From Synechococcus sp. CBW1107 (GTDB lineage Bacteria; Cyanobacteriota; Cyanobacteriia; PCC-6307; Cyanobiaceae): a stretch of DNA of 64,000 nucleotides. The DNA lies in assembly GCF_015841355.1 (NCBI RefSeq), contig NZ_CP064908.1:434001-498000 (forward strand), read 5' to 3'. Made by a program: the position numbers and the translations under genes. Of this stretch, positions 1 through 64,000 are shown piece by piece; position 1 is the stretch's first letter; every line of letters begins with the position of its first letter. Below the pieces are notes generated by a model. That model had not been told where the DNA came from, made no database searches, and saw only the letters and a list, made by a program, of their open reading frames with translations.

Positions 1-782
1 ACGGCGGCGCGATCCGCTACCGCTCCCGGGTCACCCGTGTGCTGATCGAGGGCGGCAAAGCCGTGGGGGTGGAGCTGGCGGGTGGTGAAACGATCCGGGC
101 CCGACGGGTGATCTCCAACGCCACCCGCTGGGACACCTTCGGCGGGCTGGTGGAGGAGGCCCAGGTGCCGGCCGCCGAGCACACCTGGCGGCGGCGTTAC
201 AAGGCCTCGCCCTCGTTCCTGTCCCTGCATCTGGGAGTGAACGCTGAGGTGATCCCCGCAGGCAGCCACTGCCACCACCTGCTGCTGGAGGACTGGAGCG
301 CGATGGAGGCGGAGCAGGGCACGATCTTCGTCTCGATTCCAACCCTGCTCGATCCGGCGCTGGCACCGCAGGGGAAGCACATCGTCCATGCCTTCACTCC
401 CTCGAACCTGGAGGCCTGGCAGGGGCTCTCCCCCAGCGACTACCGGACGCAGAAACAGGCGGCAGCCGATCGCCTGATCCTCCGGCTCGAGCAGATCCTG
501 CCCGGCCTGGGGGCAGCGATCAGCCATCGGGAAGTGGGCACTCCCCGCAGCCACCGGCGCTTCCTCGGGCGTCACCAGGGCAGCTATGGACCGGTGCCGG
601 CCCTGCGCCTGCCGGGGCTGCTGCCGATGCCCTTCAACCGCAGCGGGATCCCCGGGCTCTATCTGGTGGGTGATTCCTGCTTTCCCGGCCAGGGGCTGAA
701 CGCAGTGGCGTTCAGTGGCTTCGCCTGCGCCCACCGGGTGGGTGCCGATCTGGGCCTCAACCCCTGGGCCCTGCCGGCGTGA
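1..782 (+). CDS. crtH: Carotenoid isomerase, C-terminal part (5' end outside window)
   Basis: The reading frame is open from base 3 and ends at TGA 780-782, so about 259 C-terminal residues are visible. The end carries the flavoprotein signature LVGDSCFPGQGLNAVAFSG, which is typical of the FAD-binding C-terminus of CrtISO/CrtH and related phytoene-desaturase-like enzymes. The family converts poly-cis-lycopene to all-trans-lycopene in the carotenoid pathway. The N-terminal dinucleotide-binding fold lies upstream of the window. The next small gene follows on the same strand. A related amine-oxidase-fold desaturase is the main alternative, but the conserved tail favours the isomerase. Confidence 0.85.
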   Translation, partial: GGAIRYRSRVTRVLIEGGKAVGVELAGGETIRARRVISNATRWDTFGGLVEEAQVPAAEHTWRRRYKASPSFLSLHLGVNAEVIPAGSHCHHLLLEDWSAMEAEQGTIFVSIPTLLDPALAPQGKHIVHAFTPSNLEAWQGLSPSDYRTQKQAAADRLILRLEQILPGLGAAISHREVGTPRSHRRFLGRHQGSYGPVPALRLPGLLPMPFNRSGIPGLYLVGDSCFPGQGLNAVAFSGFACAHRVGADLGLNPWALPA

Positions 783-892
783 GCCGTCCTGAAGGGCCCG
801 TAACGCCGGCTGAGCCGGAAACCCGACCCCGCCACGCTCGCGCCCCCTCAGGCCCGCTCCATAGGGTGAGCGCCATTGATGTCGATGTCGTC

Positions 893-1126
893 ATGGGCCC
901 CGTCCCCACCCCCAACCACGAGGATCTGGCCCGCTACCTGGAGCAGAACGACGCTCTCAGCAAGCCCTGGCTGATGCTGCAGCTGCGCATGAGCCGGCTC
1001 AGGGAAGAGAAGGAGTCCCTCGGTGCCGATGAATACCTGCGCCGGGTGCAGGACGCCCACAACGACCTGATGCGTCTGGGAACCTTCTGGCGGGGCCGCG
1101 AAGCCGAACTGTTCGGCCACAGCTGA
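893..1126 (+). CDS. Conserved small cyanobacterial protein, unknown function
   Basis: A 77-residue, mostly helical, charged protein with no signal peptide or membrane segment. The frame stays open upstream to the end of crtH, but the upstream part is low-complexity Pro/Arg-rich sequence. The ATG at 893 is preferred because the ordered part (ending FWRGREAELFGHS) begins just after it. It sits between crtH and a membrane protein on the same strand, 7 bases before the latter. I recognise the pattern as a picocyanobacterial hypothetical but know no function. Confidence 0.6.
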   Translation: MGPVPTPNHEDLARYLEQNDALSKPWLMLQLRMSRLREEKESLGADEYLRRVQDAHNDLMRLGTFWRGREAELFGHS

Positions 1127-1133
1127 TCCCTCC

Positions 1134-1703
1134 ATGGTCTCCAACCCGCCAGGAGAGCCCCCGCATCAGCCCCAGACCTACCCGGTGGCTCCGCTGATTC
1201 GCTTCACCCTGCTGGGGCTGTATCTCGCCCTGGTGCTGCCCCTGCCGCTGCTGGCCACACCACCGTTGCGGCCGTTGGTCACGGCCGCCCTGCCGCTGGG
1301 CTTCATGCTGATGGTCGCTCTGCTCAGCGAGCGGGTCAGGCTTGATCGCGACGGCATCACGGTCGGCCATCCTCCCTGGTGCGCCTGGCTGCTGCGCCGG
1401 GGGTGGCAGCTGCCCTGGAGTCAGCTGGAGTCTTTGACCAGCCTGGCCACGAGCCAGGGAGGGCGGGTCCATTACCTGCGCTGCCGCGATGGCCGCCGCC
1501 TGCTGCTGCCCCAGCGGGTGGACCGCTTCCCCGCCTTCCTGCTGCAGGTGCAACGCACCAGCGGTCTGGATCTCTCGGCCGTGGGCAGGATCTCCCCAGC
1601 CTGGACCTACTGGGCTCTGGCCGGTCTCTCACTGGCCATGCTGGTGGGGGAGCTGGTGGTGATCACCACCCTGACCATGACCTCTGTCCCCAGTCCGGTC
1701 TGA
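1134..1703 (+). CDS. Membrane protein with a PH-like cytoplasmic region, unknown function
   Basis: A 189-residue protein with hydrophobic segments near residues 21-42 and 47-66, a soluble central part (about 67-145) rich in beta-strand patterns, and a third membrane helix near 157-180. Two N-terminal helices followed by a compact beta-rich segment resemble bacterial PH-domain membrane proteins. That is a fold-level guess, not a recognised family. It starts 7 bases after the preceding small gene, so it is probably cotranscribed. It ends 13 bases before the convergent response regulator gene. Confidence 0.65.
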   Translation: MVSNPPGEPPHQPQTYPVAPLIRFTLLGLYLALVLPLPLLATPPLRPLVTAALPLGFMLMVALLSERVRLDRDGITVGHPPWCAWLLRRGWQLPWSQLESLTSLATSQGGRVHYLRCRDGRRLLLPQRVDRFPAFLLQVQRTSGLDLSAVGRISPAWTYWALAGLSLAMLVGELVVITTLTMTSVPSPV

Positions 1704-1716
1704 AGCGAGCAGGACG

Positions 1717-2454
1717 TCAGCTGGCTCCGGCAGCCTGGGTTCGCACCCCACCGGCCGGGCTGAGCGAGGGTTCAGAGGCTTCCGGGAGGGTTTCGAGGCT
1801 GAAGCGGTAGCCCTGCTGGCGCACGGTTTCGATGCCACCTCCTTCGCCAAGACCGGCCAGCTCGAGCTTGCGGCGCAGGGTGAGCACCTGGGTGTCGACG
1901 GAGCGGGGTCCGCCGCTGAACGGGGGCCAGGCCATGCGCAGCAGCTCCTGGCGGCTGCGCACCATGCCCGGAGGCATCAGCAGGGCACAGAGCAAAGCGA
2001 ATTCCCTTGGACTGAGCTCCACGGGTTGATCGCGCAGGGTCACCTGGCGCAGCAGCAGGTGCACTTCCAGCGGACCGACGCAGACGCGCTCCTGCAGGCC
2101 GCTGCCGCTGCGGCGCAGCAGGCTGCGGCAGCGGGCCGCCAGCTCCTCCAGACCGAAGGGCTTGCGCAGCACATCGTCGGCACCGGCATCGAGAAGAGAC
2201 ACCACAGGATCAGCGCCGCTGCGGGCCGTGAGCACCATCACCGGGCAGCGCAGATGGGCCGCCAGGCGCAGGGCGGTGCTCTCTTCAAGCAGTTCGGCGC
2301 TCACCAGCAGATCGGGGGTCTGGTCGTCGCAGAGCTGAAGGGCTTCGGAAGCGGTGGCGACAGCGGCAGCCAGGTAACCGTCCTGACGCAGCCTCTGGGC
2401 GAGAACCGTGCGCAGGGTTGGATGGGGGTCGACAACCAGGACACGCTTGAGCAT
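1717..2454 (-). CDS. OmpR/PhoB-type response regulator with atypical receiver
   Basis: A 245-residue protein with an N-terminal receiver domain (about 3-115) and a C-terminal winged-helix DNA-binding domain (about 135-230, with the patterns LSPREFALL and VDTQVLTLRRKL). The receiver keeps Thr76 and Lys98. The usual phosphoacceptor Asp is replaced by Ala53 (context LLVSAEL), and the acidic pair near the N-terminus is reduced to one Asp9 (VVDPHP). Phosphorylation-independent or alternatively controlled DNA binding is therefore likely. The ATG at 2454 places the start exactly at the receiver; upstream in-frame sequence has no domain. It is divergent from the gene at 2630, with about 175 bases between them. 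No histidine kinase lies next to it. Confidence 0.88.
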   Translation of the reverse strand: MLKRVLVVDPHPTLRTVLAQRLRQDGYLAAAVATASEALQLCDDQTPDLLVSAELLEESTALRLAAHLRCPVMVLTARSGADPVVSLLDAGADDVLRKPFGLEELAARCRSLLRRSGSGLQERVCVGPLEVHLLLRQVTLRDQPVELSPREFALLCALLMPPGMVRSRQELLRMAWPPFSGGPRSVDTQVLTLRRKLELAGLGEGGGIETVRQQGYRFSLETLPEASEPSLSPAGGVRTQAAGAS

Positions 2455-2629
2455 CGCTGACCCACCGGTACGCGGCTCCAGCGTCAGCTTGACGGGAGTG
2501 GGATCACTGGAATCCGGCTTTGGTGTGAGCTCCACACGCGGCCACGGTTGAGTCCCTAGGCTACCCGATACACCCCGGGAGCAGTCGGTATCTATCGATG
2601 CCACCCCCGCCCAGACAGCCTGTGCCCCC

Positions 2630-2896
2630 ATGACCGCGCTGCAGAATCCGGACGCCATTCGTCACTTTCAGTCGATCTGTGACGCCTGCCAGGACCTGGC
2701 CAGCCGCTACCACAGCCCGTCCGAACTCAGGCTCTACGCCGATGGCTATCTGCACGCCCTGCGCCGCAGTTCCGTGCTGCAACCTCTGGATCAGCGCCGC
2801 CTCGAAGACCTGATCGACCGCTGGATCATGGACCCTTCCAGCTTCATCGGCCCCGACGGCAACCTCAGCACCCTGTTCGAGAACAGCCGCAACTGA
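2630..2896 (+). CDS. DUF6761-like conserved cyanobacterial protein
   Basis: An 88-residue soluble protein with a strongly patterned centre (SELRLYADGYLHAL; LIDRWIMDPSSFIG) that I associate with a cyanobacteria-wide small family labelled DUF6761. No catalytic motif, signal peptide or membrane segment is visible. It is divergent from the response regulator gene. Its function is unknown, and the family number is from memory. Confidence 0.75.
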   Translation: MTALQNPDAIRHFQSICDACQDLASRYHSPSELRLYADGYLHALRRSSVLQPLDQRRLEDLIDRWIMDPSSFIGPDGNLSTLFENSRN

Positions 2897-2959
2897 ACGG
2901 TCGCAGCTGCTCTCTGGGCCGGCGACAGCGGATCGATGCCGGGTGCCCGGGGAGAATTC

Positions 2960-3283
2960 CTAGCTGGCCAGGGCCACGGTGAGCGTTTCGCGAAGCTCTC
3001 CGGAGTTGTACATCTCGATCAGGATGTCGGACCCGCCGATGAACTCACCGTTGACATACACCTGAGGAATGGTGGGCCAGTCCGAATACTCCTTGATGCC
3101 CTGGCGGATCTCCTGATCGGAGAGCACATCGAAGGTTTCGAACGGCAGGCCCAGGGAGTTGAGGATCTGAACCACGTTGTTGGAGAACCCGCATTGGGGC
3201 ATCAGCTTCGAGCCCTTCATGAACACCACGATCGGGCTGCTGCTCAGGAGGCTGTCGATGCGTTGCTTGACGGAGCTGTCCAT
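2960..3283 (-). CDS. grxD: Monothiol glutaredoxin, Grx4 family (CGFS type)
   Basis: A 107-residue protein with the hallmark CGFS active site at residues 31-34, a following TIPQVYVNGEFIGG segment (the cis-Pro and glutathione-binding loop) and the family's usual length. CGFS glutaredoxins bind a 2Fe-2S cluster with glutathione and act in iron-sulfur transfer and iron sensing, often with BolA partners. ATG 3283 is chosen because upstream in-frame sequence is a non-conserved hydrophobic stretch. It lies 47 bases downstream of the bolA gene on the same strand, matching the known BolA-Grx partnership. Confidence 0.95.
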   Translation of the reverse strand: MDSSVKQRIDSLLSSSPIVVFMKGSKLMPQCGFSNNVVQILNSLGLPFETFDVLSDQEIRQGIKEYSDWPTIPQVYVNGEFIGGSDILIEMYNSGELRETLTVALAS

Positions 3284-3330
3284 GGATGCCAGGGATGAAA
3301 AGATGGGAAGAGTGAGGAGGAGCGGAAGGA

Positions 3331-3573
3331 TCAACCCACCCCGACGGGTGTTGTGGTCTGCAGCGCCAGAGCGTGGATGGCCTCGCTGGCCAGTTCCCGG
3401 CGCAGGGCGGCGTAAACGAGCTGGTGCTGCTTGATCCTCGAAAGACCGGCGAAGGCGGAGGACACCACTTTCACCTGGAGATGGTCGCCACCACCGGTGA
3501 GATCCTCGACCTCCACCTCGGCATCAGGGAGGCTGGCGCAGATCGCTTCCTTCACCTGCTCCGATTGCACCAT
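3331..3573 (-). CDS. bolA: BolA family protein
   Basis: An 80-residue protein of the BolA/IbaG type. It has an N-terminal helix, the segment [20 protein letters not shown], a helical [17 protein letters not shown] and a C-terminal strand ending [10 protein letters not shown]. The conserved His in the GGDH context and the KQHQLVY helix are the family's ligand-bearing features. BolA proteins form 2Fe-2S heterodimers with CGFS glutaredoxins, and the next gene downstream encodes one. ATG 3573 is preferred over an in-frame start at 3591 because it gives the usual short N-terminus. Confidence 0.9.
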
Positions 3574-3628
3574 GACCGGGAATCCATCCACACGAAATGG
3601 AATCTAGAAGCCGGAGCGCCCAGCTGCC

Positions 3629-4177
3629 TTACGGAGTGGCCGGAGCGTCGCTCACGGCGGTGTAAGGGATCGTGGCGAAGCCGAGTTCCACCAGGGTCTG
3701 GTAGGCGCGACGCCCTTCCTCGCGGGTCGGAGTCATCACCTTCACCACCTCCACCAGAAGGGGCACGGCCACCTCCGGCTGGTTCTGGCGGCGCAGCAGG
3801 GCCGCCAGACGCAGGTTGGACTGGGCCAGCAGCTCAAGCGACTCACGGCCCTTCTGGTCCATCTCGCGGGGAATGCGCGCATCGAGGCCACGGAAGGAGC
3901 CGCTCAGATCGCGATAGAAGCCGAGCAGCTTCAGGCTGGCATCCCTGGCCTGGTCGTAGTCCTTGCGGGCGGAGGCCAGATCGCCACGGGCCACGGCTGC
4001 ATCACCCCGGCTGAGGAGATCCCTGACGGCCTGGAGGTTGAAAGTGCCCGCCGAACCCTCGAGCACCTTTGGGGGCTCACCCTGGGCCTGAATGGGCAGG
4101 ATCGGGGCTAGGGGGAACAGGGTTGCCGCCAGGGCAAGCCCGAGGGCAACGGAGGGCCGGCGCACGGAAGACAACAC
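3629..4177 (-). CDS. Exported TPR-like helical protein, unknown function
   Basis: A 182-residue protein with an N-terminal signal peptide (Arg-rich start, hydrophobic core to about residue 25, likely cleavage after the Ala-Gln-Ala near 31). After it comes an all-helical region with repeats that look like TPR (around AARGDLASARKDYDQA and LLAQSNLRLAALLRRQ). It therefore probably works in the periplasm or thylakoid lumen. It lies 17 bases after plsC and 55 bases before bolA on the same strand, so it may belong to one transcription unit. No enzymatic motif is seen. Confidence 0.7.
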   Translation of the reverse strand: MLSSVRRPSVALGLALAATLFPLAPILPIQAQGEPPKVLEGSAGTFNLQAVRDLLSRGDAAVARGDLASARKDYDQARDASLKLLGFYRDLSGSFRGLDARIPREMDQKGRESLELLAQSNLRLAALLRRQNQPEVAVPLLVEVVKVMTPTREEGRRAYQTLVELGFATIPYTAVSDAPATP

Positions 4178-4194
4178 CGAAAGTTCGTCGGACT

Positions 4195-4962
4195 CTACGG
4201 GGAAGCGAAGGGACGCCCCACAGCGCTGCGGGCCGCTTCTTCAGCTGATTGCATCGCCGCCGCCAGCCGATCGTTCAGGGCATGGACCGCGGCGCGTCCG
4301 CCATCCCCCTCCACCGCCAGGGCAGGGGCAAAGGCCAGGGCAGCCCGGCTCCTGCAGCCCGGGGACGCCTGGCTGTAGCCGATCCCCACCGGGACCACCT
4401 GCACAGCCACCCCCTGACTGGCGGCCAGGACCGCCAGTCGTCCCAGACCCTGCTGCAAGCGGATCGGTTCATCCTGGCGGCGGATCCGTCCCTCGGGGAA
4501 CACCACCAACTGCTCCGAAGCGGCCAGCAGGTCGACGGCGTACCGAAGAGAGCTGGTGCCCGGCCGTCCCTGGTCGATCGGGAAGCACCCCAGACGGTCG
4601 AGAAACCAGCCCTGGATCCCCCTCATCTCCGTGACGGTGACCATGAAGCGGCAATCGCGGCCACTGATCCGGCGGCCGGCGGCGTAAGGCAGGAGCAGGG
4701 CGTCCCAGCGGGCCCGATGGGTGGGGGCCAGCAGCACCGGACCCGCCAGGGGCAGGTGCTCGGATCCCAGCACCTCGATCGAGCTGAAGAACCCCGGCAG
4801 GGCCAGGTCCTGGGTCACCAGCATCGCCAGCGGGGACAACACGGGACTGATGCCGCTGCAGACGCGGCTCTCCCGGGCCGCCAGGCTGGAGCGGAGCTTC
4901 GGCCCGGTCCTCGGTGGTCCCTCGATCACGTCCGTCGTCTCGGCTGTCACCAGAAGCCGCAT
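4195..4962 (-). CDS. plsC: 1-acyl-sn-glycerol-3-phosphate acyltransferase (PlsC-like)
   Basis: A 255-residue acyltransferase of the PlsC family, which transfers a fatty acyl group to lysophosphatidic acid in membrane lipid synthesis. The catalytic HX4D motif reads HRARWD. The FPEGR block ([11 protein letters not shown]) and the following region VVPVGIGY are in the expected order and spacing. The first 40 residues are not obviously conserved, so a shorter start is possible. It is divergent from pdxJ and heads the minus-strand group plsC - TPR protein - bolA - grx. Confidence 0.87.
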
Positions 4963-5111
4963 CCGCCAATCGCAGCAAACTAGAGGGGGCCGCCGGGCTT
5001 CGTTTCCGAGCGCGGGCAGTTGCCTCTGCGGTTGCGAGCGGCCCGATGACGCCCCCTGGAGGGCCGGAGCCGATCCATAGGATCAGGCTCCATCGAGCGC
5101 ATCCGCCGACC

Positions 5112-5861
5112 ATGGCCAGCCTTGGCGTGAACATCGATCACATCGCCAACGTGCGCCAGGCGCGCCGGGCCCGGGAACCGGATCCGGTCACCCTGGCGCT
5201 GCTGGCGGAGCTGGGAGGCGCCGATGGAATCACGGTGCATCTGCGCGAAGACAGGCGCCACATCCAGGAGCGCGACGTGGAGTTGCTGCGGGCCACGGTG
5301 CGCAGCCGACTCAACCTGGAGATGGCGGCCACACCTGAGATGGAGGCGATCGCCCTGCGGATCCGCCCGGACATGGTGACCCTGGTGCCGGAACATCGCC
5401 GGGAGGTCACCACCGAAGGCGGACTCGACGTGGAGAGCCAGCTCGGCACGCTCCAGGCCCTGGTGGGCCGGCTGCAGGGCTCCGGCATTCCCGTGAGCCT
5501 GTTCGTGGATCCGGAGGTCACCCAGCTGGAGGCCAGCCGTGCCAGCGGCGCCCGCTGGGTGGAGCTGCACACCGGCGCCTACGCCGAAGCCGACTGGGCT
5601 GAGCAGCCGCGGGAACTGGCGCGGCTCGAAGAAGGCTGCTTCGTGGCCCGCTCCCTCGGGTTGCGGGTCAATGCCGGCCACGGGCTCACCTATCAGAACG
5701 TGGAGCCGATCGCCGCGATCGAGGGGATGGAGGAGCTGAACATCGGCCACACGATCGTGGCCAGGGCCCTGGCGGTGGGATTGCAGAACGCGGTGAGGGA
5801 GATGCGCGCCCTGATTCAGAATCCACGCCGCGATCCCCTGTTCAGCGGCAGCACCCCATGA
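5112..5861 (+). CDS. pdxJ: Pyridoxine 5'-phosphate synthase
   Basis: A 249-residue protein starting with the PdxJ signature [18 protein letters not shown] and continuing with [20 protein letters not shown], and the C-terminal [11 protein letters not shown] and [12 protein letters not shown]. PdxJ condenses 1-deoxy-xylulose 5-phosphate with 3-amino-2-oxopropyl phosphate to give pyridoxine 5'-phosphate, the last step of the DXP-dependent vitamin B6 route. ATG 5112 is at the conserved N-terminus and the length is usual for the family. The stop overlaps the start of ycf54 by 4 bases (ATGA), implying translational coupling. Confidence 0.97.
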
Positions 5862-6196
5862 GCGCCTCCCCGACCACCACCTATCACTTCATCGCCGCCA
5901 GTGAGCGATTCCTGACGGACGAGGAACCCCTGGAGGAGGTGCTGCGAGAGCGGGTGCGCAATTATGGCGAAGTGGGCAAGCCGATCGATTTCTGGCTGCT
6001 CAGGCGCCCGGCCTTTCTGCGCGCCCCCGAATTGTCGGCCGTGGCCGCCACGGTTCCCGATCCCGCGGCCGCGGTGGTCTCCACCGACCCCAAATTCATC
6101 GATTTCCTCAAGCTGCGTCTGGAATTCGTGGCCAAAGGCAGCTTTGAAGCCCCCAGCTCCACGATTGCGGACCCCCTGGCCCAGCAGGCCGGCTGA
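5858..6196 (+). CDS. ycf54: Ycf54, Mg-protoporphyrin IX monomethyl ester cyclase subunit
   Basis: A 112-residue protein with the Ycf54 pattern: [32 protein letters not shown], the PAFLRAPEL block, and [17 protein letters not shown]. Ycf54 is needed for accumulation and activity of the aerobic cyclase (AcsF/CycI) that makes the fifth ring of chlorophyll. The gene overlaps pdxJ by 4 bases, so the two are cotranscribed. The gene downstream converges 5 bases away. Confidence 0.92.
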
Positions 6197-6201
6197 GCCG
6201 C

Positions 6202-6393
6202 TCAGGCCGGCTGCTTCTGCTTGGTGACCATCCAGCCATCCAGCAACTGCAGCTGGACCGGATTGAGGGCGGCATCAGCGAGCAGCCGCTCCCTCAGACG
6301 TGCGACATCATCGGGATGCAGCTCTCCATTCGTCTGCCAGTGGAGATCCGTGGTGATCAAGGTGTTGACGTGCTGACGTCGGGATCGGTTCAT
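6202..6393 (-). CDS. Small hypothetical protein
   Basis: A 63-residue soluble protein with the segment HPDDVARLRERLLADAAL followed by LQLLDGWMVTKQKQ. It is short and helical, and I recognise no family. ATG 6393 gives the start; an alternative GTG lies 8 codons downstream. It converges on ycf54. The longer in-frame extension upstream runs antisense into the next gene and is not believed. Confidence 0.5.
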   Translation of the reverse strand: MNRSRRQHVNTLITTDLHWQTNGELHPDDVARLRERLLADAALNPVQLQLLDGWMVTKQKQPA

Positions 6394-6505
6394 GCTCTCA
6401 GCTTGAAGGTGACCTGAGCGACATGAAATCCAAGGATTTTCTAGAGAGATCCGCTGGATGTGTCCCCGATCGCGTCCCCCTCCTGTCGCGCGGATCATCG
6501 GCGGC

Positions 6506-6847
6506 TCAGAACAGACCGAGGAAACGGCGCCGTGGTTCCGGTTCCCCCTCGCCTGCCCTGGGCGCGCGCCCCTGCCCCCCGTCCTGCTGGTAACGGGGAA
6601 GGTTGTCGCCGATGGTGAGCAGGGCTTCCTTGTTCTTCCACCAGATCCAGTCGCGAATCGGTGGCGTCGCCAGCAGATCCTCGCGGCTGAGCCCCAGACC
6701 GAGCTTGCGCGAGGCGTCCACCAGCACCTCGACCATCGCCTCACCGTCACGGCAGCGGGCCAGCGCTTCATTGGTGCGTTTCGCCCCGTTCAGGGCCTTC
6801 ACCAGCGCCTGCACTCTCTGGGACACCGGCAAGGAAGCAGGATTCAT
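6506..6847 (-). CDS. Nif11-like helical protein, unknown function
   Basis: A 113-residue protein. Residues about 8-60 resemble a Nif11-type helical domain (a run of short helices ending LGLSREDLLATPPIRDW). They are followed by the Trp-rich IWWKNKEALLTIGDN and a low-complexity Gly/Arg tail. Nif11-like domains occur in cyanobacteria alone and as leader peptides of modified peptides. Here there is no double-Gly cleavage site or Cys-rich core, so it is unlikely to be a peptide precursor. The similarity is weak. Confidence 0.55.
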   Translation of the reverse strand: MNPASLPVSQRVQALVKALNGAKRTNEALARCRDGEAMVEVLVDASRKLGLGLSREDLLATPPIRDWIWWKNKEALLTIGDNLPRYQQDGGQGRAPRAGEGEPEPRRRFLGLF

Positions 6848-7007
6848 CGGACCCCAGCGGCATGATCCGGACCGTACCAGCTGCAGATGGCCAACGAAGG
6901 CTCGTTGCCGGCGCCGATCGCCCTCCGGCTGAGAGAACGGGCTGACAGAAGTGGAGATCAGAGGTCACACTGGATCCAGCGCAGTTCCTCTTCGGCGCAC
7001 CTGTTGC

Positions 7008-7688
7008 ATGGCGTCCCCACCGCAGTCCCTTCATCACTGGGTGATCGGTGACGTCCATGGCTGCGCCTCCGCTCTCCAGGACCTGATCAGCCGACTGCCC
7101 GTCAGCGGCCGACTGATCTTCTGCGGTGATCTGATCAATCGAGGGCCCCAGATCGAGCGAACCATGCTCCTGGCCTGGGACCTGGTGGAGCAGGGACGGG
7201 CGGTCTGGTTGCGGGGCAACCACGAGCAGAACCTGCTCATGGCCCTCCGCAGGCAACGGGATATCAGCGATCCGGCCCTGGCGGGCTCCGACACCTACCG
7301 GCAGCTGGGCAGCCGTCAGTGCCGCCTCTGGCGCGAAAGGCTGGAGAGCCTTCCCCTGGCCTACTGGGGCAAGGGCTGGGTGGCCACCCATGCCGGCTTC
7401 GATCCCGGCAGCTGGCTGCCCGACCTCTCGATCCGTCATCCCTTCTGGAGTCGATACGACGGCCGCTTCGGGGACGTGATCATTGGCCACACCCCCGTGG
7501 ATCGGGTGGAGCGCAGTGCCAACGGCATCGTCAAGATCGACACCGGCGCCTGCTACGGCGGACGGCTCAGCGCCTACTGCCCGGAAACCGGCGATCTGAT
7601 CAGCGTGCCAGGCCTGCGCAGCATCGAGGCACAGCTGCCGGCCGCGGGCCAGGGCCGTTCGTCCAGGGCAGTGGCCGGCTCCCGCTGA
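7008..7688 (+). CDS. Calcineurin-like metallophosphoesterase (PrpE/ApaH-type serine/threonine phosphatase fold)
   Basis: A 226-residue protein with the full metallophosphatase motif set: GDVHG near the N-terminus, GDLINRG, GNHEQ, THAGF and GHTP, in order and at normal spacing. Such enzymes use two metal ions to hydrolyse phosphoesters or diadenosine polyphosphates. Family members include PrpA/PrpB phosphatases and ApaH, and the substrate here cannot be told from sequence. ATG 7008 starts 11 codons before the GDVHG motif. It lies 30 bases before recC on the same strand, so it may share its promoter. Confidence 0.88.
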   Translation: MASPPQSLHHWVIGDVHGCASALQDLISRLPVSGRLIFCGDLINRGPQIERTMLLAWDLVEQGRAVWLRGNHEQNLLMALRRQRDISDPALAGSDTYRQLGSRQCRLWRERLESLPLAYWGKGWVATHAGFDPGSWLPDLSIRHPFWSRYDGRFGDVIIGHTPVDRVERSANGIVKIDTGACYGGRLSAYCPETGDLISVPGLRSIEAQLPAAGQGRSSRAVAGSR

Positions 7689-7718
7689 CGGCGACCTCGT
7701 CCTGATCATGGCGATCCG

Positions 7719-10700
7719 ATGCTGACGGTGTATCGCAGCAACCGGGCCGACCTGCTGGCTCAGCTGCTGGGCCAGCATCTGCTTCTTGCCCCCCCGGATC
7801 CCTTCGAGACGGTGTCGGTGGTGGTGAACACCTGGCCCACCAGCCGCTGGCTCGGGGAGCAGCTGGCTCTGGAGCTGGGGGGCATCGCCGCCAACATCCG
7901 CTTCCCCTTTCCCGGAAGCCAGCTGCGCGCCATGGTCGGGCAGCTCCTGGGTGAGAGCGCCGAGGGGAGCGACCCCTGGCGGGCGGGCGACCTGGTCTGG
8001 CCCGTGCTGGAGTTGCTGCCGCAGCTGGTGGAGGCCCCGGAAGCCGCGCCGCTGCGGCGCTGGCTGGAGCAGCGCGACGACGGGGGCGAACTGGACGTCC
8101 CCCTCTGGCAACTGGCCCGCGCCATCGCCGATGGGCTCGATGACCTCAGCCTCTACAGGCCCGCCCTGACGCAGGCGTGGTGGCAGGGCGGCAGTGGCGA
8201 CAGCCGCGGAAATCCCCTGCCTGACTCCCTGGCCTGGCAGCCCCTGCTGGTTCAGCGCCTGCGGGACCGGCTGGGTGAGAAGCCCTTCGGGCTCAGAGCC
8301 CTGGACCTGATCGAGCACCTGCGCGAGGGCCGGATCAGCGTCGAAGGGATCCCGTCCCCCCTGCGCCTGTTCGGCCTCAGCAGCGCCCCGCCGGTGCAGG
8401 TGCAGCTGCTCCAGGCCCTCGCCCTGACGCTGCCCGTAGACCTCTACCTGCTCACCCCCTGCGCCGACCTCTGGCAGCGCTGCGTCGAGCGCCGCCGCGA
8501 TCTCCAGGATGCGCTGGCCCTTGAGCAGCCCTTCGGCCTCGACTGGATGCTGCAGACCCCGGGTCTCGAGGCCCGCTTCGGCCGCCTGGGGGGTGAATTC
8601 CAGCAGCTGCTGGAGGGCACCGGCGAGGCGGGGCTCGGCAGCGCACGGGAGAGGGACCTGTTCCTGCTGCCCGCCACGGCGGCGGCCGCCGCCCAGCGCA
8701 GCCCCAGCCTGCTGGAGCAGCTCCAGGAGCAACTGGCCCAGCCGGACGCTGCCTCTCCCCTGAAGCGCTCCGGGGAGGACCACTCCCTGGAGTTCCACCC
8801 CTGTCCGGGCCGGCTGCGGCAGGTGCAGATCGTGCGTGACCGCCTGCTGCAACTGCTGGCTGCTGACCCCAGCCTCGAGCCGCGCCACATCCTGGTGATG
8901 ACTCCCCAGGTGGACCAGCTGGCGCCCCTGCTGGCCTCGGTGTTCTCGGACAGCGAGGCCACTGGTGTTGAGCTGCCCTGGCGGCTCACGGACCGCAGCC
9001 AGCTCGATGACACCGGCATCGCCCAGTCGCTGCTGCAGGTGCTGCGGCTGGCTGGAGAACGCCTGACGGCCTCGGGCCTGGAGGGCCTGCTCCAGAGCGC
9101 GGCTCTCCAGGAGCACCATCAGCTGGAGCCCGGGGAGGCTGCCGCCATCACCAGGGCACTGCAGGCCAGCGGCTTTCGCTGGGGACTGGACGCGAACGAG
9201 CGGGGCGGCGTCGAGCAGCACAGCCTCAGCTGGGCGATCGATCGGCTGCTGCTGGGCCTGGTGCTCCCCGACCGGCCCGGACTGGCCATCGGCGACTGCG
9301 CGCCCCACCCCCTGGCCGGCACCCCAGAGAGCCAGGGACGCTGGATCCTGCTGCTCAGCCGCCTCAGGCGGGCCTTGGCGGAGCTGCGCCACAGCCGCCG
9401 CGCCGAGGCGTGGGGCCCCTGTCTCAGGGCCCTGCTCGAGGACCTCTTCGGTGACGGCGGCGAGAGGGCCTGGGAGCTGACAACGATCCACCAGGCCATC
9501 GCTGAGTGGACGGTCGGGGCCGCCGGCTGCACCCTGACGATCCCGGCCACGGTGGTGGCAGCGGTGCTGCAGGAGCGGCTGGCCGCCGACAGCGGCCGCT
9601 TCGGCCACCGCAGCGGCGCCCTGACGATCAGCGCTCTCGAGCCGATGCGGGCCATCCCCTACCGGGTGATCGTGCTGATGGGCCTCGACGCGGAGGTGTT
9701 CCCCCGCCGGCGCCAGCGACCCAGCTTCCATCCCATGGAGCATCAGCGCCTGCTGGGGGACCCGGATCCGGCCGACCAGGACCGCTATGTGCTGCTGGAG
9801 GCGCTGCTCTCGGCCCGAGATCACCTGCTGATCAGCTGGAGCAGCCGGGACGAGCGCAAGGGGGATCCACTGCCACCGCCGGCCCCGGTGCGCCAGTGGC
9901 TGGATCAGCTGCGCGCCGAGCTCGGCGCCGAAGGCTTCGAGGGGCTGGTGGTGGACCATGCCGTCAACCCGCTCGATCGCCGCAATTTCCTGCCGGCAGG
10001 TCACCGGCCGCCACCGAGCTGTGACCAGCGCCTGCGCCGGGCCCGCCAGCTCCTCGAGGATCCGGCCATGGCGGCACAGCCGTTGGAGCCCCTGGCCCGG
10101 AGGCGGGCACCCGGATCAGAGGCGGTCAACGGGACGACCGGGCCGGAAGGCCCCCCCGGCACCGATTCCTTCGAGGACCTGCGCCACTGGCTGATGGCTC
10201 CCCAGGACAGCTGGCTTCAGCAGCTGGGGCTGCGGCCGCGGGAATGGGCCGACCCGGTGGACGACCTCGAAGCCCTCAGCCTCGATGAGCTGCGCCGCTC
10301 CCGGCTGCTGCGCGATCAGCTGGCCCGCGGCGGCCATGACCCTGATCCGCCCGACTGGCTGCGGCTGTGGCGCGGCCGCGGCCTGGCCCCACCCCTCACG
10401 GCGGGGGAGCTGGAGAGCAGCGCCCTCAGCCAGCGCTGGTCTTCGCTGCAGCGACTCCTGGAGTCGCTGGGGGAACCCCACCGTCGCCGGCAGCGGTGGC
10501 CGGAGCGGCAGGACACAGATCCGAGCCAGGTCCTGGAGGCTGAGCTTGACTGGCGTGACGATCTGCTGGTGCTGGTGCACACGGCCCGGGCCCGCACCCC
10601 CCGCCGGCTCGATCTCTGGCTGCGGCTGCTGCTGGCGGGTGCCAGCGGCCAGGCCCCGCGGCAGGCCCTCCTGATCGCCCGCGAGAAGGATCGTTTCGTG

Positions 10701-11051
10701 GTGGTGCAGCGCTTGCGGGGGGTCGGAGCCGAGGCTTCAGCTGAACTGCTGCAGCAGTTGCTCAGCTGGCGCCAGAGCCATCGCCACCGCTGCTGGCCGG
10801 TGCCTCCGGACACCGGCTGGGCCTATGCCCAGGCCGAGCACAACCGCCCTGGAGAGGGCCCCGCCAAGGCGATGCAGAGCTGGGAGGGATCTCCCCCCTG
10901 GACCGATGGCGAGCGGCAACAGGAGGTGATGGCCCTCTGCTTCGGCCGGGACTGCCCGGCTGACTCCCTCCTCCGGGGTGATTTCGGAGCGTTCTCGACC
11001 CTGGCCATGGCCCTGCATGAACCGCTGCTGGAGCAGCAGCTGAAGCCATGA
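7719..11051 (+). CDS. recC: Exodeoxyribonuclease V gamma subunit
   Basis: A 1110-residue protein with the RecC pattern: an N-terminal LTVYRSNRADLLAQLL, the VVNTWPTSRWL and NIRFPFPGS blocks, EFHPCPGRLRQVQIVRD, DIL/MTPQVDQLAPL, and ISALEPMRAIPYRVIVLMGLDA. RecC is the Chi-recognition and scaffold subunit of RecBCD, with a degenerate helicase and nuclease-like fold. Length matches the family. Its stop overlaps the start of recB by 4 bases (ATGA), so the subunits are coupled in translation. Very long antisense reading frames here are a codon-bias artefact. Confidence 0.95.
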   Translation: MLTVYRSNRADLLAQLLGQHLLLAPPDPFETVSVVVNTWPTSRWLGEQLALELGGIAANIRFPFPGSQLRAMVGQLLGESAEGSDPWRAGDLVWPVLELLPQLVEAPEAAPLRRWLEQRDDGGELDVPLWQLARAIADGLDDLSLYRPALTQAWWQGGSGDSRGNPLPDSLAWQPLLVQRLRDRLGEKPFGLRALDLIEHLREGRISVEGIPSPLRLFGLSSAPPVQVQLLQALALTLPVDLYLLTPCADLWQRCVERRRDLQDALALEQPFGLDWMLQTPGLEARFGRLGGEFQQLLEGTGEAGLGSARERDLFLLPATAAAAAQRSPSLLEQLQEQLAQPDAASPLKRSGEDHSLEFHPCPGRLRQVQIVRDRLLQLLAADPSLEPRHILVMTPQVDQLAPLLASVFSDSEATGVELPWRLTDRSQLDDTGIAQSLLQVLRLAGERLTASGLEGLLQSAALQEHHQLEPGEAAAITRALQASGFRWGLDANERGGVEQHSLSWAIDRLLLGLVLPDRPGLAIGDCAPHPLAGTPESQGRWILLLSRLRRALAELRHSRRAEAWGPCLRALLEDLFGDGGERAWELTTIHQAIAEWTVGAAGCTLTIPATVVAAVLQERLAADSGRFGHRSGALTISALEPMRAIPYRVIVLMGLDAEVFPRRRQRPSFHPMEHQRLLGDPDPADQDRYVLLEALLSARDHLLISWSSRDERKGDPLPPPAPVRQWLDQLRAELGAEGFEGLVVDHAVNPLDRRNFLPAGHRPPPSCDQRLRRARQLLEDPAMAAQPLEPLARRRAPGSEAVNGTTGPEGPPGTDSFEDLRHWLMAPQDSWLQQLGLRPREWADPVDDLEALSLDELRRSRLLRDQLARGGHDPDPPDWLRLWRGRGLAPPLTAGELESSALSQRWSSLQRLLESLGEPHRRRQRWPERQDTDPSQVLEAELDWRDDLLVLVHTARARTPRRLDLWLRLLLAGASGQAPRQALLIAREKDRFVVVQRLRGVGAEASAELLQQLLSWRQSHRHRCWPVPPDTGWAYAQAEHNRPGEGPAKAMQSWEGSPPWTDGERQQEVMALCFGRDCPADSLLRGDFGAFSTLAMALHEPLLEQQLKP

Positions 11052-14000
11052 GCAGCGCCGGAACCGAGGCTGACGTGGCGGCCCTGGAGCTGGCGGCCAA
11101 TGACCTGCCCCTGGATCCAGGGGTGCATCTGATCGAGGCCAGTGCCGGCACCGGCAAGACCTTCACCCTCGCCCATCTGGTGCTGCGGCTGGTGGGCGAG
11201 CGGGAGCTGTCGCTGCGGGCGCTGCTGGTGGTCACCTTCACCAAGGCCGCCGCCGCCGAGCTCAGGGACCGGATCGGCCGGCGGCTGCAGCAGGCCCAGC
11301 AGCTGCTGCAGACCTCTGATCCTGCCGGGCACGAGGGGCTGGATCAGGAGCTGAAGGAGTGGCTGGGGAGCATCCCCCCCCCGCACCGCGAGCGGCTGCG
11401 GGCCCAGCTGCTGCTGGCTCTCGAGGAACTCGACGCCGCGGACATCACCACCATCCACGGGTTCTGCCATCGCAGCCTGCAGCGTCAGGCCCTGGAGGCG
11501 GCTCTGGCCCCTGAGGTGGAGCTGGAGAACGACGGGTCGCTGCTGCAGGAGCAGGTGGTGCACGACTACTGGCAGCAACAGGTGCTGCCCCTGCCGGCCC
11601 ACGCCCTGCGGGGACTGATCCGCAAGGGGGTCCAGATCGAAGCCCTTCAAAGTCTGCTGGCCAAGCTGGACGGGGATCCGACCCTGGCCAGCCCGGAGCT
11701 GCCGCCGGGCTGGGACCCCGAGCGCCCCCTGGCCGGACAGTGGCTCGCCCAGTGGGAGGCCGACTGGCAGCGGTTTCAGGCCCTCTGGGACCGGCAGGGG
11801 GAGGCACTGGAGCAGGCGGTCTGCGCGGCGGCGGCGGCGCGCAGGCAGGCCGGCCTCAGCAGCAAGGGGCCCTACAGCGCCAAACCCCGCCACAAACGCA
11901 CCCAGCTGCTGGCCGCCTGGCTGGAGGACCAGCCCTGCCCGGGCTCCTACGCCGAGCTGCTGGAGGAGAAAACCAGCTGGATTCCCGACTACTTCCACCC
12001 GGGGCCGATCAGCCAGGCGGCGGCGCTGGATGGTCCTCAAGCGACCCTGCCCCAGCCGCGGTTGCTGGAAGCGGCGGCGGCCCTGGTGGATGGTCCCGCC
12101 GAGGCGGTGCTCAGCCATTTCTGCCACTGGGCCCGGGCGGAGCTGGCGCTGCGGCGGCAACGGGGCGGGCGCATGAGCTACGGCGACCTGCTCGTGGGCC
12201 TCGATCCCGGTGGCGACGGCGGCCGGCGACCTGGCCTGATCGAGGCCCTCTCCCAGCGCTATGAGGCAGTGCTGATCGATGAGTTCCAGGACACCGATCC
12301 CCTGCAATGGCGGATCCTGCATCGGGCCTTCGCAACCACTGGTGCCCAGCCCCGGCACCTGCTGGTGCTGGTGGGAGATCCCAAGCAAGCCATCTACCGG
12401 TTCCGGGGAGGCGATCTCGACACCTACCGGACCGCCGGCAGGACTGCCGCGGCCCGTCACCGGCTCGCGCGCAACTTCCGCTCCTCGGCTCCCCTGCTGG
12501 ATGCCCTCAACGAGCTGATGGCCCCGGGCCTGCCCCGCTCGGAGCTGCCCGTGAAGCCGCTGCGGGCCGCCCGCCGGGATGAGGACGAGTCCCTGATCCT
12601 GCCGGCGGGGCAACAGCCCCTGCAGCTGCTCTGGCTGGGGAGCGATCGCGCCGCCGGAGAGGCCCCCCCCGGGCGCGGCGAGCTGGAGAAACGGGCGAGT
12701 GACCGGGTGGCGGCCCTGGTGCTGGATCTGCTGCGGCGGGGATGGCGGATGGGTGCAGGGGAGGGAACCCGGGCCCTGCAGCCCTCCGACCTCTGCCTGC
12801 TGGTGGACCGCCACCAGCAGGCCGAAGACCTGCGGCAGGCCCTGGAGCGCCGTGGGCTCCCCAGCCGCCTGATCAGCCAGGGGGATGTGTTCGCCGGTGA
12901 GGGAGCCGCCCTGCTGCAGAGGTTGCTCGATGCCCTGGCGGAACCCGGCAGCGGCCCACGCCTGCGGCTGCTGGCCGCCTCCCCCCTGCTGGGCTGGAGT
13001 CCACAGCAGCTGGCGGCCGCCGGAAGCCAGGAGTGGGATCGCCTCTCCAGCCAGCTGGCCCGCCTGGCTGAGCGCCTGCCCGACGATGGACTGCTGGCCA
13101 CCCTGGGACGACTGCTGCACAGTGAGGAGCTGGCCCGGCTCTCTCTGCAGGGTCGCTGGCTGGCCGACCTGCAGCAGTGCGCGGAGCTGGTGCAGGAGCG
13201 GCTGCACCAGCAGCGGCTCGGGGCGGCCGCCAGCGCCGACTGGTTGCGGCGGCGGCGGCTGCACCCCCCCGAGACCGTGCCGGAGAACCAGCAGCCCCAC
13301 AGCGATGCGGTCAGCTCCGCGGTGGGCGTCGTGACGGTTCACCGCAGCAAGGGACTGGAATTTCCCGTGGTGATCTGTCCCTACTTCTGGCAGGGGGTGG
13401 GCAGCGCCAACCGCCGGGGGAGCCGGGGCCTTGGACGCCGCTGGACCCCGCAGCACGCCGGCGGCCCCCAGCTCGATGTGCATCTCGATCAGCGCTGGGG
13501 GCCTGGCCAGCAGGCAGCCGAGCAGGAGCAGACTGCCCTGGCGGCGGAGCGGGAACGGCTGGCCTACGTGGCTCTCACCCGCGCCAGGGACCTGCTGGTG
13601 CTCGGCTTCGGACCGGCCCTGGGCCAGGCCTCCAACCCGCTGATGCCGTGGCTCTTCAGCGACCTGCCCCTGCAGCCCCTGGAGTCCGACACAGATCTCT
13701 ACACCGACCGCTCCGATCAGCAGTGGCTCGAGCATCTCGAGGGAGAGATCCAGCGGAGCGCGCTGCCGATCACCCTGATCAGCGGCGATCCCGAGCAGCC
13801 GGCCTCGGCGCGTTGGCATGCGCCGGCGGAGACCGGAGATCTGCGCACTGGCCCAGTGCCCCGCTGGTCGCTGCTCACGGGCTGGGGGCGCAGCAGCTAC
13901 TCCAGCTGGACCCAGGGGGCCCATGGAGGTCCACTGGCTCCGGAAGCGATCGAGGAGGGCCGCGAGACCGATGGCTTCGAGCGCACCGCCAGCGATAAGG

Positions 14001-14926
14001 ACGACCCAGGTTCCCAGGCCGCGGACCCCGTCAGCCCGGAGTGGGGGCCGGAGATCGGGGAGGCCCGTAATGGGCCTCTGGCGATGTTTCCCCGCGGTGC
14101 CGCCGCGGGTGATTGTCTGCACCGCATCCTGGAGCGGGTCGATCACCGCCTGCCAGGTGACGAGCCGATCCACCGGGAGCTCGTGGATCGGGAGCTGGAG
14201 CGGGCTGGGCTGGATCTGGAGCACGCTCCGGCCACGCTGCAGTTCCTCGAGCGGCTGCGCCGCACGCCGATGGGAGGGGTGCTGGGGGAGGTGTGTCTGG
14301 CCCAGCTGGATCCTCGGCGGCAACTGCGCGAGATGCCCTTCGATTTACCCCTGGCCACGGGCGCAGACGCCTCAGCAGGACGTGCCCTGGTGCGGGCCCG
14401 GGGGTTGGCCGAGGTGTTCAGCCGGTACCCCGAGGGGACCTTCACCACGGCCTACGCCGAGCGGCTGGCGGAGCTGACCGTGGCCAGCCGCGGCTTCCTC
14501 ACCGGCTCGATCGATCTGGTCTTCACCGCCCCGGGGGCCGACGGGCAGGAGCGCTGGTGGGTGGCCGACTGGAAAAGCAACTGGCTGGGACACCGCGACC
14601 CCCAGGGCCTGCCGGTCGCCTGTGGACCCCTCGACTACGGACGGGTGGGGATGGCCGCCGTGATGGAGAGCCACCATTACCCGCTGCAGGCACACCTCTA
14701 TCTGGTGGCTCTGCACCGCTACCTGGGCTGGCGCCTGCCGGGCTACAACCCCCAGCAGGATCTCGGCGGCTTCGTGTACATCTTTCTGCGCGGGGTCCCC
14801 GGGGCGATCAGCCCGCCTCCGGGCCTGACGATGGCGGAGCTGTCGGTGCCGGGAATGTTCGTGGAACCGGCCCCTCTGGGCCGGCTCGAAGCCCTCGATG
14901 CCCTGCTGCGGGAGGGCCAGCGATGA
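11048..14926 (+). CDS. recB: Exodeoxyribonuclease V beta subunit (helicase-nuclease)
   Basis: A 1292-residue superfamily-1 helicase with a C-terminal nuclease. Walker A is ASAGTGKT at residues 31-38, helicase motif II is IDEFQDTDPLQW, and motif VI-type VALTRARD follows later. The C-terminal nuclease motifs are GSIDLVF and VADWKSN, whose acidic residues and Lys bind the catalytic metal. RecB is the slow 3'-5' motor and the only nuclease of the RecBCD complex for double-strand-break repair. The gene overlaps recC upstream and recD downstream by 4 bases each. Confidence 0.96.
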   Translation: MSSAGTEADVAALELAANDLPLDPGVHLIEASAGTGKTFTLAHLVLRLVGERELSLRALLVVTFTKAAAAELRDRIGRRLQQAQQLLQTSDPAGHEGLDQELKEWLGSIPPPHRERLRAQLLLALEELDAADITTIHGFCHRSLQRQALEAALAPEVELENDGSLLQEQVVHDYWQQQVLPLPAHALRGLIRKGVQIEALQSLLAKLDGDPTLASPELPPGWDPERPLAGQWLAQWEADWQRFQALWDRQGEALEQAVCAAAAARRQAGLSSKGPYSAKPRHKRTQLLAAWLEDQPCPGSYAELLEEKTSWIPDYFHPGPISQAAALDGPQATLPQPRLLEAAAALVDGPAEAVLSHFCHWARAELALRRQRGGRMSYGDLLVGLDPGGDGGRRPGLIEALSQRYEAVLIDEFQDTDPLQWRILHRAFATTGAQPRHLLVLVGDPKQAIYRFRGGDLDTYRTAGRTAAARHRLARNFRSSAPLLDALNELMAPGLPRSELPVKPLRAARRDEDESLILPAGQQPLQLLWLGSDRAAGEAPPGRGELEKRASDRVAALVLDLLRRGWRMGAGEGTRALQPSDLCLLVDRHQQAEDLRQALERRGLPSRLISQGDVFAGEGAALLQRLLDALAEPGSGPRLRLLAASPLLGWSPQQLAAAGSQEWDRLSSQLARLAERLPDDGLLATLGRLLHSEELARLSLQGRWLADLQQCAELVQERLHQQRLGAAASADWLRRRRLHPPETVPENQQPHSDAVSSAVGVVTVHRSKGLEFPVVICPYFWQGVGSANRRGSRGLGRRWTPQHAGGPQLDVHLDQRWGPGQQAAEQEQTALAAERERLAYVALTRARDLLVLGFGPALGQASNPLMPWLFSDLPLQPLESDTDLYTDRSDQQWLEHLEGEIQRSALPITLISGDPEQPASARWHAPAETGDLRTGPVPRWSLLTGWGRSSYSSWTQGAHGGPLAPEAIEEGRETDGFERTASDKDDPGSQAADPVSPEWGPEIGEARNGPLAMFPRGAAAGDCLHRILERVDHRLPGDEPIHRELVDRELERAGLDLEHAPATLQFLERLRRTPMGGVLGEVCLAQLDPRRQLREMPFDLPLATGADASAGRALVRARGLAEVFSRYPEGTFTTAYAERLAELTVASRGFLTGSIDLVFTAPGADGQERWWVADWKSNWLGHRDPQGLPVACGPLDYGRVGMAAVMESHHYPLQAHLYLVALHRYLGWRLPGYNPQQDLGGFVYIFLRGVPGAISPPPGLTMAELSVPGMFVEPAPLGRLEALDALLREGQR

Positions 14927-16632
14927 CCCCAGAGTCCCCCATCACTCCCCTGGGGCCTGCCCTGGCCGAAGCCCTGCCCAGGCTTTATAGGATCAGGACT
15001 GATCCGTTGCTGACCGAGCTGATCGGGGCCCTGAGTACGGCCCTGGTGCGCGGGGAGTTGCATCTCCCCTTCGACGGGCCGGCTCCCGAGGGCATCGTCA
15101 GCGTGGAGCAGTGGCCTGAGGGTCACCGCCAGGCCCTGGTCCGCTGCGGCTGGATCCAGATCCCGGAGCAGCCTGGGCTGCCTGACGACGAGTCACCGCC
15201 GCCGCTGATGCTCGGCGACCGCGGGGTGGGCTGGCGTCGCTGGCTGCTGCTGCTGGAAGCCACGATGGCCGAACTGGAGCGGCGGGCCACGGCCAGCGTG
15301 CAGCCGCCCCTGAGCCCCGCCTGCCTGCAGACCGCCGCGCAGCGGGCCCGGCGACGGGGTCGGCTGGATCCCCGTCAGCAGGCGGCGGTGGCAGCCCTGC
15401 TCAGCCAGGGCCTGGTGTTGCTCGGGGGCGGACCCGGCACCGGCAAGACCAGCACGATCGTGCAGATGCTCGCGGCGGTTCTGGAGGAGCGTCCCGGCTG
15501 GAGGCTGCACCTGGCCGCACCCACCGGCAAGGCTGCCGCACGACTGCGCCAGGCCATCGCCGCTGGAGCCGGCACCCTGCCGCCTCCTCTGGCCGCACAG
15601 CTGTCGGCCAGCCCCTGCACCACCCTGCATCGCCTGCTGGAGAGCCGCGGAGAGGGATTCGGGCGGAACCGTGAGCACCCCCTGGCCCTGGATCTGCTGG
15701 TGGTGGATGAAGTGTCGATGCTGGACCTTCCCCTGATGGCCGCCCTGCTGGAGGCCATGCCCGCCCAGGCCCAGCTGGTGCTGGTGGGGGACCCCGATCA
15801 GCTGGCCCCGGTGGGACCCGGGGCGGTGCTGCAGGAACTGCAGGCGCCGGCCAGACGCCAGGCCATGGGCGATTCAGCGATCGAGCTGATCACCACCTAC
15901 CGCAATGACGGAGCCCTGGCCGTGGCGGCCGGACGGTTGCGGCGTGGTGACGTCCCCGGGTTTCTGCAGGATCTGAACCGGCTCAGCTCCTCGGACAACC
16001 TCAGCTGGTGGCGCTGCGCGGCCGGCCGGCTGCCCGCCGGGGTGCTGGAGCGGCTCAGAGCCCACCAGGTGCAGCTGGCCCGTCTGGCCGCCAGCTGGAG
16101 TGAGGATCCTGAGGCAGTGACCCGGGAGCTGCTGGAGGAGCTGGAGCGCTGTGTGGCGCTGGCCCCCACCCGCCGCGGCCGCTGGGGGGTGGAGGCGCTG
16201 AACCAGCGGCTGCTGGGTGCCGACTGGAGCCGGGGACCGGCGGGCTGGCCAGCCGGCACTCCGGTGCTCTGTCAGCGCAACCTGCCGGAGCTGGGGCTTG
16301 CCAATGGCGATGTGGGGGTGGTGGTGGTGCGGGAGGGCCAGCGCCAGCTGCTGTTCTGGGGAAGCCAGGAACCGGGCGTAGCCGGCAAGGAAGGCACCAG
16401 CGCGTCGGCGCCTGCCATCCGCCTGGTTCATCCCAGCCGGATGGCAGGCGCCGACGCGGCCTTCGCGATCACGATCCACAAGTCGCAGGGCAGTCAGTAC
16501 CAGCAGGTGCTGGTCCTGGTGCCGGAAGGGGAGGGCCGCTGGGACCGGCGCCTCCTCTACACAGCGCTGACGCGGGCCCGGCGGCAGGCGGTGCTGATCA
16601 CCCCCGAAGGCCAGGGCTGGCTGCCCGCCTGA
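14923..16632 (+). CDS. recD: Exodeoxyribonuclease V alpha subunit (5'-3' helicase)
   Basis: A 569-residue superfamily-1B helicase with Walker A in GGGPGTGKTSTIV, motif II in LLVVDEVSMLDLPLM, LVGDPDQLAPVGPG, and the C-terminal TIHKSQGSQY and LLYTALTRAR. RecD is the fast 5'-3' motor of RecBCD. ATG 14923 overlaps the recB stop by 4 bases. The frame is open further upstream, but that part is antisense-like shadow sequence within recB. The gene converges on glnN with 16 bases between stops. No transcription terminator is visible. Confidence 0.95.
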   Translation: MTPESPITPLGPALAEALPRLYRIRTDPLLTELIGALSTALVRGELHLPFDGPAPEGIVSVEQWPEGHRQALVRCGWIQIPEQPGLPDDESPPPLMLGDRGVGWRRWLLLLEATMAELERRATASVQPPLSPACLQTAAQRARRRGRLDPRQQAAVAALLSQGLVLLGGGPGTGKTSTIVQMLAAVLEERPGWRLHLAAPTGKAAARLRQAIAAGAGTLPPPLAAQLSASPCTTLHRLLESRGEGFGRNREHPLALDLLVVDEVSMLDLPLMAALLEAMPAQAQLVLVGDPDQLAPVGPGAVLQELQAPARRQAMGDSAIELITTYRNDGALAVAAGRLRRGDVPGFLQDLNRLSSSDNLSWWRCAAGRLPAGVLERLRAHQVQLARLAASWSEDPEAVTRELLEELERCVALAPTRRGRWGVEALNQRLLGADWSRGPAGWPAGTPVLCQRNLPELGLANGDVGVVVVREGQRQLLFWGSQEPGVAGKEGTSASAPAIRLVHPSRMAGADAAFAITIHKSQGSQYQQVLVLVPEGEGRWDRRLLYTALTRARRQAVLITPEGQGWLPA

Positions 16633-16648
16633 GGGCAGCCGGACAGGA

Positions 16649-18817
16649 TCAGCGGACGAACAGCATCTCCTGGTAGGTGGGCAGCGGCCAGGCGTTGTCG
16701 TCCACCAGGGTCTCCAGACCGTCGACGGCCTCGCGGATCTTGTGCATCAGGGGCAGGAGGGTGTCCGCACAGTGGCGCATGTGGGCGACTGCACCGTGGG
16801 GCGGGGCCGACAGGGCGGACTCGAGGGCCACGCAGTTCGCCAGCAGTTCCTGATTGAGGGTGGCGATCCGCCCGGCCATGGCGCGATCGGGAGGAAGTCC
16901 GAGATCCTCCTGGTAGCGCAGGGAATTGGCCAGGTTGCCGAGGTACTCCATGACGGCCGGATACACCTGGGTGCGGGCGATCTTCAAGGCCACCTTCGCC
17001 TCGACTTCGACGGCGAGCACATACTGCTCGGCGTACACCTCGAAGCGGCTCTGCAGCTCCACGGGAGTGAGGACACCCGTCCGGCGGAAGAGGTCCTTGA
17101 CATTGTCACGCTCGAGCACGAGCAGCGCATCAGCGGTGGTGGGCAGGTTTTCCAGCCCCCTCTCGTTCACGGCCATCTGGTGCCACTCGCTGGAGTAGCC
17201 ATCACCGCCGAAGACGACATTGCCATGCTTCTCCATGATCGTCTTGAGCACAGCGGAGGCGGCTGACTCAAGCGATTCCCCAGCCCCCATCTTCGCCTCC
17301 ATTTCATCGCAGATGTACTGGAGGGAATCCGCGAGAATCGTGTTCATCGCCACGAGCGGACCAGCGACCGACTGGTTGGAGCCCACGGCCCTGAATTCGA
17401 AACGGTTGCCGGTGAAGGCGAAGGGGGAGGTGCGGTTCCGGTCGCCTGGATCCTTGGGAAATTCGGGCAGGGTGTCAACACCCAGTTGCATCAATCCACC
17501 GTGATCGGTGCTACCGAGATTGCCGTTCTTGATCATCGTGTAAACCTCCTCCAGCTGACTGCCGAGGTACACCGAGATGATCGCCGGAGGAGCTTCGTTG
17601 GCCCCGAGGCGGTGATCATTGCCGGCCGTGGCCACCACAGCACGCAGCAGCGGTCCATAGAGGTGGACACCGCGAATCACGGCTCCGCAGAACAGCAGGA
17701 ACTGCATGTTCTCCTCTGGGCTGCTGCCTGGGTCGAGCAGATTGCCCTGGGTGGCATTGCCCACCGACCAGTTGACGTGCTTGCCGGAGCCGTTGATTCC
17801 CTCGAACGGCTTCTCATGCAGCAGGCAGTTCATGCCATGCTTCCGCGCCGTGTTCTTCAGCAGCGTCATGGTGAGCTGCTGGTGATCGGTGGCCACGTTG
17901 GCCGCCTCGAAGAAGGGAGCGATCTCGAACTGACCGGGCGCCACCTCGTTATGGCGGGTCTTGGCAGGGATGCCCAGCTTGTACATCTGCTGCTCCACGT
18001 CCTGCATGAACACCTGAACCCGCCGGGGGATGGCCCCGAAGTAGTGGTCGTCGAACTGCTGGCCCTTGGGGGAGGGGCTGCCGAAGAGGGTGCGACCGGC
18101 CAGCAGCAGGTCGGAGCGCAGACTCACGAAGGCACTGTCGACCAGGAAGTATTCCTGCTCGGCACCACAGCTGGAGTTCACCGGAGCCACGTCGGTGTTG
18201 CCGAGCATCTTGAGCAGACGCTGGGCCTGTTTGTTCATGGCCGCGTTGGAGCGCAGCAGCGGCGTTTTCTTGTCGAGAGCTTCACCGGTCCACGACACGA
18301 AGACCGTCGGGATGCATAGAGTGACGCCATTGGGCGTGCTCATCAGGAACGCCGGGCTGGTGATATCCCAGGCGGTGTAGCCACGTGCCTCAAAGGTGGA
18401 GCGGATGCCACCGTTGGGGAAGGAGGAGCCGTCCGGTTCGCCCTGCACCAGCACCTTGCCGGTGAATTCGCAGATGGCGGAGCCGTCGCTCTGGGTGGAG
18501 ATGAAGCCGTCGTGCTTCTCGGCGGTGGAGTTGGTGAGGGGGTAGAAGACGTGGGCGTAGTAGAGAGCACCGCGACTGACCGCCCAGTCCTTCATGGCCT
18601 GGGCCACCACATTGGCCACGGAGACATCAAGCTTGCCTCCCTCCTTGATGGTGGTCTGAACAGATTTGAAGATGTCCTTGGGAAGGGACGACTTCATTTT
18701 GGAGAGGTTGAAGACATCGCTGGCCCACATTTCCTCCAGTGATCCGGGGGGGGATGTGATCGTCTCAGGACGATCCTGGGTGCGCTGAATGGCGGCGAGG
18801 CGCTGGGGGCTGGGCAT
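16649..18817 (-). CDS. glnN: Glutamine synthetase type III
   Basis: A 722-residue protein, the size of GSIII rather than GSI (about 470). Family blocks include [30 protein letters not shown], the [12 protein letters not shown] segment, [15 protein letters not shown] and [17 protein letters not shown] makes glutamine from glutamate, ammonium and ATP, and in cyanobacteria it is an NtcA-controlled enzyme used under nitrogen stress. ATG 18817 is chosen because the preceding in-frame residues are non-conserved and the start then fits the family. A possible NtcA-type box lies about 52 bases upstream. Confidence 0.96.
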
Positions 18818-18840
18818 GTCAGACCATCTGTCTGGCAGAC

Positions 18841-18882
18841 ATCCAAATAGGCGGGGTGCCCTCGGGATGAAGCCGTTGCTAC
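18841..18882 (-). promoter_or_regulatory. Possible NtcA-type site and -10 element before glnN
   Basis: On the minus strand, bases 18882-18869 read GTA-N8-TTC, one base away from the NtcA consensus GTAN8TAC. A TATTTG -10-like hexamer lies 19 bases further on (18849-18844), and the glnN start is 27 bases beyond. NtcA activation of glnN is established in several cyanobacteria. The box here is imperfect and the spacing is slightly shorter than usual, so this is only a candidate. Confidence 0.3.
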
Positions 18883-18999
18883 AGATGAGCAGCACGAAAC
18901 CGGCACCGGAAGCACCGATCAGCCATCCCGCCGACGCTCGCAGCCGCTGACGGCTTCGCCACCATGGGACAGACTGGAGTTGTCCCCAGCCCGGTCCCC

Positions 19000-19221
19000 A
19001 TGATCCGCTACTACCTCCTGCTGCCGGGACCCCAGGGAGGGGAGCCGACTCTGGGCCGGATGCTGGATGACCGAAGCGAAGCCTGCTTCGACGCAAGCAC
19101 CACGCCCCCGGCCTGGCAGGGTTGCACCAACCAGATTCAGCGCCGTCTCCACGCCCACGACAAGATCGCCGAAATCAGCCAGGTCAGAGCCCAGGCCTGG
19201 AAACCCGCCGCCTTCGATTGA
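19000..19221 (+). CDS. Small hypothetical protein
   Basis: A 73-residue soluble protein starting [11 protein letters not shown], followed by a helical, charged region containing [20 protein letters not shown]. No family is recognised. ATG 19000 is chosen; the frame also opens at 18964. It is divergent from glnN and ends 6 bases before the cupin gene, consistent with a two-gene unit. Supported mainly by frame integrity and context. Confidence 0.45.
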
Positions 19222-19227
19222 TCAGCG

Positions 19228-19593
19228 ATGGCGGTATCCGGCGGGGGAGGCACGCCTCGCAGTGAACGCCCCTGGGGTTGGTTCGAAACCCTGGCCACTG
19301 CCAGGGGCTACCTGATCAAGCGGCTGTGGCTGTTCCCCTCCAGCCGCATCAGTCTTCAGCGTCACCACCATCGCAGCGAACACTGGGTGGTTGTCGAAGG
19401 GGATGGCGTCCTGGAATGCGAGGGAGGGCAGCTGAGCGCATCTCCTGGCGTCACCCTGACGATTCCCACCCGGGCCATCCACCGGGCCAGCGCAGGTGAC
19501 CACGGGCTGGTGATCGTGGAGATCCAGCGAGGCGACGACCTGAGCGACGACGACATCGAGCGTTTCGCCGACGACTACGGACGAGTGGGCTGA
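19228..19593 (+). CDS. Mannose-6-phosphate isomerase type II-like cupin
   Basis: A 121-residue single-domain cupin matching the C-terminal isomerase domain of type II enzymes: RPWGWFETL at the start, RISLQRHHHRSEHWVVVEG (metal-binding His cluster), then IPTRAIHRASAG and VIVEIQRGDDLSDDDIERFADDYGR. In bifunctional ManC/AlgA proteins this domain interconverts mannose-6-phosphate and fructose-6-phosphate for GDP-mannose synthesis. Here the guanylyltransferase half is absent, as in stand-alone forms. The first 10 residues are low-complexity. Confidence 0.85.
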   Translation: MAVSGGGGTPRSERPWGWFETLATARGYLIKRLWLFPSSRISLQRHHHRSEHWVVVEGDGVLECEGGQLSASPGVTLTIPTRAIHRASAGDHGLVIVEIQRGDDLSDDDIERFADDYGRVG

Positions 19594-19767
19594 CCCACAG
19601 ACCGCTTCGTTGGCATGTGGGCAACGGCTCGGTCGGGTGTTACCATGAATCTTCACCCTTTGATTAAGGGCAAGGCAGTCTTTTTTCAGGCCCTGTGGCC
19701 GCGAGATACGGGTACCTGCCGGCCTGCGTTGAAGGAACTCCCAGGCCAAGGCCCCCATCAACTCATC
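19594..19767 (+). promoter_or_regulatory. Long leader / promoter region before the DEAD-box helicase
   Basis: About 174 bases without a convincing gene. It contains a small hairpin (CCCTT-TGATT-AAGGG, near 19658-19672) and a short T-run soon after. The helicase frame is open through part of it, but the sequence lacks helicase-family character. Cold-inducible RNA helicase genes in cyanobacteria often have long, regulated 5' leaders, so an RNA-level control element is plausible but unproven. Confidence 0.35.
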
Positions 19768-21693
19768 GTGACCCAGTTCAACGCAGGCGAGAGCTTTGCG
19801 TGCTCCATCGACCTGAGCGCCCATCCCGCCCAAGCCCCCATCCCACCCATCGCGAGCGATCCCATCACTTCCAATCAACCCAGCTGTGTCGACCTGAGTG
19901 CCCTCGAAGGGCAGCCGTCAGCCGCCGAGACCACGGCGGTCGAGTCGACCCTGATCGGCCCGATTGACCAGCCCGGCGAAGCCACTCAGGACGCTCCCGC
20001 CGGAGCCTTCGCCGCGTTTGGCCTGGGGGCTGAGATCCTCGCCGCCGTGGCGGATTGCGGCTACAGCGATCCCTCTCCCATTCAGAAGGCCGCCATTCCC
20101 GAGCTGATGCTCGGCCGCGACCTGGTGGGCCAGGCTCAGACCGGCACCGGCAAGACGGCCGCCTTCGCTCTGCCCCTGCTGGCGCGCCTCGATCCCCAGC
20201 AGCGCACACCGCAGGTGCTGGTGCTGACCCCCACCCGTGAACTGGCTCTTCAGGTGGCTGAAGCCTTCAACGGCTATGCCGCCAAGCTCCCCCAGGTGCG
20301 TGTGCTGCCGATCTACGGCGGTGCCGATTTCCGCGACCAGATCGTTCGCCTCAAGCGCGGCGTGCAGATCGTGGTGGGGACCCCGGGCAGGGTGATGGAC
20401 CACATGCGCCAGGGCACTCTCGACCTCTCCGGACTGCGCTGTCTGGTGCTTGATGAAGCAGACGAGATGCTGCGCATGGGCTTCATCGATGATGTCGAGT
20501 GGGTGCTTGAACAACTCCCCGAGAAGCGGCAGGTGGTGCTCTTCTCCGCCACCATGCCTTCGGAGATCCGCCGGCTCTCGCGCAAGTACCTGAAGGACCC
20601 CGCTGAGGTCACCATCCAGCAGAAGGGTGCTGAGAACAGCACCATCCGCCAGCGTCACCTGGTGGTGCACGGCGCCCAGAAACTGGAGGCCCTCACCCGT
20701 GTGCTGGAAGCGGAGAGCAGCGAGGGAGTGATCATCTTCGCCCGCACCAAGGCGATCACTCTCACCGTCTCCGAAGCCCTGGAACAGCAGGGTTACGACG
20801 TGGCCGTGCTCAACGGTGACGTTCCCCAGAACCAGCGGGAGCGCACGGTTGAGCGGCTGCGCAGCGGACAGGTGAACGTGCTCGTGGCCACCGACGTCGC
20901 CGCCCGGGGGCTGGATGTGGACCGGATCACCCTGGTGATCAACTACGACATCCCCTTCGACAGCGAGGCGTATGTCCACCGCATCGGCCGCACCGGCCGG
21001 GCGGGCCGCCAGGGGGACGCGATCCTCTTCCTCACGCCCCGGGAGCGCCGTTTCCTGGGTGGTCTGGAGCGCGCTGTCGGCAAGGCCATCACACCGATGG
21101 AGGTGCCCACCAACGCCGACATCAATCAAAGCCGGCTGGATCGCCTGCGCGAGCGCCTCACCGCCCTGGTGGCAACCCCCCGCTCTGACGATCAGGAACT
21201 GGCCCTGCTCAGCGAAATCCTGCAGCGGGTGGGCAGCGAGATCAGCGCCAGCCCCGAGCAACTGGCCCTGGCCGCGCTGCAACTGGCTGTGGGCGACCGC
21301 CCCTTGCTGGTTCAGGGGGCTGAAACCTGGCGCCAGCCCACCACCGCCGGCCGGGACCGTCAGCGCAGCGGCGACGACGACCGCCGCGGTGATCGCCGCT
21401 CACCCTCCCGCACTGGCGGCGGCGGGCGCCTGGACGCCTCCGCTCCCCCGGATGCCGACATGGAGCGTTTCCGGATCGAGGTGGGCTGGCAGGACCGGGT
21501 CAAGCCCGGAAACATTGTCGGAGCGATCGCCAACGAAGCCGGTCTGAACGGCCGCAGCATCGGCCGCATCCAGATCTTCGACACGCACAGCACCGTCGAT
21601 CTTCCCAGTGGGATGCCCGAGGATGTCTTCAACGCCCTGCGGCGGCTGCGGGTGATGAACAAAGAGCTTCAGATCACCCGCCACCACTCCTGA
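19768..21693 (+). CDS. deaD: DEAD-box ATP-dependent RNA helicase (DeaD/CrhR-like)
   Basis: A 641-residue helicase. After an acidic, Ser/Thr-rich N-terminal tail (1-80) come the Q motif (Q106 in DPSPIQKAAIP), Walker A AQTGTGKT (123-130), PTRELALQ, LVLDEADEML, the SAT motif, ATDVAARGLDVD and HRIGRTGRAGR. The C-terminus has an Arg-rich linker and a DbpA-type RNA-binding domain (FRIEVGWQDRVKPGNIVGAI onwards). It unwinds structured RNA, most likely in ribosome assembly or cold adaptation. GTG 19768 is preferred because the protein then begins with the usual short VTQFN-type tail; a start at 19615 is also open. Confidence 0.93.
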   Translation: MTQFNAGESFACSIDLSAHPAQAPIPPIASDPITSNQPSCVDLSALEGQPSAAETTAVESTLIGPIDQPGEATQDAPAGAFAAFGLGAEILAAVADCGYSDPSPIQKAAIPELMLGRDLVGQAQTGTGKTAAFALPLLARLDPQQRTPQVLVLTPTRELALQVAEAFNGYAAKLPQVRVLPIYGGADFRDQIVRLKRGVQIVVGTPGRVMDHMRQGTLDLSGLRCLVLDEADEMLRMGFIDDVEWVLEQLPEKRQVVLFSATMPSEIRRLSRKYLKDPAEVTIQQKGAENSTIRQRHLVVHGAQKLEALTRVLEAESSEGVIIFARTKAITLTVSEALEQQGYDVAVLNGDVPQNQRERTVERLRSGQVNVLVATDVAARGLDVDRITLVINYDIPFDSEAYVHRIGRTGRAGRQGDAILFLTPRERRFLGGLERAVGKAITPMEVPTNADINQSRLDRLRERLTALVATPRSDDQELALLSEILQRVGSEISASPEQLALAALQLAVGDRPLLVQGAETWRQPTTAGRDRQRSGDDDRRGDRRSPSRTGGGGRLDASAPPDADMERFRIEVGWQDRVKPGNIVGAIANEAGLNGRSIGRIQIFDTHSTVDLPSGMPEDVFNALRRLRVMNKELQITRHHS

Positions 21694-21734
21694 CCCAGCC
21701 CAATACGTCGATCCGGCGTTCCTGTTGCCACTTC

Positions 21735-22094
21735 ATGTCACTGCTCTCCACCACCGAGGCCAAAGGTCAGCGCACTCCTGCCAATCCAATGGGAGTGATG
21801 CTGCGTCTGGCCACCGTCGCCCTGGCAGGCCTCGCTGATCTGACTCTTGCGGGAGCCGTCGAAGCCGAGACTCAGCTCAAAGCGTCCGCCAGCACCAGCC
21901 AGAGGGATGAGCAGGTGAGCAAGTTCTGTCTGGCCACCGTGAGCGCGGCCTTCCAGGCTGCGCGCAAGGTGCCCCCGCCTGGGCTTGGCACCTTCGCCTG
22001 CTCCTGCTTCGTGGATCAGGTCAACCAGGGCGCTGGACTGGACGTGGCCCAGAGCACCTGCCGCCAGCGCACCATGGCCCGCTACAGCCTCTGA
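21735..22094 (+). CDS. Small exported Cys-containing protein, unknown function
   Basis: A 119-residue protein with a probable signal peptide (hydrophobic GVMLRLATVALAGLADLTLA, cleavage near AVEAE). The mature part has five cysteines: KFCLATV, FACSCF and STCRQR hold four of them in pairs suited to disulfides. It therefore probably acts in the periplasm. It follows the helicase by 41 bases and may be cotranscribed. I recognise no family. Confidence 0.55.
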   Translation: MSLLSTTEAKGQRTPANPMGVMLRLATVALAGLADLTLAGAVEAETQLKASASTSQRDEQVSKFCLATVSAAFQAARKVPPPGLGTFACSCFVDQVNQGAGLDVAQSTCRQRTMARYSL

Positions 22095-22114
22095 GCGCTG
22101 AGCTCTGTCAACGA

Positions 22115-22345
22115 TCAGGCACACATGCCGGTGACATCATCGGTGTGCATCACGCTGACCTGCCGCAGGGACAGACTCTCGATGGCGGTGATCAGGCCGA
22201 GTTGAGCCTCCGATGTCTCGCAGAGCACCAGAGTCTGCAGAAGATCGAATCGATCCTGTGGGGCGAGCTCGCCGTCCTCACACCAATCGAGGCTCCAGGG
22301 AACAGGGGCAACCATTGCTTCGGGATCAGTACGTCTTGGTTTCAT
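22115..22345 (-). CDS. Small hypothetical protein
   Basis: A 76-residue soluble protein with an acidic centre (WCEDGELAPQDRFDLLQTL) and a helical C-terminal half (LGLITAIESLSLRQVSVMHTDD). ATG 22345 is chosen, while the frame opens further upstream to 22534. It converges on the preceding gene 20 bases away. No domain is recognised, and support is limited to frame and composition. Confidence 0.45.
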   Translation of the reverse strand: MKPRRTDPEAMVAPVPWSLDWCEDGELAPQDRFDLLQTLVLCETSEAQLGLITAIESLSLRQVSVMHTDDVTGMCA

Positions 22346-22652
22346 GACATTGGGCCATCCCTCCCGGCCGGGCTCCGTTCCTTGGATTTGCTTCCAATCC
22401 GCTTCACGCTTCGCCATGCAGCCCTGAAGGCCCAGCCTGACCGGGCAACAAAGAGGCAGCAGAAGCGCTGAACCGTGTCGCAGAGCACAGCGCTGCCAGG
22501 AAGGCACCATCTCCCGCAGGACACCCTGTATCATGGGCGGCGATTCAAGGATTCACGGCTCCCATCGATCCGCTCCAAAGGACCCGCTCCAGACGGGCAG
22601 TCCTTGAGGAACCCAAAGCATTCACGAATCAGTTCCAGATTCCCTTCAAGGA

Positions 22653-22973
22653 ATGACCATTTACGTAGGCAATCTCTCCTTCCAGGCCGAACGGGAGGAT
22701 CTGCTCGATCTTTTTGGCCAGTACGGTGAAGTCCGTCAATGCAGTCTGCCGCTTGATCGCGAAACCGGCCGCAAACGCGGCTTCGCTTTCGTTGAACTGG
22801 CCGACGACGCCTCAGAGCAGAAAGCGATCGACGACCTCCAGGATGTGGAGTGGATGGGTCGCATGATCCGGGTCAACAAGGCCAGCCCCCGCGAACGTGG
22901 CGGCGGTGGTCCACGGGGCGGTGGTGGCGGCTACGGCGGTGGCGGCGGCGGTGGCGGTGGCGGTCGCTGGTGA
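22653..22973 (+). CDS. rbp: Glycine-rich RRM RNA-binding protein (Rbp type)
   Basis: A 106-residue protein with one RNA recognition motif. RNP2 is IYVGNLSF near the N-terminus and RNP1 is RKRGFAFVEL near residue 46. A Gly-rich tail ends in RW. Cyanobacterial Rbp proteins of this design are often cold-induced and bind single-stranded RNA. About 120 AT-richer bases upstream can hold its promoter and leader. A strong intrinsic terminator follows at 23030. Its position just after the RNA helicase region suggests shared roles in RNA handling. Confidence 0.93.
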   Translation: MTIYVGNLSFQAEREDLLDLFGQYGEVRQCSLPLDRETGRKRGFAFVELADDASEQKAIDDLQDVEWMGRMIRVNKASPRERGGGGPRGGGGGYGGGGGGGGGGRW

Positions 22974-23029
22974 GTCCTGATCGTCATCACGCCTGAACAA
23001 GCCCCGCAATAAAGCATCCTCCGCCCCTG

Positions 23030-23062
23030 AGGGGCCCCGCCCGACAGGGGCGGGGCCCCTTT
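23030..23062 (+). terminator. Intrinsic terminator after rbp
   Basis: A perfect 13-base-pair GC-rich stem (AGGGGCCCCGCCC at 23030-23042 against 23048-23060) with a 5-base loop, followed by TT and an A/T-rich tail. It lies 57 bases after the rbp stop and before the next gene on the same strand. Confidence 0.85.
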
Positions 23063-23106
23063 AATGGCTTCCGGCCCCTCCGGCCGATGCCCAGCAGCCT
23101 GACGTC

Positions 23107-24903
23107 ATGGCCCATCCGCGCGCGCGCACCCCGATCAGCCGCCTGCTGGAGGCCTTGAGACCCCACCGCCGGCTCGTCTGGCTGGCCTCGAGCTGCTCGG
23201 TTCTCAACAAACTGTTCGATCTGGCCCCACCGGTGCTGATCGGCCTGGCCGTGGATGTGGTGGTGCGTCAGCAGACCTCCTGGCTGGCGGAGTTGGGGCT
23301 CAGGACCGTCCCCGCCCAGCTCACGGCCCTGGCGGTGGCCTCGTTTGTGATCTGGAGTGCCGAATCCCTGTTCGAATACCTCTACGGGGTGCTCTGGCGC
23401 AACCTGGCCCAGACCATGCAGCACGAGCTCAGGCTTGAGGCCTATGACCATCTGCAGAAGCTGGAGATGGCCTTCTTCGAGGCCGGAAGCAGCGGCCGGC
23501 TGATGGCCATCCTCAACGACGACATCAATCAGCTCGAGCGTTTTCTCGACCACGGCGCCAACGAACTGCTGCAGCTGACCACCACCGTGCTGGCGGTCGG
23601 TGGAGTGATGGCGGCCATCTCTCCCGGAGTGGCCGGAGTGGCCTTTCTGCCCATCCCGGTGATTCTCTGGGGCTCGATCCTGTTCCAGAAACGGCTGGCT
23701 CCTCGCTACCGCGATGTGCGTGAGCGGGCCGGCGATCTCAACAGCAGCCTGTCGAACAACCTCGGCGGGATGCTCACGATCAAGAGTTATGCCGCCGAGG
23801 CCTGGGAGCTGGAGCGAATCCGCCACCAGAGTGAGGCCTACAGAACCACCAACCAGCGCGCCATTCGTCTGTCAGCGGCCTTCATACCCCTGATCCGTTT
23901 TGCCATCCTCTTCGCCTTCCTGGCGATTCTGGTGATCGGCGGACTGCAGGCCTGGCGCGGCACGATCGCCGTGGGCTCCTACAGCTTTCTCGTCTTCATC
24001 ACTCAGCGTCTGCTCTGGCCCCTCACCACCCTTGGTCGCACCCTCGATGACTACCAGCGGGCCATGGCCTCGAGCAACCGGGTCCTGGATCTGCTGGATA
24101 CACCGATCGCCATCCCCGGGGGCGACAGGCCCCTGCCCCTCGCCAGCGTCCGCGGTGCCATCGAGTTCCGCTCGGTGAGTTTCGGCTACACCGGCCGGGA
24201 GCCCCTGCTGGTCGACTTCTCTCTGTCGGTTCCGGCCGGACACACTGTGGGCATCGTGGGGGCCACCGGCTCCGGCAAGAGCACCCTGGTGAAATTGCTG
24301 CTGCGGCTCTATGCCGTCCAGGACGGCGAGATCCTGCTGGATGACCAGCCGATCCAGGACCTGCGGCTGGGCGATCTCCGGCATGCCATCGGCCTGGTGA
24401 GCCAGGACGTGTTCCTTTTTCACGGCAGCGTGGGCGAGAACATCGCCTACGGGAGTTTTGGCGCCAGCCCGGCCGCAATTGCGCGCGCTGCGCGGCTGGC
24501 CGAAGCCAGCGGCTTCATCGAAGCGCTTCCCCAGGGATACGACACCGTGGTCGGGGAGCGGGGGCAGCGGCTCTCAGGGGGCCAACGCCAGCGCATTGCC
24601 CTGGCCCGGGCGATTCTCAAGAATCCGCCGGTGCTCATCCTCGATGAAGCCACTGCGGCTGTCGACAACGAAACGGAGGCAGCCATCCAGCGGTCCCTGG
24701 AGCTGATCACCGCCGAGCGCACCACCCTGGTGATCGCGCACCGACTCAGCACCGTGCGTCATGCCGATCGGATCGTGGTGATGGAGCACGGCCGGATCGT
24801 CGAGCAGGGAGGCCATGACGAGCTGTTGCGCCGCGGAGGCGCCTACGCCCGGCTCTGGCGGGTTCAGGCCGGCCTGCGCGAAGACGAGGCGCTCCTGGCC
24901 TGA
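23107..24903 (+). CDS. ABC exporter, fused permease-ATPase (MsbA/multidrug type)
   Basis: A 598-residue half-transporter: an N-terminal membrane domain with about six helices (residues about 20-310) and a C-terminal ATPase with Walker [10 protein letters not shown], signature [16 protein letters not shown], Walker B VLILDEAT and the H-loop IAHRLST. It works as a dimer and exports lipids or drugs; the substrate is not evident. It begins 45 bases after the rbp terminator and so has its own promoter. Confidence 0.92.
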
Positions 24904-24960
24904 ATGCACCAGCATGGGGTGATGTGATTCCAGGTCCCCAGCGGCGGCGGGCCCTCGCCC

Positions 24961-25602
24961 ATGGCCCAGACATCCGGTCCCTTTGAGCTGCCTCCCCTGG
25001 CCCGACAGGAGCTGGTGGAGCTGCCCATCACTTCGCTGCAGCCCACCCAGCTCTGCCTGGGACTGGCGGAAGTGCGCTCCAGGGCCAGTGATTTCGCCAG
25101 AGAAACGGCCGCGGAGCGTCGTCGCTACCTGCGCACCCGGCCGGTGCCGGTGGCGGTGAGCAGTGCGGGGGAGCACTGGATGATCGACCGGCACCACCGG
25201 CTGAGGGCCCTGATGGAGGTGGATTCCAGCGCCACCGTCTTCTGCTCGGTGGTGCTGGAACTGGTGGGAGCCAGCCGCGCTCACTGTCTCGAGGAACTCA
25301 ACCGGCGGGGTTGGCTCTACCTGCGTGATGGCGAAGGCCGGGGCCCCCTCCCGCCCGAGCGGCTGCCGACGGACCTGGTCAGCCTGGAGGACGACCCCTT
25401 TCGCAGCCTGGTCTGGAAACTGAAGCAGGAGGGCCTGATCCGCCCCCAGCCGCAGGTGCCGTTCCTGGAATTCCACTGGGGCAGCTGGTTGCGTCGCCAG
25501 AATCTGCCCAGCTTCGGCTCGATGGACCTCGAACCCGCTCTTGCCGAGGCCCGGCGCCTGGTGCGCGCCCAGGGGGGCCTTGGCGGACCACCCTCCAGCT
25601 GA
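24961..25602 (+). CDS. ParB-like nuclease-family protein (ParBc_2 type)
   Basis: A 213-residue soluble protein with the feature MIDRHHRLRALMEV, which matches the DxHHRxxA core of ParB/sulfiredoxin-like domains. It is preceded by a TRPVPVAVSSAGEHW strand pattern. The whole-protein layout fits the small 'putative ParB-like nuclease' family rather than chromosome-partitioning ParB: there is no HTH and no parA nearby. Function is unknown. The fold binds nucleotides in related proteins. The neighbours (ABC exporter, LCP protein) give no clue. Confidence 0.72.
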   Translation: MAQTSGPFELPPLARQELVELPITSLQPTQLCLGLAEVRSRASDFARETAAERRRYLRTRPVPVAVSSAGEHWMIDRHHRLRALMEVDSSATVFCSVVLELVGASRAHCLEELNRRGWLYLRDGEGRGPLPPERLPTDLVSLEDDPFRSLVWKLKQEGLIRPQPQVPFLEFHWGSWLRRQNLPSFGSMDLEPALAEARRLVRAQGGLGGPPSS

Positions 25603-25821
25603 GCGGGTCCAGCCAGGGAAGTGGTACAAACCGGCCCGGGGGGGAGGAGAGCCGCTCGGCCTGGATGAAATAAGGTTTCATGAAGGTGACAAAGGGCCCA
25701 ACCTTCCCCTGTCGCACAAGCCCATGCCCAGCTCTTCCGGCCCCTCTTCCGCCCGCTGTCCCGTCGTCTTCACGACAGTCGCGGCGCTGTGGTCTTGAAG
25801 CGGCAACGTCCCCAGGTTCCC

Positions 25822-26736
25822 ATGACGTCCAGCCAAGGATCCCGCCCCCTGCCCATCGTCCTGGCGATGCTGCTTGGTCTGGGAGGAGGTCTGGCGCTCT
25901 CCGGTCCCCTGGCCTCGTTACTGCCCAAGGACTGGGCCTCCCAGACCGCCAGGCTCACCGGTCAACTCAGCAATCCCTTCGCTGCCTGGGGGGACAACGG
26001 CCGTGATGTGCTGGTGCTGGGCACCGACGTGGGCGGCGGCAACACCGATGTGATGTTCTCGATCCGCATCGAGAACGGTGTCACCCATGTCACCCAGGTT
26101 CCCCGAGACACCTATATCGACTCGGCCCGTTTCGGCGGCATCAAGGCCAACGCCCTCTACGCCTACGGAGGAGCCGAAGCGGTCAAGCAGGAGCTCTCGG
26201 AGCGGCTGGGCCGCCCGATCGATCACCACCTGCTCGTGAATCTCGGGGCGATACGCCGCATGGGCGATGTTCTCGGTGGTGTCGAGGTGAACGTGCCCAA
26301 GCGCATGTATTACGTCGACAACAGCCAGGGCCTCTACATCGACCTTCAGCCGGGCCTTCAGACCCTCAAGGGTCGCGATCTGGAGGGGTTCCTGCGCTGG
26401 CGCCACGATGAGGAAGGGGACATCGGCCGGATCGACCGTCAGAAGCTTGTCCTCACCGCCCTGTTCAGCAAACTGACGCGCCCCGAGAATCTGGTGCGGC
26501 TGCCCAGCCTGATCGCAGCGGCCGGCCAGGACCTGAAGACGGACCTGGGGCCGATGGAAATCGGTGGCCTGATCACGGCCATGGCCACCACCCGCTTCGA
26601 TGCGGAGCGCCTGAGCGGCCGGCCCTTTGATCTCAACGGCATCAGCTACTGGGAGGCCGACTGGCCGCCCCGTGATGTGGAAGCCATCAACGCCACGACG
26701 GTCGATGGCGACCACCGCCAGCGCTTCCTCTTCTGA
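25822..26736 (+). CDS. LytR-CpsA-Psr (LCP) family protein
   Basis: A 304-residue protein with an N-terminal signal-anchor (hydrophobic run around residues 12-35) and an extracytoplasmic LCP domain: VLVLGTDVGGGNTDVMF, the VPRDTYI catalytic loop, GIKANALYAYGG and FLRWRHDEEGDIGR. LCP proteins transfer polyisoprenoid-linked glycopolymers to the cell wall; in cyanobacteria the acceptor is not well defined. ATG 25822 is preferred because it starts close to the membrane anchor. A 219-base region without genes upstream probably holds its promoter. Confidence 0.9.
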   Translation: MTSSQGSRPLPIVLAMLLGLGGGLALSGPLASLLPKDWASQTARLTGQLSNPFAAWGDNGRDVLVLGTDVGGGNTDVMFSIRIENGVTHVTQVPRDTYIDSARFGGIKANALYAYGGAEAVKQELSERLGRPIDHHLLVNLGAIRRMGDVLGGVEVNVPKRMYYVDNSQGLYIDLQPGLQTLKGRDLEGFLRWRHDEEGDIGRIDRQKLVLTALFSKLTRPENLVRLPSLIAAAGQDLKTDLGPMEIGGLITAMATTRFDAERLSGRPFDLNGISYWEADWPPRDVEAINATTVDGDHRQRFLF

Positions 26737-26739
26737 GGC

Positions 26740-27870
26740 TCAACCCCAGTCAGGACCGGCCTCTGCCGAGGCCCCCGGCAGCCGCTCCAGGGCCGGCCGC
26801 TCACCGCACAGGGCTGCCGCCAGCAGCTCGGCCAGGGCCGGCACCAGGGCGAAGGGGCTGCTGAGCCCGGCGAACAACCAGAGGCCAGCGGCCCCAGCCA
26901 CTGGACCCACCAGCGGCGGTCCACTGCTGCAGAAGCTCACCGGCACCTGCGCGAAGCTGGCCGGCACCTGGCCAAGGCGAGGATCGATCCGCCCCAGGGC
27001 CCGCCGCAGCTCCAGCTCCTGAGCCGCAGCCTGGGGTGGGGCGCCGCAGGCGCTGCCTGGCCTGATCAGGCTGCTCTGGCCCAGCAGCAGGCCCTCGCCC
27101 CAGGGCGCCAGGCCAGGATCGACGATCCACTCCGGCCGCTGCAAGCGATCCGCCCGTTGCTCGAGACCCTGGCGCCGGGCGACGAGCGGCATGAGGATGT
27201 CGTTGGGCTGGATCAGAGCCGAACGGCTCAGCAGCTCGCGGCTCAGCGAAGCATCCTCGAGCCGCAGCACTCCGGCCCAGCTCACCCGCAGGCGATCGGG
27301 CAAGGCCGGCCAGAGGGCCCGGCAGCCGGCCCCGGCGGCCAGCACCACCTGCCGGGCCGGCAGAGCGTCGGCCCGCAGGGGACCGCAACGGCCCCGTCGC
27401 CGCCGGACTCCGGCCCGCTCCAGGGCTTCTGGCAGAGCCAGCGACAGCCGGCGACTGTCGATGCGGCCGTACCCCAGTCGCAGCACCCTGCGGCCTCCCG
27501 AGGCAGGCGAGGGATCCAGCCGTTCCACCTGATCAGGACCCAGATGGCGGGAGGCCAGGGCCTGGACCCCCTCAACGGCAGCCTCGGCAGCCACTTCAGC
27601 GTCGCTCCAGTGCAGGCGCAGGGAGCATGGGCTCCAGCCCAGGGGGCCATGGCGCTGCTCCAGCTGCCGCCAGGCCGCCGGGGCTGCGGCCATGAGCGCG
27701 TCGAGGGGCCCGGGGGCTCCGGCCCACCAGGGCACACCGCCGTAGCTCAGGCCGGTGGCCGAGCAGCCCTGGCCCGGATCCACCAGCTCCACGGCTGCGC
27801 CCCGCTCGGCCAGGGCCAGGGCCACCAGGGAGCCGGCCAGGCCGGCTCCGATGACCAGCACATCAGCCAA
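26740..27870 (-). CDS. FAD-dependent oxidoreductase (D-amino-acid/glycine oxidase fold)
   Basis: A 376-residue protein beginning with the dinucleotide-binding motif ADVLVIGAGLAGSLVALALAERG and the ELVD end of the beta-alpha-beta unit. This is the DAO-type fold of glycine oxidase, ThiO and related amine oxidases. The substrate cannot be assigned. The start is a TTG at 27870 (4 bases after the psbP stop); no ATG occurs near the conserved N-terminus. It is downstream of psbP on the same strand and converges on the LCP gene 4 bases away. Confidence 0.8.
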   Translation of the reverse strand: MADVLVIGAGLAGSLVALALAERGAAVELVDPGQGCSATGLSYGGVPWWAGAPGPLDALMAAAPAAWRQLEQRHGPLGWSPCSLRLHWSDAEVAAEAAVEGVQALASRHLGPDQVERLDPSPASGGRRVLRLGYGRIDSRRLSLALPEALERAGVRRRRGRCGPLRADALPARQVVLAAGAGCRALWPALPDRLRVSWAGVLRLEDASLSRELLSRSALIQPNDILMPLVARRQGLEQRADRLQRPEWIVDPGLAPWGEGLLLGQSSLIRPGSACGAPPQAAAQELELRRALGRIDPRLGQVPASFAQVPVSFCSSGPPLVGPVAGAAGLWLFAGLSSPFALVPALAELLAAALCGERPALERLPGASAEAGPDWG

Positions 27871-27873
27871 ACC

Positions 27874-28458
27874 TCAGATCTGCAGGGTGAATGAGGTGAT
27901 CACCTGGCGGAACAGGTCCTTCACCTTCGGCCAGCGCAATTCATTGGTGCTCGCCGCCAGGGTGTAGAGGCGACCGCGGTCGACCACCACGGTGGCCAGC
28001 TCGTGGCGGTCGCGATCAGCGAGGTGCACCGCGTACTCCAGGTCGTAGAAGGTGTGGCCGCCGTCTTCCCGCTCGCGCGCCTCCACCAGTTCCGCCTCAC
28101 GGCCGCTGCCCTGGGGGGCGATCACGATGCGGCCCAGCTTCTCGCCCACCGCCACGGCACTGCCCAGAGACTCCAGTTCGTTGGTGGCGTTCACCTCCGA
28201 GATCACCAGGCTGAGGGTCTCGTCACTGTTGATCAGATCGTGGAAGACCACCTGGGGGCCATTGCTGACCGCCACCCGGGTCCAGCCGGTGGGATAGAGA
28301 AAGGCATAGCGCCCGTCCGGGCTCTGAAAGGAATTCAGGCCGGCCGCCGCCGCGCTGCAACCGCTCAGGCCTCCCAGCAGCAACAGGCTGCCCAGCAGCA
28401 GACCGAGCAGGCCCCGGCGCGCCGAAAGAAGCCAGGGGAACGAGGGGCGCTGCGCCAT
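27874..28458 (-). CDS. psbP: CyanoP (PsbP-like) photosystem II lipoprotein
   Basis: A 194-residue protein with an N-terminal Arg pair, a hydrophobic core and a lipobox LSGC (Cys34). It is then a lipid-anchored lumenal protein. The mature part matches PsbP: FQSPDGRYAFLYPTGW, then VVFHDLINSDETLSLVISEV, and the tail KDLFRQVITSFTL. CyanoP assists photosystem II assembly. It is divergent from recR with about 94 bases between starts, and followed 4 bases later by an oxidoreductase gene. Confidence 0.92.
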   Translation of the reverse strand: MAQRPSFPWLLSARRGLLGLLLGSLLLLGGLSGCSAAAAGLNSFQSPDGRYAFLYPTGWTRVAVSNGPQVVFHDLINSDETLSLVISEVNATNELESLGSAVAVGEKLGRIVIAPQGSGREAELVEAREREDGGHTFYDLEYAVHLADRDRHELATVVVDRGRLYTLAASTNELRWPKVKDLFRQVITSFTLQI

Positions 28459-28552
28459 GGGGAACCGAGCAAGCGGGAAGGGTGGGAGATCACACCGGCA
28501 CCATTGTTGCCGGTGGCCTCGCTCCTAGATTGTCGTCACTTGCGGCGGATTC

Positions 28553-29152
28553 CTGAGCGGCTTCACCAGGCCCCTGGCGCGGCTGATCGATCAGTTCGAG
28601 CGCCTGCCTGGGATCGGTCCGCGCACCGCCCAGCGCCTGGCCCTGCACCTGCTGCGTCAGCCCGAAGACCAGGTGCAGGCCTTCGCCGATGCGCTGACCG
28701 CTGCCCGCCGCCAGGTGGGTCAGTGCAGCCGCTGCTTCCATCTTTCGGCCGATCCGCTCTGTGACATCTGCCGGAATGACGAGCGCTGCAATGGCCAGCT
28801 CTGTGTGGTGGCCGACTCCCGCGACCTCCTGGCCCTGGAGCGCACCCGCGAATACAAGGGGAATTACCACGTGCTAGGCGGACTGATCTCCCCGATGGAT
28901 GGGATCGGGCCTGAACTGCTGCAGATCCAGCCCCTGGTGAACCGGGTGGACCGCGAGGCGATGACGGAGGTGATCCTCGCCCTGCCGCCGAGCGTGGAAG
29001 GGGACACCACCAGCCTCTACCTGGCCCGGCTGCTGCGGCCGTTCTGCCTGGTGAGCCGCATCGCCTATGGGCTGCCGGTGGGCGGTGAGCTGGAGTATGC
29101 CGATGACGTCACCCTGGCGCGCGCTCTCGAGGGCCGGCGCCGGATGGAGTGA
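28553..29152 (+). CDS. recR: Recombination protein RecR, apparent non-canonical start
   Basis: A 199-residue protein with the N-terminal helix-hairpin-helix ([21 protein letters not shown]), a C4 zinc finger ([16 protein letters not shown]) and a Toprim domain ([16 protein letters not shown], then [17 protein letters not shown]). RecR works with RecO/RecF to load RecA. The conserved N-terminus has no ATG, GTG or TTG before it: reading back from FTRPLARL the only near-start codons are CTG 28553 and ATT 28529, just after an in-frame TAG at 28526. CTG 28553 gives the usual length. A sequence error is possible. lipA follows at once. Confidence 0.9.
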
Positions 29153-29157
29153 GCACC

Positions 29158-30072
29158 ATGGTTCGCCCGATCAGTCGATACAGTGCCATCCCCCCCGCCG
29201 AACGGTTGCCGGCCTGGCTGCGCCGGCCGATCGGCAGCGCCTCGGCCCTGGAAACGGTGCAGGCCGTGGTCAAGGGGCAGCGGCTGCACACCATCTGCGA
29301 GGAGGGACGCTGCCCCAACCGAGGGGAGTGCTATGCCGCCGGCACCGCCACCTTTCTGCTCGGTGGACCGGTGTGCACCCGCAGTTGCGCCTTCTGTCAG
29401 GTGGAGAAGGGCCGCCCGACGGAGCCCTTCGATGCCCAGGAAGCGGAGCGGGTGGCGGAGGCGGTGGAGCAGCTGGCCCTGCGCTATGTGGTGCTCACCG
29501 CCGTGGCCCGCGACGATCTGGCGGACCACGGCGCCGCGCTGTTCACCGGCACCATGGCCGCCATCCGGCGCCGCAACCCCCTGATCGCCATTGAGGTGCT
29601 CACCCCTGACTTCTGGGGGGGTCATGCCCTGCGCAGTGAGGGCGAAGCCGCCCAGCGCCGGCGGCTCGCCACCGTGCTGGCTGCAGGTCCCGCCTGCTTC
29701 AACCACAACCTGGAGACCGTGGAACGGCTGCAGGGCGACGTGCGACGGGGAGCCACCTACGAACGCTCACTGGCCTTGCTGGCGGCTGCCCGGGACCTGG
29801 CCCCCCAGATCCCGACGAAGTCAGGGTTGATGCTGGGGCTTGGCGAAACTGCGCAGGAAGTGGTGGCCGCCATGAAAGACCTGCGCAGGGCCGACTGCCA
29901 GCGTCTCACCCTGGGCCAGTACATGCGCCCTTCCCTCGCCCATCTGCCGGTGGCCCGTTACTGGACACCCGAGGAGTTCGAGGAGCTCGGTGCGATCGCC
30001 CGCGGGCTCGGATTCCAGCAGGTGCGCAGCGGCCCCCTGGTGCGCAGCAGCTATCACGCTGCCGGCGATTGA
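29158..30072 (+). CDS. lipA: Lipoyl synthase
   Basis: A 304-residue radical-SAM enzyme. The auxiliary 4Fe-4S cluster motif is [12 protein letters not shown], the radical-SAM motif is CTRSCAFC, and the C-terminus has the conserved RSSY serine ligand. It inserts two sulfur atoms into octanoyl groups on lipoate-dependent enzymes. ATG 29158 has a GGAG ribosome-binding site at good spacing. A GTG at 29149 overlaps the recR stop (GTGA) but leaves no room for a ribosome-binding site. Probably cotranscribed with recR. Confidence 0.96.
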
Positions 30073-30106
30073 GTTCCTGCGATCCCCGGGTCTTTGGCCT
30101 GCTGGA

Positions 30107-30403
30107 CTACCAGGCCACCGAATCGAGCACGGTTGAACAGAGCCGGTAAAGGCGTTCACCACTCACCGACTCCTTCCCCTTGGCCTTGAATCCTGGCAGG
30201 ACCGTCTGAATCGATTTCGTGACGACACCGGGACTCTCCCCGGAGGCATAGAGCAGGCAACTCCAGTGCAACCTGTGCTCTGCAGAGCGAATCCAGAGCT
30301 GGGCTACAGCGGTCAGGGCAATCACAGCCAGGCTGGAGACCGCCGTGATCTGGCATGTCCTGGAAAGCATCGGCCAGCGAAAATCGGGACACCACATTGC
30401 CAT
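30107..30403 (-). CDS. Possible small membrane or exported protein
   Basis: A 98-residue frame with one hydrophobic segment (TAVSSLAVIALTAVAQLWI, near residues 20-38) followed by a soluble part. This fits a signal-anchored or exported protein. An ATG at 30370 would give a shorter N-terminus with the same segment. It is convergent with lipA and divergent from the adenylate cyclase gene, in DNA visibly less GC-rich than its surroundings. No family is recognised. Confidence 0.4.
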   Translation of the reverse strand: MAMWCPDFRWPMLSRTCQITAVSSLAVIALTAVAQLWIRSAEHRLHWSCLLYASGESPGVVTKSIQTVLPGFKAKGKESVSGERLYRLCSTVLDSVAW

Positions 30404-30479
30404 GGGTGGCCCGACGCCTCTCAGCTGGTTGCGGGTCGCAGGAGGGCAACCATGATGGGTTCAGGTGATCTTGGTGAGG

Positions 30480-31925
30480 ATGAGCCAGCTCGCGAGTCCC
30501 GTGCGCTCCTGGTGGCGTGAAGTCATCACTGGTGTTGACCTCAAGGGACGGCTCTCACGCCGCATCAGCTTCTGGATCTTTCTCAACTTCATCCTGGTGG
30601 AAGCCCTCGTGCTCATCCCCTCTGTCCTGCGGCAGGCCGAACGGCTGGAGCAGCAGATGCGTGCACTGACCAATGCCAAGATTGAGTGGATTGTTGCCAA
30701 AGGATTGAACACCACGGCAACGGAACTGCTTGCCGCCATTGAAGAACTGGCCTCACCTTCGATGGTGCACACGATCCGGGGGGCCAGCCTTCTCAAGGAT
30801 TCAGACGGACTTGTCCTCGGCAGCTTCGGAGAAGCTCCGGCATCCGGAATCAGGACCGACAAAACCACAGGGAACGCGTCCTCCTGGGTGCTATTCACTA
30901 CACGATATGACGCCGTCTGGAGCCCTCAGGAGCTCGGTGGCGGTGATCTTCGACTCGTGATTCGCCATGACGCCAGTGGATTGCAAGCCGGCCTGATTCG
31001 CTATGTGGGAAAGATCCTGCTGATCGTTCTTGGGATTGCATTGTTCCTCACCTTCGCAACCATGTTCATTCTTGATCGGCTGGTGATCTCAAGGGTGCTG
31101 GAGCTGCGTCAGCGACTCATCCTTGCAGGCCGCGCATTCCTGGAAGGCAGCTCGATCGATCCGACAACTATTCTGATGCCGGCGAGAGGGAATGACGAAC
31201 TGAGCGACGTTGAGTCAGCCTTCAATCAGTCATTTTTACGTACATACAGGGAAATGGGTCGCAGAATACAAGCAGAGACCCTGGCCAAAACTGAACAACA
31301 AAGGGCCGAGAAACTCCTGCTGAATATTCTGCCCGAACCAATCGCTGACGAGATGAAGAAGGGAAATGATCTGATTGCTCAGATTCACGACGAAGTCAGT
31401 GTTCTATTCGCTGATATCGTCGGATTCACGGAGCTTTCGCGATTGCTCACCTGCCACGATCTTGTCTCGCGCCTCAACGACGTGTTCAGTGCCTTTGACG
31501 ATCTCAGTGATCGGCATGGCCTCGAAAAGATCAAGACCATCGGCGACAATTACATGGTTGCCAGTGGACTACCCAGGTCGATCCCTCACCACGCTGAAGC
31601 CATCGCCGACATGGCCCTGGAGATGCAGGCCATCATCCCGCGTTTCAGCCTGGATGGGGCATCCCCACTGGCCCTGAGGATCGGGATTCACAGCGGGCCC
31701 GTGGTTGCCGGCGTGATTGGTCGACGCAAGTTCACGTACGACCTCTGGGGCGAAACGGTGAACATCGCCAGCCGGATGGAATCCAGCGGCCTGCCCGGCA
31801 GGATCCAGCTCACGGATGCCACCCGGCACCACCTGGAATCCAGCCATGTCCTGACCCGTCGCGGCCTGACCGCGATCAAGGGCGTGGGAGACATGTCCAC
31901 CCACTGGCTGTTGCAGCGCCGCTGA
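30480..31925 (+). CDS. Membrane-bound class III adenylate cyclase
   Basis: A 481-residue protein with a membrane helix near residues 25-50, an extracytoplasmic sensor-like region of about 125 residues, a second helix near 180-205, a HAMP-like linker with coiled coil, and a C-terminal class III cyclase domain. Metal-binding Asp residues are in LFADIVGFTELS and in KTIGDNYM. The adenine-selecting Lys (EKIKTIGD) and Asp (TYDLWGETVN) are present, and the catalytic Arg is in IASRMES. It is therefore an adenylate rather than guanylate cyclase. ATG 30480 is preferred over GTG 30465. Confidence 0.92.
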   Translation: MSQLASPVRSWWREVITGVDLKGRLSRRISFWIFLNFILVEALVLIPSVLRQAERLEQQMRALTNAKIEWIVAKGLNTTATELLAAIEELASPSMVHTIRGASLLKDSDGLVLGSFGEAPASGIRTDKTTGNASSWVLFTTRYDAVWSPQELGGGDLRLVIRHDASGLQAGLIRYVGKILLIVLGIALFLTFATMFILDRLVISRVLELRQRLILAGRAFLEGSSIDPTTILMPARGNDELSDVESAFNQSFLRTYREMGRRIQAETLAKTEQQRAEKLLLNILPEPIADEMKKGNDLIAQIHDEVSVLFADIVGFTELSRLLTCHDLVSRLNDVFSAFDDLSDRHGLEKIKTIGDNYMVASGLPRSIPHHAEAIADMALEMQAIIPRFSLDGASPLALRIGIHSGPVVAGVIGRRKFTYDLWGETVNIASRMESSGLPGRIQLTDATRHHLESSHVLTRRGLTAIKGVGDMSTHWLLQRR

Positions 31926-32044
31926 TCTCAGTCAGGGCTGCTGCTGAGCCCGGCTTCACCCAATCAGGGCATCAAGAAATCTTGCGATGATTGAAGGCTT
32001 GTGGAGAAATGCGCGGAAACGCTCACTCAGCGTACAGTGCTGAA

Positions 32045-32105
32045 GGCAGCAAGAGTGACGAAATCGTAGCAAGCACTTGTTGGCAAGCCATTGGCAGCAA
32101 GCACT
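32045..32105 (+). repeat. Repeated AGCAAGCACT-type elements before the rod-linker gene
   Basis: The 10-mer AGCAAGCACT occurs at 32068-32077 and 32096-32105 (28 bases apart). A related GGCAGCAAG occurs at 32045-32053 and 32093-32101, and GGCAAGCC lies between. They sit 70-130 bases before the linker start in a 250-base region with no gene, so they could be regulator binding sites. No known consensus is matched. Confidence 0.4.
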
Positions 32106-32175
32106 CGATGATTCGCACGACTAGCGCACCTTGACTTGCCCTCTCTCTTCTCCCTTGTCCCCCGCAACGCATCCC

Positions 32176-33111
32176 ATGGCACTGGTCCAGGCGCCCGCCC
32201 TAGGCATCGATCGCTTCGCCAATGATCGCAACAGGGAAAGCTGGTCAAACGGCTCCGAGCAGGACATCAAGGGGATCATCCGGGCCGTCTATCAGCAGGT
32301 GCTCGGTCAGCAGTATGTGATGGCCAGCGAGCGGCTCAATGGGGCTGAGTCCCTGTTCCGCAATGGCGCTCTGAACGTGCGCGAACTGGTGCGGACTGTG
32401 GCCAAGAGTGGTCTCTATCGCTCCAGATTCTTCGAGAACTGCAATCCCTACCGCTTCATCGAACTGAACCACAAGCATCTGCTGGGAAGGGCACCGCAGA
32501 ACAAGGCGGAGATGCTGCATCACTTCACGATCCTGCAGGATCAGGGTTATGACGCAGAGATTGATTCCTACATCGACAGCGACGAATATCAGGAGCGCTT
32601 CGGTCTTGACACTGTGCCCTACCTGCACGGCTGGGATTACTCCAAGGGCCATGAGGGACGGCAGTTCTCCTGGCTGATGCAACTCGCCCGCGGAGCCGCA
32701 GCCTCGGTGAAGGGAGAGTCCAGCGGCACCCAGTTCCGCCTCGGCAAGGCCCTCCATCAGGACAGAGCGGTGCCGGTGCGTGGCGCCGCTGGCCGGGTGG
32801 TGATCGTCTCGACCGAAGGACCGTTCAAGGCGCTGGTGAGCACCCAGTCGGGGATTTCCTCCGAGTACTCCCCTGAGGTCCCCATGAGGGCACCGTCCCA
32901 GGAGCACCGGGTGGAGGCCCTGAGAGTGTCATCGGGCGAGAGCAGCAGCGGCAGTGGCCGGGTGGTCACCATCTCGGCCACGGGCCTGGCCGACAACAGC
33001 TATGTCCGCAGTGGCGCCTATGTGATCCGTGTCCCCTTCAGCCGCATGAATGAGGCCCTGCAACGGGTCAACCGTCTCGGTGGACGGGTCACGAACGTGG
33101 TGGTGAGCTGA
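32176..33111 (+). CDS. Phycobilisome rod linker polypeptide
   Basis: A 311-residue protein with a linker (PBS_linker_poly) domain at about residues 25-155 (IIRAVYQQVLGQQYVM; ELVRTVAKSGLYRSRFF; IELNHKHLLGRAP; EIDSYIDSDEYQERFG) and a C-terminal CpcD-like domain at about 255-311 (RVVTISATGLADNSYVRSGAYVIRVPFSRMNEAL-type pattern, shown here only by its ends). It connects phycobiliprotein hexamers into rods. Whether it is phycocyanin- (CpcC/CpcH type) or phycoerythrin-associated is not clear. ATG 32176 is at the conserved start. It stands alone, away from any pigment cluster. Confidence 0.9.
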   Translation: MALVQAPALGIDRFANDRNRESWSNGSEQDIKGIIRAVYQQVLGQQYVMASERLNGAESLFRNGALNVRELVRTVAKSGLYRSRFFENCNPYRFIELNHKHLLGRAPQNKAEMLHHFTILQDQGYDAEIDSYIDSDEYQERFGLDTVPYLHGWDYSKGHEGRQFSWLMQLARGAAASVKGESSGTQFRLGKALHQDRAVPVRGAAGRVVIVSTEGPFKALVSTQSGISSEYSPEVPMRAPSQEHRVEALRVSSGESSSGSGRVVTISATGLADNSYVRSGAYVIRVPFSRMNEALQRVNRLGGRVTNVVVS

Positions 33112-33123
33112 GCTTTGCCACAG

Positions 33124-33223
33124 GGTTCCCCAGGCCATCCATCGTCAGAACGAATCTTCAGAAAGATGGAAATCCTGGGGAACCTCCGTGATCTGGTCCG
33201 ATAGTTTGGTTCTCAAACTTCGG
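33124..33223 (+). promoter_or_regulatory. Two hairpins in the 3' region of the rod-linker transcript
   Basis: The first hairpin is a perfect 11-base-pair outer stem (33124-33134 with 33174-33184) extended by an inner 5-base-pair stem (33135-33139 with 33165-33169, 4-base bulge). The second is a 10-base-pair stem with one bulged T (33198-33208 with 33214-33223, loop GTTCT). Neither is followed by a T-run. They could stabilise the linker mRNA 3' end, terminate weakly or act as a leader for the next gene. Confidence 0.5.
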
Positions 33224-33298
33224 GTTGCTGGAGAGGCGGACTGCCTGCCGGACATGCGGCCTGAGAGAACTTTAATTGTTTGCTGAAAAACCAAGTCC

Positions 33299-33628
33299 AT
33301 GGCTATGAGGATCGACCGCGAAACCTTCCTGAAGCGAGCCATGGAACGGTTTGGCCACCACTACAGCTACGAGGAAATTGATTACCGCAGTTATCGCACT
33401 CCGGTGAAGATTCGCTGCCTGGATCATCCCGTTCGTCTGATCGTGATCACGCCTGAACGTCACCTGCAGACCACCGGTGGCTGCAAATACTGCCTGCGGC
33501 GTTATCGCCAGCAGGCCATGGACGCTTCGGTGACCGTGACCGCTGTCCAGATGACTCAGCAGCCCCGTTCCGCTCAACAGTCAGCTCAGCACGAGGTCTC
33601 GGCTGCGGTCACTGGCACCCGGAAATAG
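33299..33628 (+). CDS. Small zinc-ribbon-like protein (DUF723-like)
   Basis: A 109-residue protein. Residues 5-70 follow the DUF723-type pattern: FLKRAMERFGHHYSYEEI, then a strand, IRCLDH, ERHLQTTGG and a final CKYC. The His/Cys residues (CLDH and CKYC) could bind zinc. Such domains are often found with nucleases in phages and bacteria, but this one is alone. The last 35 residues are Gln/Ser/Thr-rich and probably disordered. Its 3' end overlaps the convergent desaturase gene by 43 bases. Confidence 0.65.
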   Translation: MAMRIDRETFLKRAMERFGHHYSYEEIDYRSYRTPVKIRCLDHPVRLIVITPERHLQTTGGCKYCLRRYRQQAMDASVTVTAVQMTQQPRSAQQSAQHEVSAAVTGTRK

Positions 33629-34860
33629 AACCCTCCGCCTGAGCCCCCCTGGCTCACCACGGCGCAACGGCTGGCCGTCCGCCACAGCGCCAGATGGATG
33701 GGGGTGGGATCGAAGCGCACGAGCTCGGGATAGTGGTGGCGCAGCAGGGCATTGCCACGCCAGGCGTTGTAGTGGGGAATCCTGGGGTTCACGTGATGGC
33801 AGACATGGGTGGAACCGATGCCGTGGTGCAGCAGGTTGAGCACGGGTCCGTAGGGCCGATCGACGGTCTGCAGGGCGCCTTTGGCAAAGGTCCACTCGGC
33901 TGAGGCGAAATGGGGCACGGTGACGTCGGTGTGCTGCAGCCAGGTGTACCCCACCAGCCAGGCGTTGATCACCAGATAAGGCAACCCATAGACAGCGAGC
34001 ACCCGGAGCAGGGAGCTGTGAGTCGCAGCCAGGGCCAGGGCCAGCAGCATCAGCACCAGGCCGACATTGGAGCGCAGCATCCAGCGGCGGCTGGAGGCGG
34101 GGAACAGGGGCCGGCGGCCGTTGCGGAACGGGGCTCCCTGCCAGAAATGGGAGGTGGGAGCGCCGTGGTCTTCACCACCGCCCACACCGAAAAGGAGATA
34201 GAGCGGCCAGCCCAGCAGCAGATGGACGACCAGGGAAAGCAGCCCGAAGGCCAGGGGTCCGAGGCCTGTGGCCAGTCGCTCTAGCATCTGCCCGGCGGCC
34301 GAGCCCGCCCGGGCCGGCACATGGGTTTCACCGCCCTCAAGGTGGTTGCAGTTGGCATGGTGCACCGCATGGCTGCGCTGCCAGCTGAAGTAAGGCACCA
34401 GCAGCAGGCTGTGCAGCACGAATCCCACGGCGGCCTCCACTCTCCGGTTGGGGTGGAAGGCCTGGTGACCGCACTCATGGGCGATCACCCAGCACCCACC
34501 GGCCACGGTGCCGGTGACCAGGGCGTAGAGGAGCCAGAGCGGGGCCGCACCGGGCTGCAGAGGGATCCGGGTGCCCACTCCGTAGGCCAGCACGGACAGA
34601 CCGAGGGAGAAGGCGAGGCTGCCCCAGGCCCTGGTGGTGTCGATCGTGAGCAGATCAGGCGGCAGACAGGCCAGCAGCTGGGCCTTGGAGGGATAAGCAG
34701 GCTCTGAGTGGGAAGTCGCCTCCAGGGAAGGGGCGGGACTCGGGACCGGGAGGCGGGACCGGTGGGGGAGAGGACGGATCAAGGACGCTGACGCATGACG
34801 GAAGAGAACGGGCCGGGACCGCCAGAAACCGGCAGACCCTAACCAGATCGGCCTCTCCAC
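33586..34860 (-). CDS. Fatty acid desaturase, FAD2-like omega-6/delta-12 type
   Basis: A membrane desaturase of up to 424 residues with three His boxes in order: HECGH, HAVHH and HVCHH (in THVCHHVNPRIPHYNA), with two pairs of membrane helices between them. These ligate a di-iron centre. The pattern resembles plant-type omega-6 desaturases more than DesC delta-9 enzymes. The start is unsure: a GTG at 34860 is the only plausible start codon before the membrane part, and it adds about 55 non-conserved residues. It overlaps the end of the convergent zinc-ribbon gene. Confidence 0.85.
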   Translation of the reverse strand: MERPIWLGSAGFWRSRPVLFRHASASLIRPLPHRSRLPVPSPAPSLEATSHSEPAYPSKAQLLACLPPDLLTIDTTRAWGSLAFSLGLSVLAYGVGTRIPLQPGAAPLWLLYALVTGTVAGGCWVIAHECGHQAFHPNRRVEAAVGFVLHSLLLVPYFSWQRSHAVHHANCNHLEGGETHVPARAGSAAGQMLERLATGLGPLAFGLLSLVVHLLLGWPLYLLFGVGGGEDHGAPTSHFWQGAPFRNGRRPLFPASSRRWMLRSNVGLVLMLLALALAATHSSLLRVLAVYGLPYLVINAWLVGYTWLQHTDVTVPHFASAEWTFAKGALQTVDRPYGPVLNLLHHGIGSTHVCHHVNPRIPHYNAWRGNALLRHHYPELVRFDPTPIHLALWRTASRCAVVSQGGSGGGFYFRVPVTAAETSC

Positions 34861-34911
34861 CCAGCCAGCCGGGGGCGCTGGAGAATGGCCAGAGTGTTGA
34901 GCGGAGCTGCC

Positions 34912-35133
34912 ATGACCGGCAACCTTCAGGCCATCGGCTTCATGGTCAGCTGGGTGCTGGGGTGGGGGATCGGCGGTTCCCTGATCGATGCCGGTCTGAT
35001 CCAGGCCGGGGTGTACTCGATCGAGACGAACCAGCTGGGCACTCTGGCCACCTTCACGGTCTGGACGCTGCTGTGGGGCGGGCTGGGCTTTCGCCTTTAC
35101 CAGAGGTTCACAGGTTCAGGTCAGGACGGCTGA
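34912..35133 (+). CDS. Small two-helix membrane protein, unknown function
   Basis: A 73-residue protein with two membrane helices (IGFMVSWVLGWGIGGSLIDAG and TFTVWTLLWGGLGFRLYQ). ATG 34912 is preferred; ATG 34885 in the same frame would add 9 residues. It is divergent from the desaturase gene and converges on the HAD phosphatase gene. I recognise no family. Confidence 0.55.
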   Translation: MTGNLQAIGFMVSWVLGWGIGGSLIDAGLIQAGVYSIETNQLGTLATFTVWTLLWGGLGFRLYQRFTGSGQDG

Positions 35134-35154
35134 ACGCCGGCCACCGGGTCACGC

Positions 35155-35805
35155 TCAGAGCTTCAGGTCGGCGAGCGAACGGAGACAGCGCACCTCCCGG
35201 GGGTAATGCTCCCGCCCGAGCCCGTCGGGCAGCAGCACATGCACCACGGCTCCCGCGGCCAGGGCCGCCTGGGCACCGGCCAGGGAATCCTCGAAGGCCC
35301 AGCAGGTGCTGGCGGCCACCCCCAGGCGCCGGGCCGCCAGCAGAAAGATGTCAGGGGCAGGCTTGCCTTGCGTCAGCTCGGGATCATCACCGCAGACGAT
35401 CAGCTCGATCTGCTCCAGCCAGGGATGGGGCGCACACTTGATCCCCACCGAGTCGTGGCTGCTGCTGGTGACCAGGGCCATCGGAATCGCCAGCTCCCGG
35501 CAGCGCCGCAGCAGCTCAGGGGCTCCGGGGATCGCCCGCGCGCCGGGCAGGAGCTGCCGGGCGATCGGTTGCTGTACCGCCAGCAGCTGCTCGGTGGTGG
35601 GAGGCAGACGGCCCGCCGCCTGGATCCAGGCAATCACGCTGCCGGCATTGTCCAGGCGCCGGCGTCCGCGCAGCTCCAGCAGCTGCTGATCGCTGAGCTC
35701 GAGGCCAAACTCCAGGGCCGCCTGACGCCAGGCCCGACCGTGCAGCGGCTCGGTGTCGAGCAGCAGACCATCGAGGTCGAACAGACAGGCCGCGGGGCTG
35801 TTCAT
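35155..35805 (-). CDS. HAD-superfamily hydrolase (beta-phosphoglucomutase-like)
   Basis: A 216-residue protein with HAD motif I FDLDGLLLDTEP (nucleophile and acid Asp), motif II TSS, motif III Lys in QGKPAPD and motif IV FEDSLAGAQAALAAG, with a helical cap between I and II. This is the phosphatase/phosphomutase subgroup. The exact substrate cannot be read from the sequence. It is divergent from acsA with 47 bases between the starts. Confidence 0.85.
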   Translation of the reverse strand: MNSPAACLFDLDGLLLDTEPLHGRAWRQAALEFGLELSDQQLLELRGRRRLDNAGSVIAWIQAAGRLPPTTEQLLAVQQPIARQLLPGARAIPGAPELLRRCRELAIPMALVTSSSHDSVGIKCAPHPWLEQIELIVCGDDPELTQGKPAPDIFLLAARRLGVAASTCWAFEDSLAGAQAALAAGAVVHVLLPDGLGREHYPREVRCLRSLADLKL

Positions 35806-35852
35806 GGCCGCATCCTCTCAGTCCACAATGACCAGGTGTCGCCCCCGACCCG

Positions 35853-37820
35853 ATGAGCCAGGTCACGATCGAATCGGTGCTGCAGGAAGGCCGGGTCTTC
35901 GAGCCGCCGGCGGAGCTGGCAGCCGGGGCCCGGATCGGCAGCATGGCCGCTTACCGGGAGCTGGTGGCGCGTGTCGAGGCCGACCCCGACGCCTTCTGGG
36001 GGGAGCAGGCCCGGGATCAGCTGCACTGGTTCGAGCCCTTCCACACGGTGCTCGACTGGAGCAACCCGCCCTTCGCCCGCTGGTTCGAGGGGGGGAGCAC
36101 CAACGTCTCCTACAACTGCCTCGACCGCCATCTCGACGGCCCCCGCGCCGAGAAGACGGCCCTGATCTGGGAAGGGGAGCCCGGGGACAGCCGCCGTTTC
36201 ACCTACCGCGACCTGCACGCTGAGGTCTGCAGGGCCGCCAATGCCCTCAAGGCCCTCGGGATCGGCAAGGGCGATCTGGTGGCTCTCTACATGCCGATGG
36301 TGCCGGAAGCGGCCATTGCCATGCTCGCCTGCGCCCGCCTCGGGGCCCCCCACTCGGTGGTGTTCGGCGGCTTCTCAGCCGAGGCCCTGCGCGACAGGCT
36401 GATCGATGGCGGGGTCAAGGCCGTGATCACCGCCGACGGAGGCTTCCGCAAGGACAAGGCCGTGGCGCTCAAGCCCGCGGTGGATCAGGCCCTCGCCGAT
36501 GGTGCCTGCCCCACGGTGGACCGGGTGCTGGTGGTACGGCGCACCGGCCAGCCCACGGCGATGGAGGAGGGACGTGACCACTGGTGGCATGAGCTGGTGG
36601 ACCTCCAGAGCGCCGACTGTCCGGCCGAGCCGATGGCCAGCGAAGACCGCCTGTTCGTGCTCTACACCTCAGGCTCCACCGGCAAACCCAAGGGGGTCGT
36701 GCACACCACGGCCGGCTACAACCTCTGGGCGCACCTCACCTTCCAGTGGATCTTCGACCTCCGCGACGATGACGTGCACTGGTGCACCGCCGATGTGGGC
36801 TGGATCACCGGCCACAGCTACATCGTCTACGGACCCCTCTCCAATGGCGCCACCACGGTGATGTACGAGGGGGCCCCAAGGCCCTCGAAACCGGGGGCGT
36901 TCTGGGAGGTGATCCAGAAGCACAGGGTGAGCCTCTTCTACACGGCTCCCACGGCGATCCGGGCCTTCATGAAGAGCGGCCGCGAGGTGCCCGATCGCTA
37001 CGACATGAGCAGTCTGCGCATCCTGGGCACGGTGGGCGAGCCGATCAACCCCGAGGCCTGGATGTGGTATCGGGAGGTGATCGGGCATGAGCGCTGCCCG
37101 GTGATCGACACCTGGTGGCAGACCGAAACCGGCGGCGTGATGATCAGCCCCTTGCCGGGAGCCACCCCCACCAAACCCGGATCGGCGACCCTGCCGCTGC
37201 CCGGCATCGCCGCCGATGTGGTCGACAGCGAAGGCCACAGCGTGGGCGTGGATGAAGGTGGCTATCTGGCGGTGCGCCGTCCCTGGCCGGGAATGATGCG
37301 CACGGTGCACGGCGACCCCGAGCGCTTCCGCAAGAGCTACTGGGAGCACATCACCGGCGACGATGGCCGCCCCCTCTACTTCGCCGGCGATGGCGCCCGC
37401 CGCGATGCGGACGGCTACTACTGGGTGATGGGCCGGGTCGATGACGTCATCAGCGTCTCCGGCCACCGGCTGGGCTCGATGGAGATCGAGTCGGCCCTGG
37501 TGAGCCATCCGGCCGTGGCCGAAGCCGCGGTGGTGGGGCGCCCCGACGACCTCAAGGGTGAGGGCATCGTGGCCTTCGTGACCCTGCAGGCGGGCCTCAG
37601 CGGGGACGAAGGCCTTGCCGCCGACCTGCGCCGGCATGTGGGCACCGAGATCGGACCGATCGCCAGGCCCGATGAGATCCGCTTCAGCGACGCCCTGCCC
37701 AAGACCCGCAGCGGCAAGATCATGCGCCGCATCCTGCGGGCCCTGGCGGCCGGGGAGGAGGTGAGCGGTGACACCAGCACCCTGGAGGACCGGTCCGTGC
37801 TCGATGCGCTGCGGGCCTGA
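35853..37820 (+). CDS. acsA: Acetyl-CoA synthetase (acetate-CoA ligase, AMP-forming)
   Basis: A 655-residue ANL-superfamily enzyme with the P-loop [15 protein letters not shown], the [11 protein letters not shown] and [10 protein letters not shown] blocks, the hinge-region GRVDDVI, and the C-terminal [10 protein letters not shown], whose Lys is the usual catalytic and acetylation-controlled residue. It activates acetate through acetyl-AMP to acetyl-CoA. Length and start ([12 protein letters not shown]) match the Acs family. No regulatory acetyltransferase or deacetylase gene lies next to it. Confidence 0.96.
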
Positions 37821-37841
37821 GTCGACCCCGGCTGCCCTGGC

Positions 37842-38159
37842 TCAGCCAGGTACGGAGGGCATCACCAGCAACACGATCAACCAGATCGCGCCGATGATGG
37901 GGATCAGTGAGATGAAGATCCAGGGCCAGGCCTTGCCGGCGTCGCGCAGGCGGCGCACACAGAGGGGAAGGCCCGGCACGATCGCGGCAATGGCGTAGAG
38001 GTTCTGGAGGACGCTCAGCTGGCTGATCAGCTGGGCCAACAGTCCCAGCACGATGGCCACGAGGATGTTGGCCAGGAAGAACCACCAGTAGTCGCCACGG
38101 TTGGAACGACCGCTGTAATCAAATGCGCGTTTCCAGCCGGAGATGTAGGCATCGAGCAT
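37842..38159 (-). CDS. DUF805 family small membrane protein
   Basis: A 105-residue protein with the DUF805 pattern: a soluble start with FDYSGRSNRGDYWWFFL, then four hydrophobic segments, and CVRRLRDAGKAWPWIFI. Members are inner-membrane proteins of unknown function. It converges on acsA. Confidence 0.88.
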   Translation of the reverse strand: MLDAYISGWKRAFDYSGRSNRGDYWWFFLANILVAIVLGLLAQLISQLSVLQNLYAIAAIVPGLPLCVRRLRDAGKAWPWIFISLIPIIGAIWLIVLLVMPSVPG

Positions 38160-38254
38160 GACGTAGCTGTCCTGATGGAGTATCCGATCGCACAAACAGT
38201 GTGCGCCCATCAGAGCGATGTCAATCCAACAGGCAGGAACCGTTGCGTTCTTCC

Positions 38255-39001
38255 TCAGGCGGGGCCCCTGGCTCCGTCCTGACGCCACCAGGTGTCGATC
38301 GCAGCCGCCAGGCGGTCGATCTGGCGCTGGCGCAGGGGGTCGTCGGCCCAGGTCCCCAGCAGGTTCTGGCGCAGGCCGGCGCTGGCGGGGGTGAGGTGGT
38401 CTCCGCCCAGCTGCAGCAGGGAACTGGCGTCCCCGGGGCGCTGCTGCAGCACCTCCAGCAGCGGGGGGCTCTGGTCGAGGGGATCGCTGCCGAAGCGGAT
38501 CAGCAGGTTGCGGGGAACGCCATAGAGCTGGCCCACCAGGCGCAGGGTTTCCTGCGGAGACGGGCTGAACTCCGTGCGCACCCCCAGCCGGGGGGCCAGG
38601 TCGGCCAGCAGGGGGATCGAGCGGTCGGCGGAGAAGTTGTTGAAGCTCATGGCCGCCAGGGCACTGCTGCCCCGACCTCCATCCGGGGCCAGCAGGTGCA
38701 GCTTGCAGCCCAGGCTGTGACCGAGGCGCAGCACCGGTAACGCCCGCGTTCCCGCCGATGGGTCCTGCCGCACCCCCCGAAAGGCCCGCCAGGCCTCGGT
38801 GGCCTGGGCCTGATGGTCGAACCCCGGCACGTAGCTCCAGGCCCGCAGGCTGAGTCCGCGCCGGCAGAGAGCTTCCAGCAGACGCCGGTAGCTGATCTGG
38901 GGGGTGGCCGCCAGATAACTGCCACCGATGAACTCGATCACACCCGATGCCTCGGGAGAATCCAGACACCAGAGACTTCCCTGCTGACGCCAGCGACTCA
39001 C
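38255..39001 (-). CDS. DUF1350 family protein, alpha/beta-hydrolase-like
   Basis: A 248-residue protein with the DUF1350 layout: an N-terminal VIEFIGGSYLAATPQISYRRLLE, a nucleophile-elbow-like LGHSLGCKLH, and MSFNNFSADRSIPLL. The elbow GHSLG places a Ser as the possible nucleophile. The C-terminal GGDHLTP supplies a candidate His. DUF1350 is common in cyanobacteria and plastids without a known substrate. It lies 5 bases after prxQ on the same strand. Confidence 0.83.
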   Translation of the reverse strand: MSRWRQQGSLWCLDSPEASGVIEFIGGSYLAATPQISYRRLLEALCRRGLSLRAWSYVPGFDHQAQATEAWRAFRGVRQDPSAGTRALPVLRLGHSLGCKLHLLAPDGGRGSSALAAMSFNNFSADRSIPLLADLAPRLGVRTEFSPSPQETLRLVGQLYGVPRNLLIRFGSDPLDQSPPLLEVLQQRPGDASSLLQLGGDHLTPASAGLRQNLLGTWADDPLRQRQIDRLAAAIDTWWRQDGARGPA

Positions 39002-39006
39002 CGCGC

Positions 39007-39504
39007 TCAGGCCTGGGGAACCAGCCGCCTGAGGGCGGCCATGGCCTCACGGGCATGGGCCGGCCCGTCCAGCAGGTTGTTGAACACGTGCCGCACCACG
39101 CCCTCGCCATCGATCACATAGGTGACGCGGCCCGGCAGGAGGTTGAGCAGGGCGCCAGGCACGCCGAAGGCCTGGCGCAGGCTGTTGCCCTGATCCACCA
39201 GCAGGGGATAGGGGAGCTGATGTCGCTGGGAGAAGCGCCCATGGCTGGCGCCGTCATCGCCGCTCACGCCCCAGACCTCGGCGCCGAGGGCCTGCAATTC
39301 GGCGTGACTGTCGCGGAAGGCGCAGGCCTCCATCGTGCAGCCGGGGGTGTCGTCCTTGGGATAGAAGAAGAGCACCAGCGGACGCCCTTCGAGCTGATCG
39401 CTGCGGCGCTCGGTGCCGTTCTGATCCTTCAGGACGATCAGGGGAGCCCTGTCACCGACCTGGATGGCCTTGCCCACGGGTGTCTCGAACACAGTGGAAG
39501 TCAC
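39007..39504 (-). CDS. prxQ: Peroxiredoxin Q / bacterioferritin comigratory protein
   Basis: A 165-residue thioredoxin-fold peroxidase with the PrxQ/BCP active site DDTPGCTMEACAFRD: peroxidatic Cys56 and resolving Cys61, five residues apart, the usual spacing of the alpha-helical subtype. It reduces hydrogen peroxide and organic peroxides using thioredoxin. The start MTSTVFETPVGKAIQVGD is close to the first strand. It is the upstream gene of a two-gene unit with the DUF1350 gene. Confidence 0.93.
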   Translation of the reverse strand: MTSTVFETPVGKAIQVGDRAPLIVLKDQNGTERRSDQLEGRPLVLFFYPKDDTPGCTMEACAFRDSHAELQALGAEVWGVSGDDGASHGRFSQRHQLPYPLLVDQGNSLRQAFGVPGALLNLLPGRVTYVIDGEGVVRHVFNNLLDGPAHAREAMAALRRLVPQA

Positions 39505-39616
39505 CCTAGGCAGCGTGGCAGCGGCAGCGGACCAGGCTGACGGGCCGCCCCCACCGCCCCCATCCGCGCCCCGCAGCTGGGATCATGGACGGCAACCACG
39601 CTGGGGGGAGCCGGCC

Positions 39617-40528
39617 ATGGCAGCACCGTCGGGATCCCCTCAGCCCCTGGATCCAGCAGGCCAGCAGGCCAGCCGCTGGCAGCAGACCAGCCTGCTCAGC
39701 CTTGTGCCCGAGGCGGCTGAACCGGGGCCGGCCGAACCGATCCGGGCTGAGCCGGCGGCCGCCTCCCCCACCGCTGCCGTGCAGACGCCGCCGGCCAGGG
39801 CCACCGGCTCTGGGCCGATCTGTCCTCAGCAGTTGCTGATCCTCGACACCGAGACCACCGGCCTGGACCCGGAGCACGACCACTGCATCGAAGTGGGAGC
39901 GGTGCTGTTTCATGTGTCCAGCCGCGCCGTGCTCAGCCAGCTGTCGCTGCTGCTGCCTTGCCAGAGCAACGCGGCCGAGGGCATCAACGGCATTGATGCC
40001 GCCGTGAGTCGGCTGGATCAGCCCTGGCAGGCAGGGTTGCTCTATTTCCAGGAGCTGGTGGCCAGCGCCGATGTGATCGTGGCCCACAACGCCGCCTTCG
40101 ACCGCGCCTGGTTCGGCCGGGGGCCCCTGCCGGCGATCGACAAGCCCTGGCTGTGCAGCATGGATGACCTGCGCTGGCCGAGCGAGCGCCGCCTGAAGGC
40201 CAGCCCTTCGGTGCGGGATCTGGCCCTCGCCTATGGCATCCCGGTCTGGGCCGCCCACAGGGCCCTCACCGACTGCATCTATCTGGCCCAGGTCTTCGAG
40301 CGCTGCGACGCCCTGGAATCCCTGTTGCTGGCTGGCCTGGAGCCACGGCGGCTCTACCGGGCCGAGCTGCCCTACGACCAGCGCCATCGGGCACGGGAGG
40401 CGGGATTCCGCTGGAACGAACCCGTGGCCAGGGCCTGGAGCCGGCGCCTGAGCGAGCGGGAGGCCCGGGAGCTCGATTTCCCCGTCAGTCCGGTGGAGCC
40501 GGATGCCGCCGGGCGGCACGCCGCCTGA
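39617..40528 (+). CDS. DEDDh 3'-5' exonuclease (DnaQ/epsilon-like)
   Basis: A 303-residue protein with a disordered, Ala/Pro-rich N-terminal 70 residues and a DEDDh exonuclease domain. Exo I is ILDTETTGLD, Exo II is VIVAHNAAFDRAW and Exo III is AHRALTDCIYLAQ. It is not a full DNA polymerase subunit; such stand-alone proteins act in proofreading, RNA or repair roles. ATG 39617 is chosen, while the frame is open to 39464 without conserved sequence. The C-terminus (about 80 residues, ending LDFPVSPVEPD) is not recognised. Confidence 0.87.
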   Translation: MAAPSGSPQPLDPAGQQASRWQQTSLLSLVPEAAEPGPAEPIRAEPAAASPTAAVQTPPARATGSGPICPQQLLILDTETTGLDPEHDHCIEVGAVLFHVSSRAVLSQLSLLLPCQSNAAEGINGIDAAVSRLDQPWQAGLLYFQELVASADVIVAHNAAFDRAWFGRGPLPAIDKPWLCSMDDLRWPSERRLKASPSVRDLALAYGIPVWAAHRALTDCIYLAQVFERCDALESLLLAGLEPRRLYRAELPYDQRHRAREAGFRWNEPVARAWSRRLSEREARELDFPVSPVEPDAAGRHAA

Positions 40529-40636
40529 AGCCAGCAGCCCGATTGCTTCCGATCACGACTCCATCCATGCCAAGGGCTGTCAAGTGCAGCGAGCGAGCGC
40601 AAGCTGTGGGCATCAGAACGAGTCGTGAGGGCAGCC

Positions 40637-40894
40637 ATGGCGATGGAGCAGCGGGCGGGACCGGCCCCGCTGGAGAGACGCCGCCAGCAGCAGCAGTTGC
40701 GGCGCTGGCAGAAGGCGCGGACCTGGGCCCGTCTGATCCGTGAAGCGGAGGCCCTCTGGAGGGTGAACGTGCGTGATCTCCGCCGTCTGGGGGCCCTGGA
40801 GCTCGACCAGCTGCTGCAGGAGGTGCCGCCCTCGATCCGGCCTCGGGTGAACCGCTGGCTGGCGGGGTACGGAGCGCTCACCAGGCTGGCCTGA
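40637..40894 (+). CDS. Small basic helical protein, unknown function
   Basis: An 85-residue Arg- and Leu-rich helical protein (LERRRQQQQLRRWQKARTW, then LDQLLQEVPPSIRPRVNRWL). No signal or membrane segment is visible. ATG 40637 is preferred; GTG 40625 is an alternative. It ends 2 bases before the start of the Na/Pi cotransporter gene, so the two are probably cotranscribed. No family is recognised. Confidence 0.55.
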   Translation: MAMEQRAGPAPLERRRQQQQLRRWQKARTWARLIREAEALWRVNVRDLRRLGALELDQLLQEVPPSIRPRVNRWLAGYGALTRLA

Positions 40895-40896
40895 GC

Positions 40897-42531
40897 ATGG
40901 GTGGCAGTGCCGCCATCGGGGCCCTCGGGGGGCTCGGTCTGTTCCTGATGGGCATGACCGTGATGAGCGAGGCCCTGCGTGCCCTGGCCGGCAGCCGCCT
41001 GCGGGCGTGGCTCCTGCGCTTCACACGCACCCCCTGGTCCGGTGCCCTGATCGGCGCCGCCACCACCGCGGCGCTGCAGTCGTCGTCGGCCACCACCGTG
41101 GCCACGGTGGGATTCGTTCAGGCCGGGCTGATCAGCTTTCCCAGCTCCCTGGGCATCATCTTCGGAGCGAACGTGGGCAGCACCGGCCTGGGCTGGCTGG
41201 TGGCCCTGCTGGGCCTGAAGCTCGACCTGGCCGGGCTGATGCCGCCCCTGGTCGCCCTCGGCGCCTGCCTGCGGCTGCTGGGCCGGGGACGGCTGGCCCA
41301 GATCGGTTTCGCCCTGGCAGGCTTCGGGGTGCTCTTCCTGGGGATCGACACCCTGCAGCAGGCCATGGCCGGCCATGGTGCGCTGCTGCAACCCGAGCGC
41401 TTCGATGGAGCCAGCGTGACCGGTCGCTTTCAGCTGGTGCTGCTGGGCCTGCTGACCACCGTGATCACCCAGTCGTCGGGGGCGGGGGTGGCCACGGCAC
41501 TGACGGCGCTCACGGCCGGAGCGATCGATCTGGGCCAGGCCGGAGCGCTGGTGATCGGTATGGACGTGGGCACCACGATCACCGCCCAGATCGCGGCCCT
41601 TGGCGCCAGCCTCAGTGCCCGGCGCACGGCCGCCGCTCACCTGATCTTCAACCTGGCCACGGCGGTGATGGCCTTCCTGCTGCTGCCGCTGTATCTGGGC
41701 CTGGGCCAGCGCTGGCTGGCGGGGCCGATCGCAGCGGATCCCGAATTCGCACTCACCGCCTTCCACACGGGATTCAACCTTCTGGGAGTAGCCCTGCTGC
41801 TGCCCTTCACCCGGTCATTCGCCCACTTGATCCAGGCGCTGCTGCCCTCTCCGGACGGGCGGGCGGCCGATGATCTCGATGAGGCTCCCAGTGCAGACAC
41901 CGTGCGGGCCCTGGACCTCGCTCAGACCGCTCAGCAACGGGGGCTGCTGCAGCTGATGCGTCATCTGCACCAGGCCCTGGGCGCCGCCGCCGGCAACGGC
42001 CAGCGCCGGGCGATGAGCCTCGACGACCTGGAGGCCGACCTGGCCCGGATCGAGCAGTACCTCGATCAGATCCATCTGCGCCATCTGGATGAACCCGAAG
42101 CCCAGCGGCTGCTGCACCTTCTGCACAGCCTCGACCATCTGCAGCGCCTGCATGAACGCTGTGAGGAAGAACCGGAGCGGGCCAGCACCGTGCGCCAGAG
42201 CAGCTCCCTGCAACGGGAACGCCAGGACCTGCTGACGGCGCTGGAGCAGCTGGAGCCCCTCGTGGAGTCGCAGCAGTGGGGAGAGGTGGCACGGCGGAGT
42301 CAGGCCACCGGCCGCAGCCTGCACCGGCGGGTGAAGCCCTTCAGGCAGGAGGTGTTGGCGGAGGTGGCCAGCGGGGGCGTCGAGGTGGAGCTGGCGAGTC
42401 AGCGGCTGGAGGCGATCCGCTGGCTGCGGCGGGTGAGCCAGCACCTGGGCCGGATCAGCGGCCATCTCGAAGCCGCGGCCCTGGCCAGGGGCTCCGGTGC
42501 TCCCCCATGCCCCACGATGTCGCCCGGATAG
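40897..42531 (+). CDS. Na/Pi cotransporter family protein (YjbB/NptA type)
   Basis: A 544-residue membrane protein with two inverted repeats carrying the family motif: AALQSSSATTVATVGFVQAG in the first and VITQSSGAGVATALTALTAG in the second, each in a hydrophobic setting. The C-terminal 220 residues are helical and PhoU-like (QDLLTALEQLEPLVESQQW region). It probably moves phosphate with sodium, inward or outward. It is cotranscribed with the small basic protein before it. A decayed corA and a phosphate-binding-protein gene lie downstream. Confidence 0.88.
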   Translation: MGGSAAIGALGGLGLFLMGMTVMSEALRALAGSRLRAWLLRFTRTPWSGALIGAATTAALQSSSATTVATVGFVQAGLISFPSSLGIIFGANVGSTGLGWLVALLGLKLDLAGLMPPLVALGACLRLLGRGRLAQIGFALAGFGVLFLGIDTLQQAMAGHGALLQPERFDGASVTGRFQLVLLGLLTTVITQSSGAGVATALTALTAGAIDLGQAGALVIGMDVGTTITAQIAALGASLSARRTAAAHLIFNLATAVMAFLLLPLYLGLGQRWLAGPIAADPEFALTAFHTGFNLLGVALLLPFTRSFAHLIQALLPSPDGRAADDLDEAPSADTVRALDLAQTAQQRGLLQLMRHLHQALGAAAGNGQRRAMSLDDLEADLARIEQYLDQIHLRHLDEPEAQRLLHLLHSLDHLQRLHERCEEEPERASTVRQSSSLQRERQDLLTALEQLEPLVESQQWGEVARRSQATGRSLHRRVKPFRQEVLAEVASGGVEVELASQRLEAIRWLRRVSQHLGRISGHLEAAALARGSGAPPCPTMSPG

Positions 42532-42732
42532 CAGCACGGCGAAGGCATCTCGTCTCAACTGCTGGACTCCTTCCGCTGAGGCCATGCCGGGTCTGCTCTG
42601 GGAACGCCGCGCACAGATCGGCTGCTGCCTGCTGCTGCAGGGAAGCCTGCTGGCGACGGGCCTGCTGCTGGAGCACCTGCTCCAGCGCACCATCCCCACC
42701 CCCGGCGGAGCACGGATCGCCACAACGCGTGG

Positions 42733-43091
42733 ATGACACGCTTCGATCCGGGCACCCTGCGCCCCGGGGTCGATGCGATCGGTGAGACGGCCTCTTTCCA
42801 TTGCTGGAACAACTGGCGAAGCTGCTGGAGCAGCTGGAGGAGGCGGCCCTGCAAGGCATCAGCAACCGGATGAACCAGGTGATGAAGACGCTCACGATCG
42901 TGTCGACGATCCTTGCCCCGCTCACCTTCATCGCCGGCATCTAGGGCATGAATTTCGTCAACATGCCTGAGCTCAGGCTCAGCTATGGCTACTTCATGGT
43001 TCTGGTGCTGATGGGGCTGCTGGCACTGATGCAGTGTGTCTGGCTGTGGCGCCGAGGCTGGTTTCAGGACTGGACGATCACTGGACGCTGA
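42733..43091 (+). pseudogene. corA: Remnant of a CorA-type magnesium/cobalt transporter
   Basis: The frame ending at TGA 43089-43091 encodes a typical CorA C-terminus: SNRMNQVMKTLTIV, APLTFIAGI, a TAG stop at 42942-42944 exactly where Tyr of the (Y)GMNF signature should be, then GMNF and a second membrane helix. Upstream, FPLLEQLAKLLEQLEE resembles an earlier CorA segment, so about 120 residues look deleted. A frameshift near 42790-42800 joins it to VDAIGETA-like coding. The 200 bases before (42532-42732) hold no recognisable gene. The gene is non-functional. Confidence 0.8.
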
Positions 43092-43198
43092 TCAGCCCAG
43101 CTCGTCCTGTCTTGTCTGGGCCGGGCTGGGTCTGAGTTGGATTGACAGATCAATGGCGCTGCCTGAGGCTGACGGCTCAGCTTGATTGCTCACCGCCG

Positions 43199-43459
43199 AT
43201 GATTCCATCCGTTGAACAGTTCATCGAGCGCCTGAAAGCTGACGAAGATCTTCAGCACAAGGTCAAACGGGCCCTCAAAGCCGAGGAACTGGCGGTGGTG
43301 GCCGGCGATGCGGGATTCAGTTTCACGGCAGCGGAACTGGTGAAGGGTTTCGCCCAGCTGCTGCTGGACAGTGAGGATGCCAGGGCCGTTGCTCTCTTCG
43401 ATGATCTGGGCTGGGACGCCGGCGAGCTGCTCTGGTCCCTCAAAAGCTGGGCAGGCTGA
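43199..43459 (+). CDS. Nif11-domain protein
   Basis: An 86-residue protein that is almost entirely a Nif11 domain: VEQFIERLKADEDLQHKV, then EELAVVAGDAGFSFTAAEL. Nif11 domains occur in nif clusters and as leaders of modified peptides. Here the 20 residues that follow (ending LLWSLKSWAG) have no Cys, no Gly-Gly cleavage site and no Ser/Thr-rich core. No modifying enzyme is nearby, so a precursor role is not supported. ATG 43199 gives the normal domain start. Confidence 0.8.
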   Translation: MIPSVEQFIERLKADEDLQHKVKRALKAEELAVVAGDAGFSFTAAELVKGFAQLLLDSEDARAVALFDDLGWDAGELLWSLKSWAG

Positions 43460-43464
43460 GTGCG

Positions 43465-43869
43465 TCAGGGTCGCTGATCCTGACGCCGGCGCTGCCGGCT
43501 CGCCCGGGAGCGGCAGGTGCTGGAGCAGTAACGGGCATCGCGGCGACGCGCGCTGAACACGTCACCGCAGGAGCGACAGAGCCGGACGGAGGCCGTACTG
43601 GGATCCTCAAGCAGCCGCTGGCTGATGCGTTCACCCAGCACCAGATCAAGGCCATAACCCTCCTGAAGCAGGCCTTCGGTGTCGGCGTAGCCAAGACGCT
43701 CGGCCAGTTCCGGCGCCTCGAGCAGGAAGCGCTGCAGCATCCGCACCAGCGGATACCCCTCAGTCCAGAACCAGCAGCGCCGCTGGCGCACCAGCTCAGC
43801 CCAGTGCTCCGGCGGTTGATCACCGAGCCGGTCATCAAAGGCGGGCATGTCACTCCAGCCAGGATTCAT
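43465..43869 (-). CDS. Protein with C-terminal CGNR-like zinc finger, unknown function
   Basis: A 134-residue soluble protein. The C-terminal segment CRSCGDVFSARRRDARYC SST CRSR has a CxxC...CxxxC pattern followed by basic residues, resembling the treble-clef zinc finger of CGNR-type proteins. The N-terminal 90 residues are acidic and Trp-rich. It may bind nucleic acid, but no HTH is visible. ATG 43869 is chosen among several near starts. It converges on the Nif11 gene 5 bases away. Confidence 0.6.
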   Translation of the reverse strand: MNPGWSDMPAFDDRLGDQPPEHWAELVRQRRCWFWTEGYPLVRMLQRFLLEAPELAERLGYADTEGLLQEGYGLDLVLGERISQRLLEDPSTASVRLCRSCGDVFSARRRDARYCSSTCRSRASRQRRRQDQRP

Positions 43870-43998
43870 CCGCCTTGACCGTCCGCACACCCTGAGCCGA
43901 GCCTATGGGGTTGCGGCAATCACAACCCAGCCCTAACCCCTCATTAACGGAGAAGCTGTCCCACAGCCCCCAGAGTGGATTGGCAGGACATCCATTCC

Positions 43999-45062
43999 AT
44001 GGGCACGGCTGTGACGTTGCTTCGTTTGCCTCGTGGGCTGTGGATCTGTCTTCTGGCCGCTCTGGCTTCGCTCCCGCCGCTCGGCCTGTCCGGCCCAGCC
44101 CTGGGGCAGAGCAGCAAGGGGGTGATCCGCATCAGCGGATCAAGCACGGTGTTCCCGATCACCTCCGAAGCCATCCGCCGCTTCCGCCAGAGCCCCCCCG
44201 GACGCGAGGTGCGCTTCGAGCTCAGGGAAACGGGCACCTCCGGAGGTTCCGCGCGTTCTGCTCCGGGGCAGTGGCGATCAGCAACGCCTCCAGGCCGATC
44301 AACAGCCAGGAACTGAAGGCCTGTGCAGCCAGGGGCATTCGCTTCATCGAACTGCCGATCGCCTTCGATGCCCTGACCGTGGCGGTCAACCCCCGCAACA
44401 GCTGGGCCAGGACGATCAGCACGGAGGAGTTGGGGCGTCTCTGGAACCGCGGGGCCCAGGGCCGCATCAAGCGCTGGAATCAGGGGAACAGCGCCTGGCC
44501 GGCGCGGCCGATCACGCTCTGCGGGCCCGACAAGGATTCAGGCACCTTCGACTATTTCAACAAAGCCGTGAACGGCAATGCCGCCAACTCCCGCAGTGAT
44601 TACAGCAGCAGTGAAGATGACAACGTTCTGGTGAACTGTGTGGCCAGTGACCTGCAGTCGCTCGGATATTTCGGCTACAGCTACTACGCCGCCAATCGCA
44701 ACCGCCTGAGGGCCCTGGCGGTGGAGGGGCCGAAGGGAGCTGTGCATCCTTCGCTCGAAGCCGTGCAGAAGGAGCGCTACCTCCCCTTCTCCCGTCCTCT
44801 GTTCCTGTACATCAACAATGCACAGCTGCTGGAGCGCCCTGAGCTGCAGCGGTTCGTCACGGCCTTCGTGCGCCAGGCCCCCCGGATCGTCGAGACAGCT
44901 GGCGCCATCCCCCTGCCTGAGAGCACCTACCGGCTGGTGGAAACCAAGCTCTACCGCCACGTGCTGGGCAGTTCCTTCTCCGGTGATCTGCCGGTGGGCC
45001 TCACGGTCAGCCAGGCCCTGGGCCGCAGCTTTCAGCAGCTGAAGCGGCCGCTGCCCCGCTGA
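43999..45062 (+). pseudogene. PstS/SphX-like phosphate-binding protein, single-base frameshift
   Basis: The first part (from ATG 43999) has a signal peptide and the PstS start VIRISGSSTVFPITSEAIRRF, up to ETGTSGG. The rest continues in another frame from base 44247 with FRAFCSGAVAISNASRPI, FDALTVAVNP, CGPDKDSGTFDYF and a full C-terminus to 45062. One missing T in GGTTCC at 44245-44250 explains the break. Both halves are otherwise intact, so the change is recent or a sequence error. The intact protein would be a periplasmic phosphate-binding protein of the Pst/SphX kind; no pstCAB lies next to it. Confidence 0.82.
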
Positions 45063-45093
45063 GCCTCGGCCCGGGGCAGGACTCAGCCTGAGA

Positions 45094-46101
45094 ATGGAGT
45101 CATTGCCAGCCGCGAGCATGGAACCACCCAGGGACCACGGTCTCGATCAGTCCGGCGCACCCCCGCAGCCGAACCCTGACGCCATCAGCAACGGGGTCCA
45201 CGCTGCCCAGCTGATCCAGAAGCAGACCAGGCGGCTGGGCCGTCTGCAGCCCGAGGTGCTGGCCGATACCGATCCCGAGCCCCTGCATCAGCTGCGGGTG
45301 AGCCTGCGGCGGTTGCGCACCGCCCTGGTGCAGTTCCAGCCGGCCCTCACCCTGCCCGATGGCATCAGCGAGCGTCGCATCGCCCGGGTGGCCCGGCGCA
45401 CCGGGCTCTGCCGTGATCTCGATGTGCTGCGCGAGCGCCTGGACACCAGATTGCTGCCTGCGCTGCCCGACTGTGAATCGAAGGCGCTGCGGCCCGCCAT
45501 GAAGCAGCTGAGCCGCGATCGGCGCCGGGCGTTCGAAGGACTGACGGAAGCCCTGCGCGGCCACCGCTACCTGAAACTGCTGGAACGCCTGCATCGCTGG
45601 CAGGATCACCCCCAATTCACCACACTGGGAGCCTTGCCCCTGGAGCCCTGGCTGGGAGAGTGGTGTTCCCAGGCCGCGGCGGGGCTGTTTCTCGAACCGG
45701 GCTGGTTCAGCGACGACCCCGGCGATCCGGCACTGCATGGGCTGCGCAAGCGGATCAAGGGGGTGCGCTACGGCCTCGAGAACCTGGAGCCGTATCTCGA
45801 TCCTGCTCTCAGCCGCTGGCTCACCGACCTCAGGAAGGCCCAGGACATCCTCGGGGATCTCCACGACCTGCAGGTGCTGGCGGAGGTGCTCGAGGACGTG
45901 CTCGGCTCCTCCCCCAGCCCATCCTTCCCCCAGCTCAACCACTGGATCGAGCGGCAGCGGAGCGAAGGCTGGCAACACTGGCTCGAGCTTGGAGGCCGGC
46001 TGAGCCAGGACAGCAGCCGCTGGTCGCTGCAGTCCCTGCTGGCGGCTGAGGGCATGAAAAAACCGGCTGGGGAAGCCGGTCAGGACAGGATCAACGGCTG
46101 A
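45094..46101 (+). CDS. CHAD domain protein
   Basis: A protein of up to 335 residues with the CHAD domain at about residues 40-300: conserved His/Arg helices such as PLHQLRVSLRRLRTAL, RDLDVLRERLD and HGLRKRIKGVRYGLENLEPYL. CHAD domains bind polyphosphate. It lies 31 bases after the broken phosphate-binding-protein gene. An ATG at 45118 is an alternative start. The last 15 codons coincide with an intrinsic terminator for the opposite-strand tRNA-Pro, so the C-terminus (KKPAGEAGQDRING) may be non-conserved read-through sequence. Confidence 0.88.
   Translation: MESLPAASMEPPRDHGLDQSGAPPQPNPDAISNGVHAAQLIQKQTRRLGRLQPEVLADTDPEPLHQLRVSLRRLRTALVQFQPALTLPDGISERRIARVARRTGLCRDLDVLRERLDTRLLPALPDCESKALRPAMKQLSRDRRRAFEGLTEALRGHRYLKLLERLHRWQDHPQFTTLGALPLEPWLGEWCSQAAAGLFLEPGWFSDDPGDPALHGLRKRIKGVRYGLENLEPYLDPALSRWLTDLRKAQDILGDLHDLQVLAEVLEDVLGSSPSPSFPQLNHWIERQRSEGWQHWLELGGRLSQDSSRWSLQSLLAAEGMKKPAGEAGQDRING
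46057..46080 (-). terminator. Intrinsic terminator of tRNA-Pro, inside the CHAD gene end
   Basis: On the minus strand a 7-base-pair stem (46080-46074 with 46068-46062, loop TCCCC) is followed by a run of six T (46062-46057). It lies 27 bases past the tRNA 3' end, which is ideal for tRNA-Pro. The same DNA is coding on the plus strand for the end of the CHAD protein. Confidence 0.8.
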
Positions 46102-46106
46102 AGAAT

Positions 46107-46179
46107 CGGAGCGGCGGGATTTGAACCCACGACCCCCACTACCCCAAAGTGGTGCGCTACCAAGCTGCGCTACGCCCCG
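46107..46179 (-). tRNA. tRNA-Pro (anticodon GGG)
   Basis: The 73-base minus-strand sequence folds as a cloverleaf. The acceptor stem is CGGGGCG / CGCTCCG (one G-T pair). The D-arm starts GCGCAGCTTGG. The anticodon stem CCACT / AGTGG encloses the loop TTGGGGT, so the anticodon is GGG. The T-arm is GTGGG-TTCAAAT-CCCGC. CCA is not encoded. It is followed by an intrinsic terminator at 46080-46057. Confidence 0.95.
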
Positions 46180-46194
46180 GCGAAATGGAAGCTA

Positions 46195-46560
46195 TCACAG
46201 CCCCCGCGGCAGCAACGACTCCCAGGCTCGCACCCGTTTCAGCCGCCTGAGAATCCGCCTGGTGAGCTGCTCCCGGCTCTGGCTGGCGTAGCCCCAGAGG
46301 CGCAGGCGGCGCGCCAGCTGCCGCAGCTGGGCCAGGTTCAGGGCCGCCAGGCGCAGTTCCGGCAGACGGCGCCAGGCACTGGCCGTGACCGGCAGGGGGT
46401 TGCCCTGGTGCACTCCGGGAATCGAGCGCATGGCGCCGCCGGCCATCCACTCCGGCACAAGCACGAACAGCACCGCCAGCAGGCCGTAGAGCTCGACCAG
46501 CCCCTTGGGCAGGGGGTGGAGTTGTCGCTTGCCCTCCGGGCCGTCGTCGGGGGATGCCAA
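46195..46560 (-). CDS. Hypothetical protein with a single membrane segment
   Basis: A 121-residue protein with one hydrophobic stretch (LVELYGLLAVLFVLVPEWMAGG, near residues 20-42) and a strongly basic helical C-terminal half (LRQLARRLRLWGY, LTRRILRRLKRVRAW). It is the last of three closely packed minus-strand genes, 5 bases after the previous one, and ends 15 bases before the tRNA-Pro gene. I recognise no family. Confidence 0.6.
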   Translation of the reverse strand: MASPDDGPEGKRQLHPLPKGLVELYGLLAVLFVLVPEWMAGGAMRSIPGVHQGNPLPVTASAWRRLPELRLAALNLAQLRQLARRLRLWGYASQSREQLTRRILRRLKRVRAWESLLPRGL

Positions 46561-46565
46561 GGGAT

Positions 46566-46751
46566 TCAGAGCAGGGTGCCTTTCGGCTGGGCCGCCGGGG
46601 CGGCCGGGCTGCTGCGGCCGGGGGGGTCCTTCCAGAGCAGCGGGGTCTCCCGGGCCGGCTGGAGCCGGACACTCCAGAACACCAGGGCCGCCACCGCTCC
46701 GAGGGTGAGGGCCATCAGCAGCAGCACGGTTCGATCGGGGAGGGGGTTCAT
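46566..46751 (-). CDS. Small single-helix membrane protein, unknown function
   Basis: A 61-residue protein: MNPLPDRT, then a membrane helix (VLLLMALTLGAVAALVFWSV), then an exposed Pro/Ala-rich tail. ATG 46751 lies 4 bases after the preceding gene and the stop is 5 bases before the next, so the three are one operon. The in-frame extension upstream to 46817 is not needed. Confidence 0.55.
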   Translation of the reverse strand: MNPLPDRTVLLLMALTLGAVAALVFWSVRLQPARETPLLWKDPPGRSSPAAPAAQPKGTLL

Positions 46752-46755
46752 GCCA

Positions 46756-47118
46756 TCAGACCTGATCCGTGCGCAGGCAGAGCATCCGCTGCGGCAGCCG
46801 CTCCAGGGTGAGTTCATCCCCGCGCAGGATCAGGCGCAGACGATCGGTGCCGTAGCGCAGGCCCGGCAGCGGAGAGTCTTCCCGGAAGAGGGTGGTGCGG
46901 GTGCGGCCGGCCAGCAGCGAGGCCTGGGCCTCGTTGCGCTCCACCACCACCTGGTTGATGCCGTTGCAGAGAAAGGTTTCACGCACCTCGTAGTTCTCCC
47001 ACCAGGGCGAGGACATCGCCAGAGCGGTGCCACAGAGGGGAAGACCCAGCAGGGGAGCCCAGGCCAGAAGCCGAAGCCAGCGCGGCCCGCAGTGGTGCTT
47101 GGTCGATGACATCCCCAT
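46756..47118 (-). CDS. Small exported protein, unknown function
   Basis: A 120-residue protein with a signal peptide (WLRLLAWAPLLGLPLCGTALA, then MSSPWWENYEVRETFLCNG). The mature part is beta-rich with two Cys (FLCNG and MLCLR) that could form a disulfide. It is first of the three-gene operon ending at 46195. A GTG- or ATG-type start upstream at 47151 is possible but less likely. No family is recognised, though the pattern looks like a conserved picocyanobacterial protein. Confidence 0.6.
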   Translation of the reverse strand: MGMSSTKHHCGPRWLRLLAWAPLLGLPLCGTALAMSSPWWENYEVRETFLCNGINQVVVERNEAQASLLAGRTRTTLFREDSPLPGLRYGTDRLRLILRGDELTLERLPQRMLCLRTDQV

Positions 47119-47190
47119 GCCCTGCCTGGTGTGAGTTTGCCCCAGCCTCATGGGGAACGCCAGGACCCGTGAGCCCTGGTGAGCCCCCGC

Positions 47191-47991
47191 TCACGGGGAG
47201 GGGGCCGGCAGTACCTGGCGGAATCCGCCTGCGCTGAACACCTGCAGGGGAGTGCCGAACAGATCGCTGAGGGGTCCATCGGCCAGCAGCTCAGGCACCG
47301 GACCATCGGCCACCAGGGCCCCCTGGCGCAGCAGCAGACAACGGCTGATCTCGGGGATGATCGCCTCGATCTGGTGCGTGACCAGCAGCAGGGTGGTGCC
47401 GGCCTGCGCCAGGCCGCGCAGGACCTGCAGCAGCTGGTGCTTGGCGCGCAGGTCAAGGCCGGTGGTGGGTTCATCCAGCACCAGCACCTGGGGATCGTGC
47501 ACCAGAGCGCGGGCCAGCAACAGGCGCATGCGCTGGCCATCGGAGAGCTGGCGGTAGGGGCGATCGGCCAGATCCTCCAGCCTCAACCGGACCATCAGGT
47601 CCCTCACCCGCTGGCGCTGTTCCGGGGCGGGATGCTGGCTGGGGCCGATCCCCACCGAACCGAAGAAGCCCGAGAGCACCACATCACGGGCGGGAACCGC
47701 GCCGACATAGCCAGCCTGGAGGTCGCGGGACACCAGCCCGATCCGGGCCCGCAGATCCCAGAGGTTGACCGTTTCTTGGCCGAACAGGCGCAGGTGTGAC
47801 CCCGGCTTGACCACGGGGTAGATCTCACGGCTGAGCAGCTTGATCAGGGCACTCTTGCCGGCCCCGTTCGGCCCCAGGATGACGCTGTTCTCCCCCCGGT
47901 GCAGGCGCAGGCTGAGGTTGTCGAACACCCGGCGGGTCCCCAGGTAGGCCTCCACGGCCTGCAGCTCGAGGTAAGGATCAGCCGCGGTCAT
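47191..47991 (-). CDS. Stand-alone ABC transporter ATP-binding protein
   Basis: A 266-residue ATPase with Walker A GPNGAGKSALIKLL, a signature reading LSDGQRMRLLLARAL (Asp in place of the usual second Gly), Walker B VLVLDEPTTGLDLRA and the H-loop THQIEAI. It resembles ModF/YlmA-type soluble ABC proteins. No permease or binding protein gene is nearby, so it may serve a remote membrane partner or act as a non-transport ATPase. It overlaps the NUDIX gene by 4 bases. Confidence 0.85.
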   Translation of the reverse strand: MTAADPYLELQAVEAYLGTRRVFDNLSLRLHRGENSVILGPNGAGKSALIKLLSREIYPVVKPGSHLRLFGQETVNLWDLRARIGLVSRDLQAGYVGAVPARDVVLSGFFGSVGIGPSQHPAPEQRQRVRDLMVRLRLEDLADRPYRQLSDGQRMRLLLARALVHDPQVLVLDEPTTGLDLRAKHQLLQVLRGLAQAGTTLLLVTHQIEAIIPEISRCLLLRQGALVADGPVPELLADGPLSDLFGTPLQVFSAGGFRQVLPAPSP

Positions 47992-48404
47992 GGGGTCCGG
48001 CGCAGGGCCTCCAGCGCCAGCTGAAGGGAGGGGGCGAGGGGCCGGGCCTGCTGCAGCTTCGGGCTCCAGACCTGGCCTGTGGCCAGCTCCTCAGGGTCAG
48101 CCAGGACCATGTCCTGACCCTCCAGCAACTGAAGCTTCTCCAGAGGCAGCGGCAGGCTGGAGCGGAAGAAATGGGCGATCCGTTGCGAGGTGCTGTGGCG
48201 GAACCAGAAGGGAAGGTCGCCGGAACACCAGTTGATTTCCTCCTGCAGCTCACGCCTGAGGGCCTGATCCGGGCTCTCCCCCGGGTCGAGGTGGCCGCCG
48301 AAGAGGCCCCAGGTCCCCGGGGAGACGATGCCGGGGATGTCATCACGCAGCTGCACCAACCAGCGGCCGTCGCGCTCCAGCATCGCCAGGGCCACCTCCA
48401 GCAT
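47988..48404 (-). CDS. NUDIX hydrolase
   Basis: A 138-residue protein with a clean NUDIX box (starting GGHLDPGES, then the RRELQEEI end), whose Glu residues bind the catalytic metal. NUDIX enzymes hydrolyse nucleoside diphosphates linked to another group; the substrate is not evident. The gene start MLEVALAMLERDGRWLVQLR is a normal NUDIX N-terminus. Its stop overlaps the start of the ABC ATPase gene by 4 bases, implying coupled translation. Confidence 0.88.
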   Translation of the reverse strand: MLEVALAMLERDGRWLVQLRDDIPGIVSPGTWGLFGGHLDPGESPDQALRRELQEEINWCSGDLPFWFRHSTSQRIAHFFRSSLPLPLEKLQLLEGQDMVLADPEELATGQVWSPKLQQARPLAPSLQLALEALRRTP

Positions 48405-48429
48405 CAGCAGAGCTCAGCCGGGGCCGCCA

Positions 48430-49431
48430 TCAGGCGGGCCCATCAAGAACGAAGCGATACCGCACATCGCCCAGGCGCAGCCGCTCGATGGCCGTATTGA
48501 TCTCGGCCATCGGCAGATGCTCCACCAGTGGTGCGATGCCGTGGCGGGCGCAGAACTCGACCATGCGGCGCAGGGAGGCGGGTGAGGACGTGGGACTGCC
48601 GGTGACGCTGCGACGGCCGGCGATCAGAGGGAACGCCGGGATCTGCAGAGGGTTGAGGGGCACCCCCAGCTGATGCAGCCGGCCCAGGGGAGCCAGGCTG
48701 GCGATCAGGGCAGACCAGTCGAGATCGTGGTTGCTGGTGTTGATGACCAGGTCGAAGCCACCTGGATGGGCAGCCAGCTCGGAGAGAGCCAGCACCCGAT
48801 GGGCCCCGAGGCGGCGGGCCTCGTCCGCCTTGGCCAGGGAGGTGGTGACCGCAGTGACCTCACAGCCCCAGGCGCGGGCGAACTGAAGGGCCATGTGCCC
48901 CAGCCCGCCGATGCCGATCACCGCCACCCGCGCGGTGGGCGAGACCGCCTCATCGAAGAGCGGAGCGAAGACCGTGATGCCACCGCAGAAGAGGGGTCCG
49001 GCATCGGCGGCTGAAACACCGTCGGGGATGGCCACGATCCAGTCCTGATGGGCCATGACATGGCTGGCGAAGCCACCATGGCGACCCACCACCGAAGCCT
49101 CGAGCGAGGGACAGAGGTTGGCGTTTCCGCCGAGGCACCAGTCGCAGTGGCGGCAGCTGCCGGAGATCCAGCCCAGACCCTGGATCGATCCCAGCAGGCC
49201 GCTGTCCACGCCGGCCCCCACAGCCGCCACCCGCCCGACCACCTCGTGGCCGGGGACGAGCGGAAACGTGCTGATCCCCCAGGAGTTGTCGAGCATCGAG
49301 AGATCGCTGTGGCACAGCCCGCAGTGCAGCACTTCGAGCAGGACCTCATCCGGGCCGGGCTCCAGCAGGGTGGCCTGGGAGCGCTCGAGCCGGGCGCCTC
49401 TGGCCAGCGCTTGCCACACGGTGATCTGCAC
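48430..49431 (-). CDS. Zinc-dependent alcohol dehydrogenase (CAD/YjgB type)
   Basis: A 333-residue medium-chain dehydrogenase: catalytic zinc ligands in HCGLCHSDLS and GHEVVGRV, structural zinc Cys cluster CRHCDWCLGGNANLC and Rossmann motif IGIGGLGHMALQFA. This subgroup usually reduces aldehydes with NADPH. The start codon is GTG at 49431. It stands 26 bases upstream of the NUDIX gene on the same strand and may be part of that unit. Confidence 0.88.
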   Translation of the reverse strand: MQITVWQALARGARLERSQATLLEPGPDEVLLEVLHCGLCHSDLSMLDNSWGISTFPLVPGHEVVGRVAAVGAGVDSGLLGSIQGLGWISGSCRHCDWCLGGNANLCPSLEASVVGRHGGFASHVMAHQDWIVAIPDGVSAADAGPLFCGGITVFAPLFDEAVSPTARVAVIGIGGLGHMALQFARAWGCEVTAVTTSLAKADEARRLGAHRVLALSELAAHPGGFDLVINTSNHDLDWSALIASLAPLGRLHQLGVPLNPLQIPAFPLIAGRRSVTGSPTSSPASLRRMVEFCARHGIAPLVEHLPMAEINTAIERLRLGDVRYRFVLDGPA

Positions 49432-49468
49432 AGGATCTCAGCGGCTTAAGGTCAACGTAACCCAGGCC

Positions 49469-50017
49469 TCAGGGACGGCGCTCGAGCAGAAACAGGTAGG
49501 GGCGGGGGTCACCCTTGGCCTGCATCAGGCCGAGCACGGTGTCCTCGTCGACGCGGCGGAAGGCGTCATGCACCGGCAGATGGTCGTAGAGCATGGTGGC
49601 GCTGACCACGCCGCGCACCTCCATGCTCCGCAGGCGGGCCTGGGACTGCCGGGTGCGCAGCAGCAGCAGTGACCGGCGCAGCAGCGGGCCAGGCAGGGGG
49701 AACGCCTGGGGGGAGAGGCAGCGGGCCAGATTCAGCGCCCCCGGCAGCGGCCGGATCGGGAACGGATCGCCCGAGCCGATGCGCATCAGCAGCGGATGCA
49801 CGGTCTCGGCATCGAGAAACTCCTTGCCGTACCAGCCACACAGCTCCAGCCAGCCCTCCAGCGGATGACCGGTGCGGATCTCGCTGCCCTGCCAGCGGCC
49901 CCAGAGCATGGCCGGATCCACCGGCGACAACGCATCGAAGACAGCCAGGGCCTCCTCGAGGCCGGAACGGCGTTCCCGCAGCAGGCGCTGAAGCGTGATG
50001 GCGCTGGAGATGGACAA
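49469..50017 (-). CDS. GXWXG / DUF4334 domain protein
   Basis: A protein of about 182 residues: an N-terminal GXWXG domain (LWGRWQGSEIRTGHPLEGWL, then CGWYGKEFLD) followed by a DUF4334-type C-terminus (MLYDHLPVHDAFRRVDEDTVLG, ending YLFLLERRP). The function is unknown. The start is uncertain: a TTG at 50017 fits the domain and leaves about 95 bases to the divergent gene. An ATG at 50098 would add 27 non-conserved residues and would overlap the divergent gene's start. Confidence 0.75.
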   Translation of the reverse strand: MSISSAITLQRLLRERRSGLEEALAVFDALSPVDPAMLWGRWQGSEIRTGHPLEGWLELCGWYGKEFLDAETVHPLLMRIGSGDPFPIRPLPGALNLARCLSPQAFPLPGPLLRRSLLLLRTRQSQARLRSMEVRGVVSATMLYDHLPVHDAFRRVDEDTVLGLMQAKGDPRPYLFLLERRP

Positions 50018-50111
50018 GACCTGCGGGGTAGGGATTGATGACGGCAGAGGCGAAACAGCCGTCGTGGTGCCCCAGGCCCGATCAGCCTGGAGATCCATGC
50101 ATGGACCGGCG

Positions 50112-50558
50112 ATGGTGGCAGCCCTGGTGATCCTGGTGGCGATCGTGGCGGTTGGAGTCCTGCTCAATCCCAACCGGGAGGATTTCCGCTGGTTTCTGCA
50201 GCTGCGCCGCCCCCGCTGGCTGACTTTCGAGCGCTGGATCCCGGCGATCTGGCTGGCGATCTACATCTGCTTTTACGTGTCGGCCCTGCTGGCGTGGCAG
50301 GCCAGCACGAGCCTGGTGCTGATGGGCGGTTACCTGGGGCTGGTGCTGCTGGTGCAGAGCTACACCTGGTTGATCTGCCGCAGCCGGACCCTGCGCAACG
50401 GCACCCTGATCGGCCTGGCCGGCTGGGCCTGGGGCGTGGCTCTGGCGGTGGTGGTGGTGCCGTTGTCGCGTCCGGCGGCCCTGCTGCTGATCCCCTTCCT
50501 CCTCTGGAGCCCGGTGGGCAGCTTCGTGACCTGGCGGATGGAGGGCCTCAACCGCTGA
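50112..50558 (+). CDS. TspO/MBR-like membrane protein
   Basis: A 148-residue protein with about five hydrophobic segments and the Trp-rich features of TspO (FRWFLQLRRPRWLTFERW, then IWLAIYICFYVSALLAWQAS). TspO proteins bind porphyrins or related ligands and act in stress or tetrapyrrole control. The match is divergent, so TspO-like is as far as I go. ATG 50112 is preferred; an ATG at 50097 adds five residues. Its end overlaps the convergent small gene by 11 bases. Confidence 0.7.
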   Translation: MVAALVILVAIVAVGVLLNPNREDFRWFLQLRRPRWLTFERWIPAIWLAIYICFYVSALLAWQASTSLVLMGGYLGLVLLVQSYTWLICRSRTLRNGTLIGLAGWAWGVALAVVVVPLSRPAALLLIPFLLWSPVGSFVTWRMEGLNR

Positions 50559-50757
50559 GGGACTCAGCTGGGTGCTCGATCTTCTCCTCCACGGCCTCCC
50601 AGACCACCCGATAGGCCAGGCTCTGAGACTCACTCCAGGCCTGGACAGCCGGTTGATGCCAGGCCACCTGACGGGACAGATCGCCGAAATCCTCAGGCAA
50701 CCGCTCCAGATCGAGCAGGCTCAGAGCTTCGGGCAGTTCCAGTGAATGAACAGGCAT
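50548..50757 (-). CDS. Small hypothetical protein
   Basis: A 69-residue acidic soluble protein (MPVHSLELPEALSLLDLERL, then QSLAYRVVWEAVEEKIEHP). ATG 50757 is chosen; an upstream extension to 50823 is non-conserved. It overlaps the end of the convergent TspO-like gene. No domain is recognised. Confidence 0.5.
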   Translation of the reverse strand: MPVHSLELPEALSLLDLERLPEDFGDLSRQVAWHQPAVQAWSESQSLAYRVVWEAVEEKIEHPAESLSG

Positions 50758-50848
50758 GGGGAACACCTCCTCCTCCTCGTGAAGCCAGCGGCTGGGCAGC
50801 CCGTGGCGGGCTCCCGACTCCAAGCTGCCACAGCAGGTCAGATCTCGC

Positions 50849-51070
50849 TCAGGTCCGCTTGATCAGCCGCAACACCAGCACCGCCAGCCCGGCGCCGATC
50901 GCCGCCCTGATGACGCTGTCCAGGAGCGGAGCGCCAAGCGAGGGGCCCAGGCCCGCCAGCACCAGGCCAGCGATGAGGGCACCGAGGATCCCGGCCACCA
51001 GATGCATGACCAGCCCACCCGCCAGCCATCCGGCGACCACACCCACGAGCAGGACCAGCAGAACGTTCAT
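50849..51070 (-). CDS. Small GlsB/YeaQ/YmgE-family membrane protein
   Basis: A 73-residue, Gly-rich, very hydrophobic protein (LLVGVVAGWLAGGLVMHL, then GILGALIAGLVLAGLG and a last helix ending RLIKRT). This layout fits the transglycosylase-associated family, often stress-induced with no known biochemistry. ATG 51070 is chosen. It is divergent from the methyltransferase gene, 300 bases away. Confidence 0.7.
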   Translation of the reverse strand: MNVLLVLLVGVVAGWLAGGLVMHLVAGILGALIAGLVLAGLGPSLGAPLLDSVIRAAIGAGLAVLVLRLIKRT

Positions 51071-51218
51071 GGGCTGACGAAAGCAGTGAATGAAACACAC
51101 TCCCCCATCAACGCGCCCGGCTCGGAAACGGCAACCGGAAGCTGCTTGGGGACTTCAGCGGTCAGATCACATGATGATCCCTGATCGGCCGGCCATCGTG
51201 GGTTGATTCGACATCAGG

Positions 51219-51249
51219 CCGAAGCGATGCAATACACCGAAGCGATGCA
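51219..51249 (+). repeat. Two direct copies of CCGAAGCGATGCA before the methyltransferase gene
   Basis: An identical 13-mer occurs at 51219-51231 and 51237-51249, an 18-base period with a 5-base gap, about 125-150 bases before the methyltransferase start in a 300-base region with no gene. This could be a tandem regulator site or a short duplication. Confidence 0.5.
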
Positions 51250-51371
51250 GCACAAGGTGAAGACCCATGGCGGTTGTTCCGGGGCACAGGGTCTTGACGC
51301 CCGACCCGGCCGATCGTGACCTCCGTGGAACCTGGAGGCTTCGCAGCCACCAAGACATTCTGGAGACCGCC

Positions 51372-52457
51372 ATGCCAACCACCACAGGGATGAAGGGAGG
51401 GGGCTACTACGACGCCAACTCCCAGGCCCAACGCGCAGCGATGGAGCCCTTTCTGCCCTGGCTGGAGGCTTCGATCGAGCATGTACCAGTTCCATCCCAG
51501 GAGCAGGGTTGTTACCGCTTCCTTGACATCGGCAGCTCCGAAGGAGCCAACGCCGTGTATGCCATCAAACGCTTGATCAGGGCTCTGCGGAGGGTGTCTT
51601 CCCTGCCCATTCAGGTGGGATTCGATGATCTCCCCAGCAATGATTTCAACAGGCTGTTTCTTAATCTCTTCCCCCAGGGTCAGCTTGATCTCGCGGCTGA
51701 AGAGATCTATGCCTGTGCCGTGGCCGGTACGGCCTTTGGCCGTCTGGTGCCGGCCGGCTCGCTTCAGCTCGCCACCACGTTCAATGCCATCGGATTTCTG
51801 AACGAGAAGCCAAAGGCCGAACTTCCCAGGTTCATCCTGCCGATGGCACCAGGACCCCATGCTCCTCGGCCTGGTGTGCACGTGACGGATCAGGACCTGA
51901 TTCCCTTCCGCACCCAGGCCGCCTCAGACCTCAAGGCCTTCTACGCCGCACGTGCGGCCGAATTGGTGAGCGGTGGGCAGTTGCTTGTGCAGGTCTTTGG
52001 TCGCCGTGGGGAACTTTCCACCAGCCATGGGATCTATGACGTGCTCAGTGATGCCCTGCTCGATGCCGTTGAGCAGGGACGACTCCCGCAGGTGGTCTAC
52101 GAGCAGCTCCTCTTTCCGATCTACTTTCGCAGCCTTGAGGAGCTGTTGGCGCCTGTGCAGCCTGGGGCTGAGCATGGGGCCTGCTTCGAGGTGCTTCAAG
52201 CTGAGGTCCGGGAGGTTGAGGTTCCGTTCAACCAGCAACGGCAACTCGACGGCGACGTGAACGCGTGGGCCAGGCAATACACCGGCTTCATGCGGGCCTT
52301 CACTGAGGCCATCCTGGCCGCTGCTCTTCCCGAGACTCTGCCCCAGGCGGACATCCTCGAGTGGATCTACGAACGGATCCAGCAGCGCCTGATCGCAACT
52401 CCCGAGCGCTATCCCTTTCACTACATCTCCATCGGTGCCCTGTTGAAGCGACTCTGA
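51372..52457 (+). CDS. SAM-dependent carboxyl methyltransferase, SABATH family
   Basis: A 361-residue protein with the SABATH (Methyltransf_7) layout: an N-terminal GGGYYDANSQAQ resembling the plant start motif, the SAM-binding FLDIGSSEGANAV, the hallmark DDLPSNDFNRLF (plant enzymes have NDLPGNDFN), then AGTAFGRLVPAGSLQLATT and RAAELVSGGQLLVQVFGR. SABATH enzymes methylate carboxyl groups of small acids such as salicylate, benzoate or indole-acetate. The family is best known from plants; bacterial members are little studied. The substrate here is unknown. It stands alone, after a 300-base region with a direct repeat. Confidence 0.9.
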   Translation: MPTTTGMKGGGYYDANSQAQRAAMEPFLPWLEASIEHVPVPSQEQGCYRFLDIGSSEGANAVYAIKRLIRALRRVSSLPIQVGFDDLPSNDFNRLFLNLFPQGQLDLAAEEIYACAVAGTAFGRLVPAGSLQLATTFNAIGFLNEKPKAELPRFILPMAPGPHAPRPGVHVTDQDLIPFRTQAASDLKAFYAARAAELVSGGQLLVQVFGRRGELSTSHGIYDVLSDALLDAVEQGRLPQVVYEQLLFPIYFRSLEELLAPVQPGAEHGACFEVLQAEVREVEVPFNQQRQLDGDVNAWARQYTGFMRAFTEAILAAALPETLPQADILEWIYERIQQRLIATPERYPFHYISIGALLKRL

Positions 52458-52472
52458 GCGCGCGCTGGATCT

Positions 52473-52847
52473 TCAAGGACCATTTGACTGCATCACTTCG
52501 AGATTACGCTCACAGGTGGCTTTGTCGACGTAGATGAGAACTTCACTGTGCTCGGATCTCCTGCAGGGAAATGCCGGATCCTTGAGACCGAAGGTGCCGT
52601 TGGTCTGATGGGTACAGGTGCGAAACTGACGGATGTCGTCCGGCTGAAGTCGGGTGCAGGCGGCTGAGCTGGGCTGAAGCCAGTCGAACCCATAGGATCC
52701 GGCTGTGGGCCCCTTCACCCGAGACAGGCAGGGAGCAGCCATCACGGCCGTATCAACCATGGCCATGGCAAGGATGGCAGCACCAAGGGAGGCAACACCA
52801 AACGATTCAGCACCACCTCTGAATCGGACGTCTCGAGCCCTCATCAC
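52473..52847 (-). CDS. Small exported Cys-rich protein, unknown function
   Basis: A 124-residue protein with a signal-peptide-like N-terminus (FGVASLGAAILAMAMVDTAV, cleavage near AVMAAP) and five Cys in the mature part (one each in PCLSR, AACTR, RTCTH, FPCRR and TTCER-like contexts). It may be disulfide-rich and periplasmic. It converges on the methyltransferase gene 15 bases away. No family is recognised. The DNA here is visibly less GC-rich than the genome norm. Confidence 0.55.
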   Translation of the reverse strand: MMRARDVRFRGGAESFGVASLGAAILAMAMVDTAVMAAPCLSRVKGPTAGSYGFDWLQPSSAACTRLQPDDIRQFRTCTHQTNGTFGLKDPAFPCRRSEHSEVLIYVDKATCERNLEVMQSNGP

Positions 52848-52949
52848 GACCCCCGATCAGGTCTTCACATCGGCCTGAGCCTAGGAGCCATGGCCCGGCT
52901 GACTGTGGTGTGCTGGAGTATCGCCCACAGACCGACGGCCCGGCTCGGT

Positions 52950-53687
52950 TCAGGGGGCTTGGATGGTCCCCTTGATTTTGTTGCAGGATTGAAGGTAGGC
53001 GGTGTCGAAATCCGGCGCAGTCAAGCTGAAATCCGGATTCAGCTCATGGCCCTGGCGAAAGCTGGTACATCCCAGCTCGCGCTGCCCTTTGAGAAAGAGT
53101 GTCTCGCCGCGATTGAAGTAGTACAGAGCATCGTCGGGGTTCAGCTCAATTGCTTTGTCGTAATCAGCCAGAGCTCCCTTGTAATCCTTCAGGGAGTTCC
53201 GTGTCACCCCACGATTGTTGTAGGCCGTTGCATTCTTGGGATCAAGCGCGATGGCTTTGCCGTAGTCCTCCAGCACGCTGGGATAGTTCACAGGGGTGAC
53301 GGCCGCCTTCACGTCGGCAAGGCGAAGATAGGCTTCTGAATTGTCAGGCTCCAGCCGGATGGCTTGCTTGCAATCGGCCAGTGCTCCGCTCAACCGGGTC
53401 AGTTCAAGCTGGGCCTGGCAACGGTCGATCCAGGCGGTGGCCAGCTTCGGATTCCTCTCAATGGCCTGGCTGCAAGCCTCCACTGCACCCTGCCAATCCG
53501 AGACCTGGATCATGGCTCTGCATCGTGCCGCAGCATCGTCCATGGCCGCGGGGTTCCCCATGGCGAGGGCCGATCTGGATCCAAGGTCACTGGCGCGTGA
53601 GGCGGGTGGCGCCACTCCCCATGGCAGGAGCATGGAGAGCATGCCCGTGAGCACGGTGTGCAGGTGCCAGCGCATCCGAAGAGCCAT
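52950..53687 (-). CDS. Exported TPR-repeat protein
   Basis: A 245-residue protein with a signal peptide (residues about 1-32) and TPR units: AVEACSQAIERNPKLATAW, ALADCKQAIRLEPDNSEAYL, LEDYGKAIALDPKNATAYNN and ALADYDKAIELNPDDALYYF. TPR proteins hold partner proteins together. It probably works in the periplasm or lumen. No binding partner is suggested by neighbours (an exported Cys-rich protein downstream, an HLIP gene upstream). Confidence 0.82.
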   Translation of the reverse strand: MALRMRWHLHTVLTGMLSMLLPWGVAPPASRASDLGSRSALAMGNPAAMDDAAARCRAMIQVSDWQGAVEACSQAIERNPKLATAWIDRCQAQLELTRLSGALADCKQAIRLEPDNSEAYLRLADVKAAVTPVNYPSVLEDYGKAIALDPKNATAYNNRGVTRNSLKDYKGALADYDKAIELNPDDALYYFNRGETLFLKGQRELGCTSFRQGHELNPDFSLTAPDFDTAYLQSCNKIKGTIQAP

Positions 53688-53927
53688 GGTGGTGAATCGT
53701 TGGCTGAAGCCAGCGTAGACACTTTGACCCCAGAAAGATCACGGTGCTGTCCTTCCGTGATGCCAGAGGGAAAGCAATGGAGCCATAGAGAGGGAATGAC
53801 TGTGCTGGCCTGGTTTTCTTGGCGGCAACGGTCAGAGCATGTGCAGAAATAGGTGCAGCTTCATGCCACACCCGCCAGCCAGATCTGGCCTTCGCTATGA
53901 GCAACAAACTCGCAGAAATTTGCTGGC

Positions 53928-54206
53928 CTAATTCAGCAGGGCACCGAGGCCAATCTGGTGGAGAATCCCCTGGCCAAAGAAAGCCTCGACCAACACCCCG
54001 ATCACGAAACCAAGCATGGCGAGCCGCCCGTTCAGGAGCTCTGCACGACGGTGAAAGCCCCACCCGCTTTCGCTATCTGGGCTGGCACGGTACATCCTCG
54101 GTTCAACGACAGCGGGATCGAGCAGCCTGGAGCCTTCGGACTCCCACATGCCTCCCTCTGATTCTGCATAAGTCTTGACCTTGGCAAGTTCTGATGGAGC
54201 TGTCAT
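53928..54206 (-). CDS. hli: High-light-inducible chlorophyll-binding protein (HLIP)
   Basis: A 92-residue protein with one chlorophyll-binding helix: RRAELLNGRLAMLGFVIGVL, the ExxNGRxAMxGF signature of HLIPs. The remaining C-terminus is hydrophobic, with an extended polar N-terminal 60 residues. HLIPs bind chlorophyll and carotenoids and protect photosystem assembly under light stress. ATG 54206 is preferred over a GTG at 54215. It has an AT-rich upstream region with a 12-base direct repeat. Confidence 0.93.
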   Translation of the reverse strand: MTAPSELAKVKTYAESEGGMWESEGSRLLDPAVVEPRMYRASPDSESGWGFHRRAELLNGRLAMLGFVIGVLVEAFFGQGILHQIGLGALLN

Positions 54207-54321
54207 GGCATTCACCCTGGCAAATGTGATGGGCTGTGGCGAAGGGAACTGAGGGGAGCATCCATGGCCTCACGATCCATGGCGTTCGACTGCAGATTTT
54301 GTGGATTTTTCATCAAACGCA

Positions 54322-54378
54322 TCGAATTAATCTTGATCAGTCTTCCCTTCCTGACCACAATTCTAGTCGAATTAATCT
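54322..54378 (-). repeat. Direct repeat TCGAATTAATCT upstream of the HLIP gene
   Basis: The 12-mer TCGAATTAATCT occurs at 54322-54333 and 54367-54378 (45 bases apart) in a visibly AT-rich 285-base stretch with no gene. It lies 116-172 bases upstream of the HLIP start. The RpaB HLR1 consensus is not evident, so its role is open. Confidence 0.4.
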
Positions 54379-54500
54379 CATGGAATCGAATAGCGATACG
54401 CCGAATCTGCCAGTGATGGATTACCGCCTGCTCGGATCAGGCATGGGTCAGCATTGACCCGGTTCTGGGTGGGGAAATCCGTATGGCCCATCCACCCTGC

Positions 54501-55160
54501 TCAATGGGTGAGCAGATGCCCGGTCTTGACCCAGATGGTGCAACCCGCCTCACTCCAGGGCCGGTGCGAGCTGGCGTGGGGATTGCGCAGCCAGCTGCCG
54601 GCGGGATAGTTGCCCTGCTCGTCCTGAAAGACTCCATCCAGCACAAAGATTTCTTCGCCGCCAGGGTGCCCATGGAGCTGGAAGCGCGTACCCGGCGCCC
54701 AGCGCACCAGGGCCACATGCTCGGAGCCGAAGGCGTGCAGCGGCAGCACCTGCAAGCCAGCCACCAGGCCAGGCAACCAGTCGCTGCTGCGGGTGTCGAT
54801 CACCACGGTCTGCTGATCGAGCGGGTGCATCTGATGCAGTTTCACCAGAAGAGTGCAGCCCTGCTCACTGAAGGGCGCATGGGCGGAGCCGGCCGGGTTG
54901 CGCAGGTAGGTGCCTTCTGGGTAGTCCCCCTGCTCGTCGGAGAACGTGCCCTCCAGCACCAGGATCTCCTCGCCGCCCCCATGGCTGTGGCGCTCGAAGT
55001 GGCTGCCTGGCACGTAACGCACGATCGAGGTAGCGCGGGCCACTTCCCCGCCGCGGCGATCCAGCATCCGCCGCTCCACACCGGCCATCGGCGAGGGGCT
55101 CCAGGGCAGAACCGTGGTGTCGAGGACCACCCGCTGGGCGAGATCGGCGTGGAGTTCCAT
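54501..55160 (-). CDS. Double-cupin ChrR-like protein
   Basis: A 219-residue protein with two similar cupin units. The first is VPGSHFERHSHGGGEEILVLEG and the second WAPGTRFQLHGHPGGEEIFVLDG, each with the His-x-His-x5-Glu metal motif. They are followed by YPEGTYLRNPAGSAHAPF and YPAGSWLRNPHASSHRPW. This is the ChrR-type cupin fold of anti-sigma factors, but there is no zinc-binding N-terminal domain and no sigma factor gene nearby. It is therefore probably a metal enzyme or redox sensor. It is divergent from the dikinase operon. Confidence 0.87.
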   Translation of the reverse strand: MELHADLAQRVVLDTTVLPWSPSPMAGVERRMLDRRGGEVARATSIVRYVPGSHFERHSHGGGEEILVLEGTFSDEQGDYPEGTYLRNPAGSAHAPFSEQGCTLLVKLHQMHPLDQQTVVIDTRSSDWLPGLVAGLQVLPLHAFGSEHVALVRWAPGTRFQLHGHPGGEEIFVLDGVFQDEQGNYPAGSWLRNPHASSHRPWSEAGCTIWVKTGHLLTH

Positions 55161-55322
55161 GACCTTGATTCTGCTGCTAGCCCACCGAGCGGGCCGCCCA
55201 GCCCAGCATCAGCAGGGCGAGGGCCAGCGAGCCGCCACCGTGGCTCCTGGTAGCGCCACCGGCATGAAGGGGCTCACGACTGAGTGAGACTGCAGTGTTC
55301 GCTCGATCCACCGGGTTCGCCG

Positions 55323-56972
55323 ATGTCTCCAGCACCCTCCAGTGAGCTCGTCTTCACGCCTCCTGGAGACGGGTTCTGGGAGCTCGATCCCGTGCACTTC
55401 CCCCGCCCGGTGAGCCGCTACTGGCGGGAGATCCACCCGGCCGCGTTCCGACGCGGCACCGCCGACTTCGCTCGTGCCTACGGCCTGCTGTTCGAGGCCC
55501 TGGAGATGGCTTACATCCATGGCTTCGCCTACCGGCGGGTGACCCCCCTGGCCGACGCCGAGCTGCCGGAGCGCTTCCGGCGCGCCGAGGAGGTGTTCGC
55601 CCAGAAGTTCTGGCGGCAGCAGCTGCAGGAGTGGAACGACACCGTGAAGCCCGCGGCGATCGCGGCGCACCGGCAGATCCAGGCGGTGGAGCCGGATGCC
55701 CTCAGCGACGACGACCTGGCCGGTTACCTGCAGCGCTGCCGCGACCACCACGCCGCAATGCTGGCTCAGCACATGCGCTACACAGCGGCCGCCATCGTGT
55801 CCATCGGCGACTTCCTGGCCCACGCCGCAGCCTGGACCGGGCTGCCCGCGGCCGAGCTGCTGGGCCTGATGCGCGGCACCTCGCCGGTATCGGCCGGAGC
55901 GTCCCAGGAGCTGGCCGAGCTGATCGCCGCGCTGCAACAGGATCCTCCGGCCCGCGACATCCTCATGACCACGGACGATCCCGGCGCCGCCTTGTCGGCC
56001 CTGCGGACGCGCGCTGGACGCACGGGCCGGGCGATGGGCGCTTATCTCGATCTGGTGGGCTATCGCCTGCTCGATGGCTTCGACATCACCAACCCCTGTG
56101 CCCTGGAGTTGCCCGACGTGCTGCTGCGGGCCATCCGCGCCGCCCTGACGACCGACGCTGCCACGCCTGGCGGCAGCGATCGCAGCGCCGAAGTGCGTGC
56201 CTGGGTGCCTGAAGCCCAGCGAGACGCCTTCGATGAGCTGCTGGCCGAAGCCCGGCTCATGTACCCGATCCGTGATGAACGGGGCGTGTTCAGCGACATC
56301 TGGGCGTCGGGACTGATGCGCCGGGCCGCCCTGGCGGCCGGACGCCGCCTGGCGGAGCGGGGGCTGCTGCACGATCCGCTCCACATCGTCGATGCCGGCT
56401 TCACGGAGATGCTCGCCCTGCTGGGAGCCGCCACGCCCTCGGCTGATGGCGCTCCGTCGGCCGATGAGCTGGCGGAGCGCGCCGCCTACCGCGGAGCCCA
56501 CGATGCGCACGAGGCTCCCCCCAGCCTGGGACCCACTCCCCCGCCCCCGCCGGATCCCTCCAGCCTGCCGCCCGCCGCCGCGCGGATGATGCAGGCCAGC
56601 GGCCTGGCGCTGCAGGCCCTGTTCGGGAGTTCCGAGGCCAAACACGAGCAGCAGATGCTGCGGGGCCTGGCCGCCAGTCCCGGGGTCTACGAGGGCCCGG
56701 TCCGGCGGGTCTCGCACCCCTCGGAGTTCGATCGCATCCAGAAGGGCGACGTGCTCGTGACCCAATCCACCACGGAGGCTTTCAACATCCTGCTGCCCCT
56801 GCTCGGCGGGATCGTCACCGACAGGGGCGGCCTGCTGTCCCACTCGGCGATCGTGGCGCGGGAGTACGGAATCCCTGGTGTGGTGGGAACCCGCGAAGCC
56901 AGCCGGCGCCTCATCGACGGCCAGCGGGTCCGGGTCGACGGCACGGCCGGCGAGGTCACAGTGCTGCCGTGA
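55323..56972 (+). CDS. PEP-synthase/RPH-like protein: helical substrate-binding part plus phosphohistidine domain
   Basis: A 549-residue protein with no ATP-grasp domain. Residues about 1-430 are helical and resemble the central substrate-binding region of rifampin phosphotransferase-like proteins (for example FARAYGLLFEALEMAYIHGF). A Pro-rich linker follows. The C-terminal 90 residues form a swivelling phosphohistidine domain (TDRGGLLSHSAIVAREYGIP), with the phosphate-carrying His at residue 507. The partner ATP-grasp protein is the next gene, overlapping by 4 bases (GTGA). In known dikinases the order is ATP-grasp first and in one chain, so this is split and reversed. The small-molecule substrate is unknown. 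Confidence 0.83.
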   Translation: MSPAPSSELVFTPPGDGFWELDPVHFPRPVSRYWREIHPAAFRRGTADFARAYGLLFEALEMAYIHGFAYRRVTPLADAELPERFRRAEEVFAQKFWRQQLQEWNDTVKPAAIAAHRQIQAVEPDALSDDDLAGYLQRCRDHHAAMLAQHMRYTAAAIVSIGDFLAHAAAWTGLPAAELLGLMRGTSPVSAGASQELAELIAALQQDPPARDILMTTDDPGAALSALRTRAGRTGRAMGAYLDLVGYRLLDGFDITNPCALELPDVLLRAIRAALTTDAATPGGSDRSAEVRAWVPEAQRDAFDELLAEARLMYPIRDERGVFSDIWASGLMRRAALAAGRRLAERGLLHDPLHIVDAGFTEMLALLGAATPSADGAPSADELAERAAYRGAHDAHEAPPSLGPTPPPPPDPSSLPPAAARMMQASGLALQALFGSSEAKHEQQMLRGLAASPGVYEGPVRRVSHPSEFDRIQKGDVLVTQSTTEAFNILLPLLGGIVTDRGGLLSHSAIVAREYGIPGVVGTREASRRLIDGQRVRVDGTAGEVTVLP

Positions 56973-57787
56973 ACGGGGTCGTCGCGCTCGAGCAGGCCAG
57001 CGACCTGGCGGCCTTCGGCGCCAAGGCCGTGAGCCTGGGCCAGGCCCTGCGCGATGGCCTGCCGGTGCCGCCGGGATTCGCCCTCTCCGGAACGTTCGTG
57101 GAGGCGGTGGCCGCCGCCGATGACGCCGCCATCGCCGAGCTGGTGCGGGAGGTGGCACCGTTGGCCGGTCCGCTGGCGGTGCGCTCTTCCGCCATCGATG
57201 AGGACGGAGCCGCCGCCAGTTTTGCCGGTCAGCACCAGACCCTCCTCAATGTGCCCTCCGTGGGCGAGCTGGCGGAGGCCCTGCGCGAGATCTGGTGGTC
57301 GGCGAATTCCGACGCCGCCATCACCTACCGCAAGAAGGTGGGGCTGTTCTCCCGCCCGAGCGTGGGGGTGGTGGTGCAGAAGCTGCTGGCCCCCGACACG
57401 GCCGGCGTGCTGTTCACGCGCAATCCCATCAACGGCGCCGATGTACGGGTGATCGAGGCGAGCTGGGGTCTGGGGGAAGCGGTGGTGGCCGGCCTGGTGA
57501 TCCCCGACCACGTCTGCCTGAGCCGCCAGGGCCAGGTGCGCGAGCGCCAGGCGGGGTACAAGACGGTGGCGATCCGTCCCGTCGCCGGCGGCGGCACCGT
57601 GGAGGAGGAGCTTCCTGCCGAGCTGGTGGAGCGCTTCTGCCTCGACGAGCGTCAGCTGGAGGCCCTGAACCAGCTGGCCGGCCGCTGCGAGCAGGTGTTC
57701 GGGCCCGGACGCGATCTGGAGTGGGCTTTCGAGGGCGGCACGCTCCATCTGCTTCAGTGCCGGGCAATCACCACAGCCGGAGCCTGA
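56969..57787 (+). CDS. Stand-alone PEP/pyruvate-binding ATP-grasp domain (PPDK_N type)
   Basis: A 272-residue protein corresponding to the N-terminal ATP-binding domain of PEP synthase / rifampin phosphotransferase: GAKAVSLGQAL at the start, VRSSAIDEDG (Arg72), ASFAGQHQTLLNV, VLFTRNPINGADVRVIEASW, GLGEAVVAGLVIPD, and LEWAFEGGTLHLLQCRAITT at the end. It would transfer the beta-phosphate of ATP to the His of the preceding gene product. Start codon GTG 56969 overlaps that gene's stop. The cNMP-binding gene starts right after its stop. A whole domain is present, not a fragment. Confidence 0.88.
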   Translation: MNGVVALEQASDLAAFGAKAVSLGQALRDGLPVPPGFALSGTFVEAVAAADDAAIAELVREVAPLAGPLAVRSSAIDEDGAAASFAGQHQTLLNVPSVGELAEALREIWWSANSDAAITYRKKVGLFSRPSVGVVVQKLLAPDTAGVLFTRNPINGADVRVIEASWGLGEAVVAGLVIPDHVCLSRQGQVRERQAGYKTVAIRPVAGGGTVEEELPAELVERFCLDERQLEALNQLAGRCEQVFGPGRDLEWAFEGGTLHLLQCRAITTAGA

Positions 57788-58204
57788 ATGCGCGGTGCCC
57801 CGATCGATGTGCTCGAGCGCGTCCCCCTGTTCCACGACCTCGACCGCGACGAGCTCGCGCAGATCGCCCTGCTGTTCAAGGAACGGGATTTCGAGGCCGG
57901 CGAAACGATCATCCAGGAGGGCTCGGGCGGCGCGGCCTTCTACGTGATCGAAGCGGGCGAGGCCAGCGTCACGATTCAGGGCAAACCCCATTCGATCCTG
58001 CGGCAGGGGGATTATTTCGGCGAGATCGCCCTGATCGACGAGGGTCCACGCATGGCGACCATCACCGCCGCCAGCCGCCTCGACTGCTGGGGGCTCACCT
58101 ACTGGGACTTCAGGCCGCTCGTGGAGGCCAACGGCGTGATCGGCTGGAAGCTGCTGCAGCGGATGGCGATGATGCTGCGCGACGCCAGGGCCGGCGGCAG
58201 GTGA
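57788..58204 (+). CDS. Stand-alone cyclic-nucleotide-binding domain protein
   Basis: A 138-residue protein that is only a cNMP-binding domain: FHDLDRDELAQIALLF, AGETIIQEGS, YVIEAGEASV, and the phosphate-binding cassette YFGEIALIDEGPRMATI with Glu79 and Arg88 in place. There is no HTH, so it is not a CRP-type regulator. The start ATG directly follows the stop of the ATP-grasp gene (0 bases between), so it is probably made together with the split dikinase and could control it. A membrane adenylate cyclase is encoded at 30.5 kb. Confidence 0.9.
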   Translation: MRGAPIDVLERVPLFHDLDRDELAQIALLFKERDFEAGETIIQEGSGGAAFYVIEAGEASVTIQGKPHSILRQGDYFGEIALIDEGPRMATITAASRLDCWGLTYWDFRPLVEANGVIGWKLLQRMAMMLRDARAGGR

Positions 58205-58583
58205 AGACCTTTGTCATGAGATGAAGACCCATTGCGCCCGGAGCGCTTTCCCTTGCATGGACAGGACATCCGTCCGATTGTGTGCACATCGGGATTCGGA
58301 GGTTCCAGGACATGGACGACACCCCCCCTGAGCAGCCACCAGGAGCGAACTGACGTTCGGACCCTGCTCCAACAATCTTCAGGGATCACTGGTTTCCCTG
58401 GCGTTCGATATCGACGCCGTCCATTGCACCGTCTCAGGTGCCCCGGATCCATCGGGAGGCCCCGCTAGAGCCATGGCCCCAGGTGCCATCGCCAGGCAGC
58501 TCCGCCACACAATTGAAGACACAGAACGGACGCAACGTCCGCTTGAGCAGCTGCGATCCTTCATCGGCAACACAGCTGACCAG

Positions 58584-58615
58584 ACAAAGCCCGGGGCCGA
58601 CGCTCCGGGCTTTGT
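58584..58615. terminator. Rho-independent terminator-like hairpin
   Basis: A perfect 11-base-pair stem ACAAAGCCCGG / CCGGGCTTTGT (58584-58594 with 58605-58615) with a 10-base loop and T-rich flanks on both strands. It could end transcription of the dikinase-cNMP operon after a 380-base 3' region (58205-58583) in which I see no gene. Confidence 0.6.
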
Positions 58616-58742
58616 TGTGGGCACGACAGAAGCCAAGGCGCACCAAAGTCAGCGAACAAGGAACGACACCGCCAACCAATGCGTTCTCAGAATACCCGTC
58701 CCAAATGCTCGAGATAGGGGAAAAGCCCCAGTCCTGATTCAA

Positions 58743-58943
58743 GGCCTACAAAAGTACAGCGGCGGTCTGTACTCCTACCCCCCGATGGAGGAGTGGATTC
58801 GAGCCAGCCATCCTCTGCGGCGAATCCCTAAGCGACCAGATCAGGCTATCGGTAGCCTTCATTCCATCGTCTGCCACCTCGATGCCTTCCAGGGCCGACC
58901 ATCAGTAAGGGAAGGGGCTTACATCAAACTTTTTTTGGTCTGA
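58743..58943 (+). pseudogene. Remnant of an IS transposase N-terminus
   Basis: This short frame encodes LYSYPPMEEWIRASHPLRRI and LDAFQGRPSVREGAYIKLFLV-like sequence (given here in part). It fits the N-terminal pattern of IS5/DUF772-type transposases: a short start, then (A)DHPLR-I, then GRPS(I/V)xPE and a Leu-rich helix. It stops at TGA 58941 after a run of seven T and lacks any catalytic part. No terminal inverted repeats are seen. It is probably an old, decayed insertion. Confidence 0.55.
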
Positions 58944-59256
58944 CTTCCGGATTATTGGTACCTGATTTCCTGTTAACATCTGTGACTTGAGGAGCAGATA
59001 AAATCTCGACTGCATTCCATCAATAAGGCCTGAAAACACCATTCTTCTATATCCATGATCATCGAGCTGCTCATTCCTGTCATTGCAGCCGAAATAATTT
59101 GCGGTCGCTCCATTGCTGGCGAACTCAACTTAGGCCCGTAGGTGGTTCTTCAGGCAGCGACCTATGCTGAGGATCAGATTCTGACAGGGAAGACCTTTCT
59201 GCAAGGCGGAGGCGGCGGAAGCCGCCTGGAGCGAAGCCGCACCCGAGGCGATCAGC
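58944..59256. other. AT-rich gene-free stretch
   Basis: About 310 bases, visibly more AT-rich than the surroundings, between the transposase remnant and the ppk2 stop. I see no convincing gene. A 28-codon frame at 59055-59141 is too short to support. A GC-rich hairpin (59210-59216 with 59221-59227, loop GGAA) lies just downstream of ppk2 and may help end its transcript, but it has no T-run. Confidence 0.5.
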
Positions 59257-60078
59257 TCAGTTGTCGATGAACACCGAATGAGCCGTGCGCACGACCCGGG
59301 AATCGGGTTCACCGACGACATCGTGGTCCTTGTGCTCATAGTCCAGTGAGTGGAGGACACTGCGGATGGCACCGAGACGGGCCCGCCTCTTCTCGTTCGA
59401 GTTGACGATGGTCCATGGCGCCACGAGGGTGTCGGTGGCGAGCAGCATCTCGTTGCGAGCTTTGGTGTACTCGTCGTACTTCGCCGTGCTGGCCTCGTCG
59501 ATGGACGAGATCTTCCACTGCTTGAGCGGATCCTCACGCCGATCGGCGAAACGCAGCTTCTGCCTGGCCTGCGACACGGTGAACCACATCTTGAAGACCA
59601 GGATCCCACTGCTGACGAGTGACTGTTCAAAGGCGGGAACCTGGCGGAGAAACAGGGCGTGCTCCTGGGGAGTGCAGAAGCCCATCACCTTCTCGACGCC
59701 GGCCCGGTTGTACCACGACCTGTCGAACATCGTGATTTCGCCGGCCGATGGCAGGTGAGGGACGTAGCGCTGGAAGTACCACTGGGTCGCTTCGGCATCG
59801 TTGGGCTTCGGCAGCGCGACATGCTCACTACCGCGAGGATTCAGGTGTTGGCGGAAGCGCTTGATCGCTCCACCCTTGCCCGCCGCATCGCGACCTTCGA
59901 ACAGGATGACCACGCGCTGTCCGACAGCCTTGATGTGACGTTGCGCCTTGAGCAGTTCGATCTGGAGCGTTTCCAGGTCTCGTTTGTAGTCCTTCTTGTC
60001 GATCGGTTCGTCGTAGGGAAGATCGTTCTGCATCTCCTCGATCGACTCGATGGGTGATGGGCGTTGCTTCTTACTCAT
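59257..60078 (-). CDS. ppk2: Polyphosphate kinase 2 (PPK2 family)
   Basis: A 273-residue protein with the PPK2 core: Walker A in FEGRDAAGKGGAIKRF (about residues 60-75), the conserved YFQRYVPHLP and Walker B in MFDRSWYNRAGVEKVMGF, and the lid region with several Arg. PPK2 enzymes use polyphosphate to phosphorylate nucleoside mono- or diphosphates, or make polyphosphate from them. The single-domain length fits class I-like members. ATG 60078 is chosen at MSKKQRPS. It stands apart from the SDR gene by 150 bases. Confidence 0.95.
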   Translation of the reverse strand: MSKKQRPSPIESIEEMQNDLPYDEPIDKKDYKRDLETLQIELLKAQRHIKAVGQRVVILFEGRDAAGKGGAIKRFRQHLNPRGSEHVALPKPNDAEATQWYFQRYVPHLPSAGEITMFDRSWYNRAGVEKVMGFCTPQEHALFLRQVPAFEQSLVSSGILVFKMWFTVSQARQKLRFADRREDPLKQWKISSIDEASTAKYDEYTKARNEMLLATDTLVAPWTIVNSNEKRRARLGAIRSVLHSLDYEHKDHDVVGEPDSRVVRTAHSVFIDN

Positions 60079-60232
60079 GAGAGTGGCGATCGTCAAGCTG
60101 CTCCCACACCGGCGAGAGGGTAAGCCAGCCGCTTGTACCGGGCGGAGCGGTCCACGCCCTCCATGAACGGTAGCTCCGAAAAGCAATCACCAGATCGGCG
60201 CACGCGGACGACCCTGATGCAGCAGTCGCCAG

Positions 60233-61051
60233 TCAGGTCATCCGGCTCCGGATCAGCCGGTCCCAGAGCGCGGTTGGGAGCAATCGGTTCGCCAGGACTG
60301 ATGTCGACTGGTGGCCGCAGAGGTAGCGGGCGGCCGGGTCGGGCTGGGTGAGGGCCTGCTCGATCACGCCGGCCACGTCCTGGGGCGAGGAGGCCCCGCG
60401 ATAGATCGCGTCCCAGCTCCGCTCCACCTTCCGCATCATCCCGCCATAGACCCCACAGCTCTGGGCCTGGCGCATCGATGCAGCCGTGACCTCGGGGAAG
60501 GGGGTACGGATCAGCCCGGGTTCGATCACCACCACCTCCAGCCCGAAGGCTTTCAGCTCCAGTCGCAGCGCGTCACTGAGGGCCTCGAGCGCGAACTTGC
60601 TGGCTGCGTACCAGCCCGAGCCTGGCGTCACCCAGCGACCGGCGATCGAGGAGATGTTGATGATCCGGCCTCGGCCGCGTTCGCGCATCGGCGGCAGCAG
60701 CAACTGGGTGAGGCCCATGAGCCCGAACACGTTCACATCGAAGATCGCGTGGGCACGCTCAAGGGACATGGTCTCCAGTGGCCCCACCTCCGCGAAGCCG
60801 GCATTGTTCACGAGGGCGTCGAGGGCACCGAATCGCTCCCTGACCCGATCGGCCAGGGCCTGCCGGGACTTGCCGTCGGTGAGATCGAGGGGCTCGACGA
60901 TGGCCCCCCGCTCGGCCAGGGGCTGCATGAGATCAGTTCGCCGTGCCGCAGCGATCACCCGCCATCCCCGCTGGAGCAAGCGTTCGGCCGTGGCGGCACC
61001 GATCCCAGAGGAGGCGCCGGTGATCAGGACAGTACGAGATTCAGCGGCCAT
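60233..61051 (-). CDS. Short-chain dehydrogenase/reductase
   Basis: A 272-residue SDR of the classical type with the nucleotide-binding motif ITGASSGIGAATAERLL, the NNAG motif in LVNNAGFAEVGP, a Ser in INISSIAGRW and the catalytic YAASK. The substrate is not identifiable. It lies alone between ppk2 and msrA on the same strand, with about 150 bases before ppk2 and 180-250 bases of gene-free DNA upstream. Confidence 0.9.
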   Translation of the reverse strand: MAAESRTVLITGASSGIGAATAERLLQRGWRVIAAARRTDLMQPLAERGAIVEPLDLTDGKSRQALADRVRERFGALDALVNNAGFAEVGPLETMSLERAHAIFDVNVFGLMGLTQLLLPPMRERGRGRIINISSIAGRWVTPGSGWYAASKFALEALSDALRLELKAFGLEVVVIEPGLIRTPFPEVTAASMRQAQSCGVYGGMMRKVERSWDAIYRGASSPQDVAGVIEQALTQPDPAARYLCGHQSTSVLANRLLPTALWDRLIRSRMT

Positions 61052-61303
61052 GGCGGTTCAGATGAGTTCAGACCAGCGGGGCGCTGTCTCGATCCATTGG
61101 CACTGGAACGGGAACGTACTGCCTCCCCGATCGTCAGGCTGCGCGGCCAGCAGTTGCAGCGGGTCCTGATTCCTGCGCGATCTACTGGTCATCGGCGTCG
61201 ATTGCAACGCTGAGCGCAGCAGTTCGCTGCCTGTGGAGACTGGATTCCTGATCCCGTTGCTCAGTGGCTGACTCTCAAACAGGCAAGGCGTCGCCGAGAA
61301 GCT
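61052..61303. other. Gene-free intergenic stretch
   Basis: About 250 bases between the SDR start and the msrA stop. I see no gene, tRNA or clear hairpin. It can hold the SDR promoter. Confidence 0.5.
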
Positions 61304-62062
61304 TCAGAGCGTGATGGGGCCGCCTGGACTGCGCAGGACGCAGTGGGGCTGACTCCAGTCGTAGTGATCCCAGACGGAGGCCGGGAGCTTGAAGTCGGAG
61401 CCGGGGAAGGCACTCAGTCGAACGCCGGTGGGCCGGGCGGAACAATAGGGGCGGCTGCCTGGCCGCTCCAGATACTGCTGGTGGTGGGTTTCGGCGAAGT
61501 AGAAGGGCTTGCCGGAGAGCAGATCGGTGGTGATCGCCGGGAAACCGGCGGCGGCGAGCTGCTGCTGGTAGTGGTCACGGCTGGCAGCGGCCAACTCGGC
61601 CTGGGCCTCCGTTGTGGTCACGATCGCCGAGCGGTACTGGCTGCCGCGATCGTTGCCCTGGGCCATGCCCTGAGTTGGATCGTGGCACTCCCAGAACAGC
61701 TTGAGCAGGTCGGAGAAGCCCACCCGGCTGGTGTCCCACACCACCCGGACCGCCTCGGTGTGGCCGGTGCGGCCGGAGCACACCTCCTCGTAGGTGGGAT
61801 TGGGGGTGTGGCCGCCGCAGTAGCCCACGGCTGTGGTGATCACACCCGGCAGGCGCCAGAACCCTTTCTCGGCCCCCCAGAAACAGCCGCACCCGAAGAA
61901 GGCTTCCTCCTGGCCAGGCTGGAGAGGCGCCTGGAGAGGGGTGCCGAGCACCACATGGGTGCTGGCCGTGGCCATCGGTGTGTCGCGTCCCGGCAGGGCC
62001 TCCTCGGCAGACACGATCCTGCCCTTGGCCGCACCGGGGGCCTGGTTGAAGAGTCCGAACAC
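61304..62062 (-). CDS. msrA: Peptide methionine sulfoxide reductase A
   Basis: A 252-residue MsrA with the active site FGCGCFWGAEKGFW: Cys60 is the catalytic residue. A second Cys (Cys58) sits two residues before it where most family members have Ala. Other blocks are GYCGGHTPNPTYEEVCSGRTGHTEAV (given only by its ends here), FWECHDPTQGMAQGNDRGSQYRS and HHQQYL. It reduces methionine-S-sulfoxide in oxidised proteins, with recycling Cys near the C-terminus (SRPYCSAR; QPHCVLR). The N-terminal 50 residues are family-variable, and a start at 61975 (MATAST) is possible. Confidence 0.92.
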   Translation of the reverse strand: MFGLFNQAPGAAKGRIVSAEEALPGRDTPMATASTHVVLGTPLQAPLQPGQEEAFFGCGCFWGAEKGFWRLPGVITTAVGYCGGHTPNPTYEEVCSGRTGHTEAVRVVWDTSRVGFSDLLKLFWECHDPTQGMAQGNDRGSQYRSAIVTTTEAQAELAAASRDHYQQQLAAAGFPAITTDLLSGKPFYFAETHHQQYLERPGSRPYCSARPTGVRLSAFPGSDFKLPASVWDHYDWSQPHCVLRSPGGPITL

Positions 62063-62086
62063 GACAGGATTGCTGAGGCCTCGAGC

Positions 62087-62350
62087 CTAGGCAACGCGAT
62101 CCGGGGCCGGAGCGGGATCCAGGGCGATGTGGTTCAGCAGGGTGGTGGTGAACGCGAAGAGCAGGAACGGCAGCGAGAGCACCAGGATCACCCCCACGCC
62201 AACCAGGGCGAAGATCGGCTTGCTGGAGCCCATCAGCGCCAGCCCCGCCGCCAGGCTCACGAAGATCACGAGCATCCAGACCAGAACCTGGCCGTAGATG
62301 TCGCCGAAGGTGAGGGTGCAGCGCAGGTTGTAGCCCTTGGGGTTCTCCAT
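62087..62350 (-). CDS. Small two-helix membrane protein, conserved hypothetical
   Basis: An 87-residue protein: MENPKGYNLRCTLTFGDIYG, then two membrane helices (VLVWMLVIFVSLAAGLALMG; VGVGVILVLSLPFLLFAFTT), and a short hydrophilic tail. It looks like a small cyanobacterial hypothetical family. ATG 62350 is chosen. It lies 24 bases before msrA on the same strand. A 6-base-pair hairpin (62376-62395) stands between it and the ABC gene upstream. Confidence 0.65.
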   Translation of the reverse strand: MENPKGYNLRCTLTFGDIYGQVLVWMLVIFVSLAAGLALMGSSKPIFALVGVGVILVLSLPFLLFAFTTTLLNHIALDPAPAPDRVA

Positions 62351-62423
62351 CGTCCTCGCGTGATCTGCCTCAGCTAAGCCCCTCCCCGCGGGCTTGTCTG
62401 TGCTGTTCAACAACTCGTGCGAT

Positions 62424-64000
62424 TCAGGCCACCTGCTGCAGCCTTTCCTCCGCCTGCTCCCGCTCCCAGAGGCGCCGGTAGGTGCCGGGGACGGCCAGCA
62501 GCTCCTGGTGATGGCCCTGCTGCACCAGACGACCATCCTCCATCACCAGCACCCTGTCGCAGGCGGCGGCGGCGGAGAGCTGGTGGCTGATCATCAGGAT
62601 CGTGCGCCCCTTCTCGGCGCGGATCGAATCCAGGATCTCAGCGGCCGTGTTGTTGTCGACGCTGGCCAGGGCGTCATCGAGCACCAGCAGGGGAGCTGAC
62701 ACCAGCAGCGCCCGCCCGAGGGCCGCCCGCTGGCGCTGGCCGCCGCTGAGGGTGATGCCCCGCTCCCCCACCAGGGTCTGGTAGCCATCGGGAAAACCGC
62801 GGATGTCGCCGGCCAGGCGGGCCTGCTGGGCGGCCGCCTCCACCCGGGCGTCGTCGGCCTCCGGGTCGCCGTAGCGCAGGTTGTCGGCCAGGGTGGCCGT
62901 GAACAGATAGCCCTCCTGGGGCACCAGGGCCACCTGACGGCGCAGGTCACCGAGGGAGAGGGCCGTGACATCGACCCCATCGAGGAACAACTGCCCCTCA
63001 GGCACCTCCACCATCCGCCCCAGGGCCCTGGCCAGGGTGGTCTTGCCACACCCCACCGGGCCCACCAGCGCCACCAGTTCCCCTTGCCGCAGCTGAAAGC
63101 TCACCTCGTGGAGGGCTTCCCGCTGGGCGCCGTCGTAGCGCACGCTCAGCCCACGGGCCTCCACAGCCCCGCGCCCGGCCCTGGCCGGGGCCTGGGGCAC
63201 GGGCGGTGACACCACCCTGGGCTGACGCGCCAGCAGCTCCTCCACCCGCTCCAGGCTCACCTGGCCGGTCTGGAAGGTGTTGAGGGTGAAGCCCAGCAGG
63301 GCGGTGGGGAACACCAGCCGCTCCACGAACAGAATCAGGGCCACCAGATTGCCGATGCTGAGCCGGCCGCTCTCGAGCTGGCCACTGCCCAGGGCCAGCA
63401 ACAGCAAGAGGCTGATCGAGGAAATCCCCTCGAGCAGGGGGAAGAGCGTGCTGCGGGTTCGTGCCAGGGAAAGCGCCGCATCGCGGTAGCGGCCGTTGCG
63501 GCTGGCGAAGGCCTCCTGCTCGTGGTCCTCCTGCCCGTAGATCTTGATGGCGCTGATGCCGGAGAGATCTTCCTGAATGAGATCGCTGAGGCTGCCGAGG
63601 GCCTCCTGCTGGCGCCTCTGCTGGCGCATCATCCGCCCACCGAACAGGCGCACCACCACCAGCATCACCGGGTAGAGCCCCACCGCCGCCAGGGTGAGGG
63701 CGGGGTCGATCGCCAGCATCGCCGGCAGGGTGAGGGCATAGGCCAGAGCGGTGTTGGAGAGGCTGAGCACGGCGAAGCCCAGCAGCCGGCGCACGTTCTC
63801 CACATCACTGGTGGCCCGGCTGATCACCTCACCGCTGCCGGTGGCCTGCACCCAGCCGGGCTCCTGGCGCAGCATGTGATCGAACAGGCGCTGGCGCAGG
63901 TTGGCCTCCACCTGCCGGCCGACGCCGAACACGAGCATGCGCGACAGCTGGCGGGCACCCGCCATCACCGTGGCGAGCAGCACGATCACCCCGGCATGTC
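62424..64000 (-). CDS. ABC exporter, fused permease-ATPase (5' end outside window)
   Basis: At least 521 residues of a half-transporter; the frame runs to the window edge, so the first membrane helices are missing. The visible part has the rest of the membrane domain and an ATPase with Walker A GPVGCGKTTLARAL, signature [16 protein letters not shown], Walker B LLVLDDALASVD and ISHQLSA. It resembles the MdlB/SmdB type of multidrug exporter. The substrate is unknown. It lies upstream of the small membrane protein gene on the same strand. Confidence 0.9.
   Translation of the reverse strand, partial: HAGVIVLLATVMAGARQLSRMLVFGVGRQVEANLRQRLFDHMLRQEPGWVQATGSGEVISRATSDVENVRRLLGFAVLSLSNTALAYALTLPAMLAIDPALTLAAVGLYPVMLVVVRLFGGRMMRQQRRQQEALGSLSDLIQEDLSGISAIKIYGQEDHEQEAFASRNGRYRDAALSLARTRSTLFPLLEGISSISLLLLLALGSGQLESGRLSIGNLVALILFVERLVFPTALLGFTLNTFQTGQVSLERVEELLARQPRVVSPPVPQAPARAGRGAVEARGLSVRYDGAQREALHEVSFQLRQGELVALVGPVGCGKTTLARALGRMVEVPEGQLFLDGVDVTALSLGDLRRQVALVPQEGYLFTATLADNLRYGDPEADDARVEAAAQQARLAGDIRGFPDGYQTLVGERGITLSGGQRQRAALGRALLVSAPLLVLDDALASVDNNTAAEILDSIRAEKGRTILMISHQLSAAAACDRVLVMEDGRLVQQGHHQELLAVPGTYRRLWEREQAEERLQQVA

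Follow-up and report, generated by a model that had tools for sequence, protein, structure and literature searches.

The window, the 64,000-nucleotide stretch of DNA analyzed here, carries on its forward strand an open reading frame (positions 51372 to 52457) that encodes a 361-residue member of the SABATH (Methyltransf_7) family of methyltransferases. Within this known family, the protein belongs to a bacterial clade with a changed acceptor site. We favor, with a probability of about 0.6, the reading that it is a single-gene, SAM-dependent carboxyl O-methyltransferase of this clade. To our knowledge, substrates have been established for few of the bacterial SABATH enzymes. The clade spans several phyla and shares a changed acceptor site, and its steady neighbors in planctomycetes provide a first functional lead.

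Family membership, gene, and surroundings

The window protein matched the Pfam profile PF03492 (Methyltransf_7) over residues 41 to 357 with 117.4 bits (E = 1e-33; cut-off, 29.8 bits), and this was the single match to the profile in the whole 3.2-Mb genome. A search of NCBIfam with the protein gave no match up to an E value of 1. All 11 distinct PDB sequences returned by phmmer up to an E value of 0.1 were SABATH proteins, the best being a mycobacterial fatty acid O-methyltransferase (FAMT; 1.9e-21), and a profile built from seven clade or near-clade sequences returned the same 11 of 11. An AlphaFold2 model made from nine sequences had a mean pLDDT of 85.7 and a pTM of 0.87, with pLDDT below 50 at residues 1 to 14 (K8 included) and 88 to 106. 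When this predicted model was superposed on PDB chains, the top 13 entries were all SABATH proteins (Z, 31.1 to 37.2), and the next entry scored 19.1. FAMT was again best (Z, 37.2; rmsd, 2.7 over 337 residues of the predicted model). The predicted model superposed on plant SAMT with a Z of 34.0 and an rmsd of 2.8 over 329 residues, and on plant SABATH structures overall with a Z of 31 to 34. Juvenile hormone acid methyltransferase and OxaG/GtmA-type enzymes came next in the superposition (Z, 16 to 19) and were not adopted. Family membership, proposed in the first-pass annotation from the letters alone, was thus borne out by a profile score above the cut-off and by the SABATH fold of the predicted model. 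That annotation had named a place outside Methyltransf_7 as evidence against its reading; the profile search puts the protein inside PF03492. Both motifs that it quoted are present in the protein, and its view that the substrate is open stands.

The reading frame lies where it had been placed, without an internal stop. The start at 51372 agrees with relatives that begin with MPTTTGMKGGGYYD or nearly so, and relatives give no support to a longer frame from 51267. A putative Shine-Dalgarno-like site, GGAG (51362 to 51365, forward strand), stands 6 nt before the ATG. In a scan of positions 51000 to 53000, no sigma-70-like promoter site was found (0.6 in shuffles), and two terminator-like sites were found versus 1.4 (standard deviation, 1.2) in shuffles.

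The gene had been described as lying in an AT-richer stretch, and this held. Its GC content is 0.607 and its GC3 0.71, below the mean GC3 of 0.80 (standard deviation, 0.066) of 40 window reading frames chosen by a simple rule; the difference is weak, as 5 of these 40 are lower. AT-richness does not single out the SABATH gene, because a TPR neighbor also has a lower GC3 and yet is present in eight of the nine genomes of the genus. Pfam matches identified TspO, GXWXG/DUF4334, ADH, and cupin genes among the neighbors in the window. A pathway composed of these neighbors was considered and rejected, since each of the five genus members that lack the SABATH gene still has TspO and a portion of the GXWXG gene flanking the site; the link of the other neighbors is one of position alone. 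The description of the gene as unlinked to pathway genes holds in the window, and gene-less members of the genus keep the left flank in five of five cases and the right flank in four of five. Elsewhere in the window, two adjacent reading frames at 55284 to 57787 (forward strand) resemble a split phosphotransferase: the first has a PEP-utilizer mobile domain, and the second, judged by eye, is a PEP/pyruvate-binding part. An Actinomycetota MAG has similar reading frames (66 to 70% identity) at a distance of about 5 kb from one of its SABATH genes.

Phylogeny and active site of the clade

In a maximum-likelihood tree of 38 proteins, the window protein and its WH 5701 counterpart fell inside a 17-member bacterial clade (100/99), which a Gemmataceae protein joined to make 18 (99/91). 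The three plant rows, of which one is partial, formed their own clade (100/100). The program warned of several long branches that come together in this tree, including those of the plant rows and of the Gemmataceae protein. FAMT paired with a Sinorhizobium plasmid protein (100/99), apart from the window clade. The first-pass annotation had called the protein plant-type and had proposed a phylogeny with plant and bacterial members. In that phylogeny the protein lies outside the plant clade and inside a bacterial one, and the nearest solved structure is mycobacterial, so the plant-type label was not borne out. The tree likewise gives no support to a recent transfer from a plant.

PMC13376665 reports that K10, Q25, and W151 of Clarkia SAMT fix the carboxylate, that K21, S33, D68, D108, L109, and F140 of IAMT are SAM-binding or catalytic residues, and that Trp151 is conserved in other SABATH members. 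We placed the IAMT residues at SAMT K10, S22, D57, D98, L99, and F130, a correspondence that beyond K21/Q36/W161 is our own placement. SAMT residues were mapped to the window protein by a profile alignment, and clade counts were taken from a 38-row alignment. Seven SAMT residues are kept: K10 (K8 in the window protein), S22 (S17), Q25 (Q20), D57 (D52), N65 (N60), D98 (D86), and L99 (L87). Four are changed: F130 to A121, Y147 to N138, M150 to G141, and W151 to F142. Five of the six SAM-site residues taken from IAMT are therefore present (K8, S17, D52, D86, and L87), the sixth being A121. Loss of SAM-binding residues had been named beforehand as evidence against the annotation; one such residue (Phe130) is replaced and five are kept. 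In the suggested comparison of the pocket with known enzymes, two of the three residues of the Lys10/Gln25/Trp151 carboxylate clamp are kept (K8 and Q20), and Trp151 is replaced by F142.

These residues lie in short segments that were located by alignment, all on the forward strand. The N-terminal segment from K8 to Q20 (KGGGYYDANSQAQ; 51393 to 51431) holds the residues that align with Lys10 and Gln25, whose roles in plant SAMT are those given in PMC13376665. It is followed by motif I (FLDIGSSEGANA; 51519 to 51554), with D52 and N60, and by DLPSNDFN (51627 to 51650), with D86 and L87. GTAFGRLVP (51726 to 51752) contains A121 in place of the SAM-site Phe130, and G141-F142 (51792 to 51797) stands at the position of M150-W151. 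A clade-conserved segment at about residues 152 to 170 (PRFILPMAPGPHAPRPGVH; 51825 to 51881) is longer than in FAMT and may act as a lid. The motif FGRLVPAGSLQ had been offered as diagnostic of the family. It is present, and it also carries the departure of the clade, which reads GTAFGRL where SAMT has GSFYGRL.

The changes are shared across the clade. All 17 members carry Ala121, Asn138, and Gly141, and 16 of 17 carry Phe142, the exception being the picocyanobacterium G127, which has Trp. In each of the 21 nonclade rows of the alignment, position 121 is Phe or Tyr and position 142 is Trp or Tyr. Gln25 is kept in 17 of 17 members, and Lys10 in 16 of 17 (Val in the Desulfobacteraceae protein). 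The clade is recognizable from its sequence by a start near MPTTTGMKGGGYYD, the G[TS]AF loop, and FNAIG. With Phe in place of Trp151 and Ala in place of the SAM-site Phe130, the enzyme could use a different acceptor atom. Its target might then be a nitrogen or some other noncarboxylate group, as it is for the xanthine methyltransferases of plants. The replacement of the clamp Trp in nearly the whole clade would suit such a reading, which we nevertheless consider quite unlikely, given the retention of Gln25 and Lys10. Moreover, the one N-methyltransferase compared, CkTcS, shows the reverse pattern, with Thr for Gln25 and Trp kept.

Seven further positions, F209, I221, Y222, Y251, M307, F310, and Y351, were assigned to the pocket as putative counterparts of SAMT pocket residues. 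Three of the seven equal SAMT (I221, Y251, and M307), and none of the six that could be aligned with FAMT equals FAMT; M307 is Leu in most clade members. The position of M307 comes from PMC10853004, in which Met150 and Met308 form the substrate clamp of SAMT.

Plant SABATH enzymes (SAMT, 1m6e; IAMT, 3b5i; loganic acid methyltransferase, 6c8r; and the xanthine N-methyltransferases) share with the window protein the fold, motif I, DLP.NDFN, the clamp Lys and Gln, and some pocket residues. They differ in overall identity (20 to 24%), and the window clade has replaced Phe130 by Ala, Met/His150 by Gly, and Trp151 by Phe, has a longer mid segment, and stands apart from the three plant rows tested. 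FAMT (5f2k, 5f2n, and 5f2o) shares the fold, the SAM motifs, and the clamp Gln. As the best match in both structure and sequence, it raises the prospect of a fatty acid or 3-hydroxy-fatty acid methyltransferase making membrane-derived methyl esters, and the opened pocket could accommodate a chain. We regard this as unlikely. Identity to FAMT is 25 to 26%, FAMT groups with the Sinorhizobium protein outside the clade, and it has both the SAM-site Phe and the clamp Trp. The pocket positions compared differ except for the clamp Gln, FAMT having W151, Q154, W155, M214, M227, N228, V257, A312, and A315 versus N138, G141, F142, F209, I221, Y222, Y251, M307, and F310 in the window protein.

Judged from the sequence, the likeliest activity would be O-methylation at the carboxyl group of a hydrophobic acid that an enlarged pocket accommodates. 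The acid would be held by K8 and Q20 beside the SAM sulfonium, and the methyl group would be transferred by proximity and desolvation, which a review of SABATH enzymes (PMC9822479) describes as the basis of catalysis in place of acid-base chemistry. This mode of action remains something that we infer, since the clamp Trp is replaced by F142. Gly at 150 and Phe for Trp151 would open the pocket, and the rest of its lining is aromatic (F209, Y222, Y251, F310, and Y351). For this reason our tentative candidate, at well below an even chance, is a hydrophobic or aromatic acid somewhat larger than salicylate, converted to a membrane-permeable methyl ester; the aromatic part of this guess uses pocket roles that, beyond K10, Q25, Met150, W151, and Met308, are putative. 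Against the carboxyl reading stands the finding that no pathway gene lies near the SABATH gene in the window cyanobacterium.

Distribution among phyla and planctomycete neighbors

Relatives at 54 to 61% identity were found in two Gimesia MAGs, a Desulfobacteraceae MAG, a Rubrivivax MAG, and G127, a picocyanobacterium of another genus. In the window's order, 12 of 399 genomes matched the window protein at an E value of 1e-10 or below; this lineage was present in four of the 399, namely, the window genome, G127, and, as broken copies, G007 and G005. The phylum of the Gimesia record gave 12 matching genomes of 392, comprising 11 copies at 56 to 59% identity and one relative at 29%. In the order of the Rubrivivax record, the query MAG was the only match among 349 genomes. 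A wider sample of the window's phylum gave 4 matches in 339 genomes, with this lineage in the window genome only. Most members of the clade thus come from planctomycetes, several phyla are represented in it, and transfer of the clade gene between phyla is likely. We name no donor and leave the direction unstated, because the tree does not resolve the branching order inside the 17-member clade.

No match to the window protein was found in 50,697 phage records. Viral contigs yielded five stretches that fit a pattern, none of them coding for a relative, in a search whose reach is limited to close relatives. Distant relatives, at 21 to 29% identity, were present in three plasmid records. On this phage, viral-contig, and plasmid evidence, an origin as a phage or plasmid gene was rejected. 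Among the matches listed from the open-licence literature, nothing concerned the 17-member clade; an earlier description in print is possible.

The planctomycete loci examined (n = 12) were those of the two Gimesia MAGs and ten regions from other genomes. In 11 of the 12, the SABATH gene is followed on its own strand, 3 to 31 nt past the stop, by the start of a match to MsrB (methionine sulfoxide reductase), and SelO (protein adenylyltransferase) lies beyond it on the opposite strand; the exception (L068) is without this linkage. In one of the Gimesia loci (L004), the neighboring proteins matched SelR at 3.9e-42 and SelO at 3.5e-132. MsrB and SelO were not seen beside the SABATH gene in the Desulfobacteraceae locus, in the G127 locus, or in the window, where neither of the two gives a match. 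The available sequence breaks off within 160 nt of the gene in the Rubrivivax locus and within 450 nt in the Gemmataceae locus, and these two stand outside this comparison. We treat the MsrB-SelO linkage, as read from gene order, as a functional lead and not as proof.

One reading of this linkage is oxidative-damage repair, in which the planctomycete enzyme would act together with MsrB and SelO, its substrate being an oxidized or damaged metabolite or amino acid. The regularity of the arrangement speaks for it, but we find it improbable. It was not seen at the marine picocyanobacterial and Desulfobacteraceae loci and at the twelfth planctomycete locus, and shared neighbors among related genomes need no common pathway. 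In the window genome, moreover, the two MsrB genes lie at 2.26 and 2.38 Mb, distant from the SABATH gene at 0.485 Mb. A broader proposal is comparably speculative. In it, the clade would be a distinct functional kind of bacterial SABATH enzyme with a rebuilt SAM/acceptor site (the changes at 130, 150, and 151 and the clade-specific mid segment). In planctomycetes it would work alongside MsrB and SelO, and its substrate would be damaged by oxidation or new in some other way; its gene would have been passed between phyla as a stand-alone unit and been kept or discarded by cyanobacteria according to habitat.

Fate within the genus and a second picocyanobacterial lineage

Among nine genomes of the window's genus, the gene was intact only in the window genome, broken in three, and not found in five. 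The WH 5701 copy (92% identity) has an in-frame stop at codon 333, which corresponds by sequence comparison to window positions 52368 to 52370 (forward strand) and could be an error of the draft. WH 5701 also has an extra stretch of about 1.2 kb upstream of the gene that, by eye, looks like an insertion-sequence gene. In Cyanobium sp. CZS48M (G007), the N-terminal part is gone and frameshifts are present, and G005 holds only a remnant. In four of the five gene-less genomes, the left flank ends at window positions 51072 to 51093 and the right flank resumes at 52993 to 53027, the SABATH gene being missing from the junction; for the fifth (G001), the search recovered the left flank alone. A small reading frame convergent with the SABATH gene (52473 to 52847, reverse strand; no Pfam match up to an E value of 0.1) is likewise absent at the four joined empty sites. 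The genus is a plain example of a metabolic gene with patchy retention and with more than one kind of breakage.

Comparison of the window gene with the WH 5701 copy gave a dN/dS of 0.123 (63.5 synonymous and 28.5 nonsynonymous differences over 360 codons, the stop left out), and eight flanking genes gave 0.08 to 0.37 for the same pair. The value was higher, 0.196, against the broken CZS48M copy (330 codons). The window branch carried 16.5 nonsynonymous to 32.5 synonymous changes and the WH 5701 branch 4 to 18. Of 112 columns that do not vary among 15 other clade members, 3 differ in the window protein; WH 5701 differs at the same 3 and has the stop. Judged from these substitution patterns, the gene has evidently been under purifying selection. 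The broken copies in related genomes raise the alternative that the window gene is itself nonfunctional and decaying. This is very unlikely, as its reading frame is intact, its start and Shine-Dalgarno-like site are in place, 109 of the 112 clade-invariant residues are kept, and dN/dS is low.

On the preferred reading, a functional carboxyl methyltransferase, the gene may have reached part of the genus by horizontal transfer, where it would give a conditional benefit and be repeatedly lost. In two flank trees, the rows with the shortest path to the window were those of the other carriers. The left-flank tree is weak, joining the carrier G007 with the noncarrier G008 (73/97), and neither flank tree settles the root. 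For the genus, a gain on an inner branch and a loss in the others both remain compatible with these trees.

SABATH genes as such are no rarity in picocyanobacteria: the Pfam model found them in 61 of 389 genomes of the window's order (7 of 43 genera); what is rare is the window lineage. A second lineage, carried by picocyanobacteria of several genera, was compared at its loci in 33 of the 61 genomes, with a second-lineage query, and in all 33 the SABATH gene is followed on the same strand by an ELFV-family dehydrogenase gene and a DAO-family FAD gene. The two lineages share the Pfam family PF03492 and the bacterial family of their hosts. The second differs in identity (about 21 to 24% where measured), in these ELFV/DAO neighbors, and in its residues: in the nine rows aligned, Ala replaces the clamp Gln and Thr stands at the position of SAMT N65.

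In one longer region (L079, 2476 to 7365, reverse strand), the SABATH gene, ELFV dehydrogenase, and DAO-family oxidase are followed by a BCCT transporter. The NCBIfam model nearest to the dehydrogenase was that of the tryptophan dehydrogenase ScyB (1.2e-27; 97 bits, below the cut-off of 600), and that nearest to the oxidase was N-methyl-L-tryptophan oxidase (4.8e-54; 184 bits, below the cut-off of 257). By its gene content, the row looks like an uncharacterized amino acid/betaine, perhaps indolic, pathway. Among the literature matches listed for this gene row, the only one was a paper on Vibrionaceae solutes.

Three other SABATH loci were noted. On Rhizobium plasmid pCB3171_3 (L112, 2253 to 7357), the SABATH protein is sister to the second picocyanobacterial lineage (100/100). 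Its gene is preceded by a radical-SAM-like gene and a transporter-like reading frame (the transporter judged by eye) and followed by a D-amino-acid-dehydrogenase-like FAD gene that is not close to the cyanobacterial DAO-family gene. A 9-kb contig of the Rubrivivax MAG (L010, 1343 to 8960) carries two SABATH genes that belong to different lineages; between them lie genes for a PLP decarboxylase and a PALP enzyme and the N terminus of a nucleoside transporter. Finally, a long open frame in the cyanobacterium G048 (L080, 5879 to 8029) contains a PF03492 match of 173.7 bits, above the 116.3 bits that the window protein scored in the same comparison.
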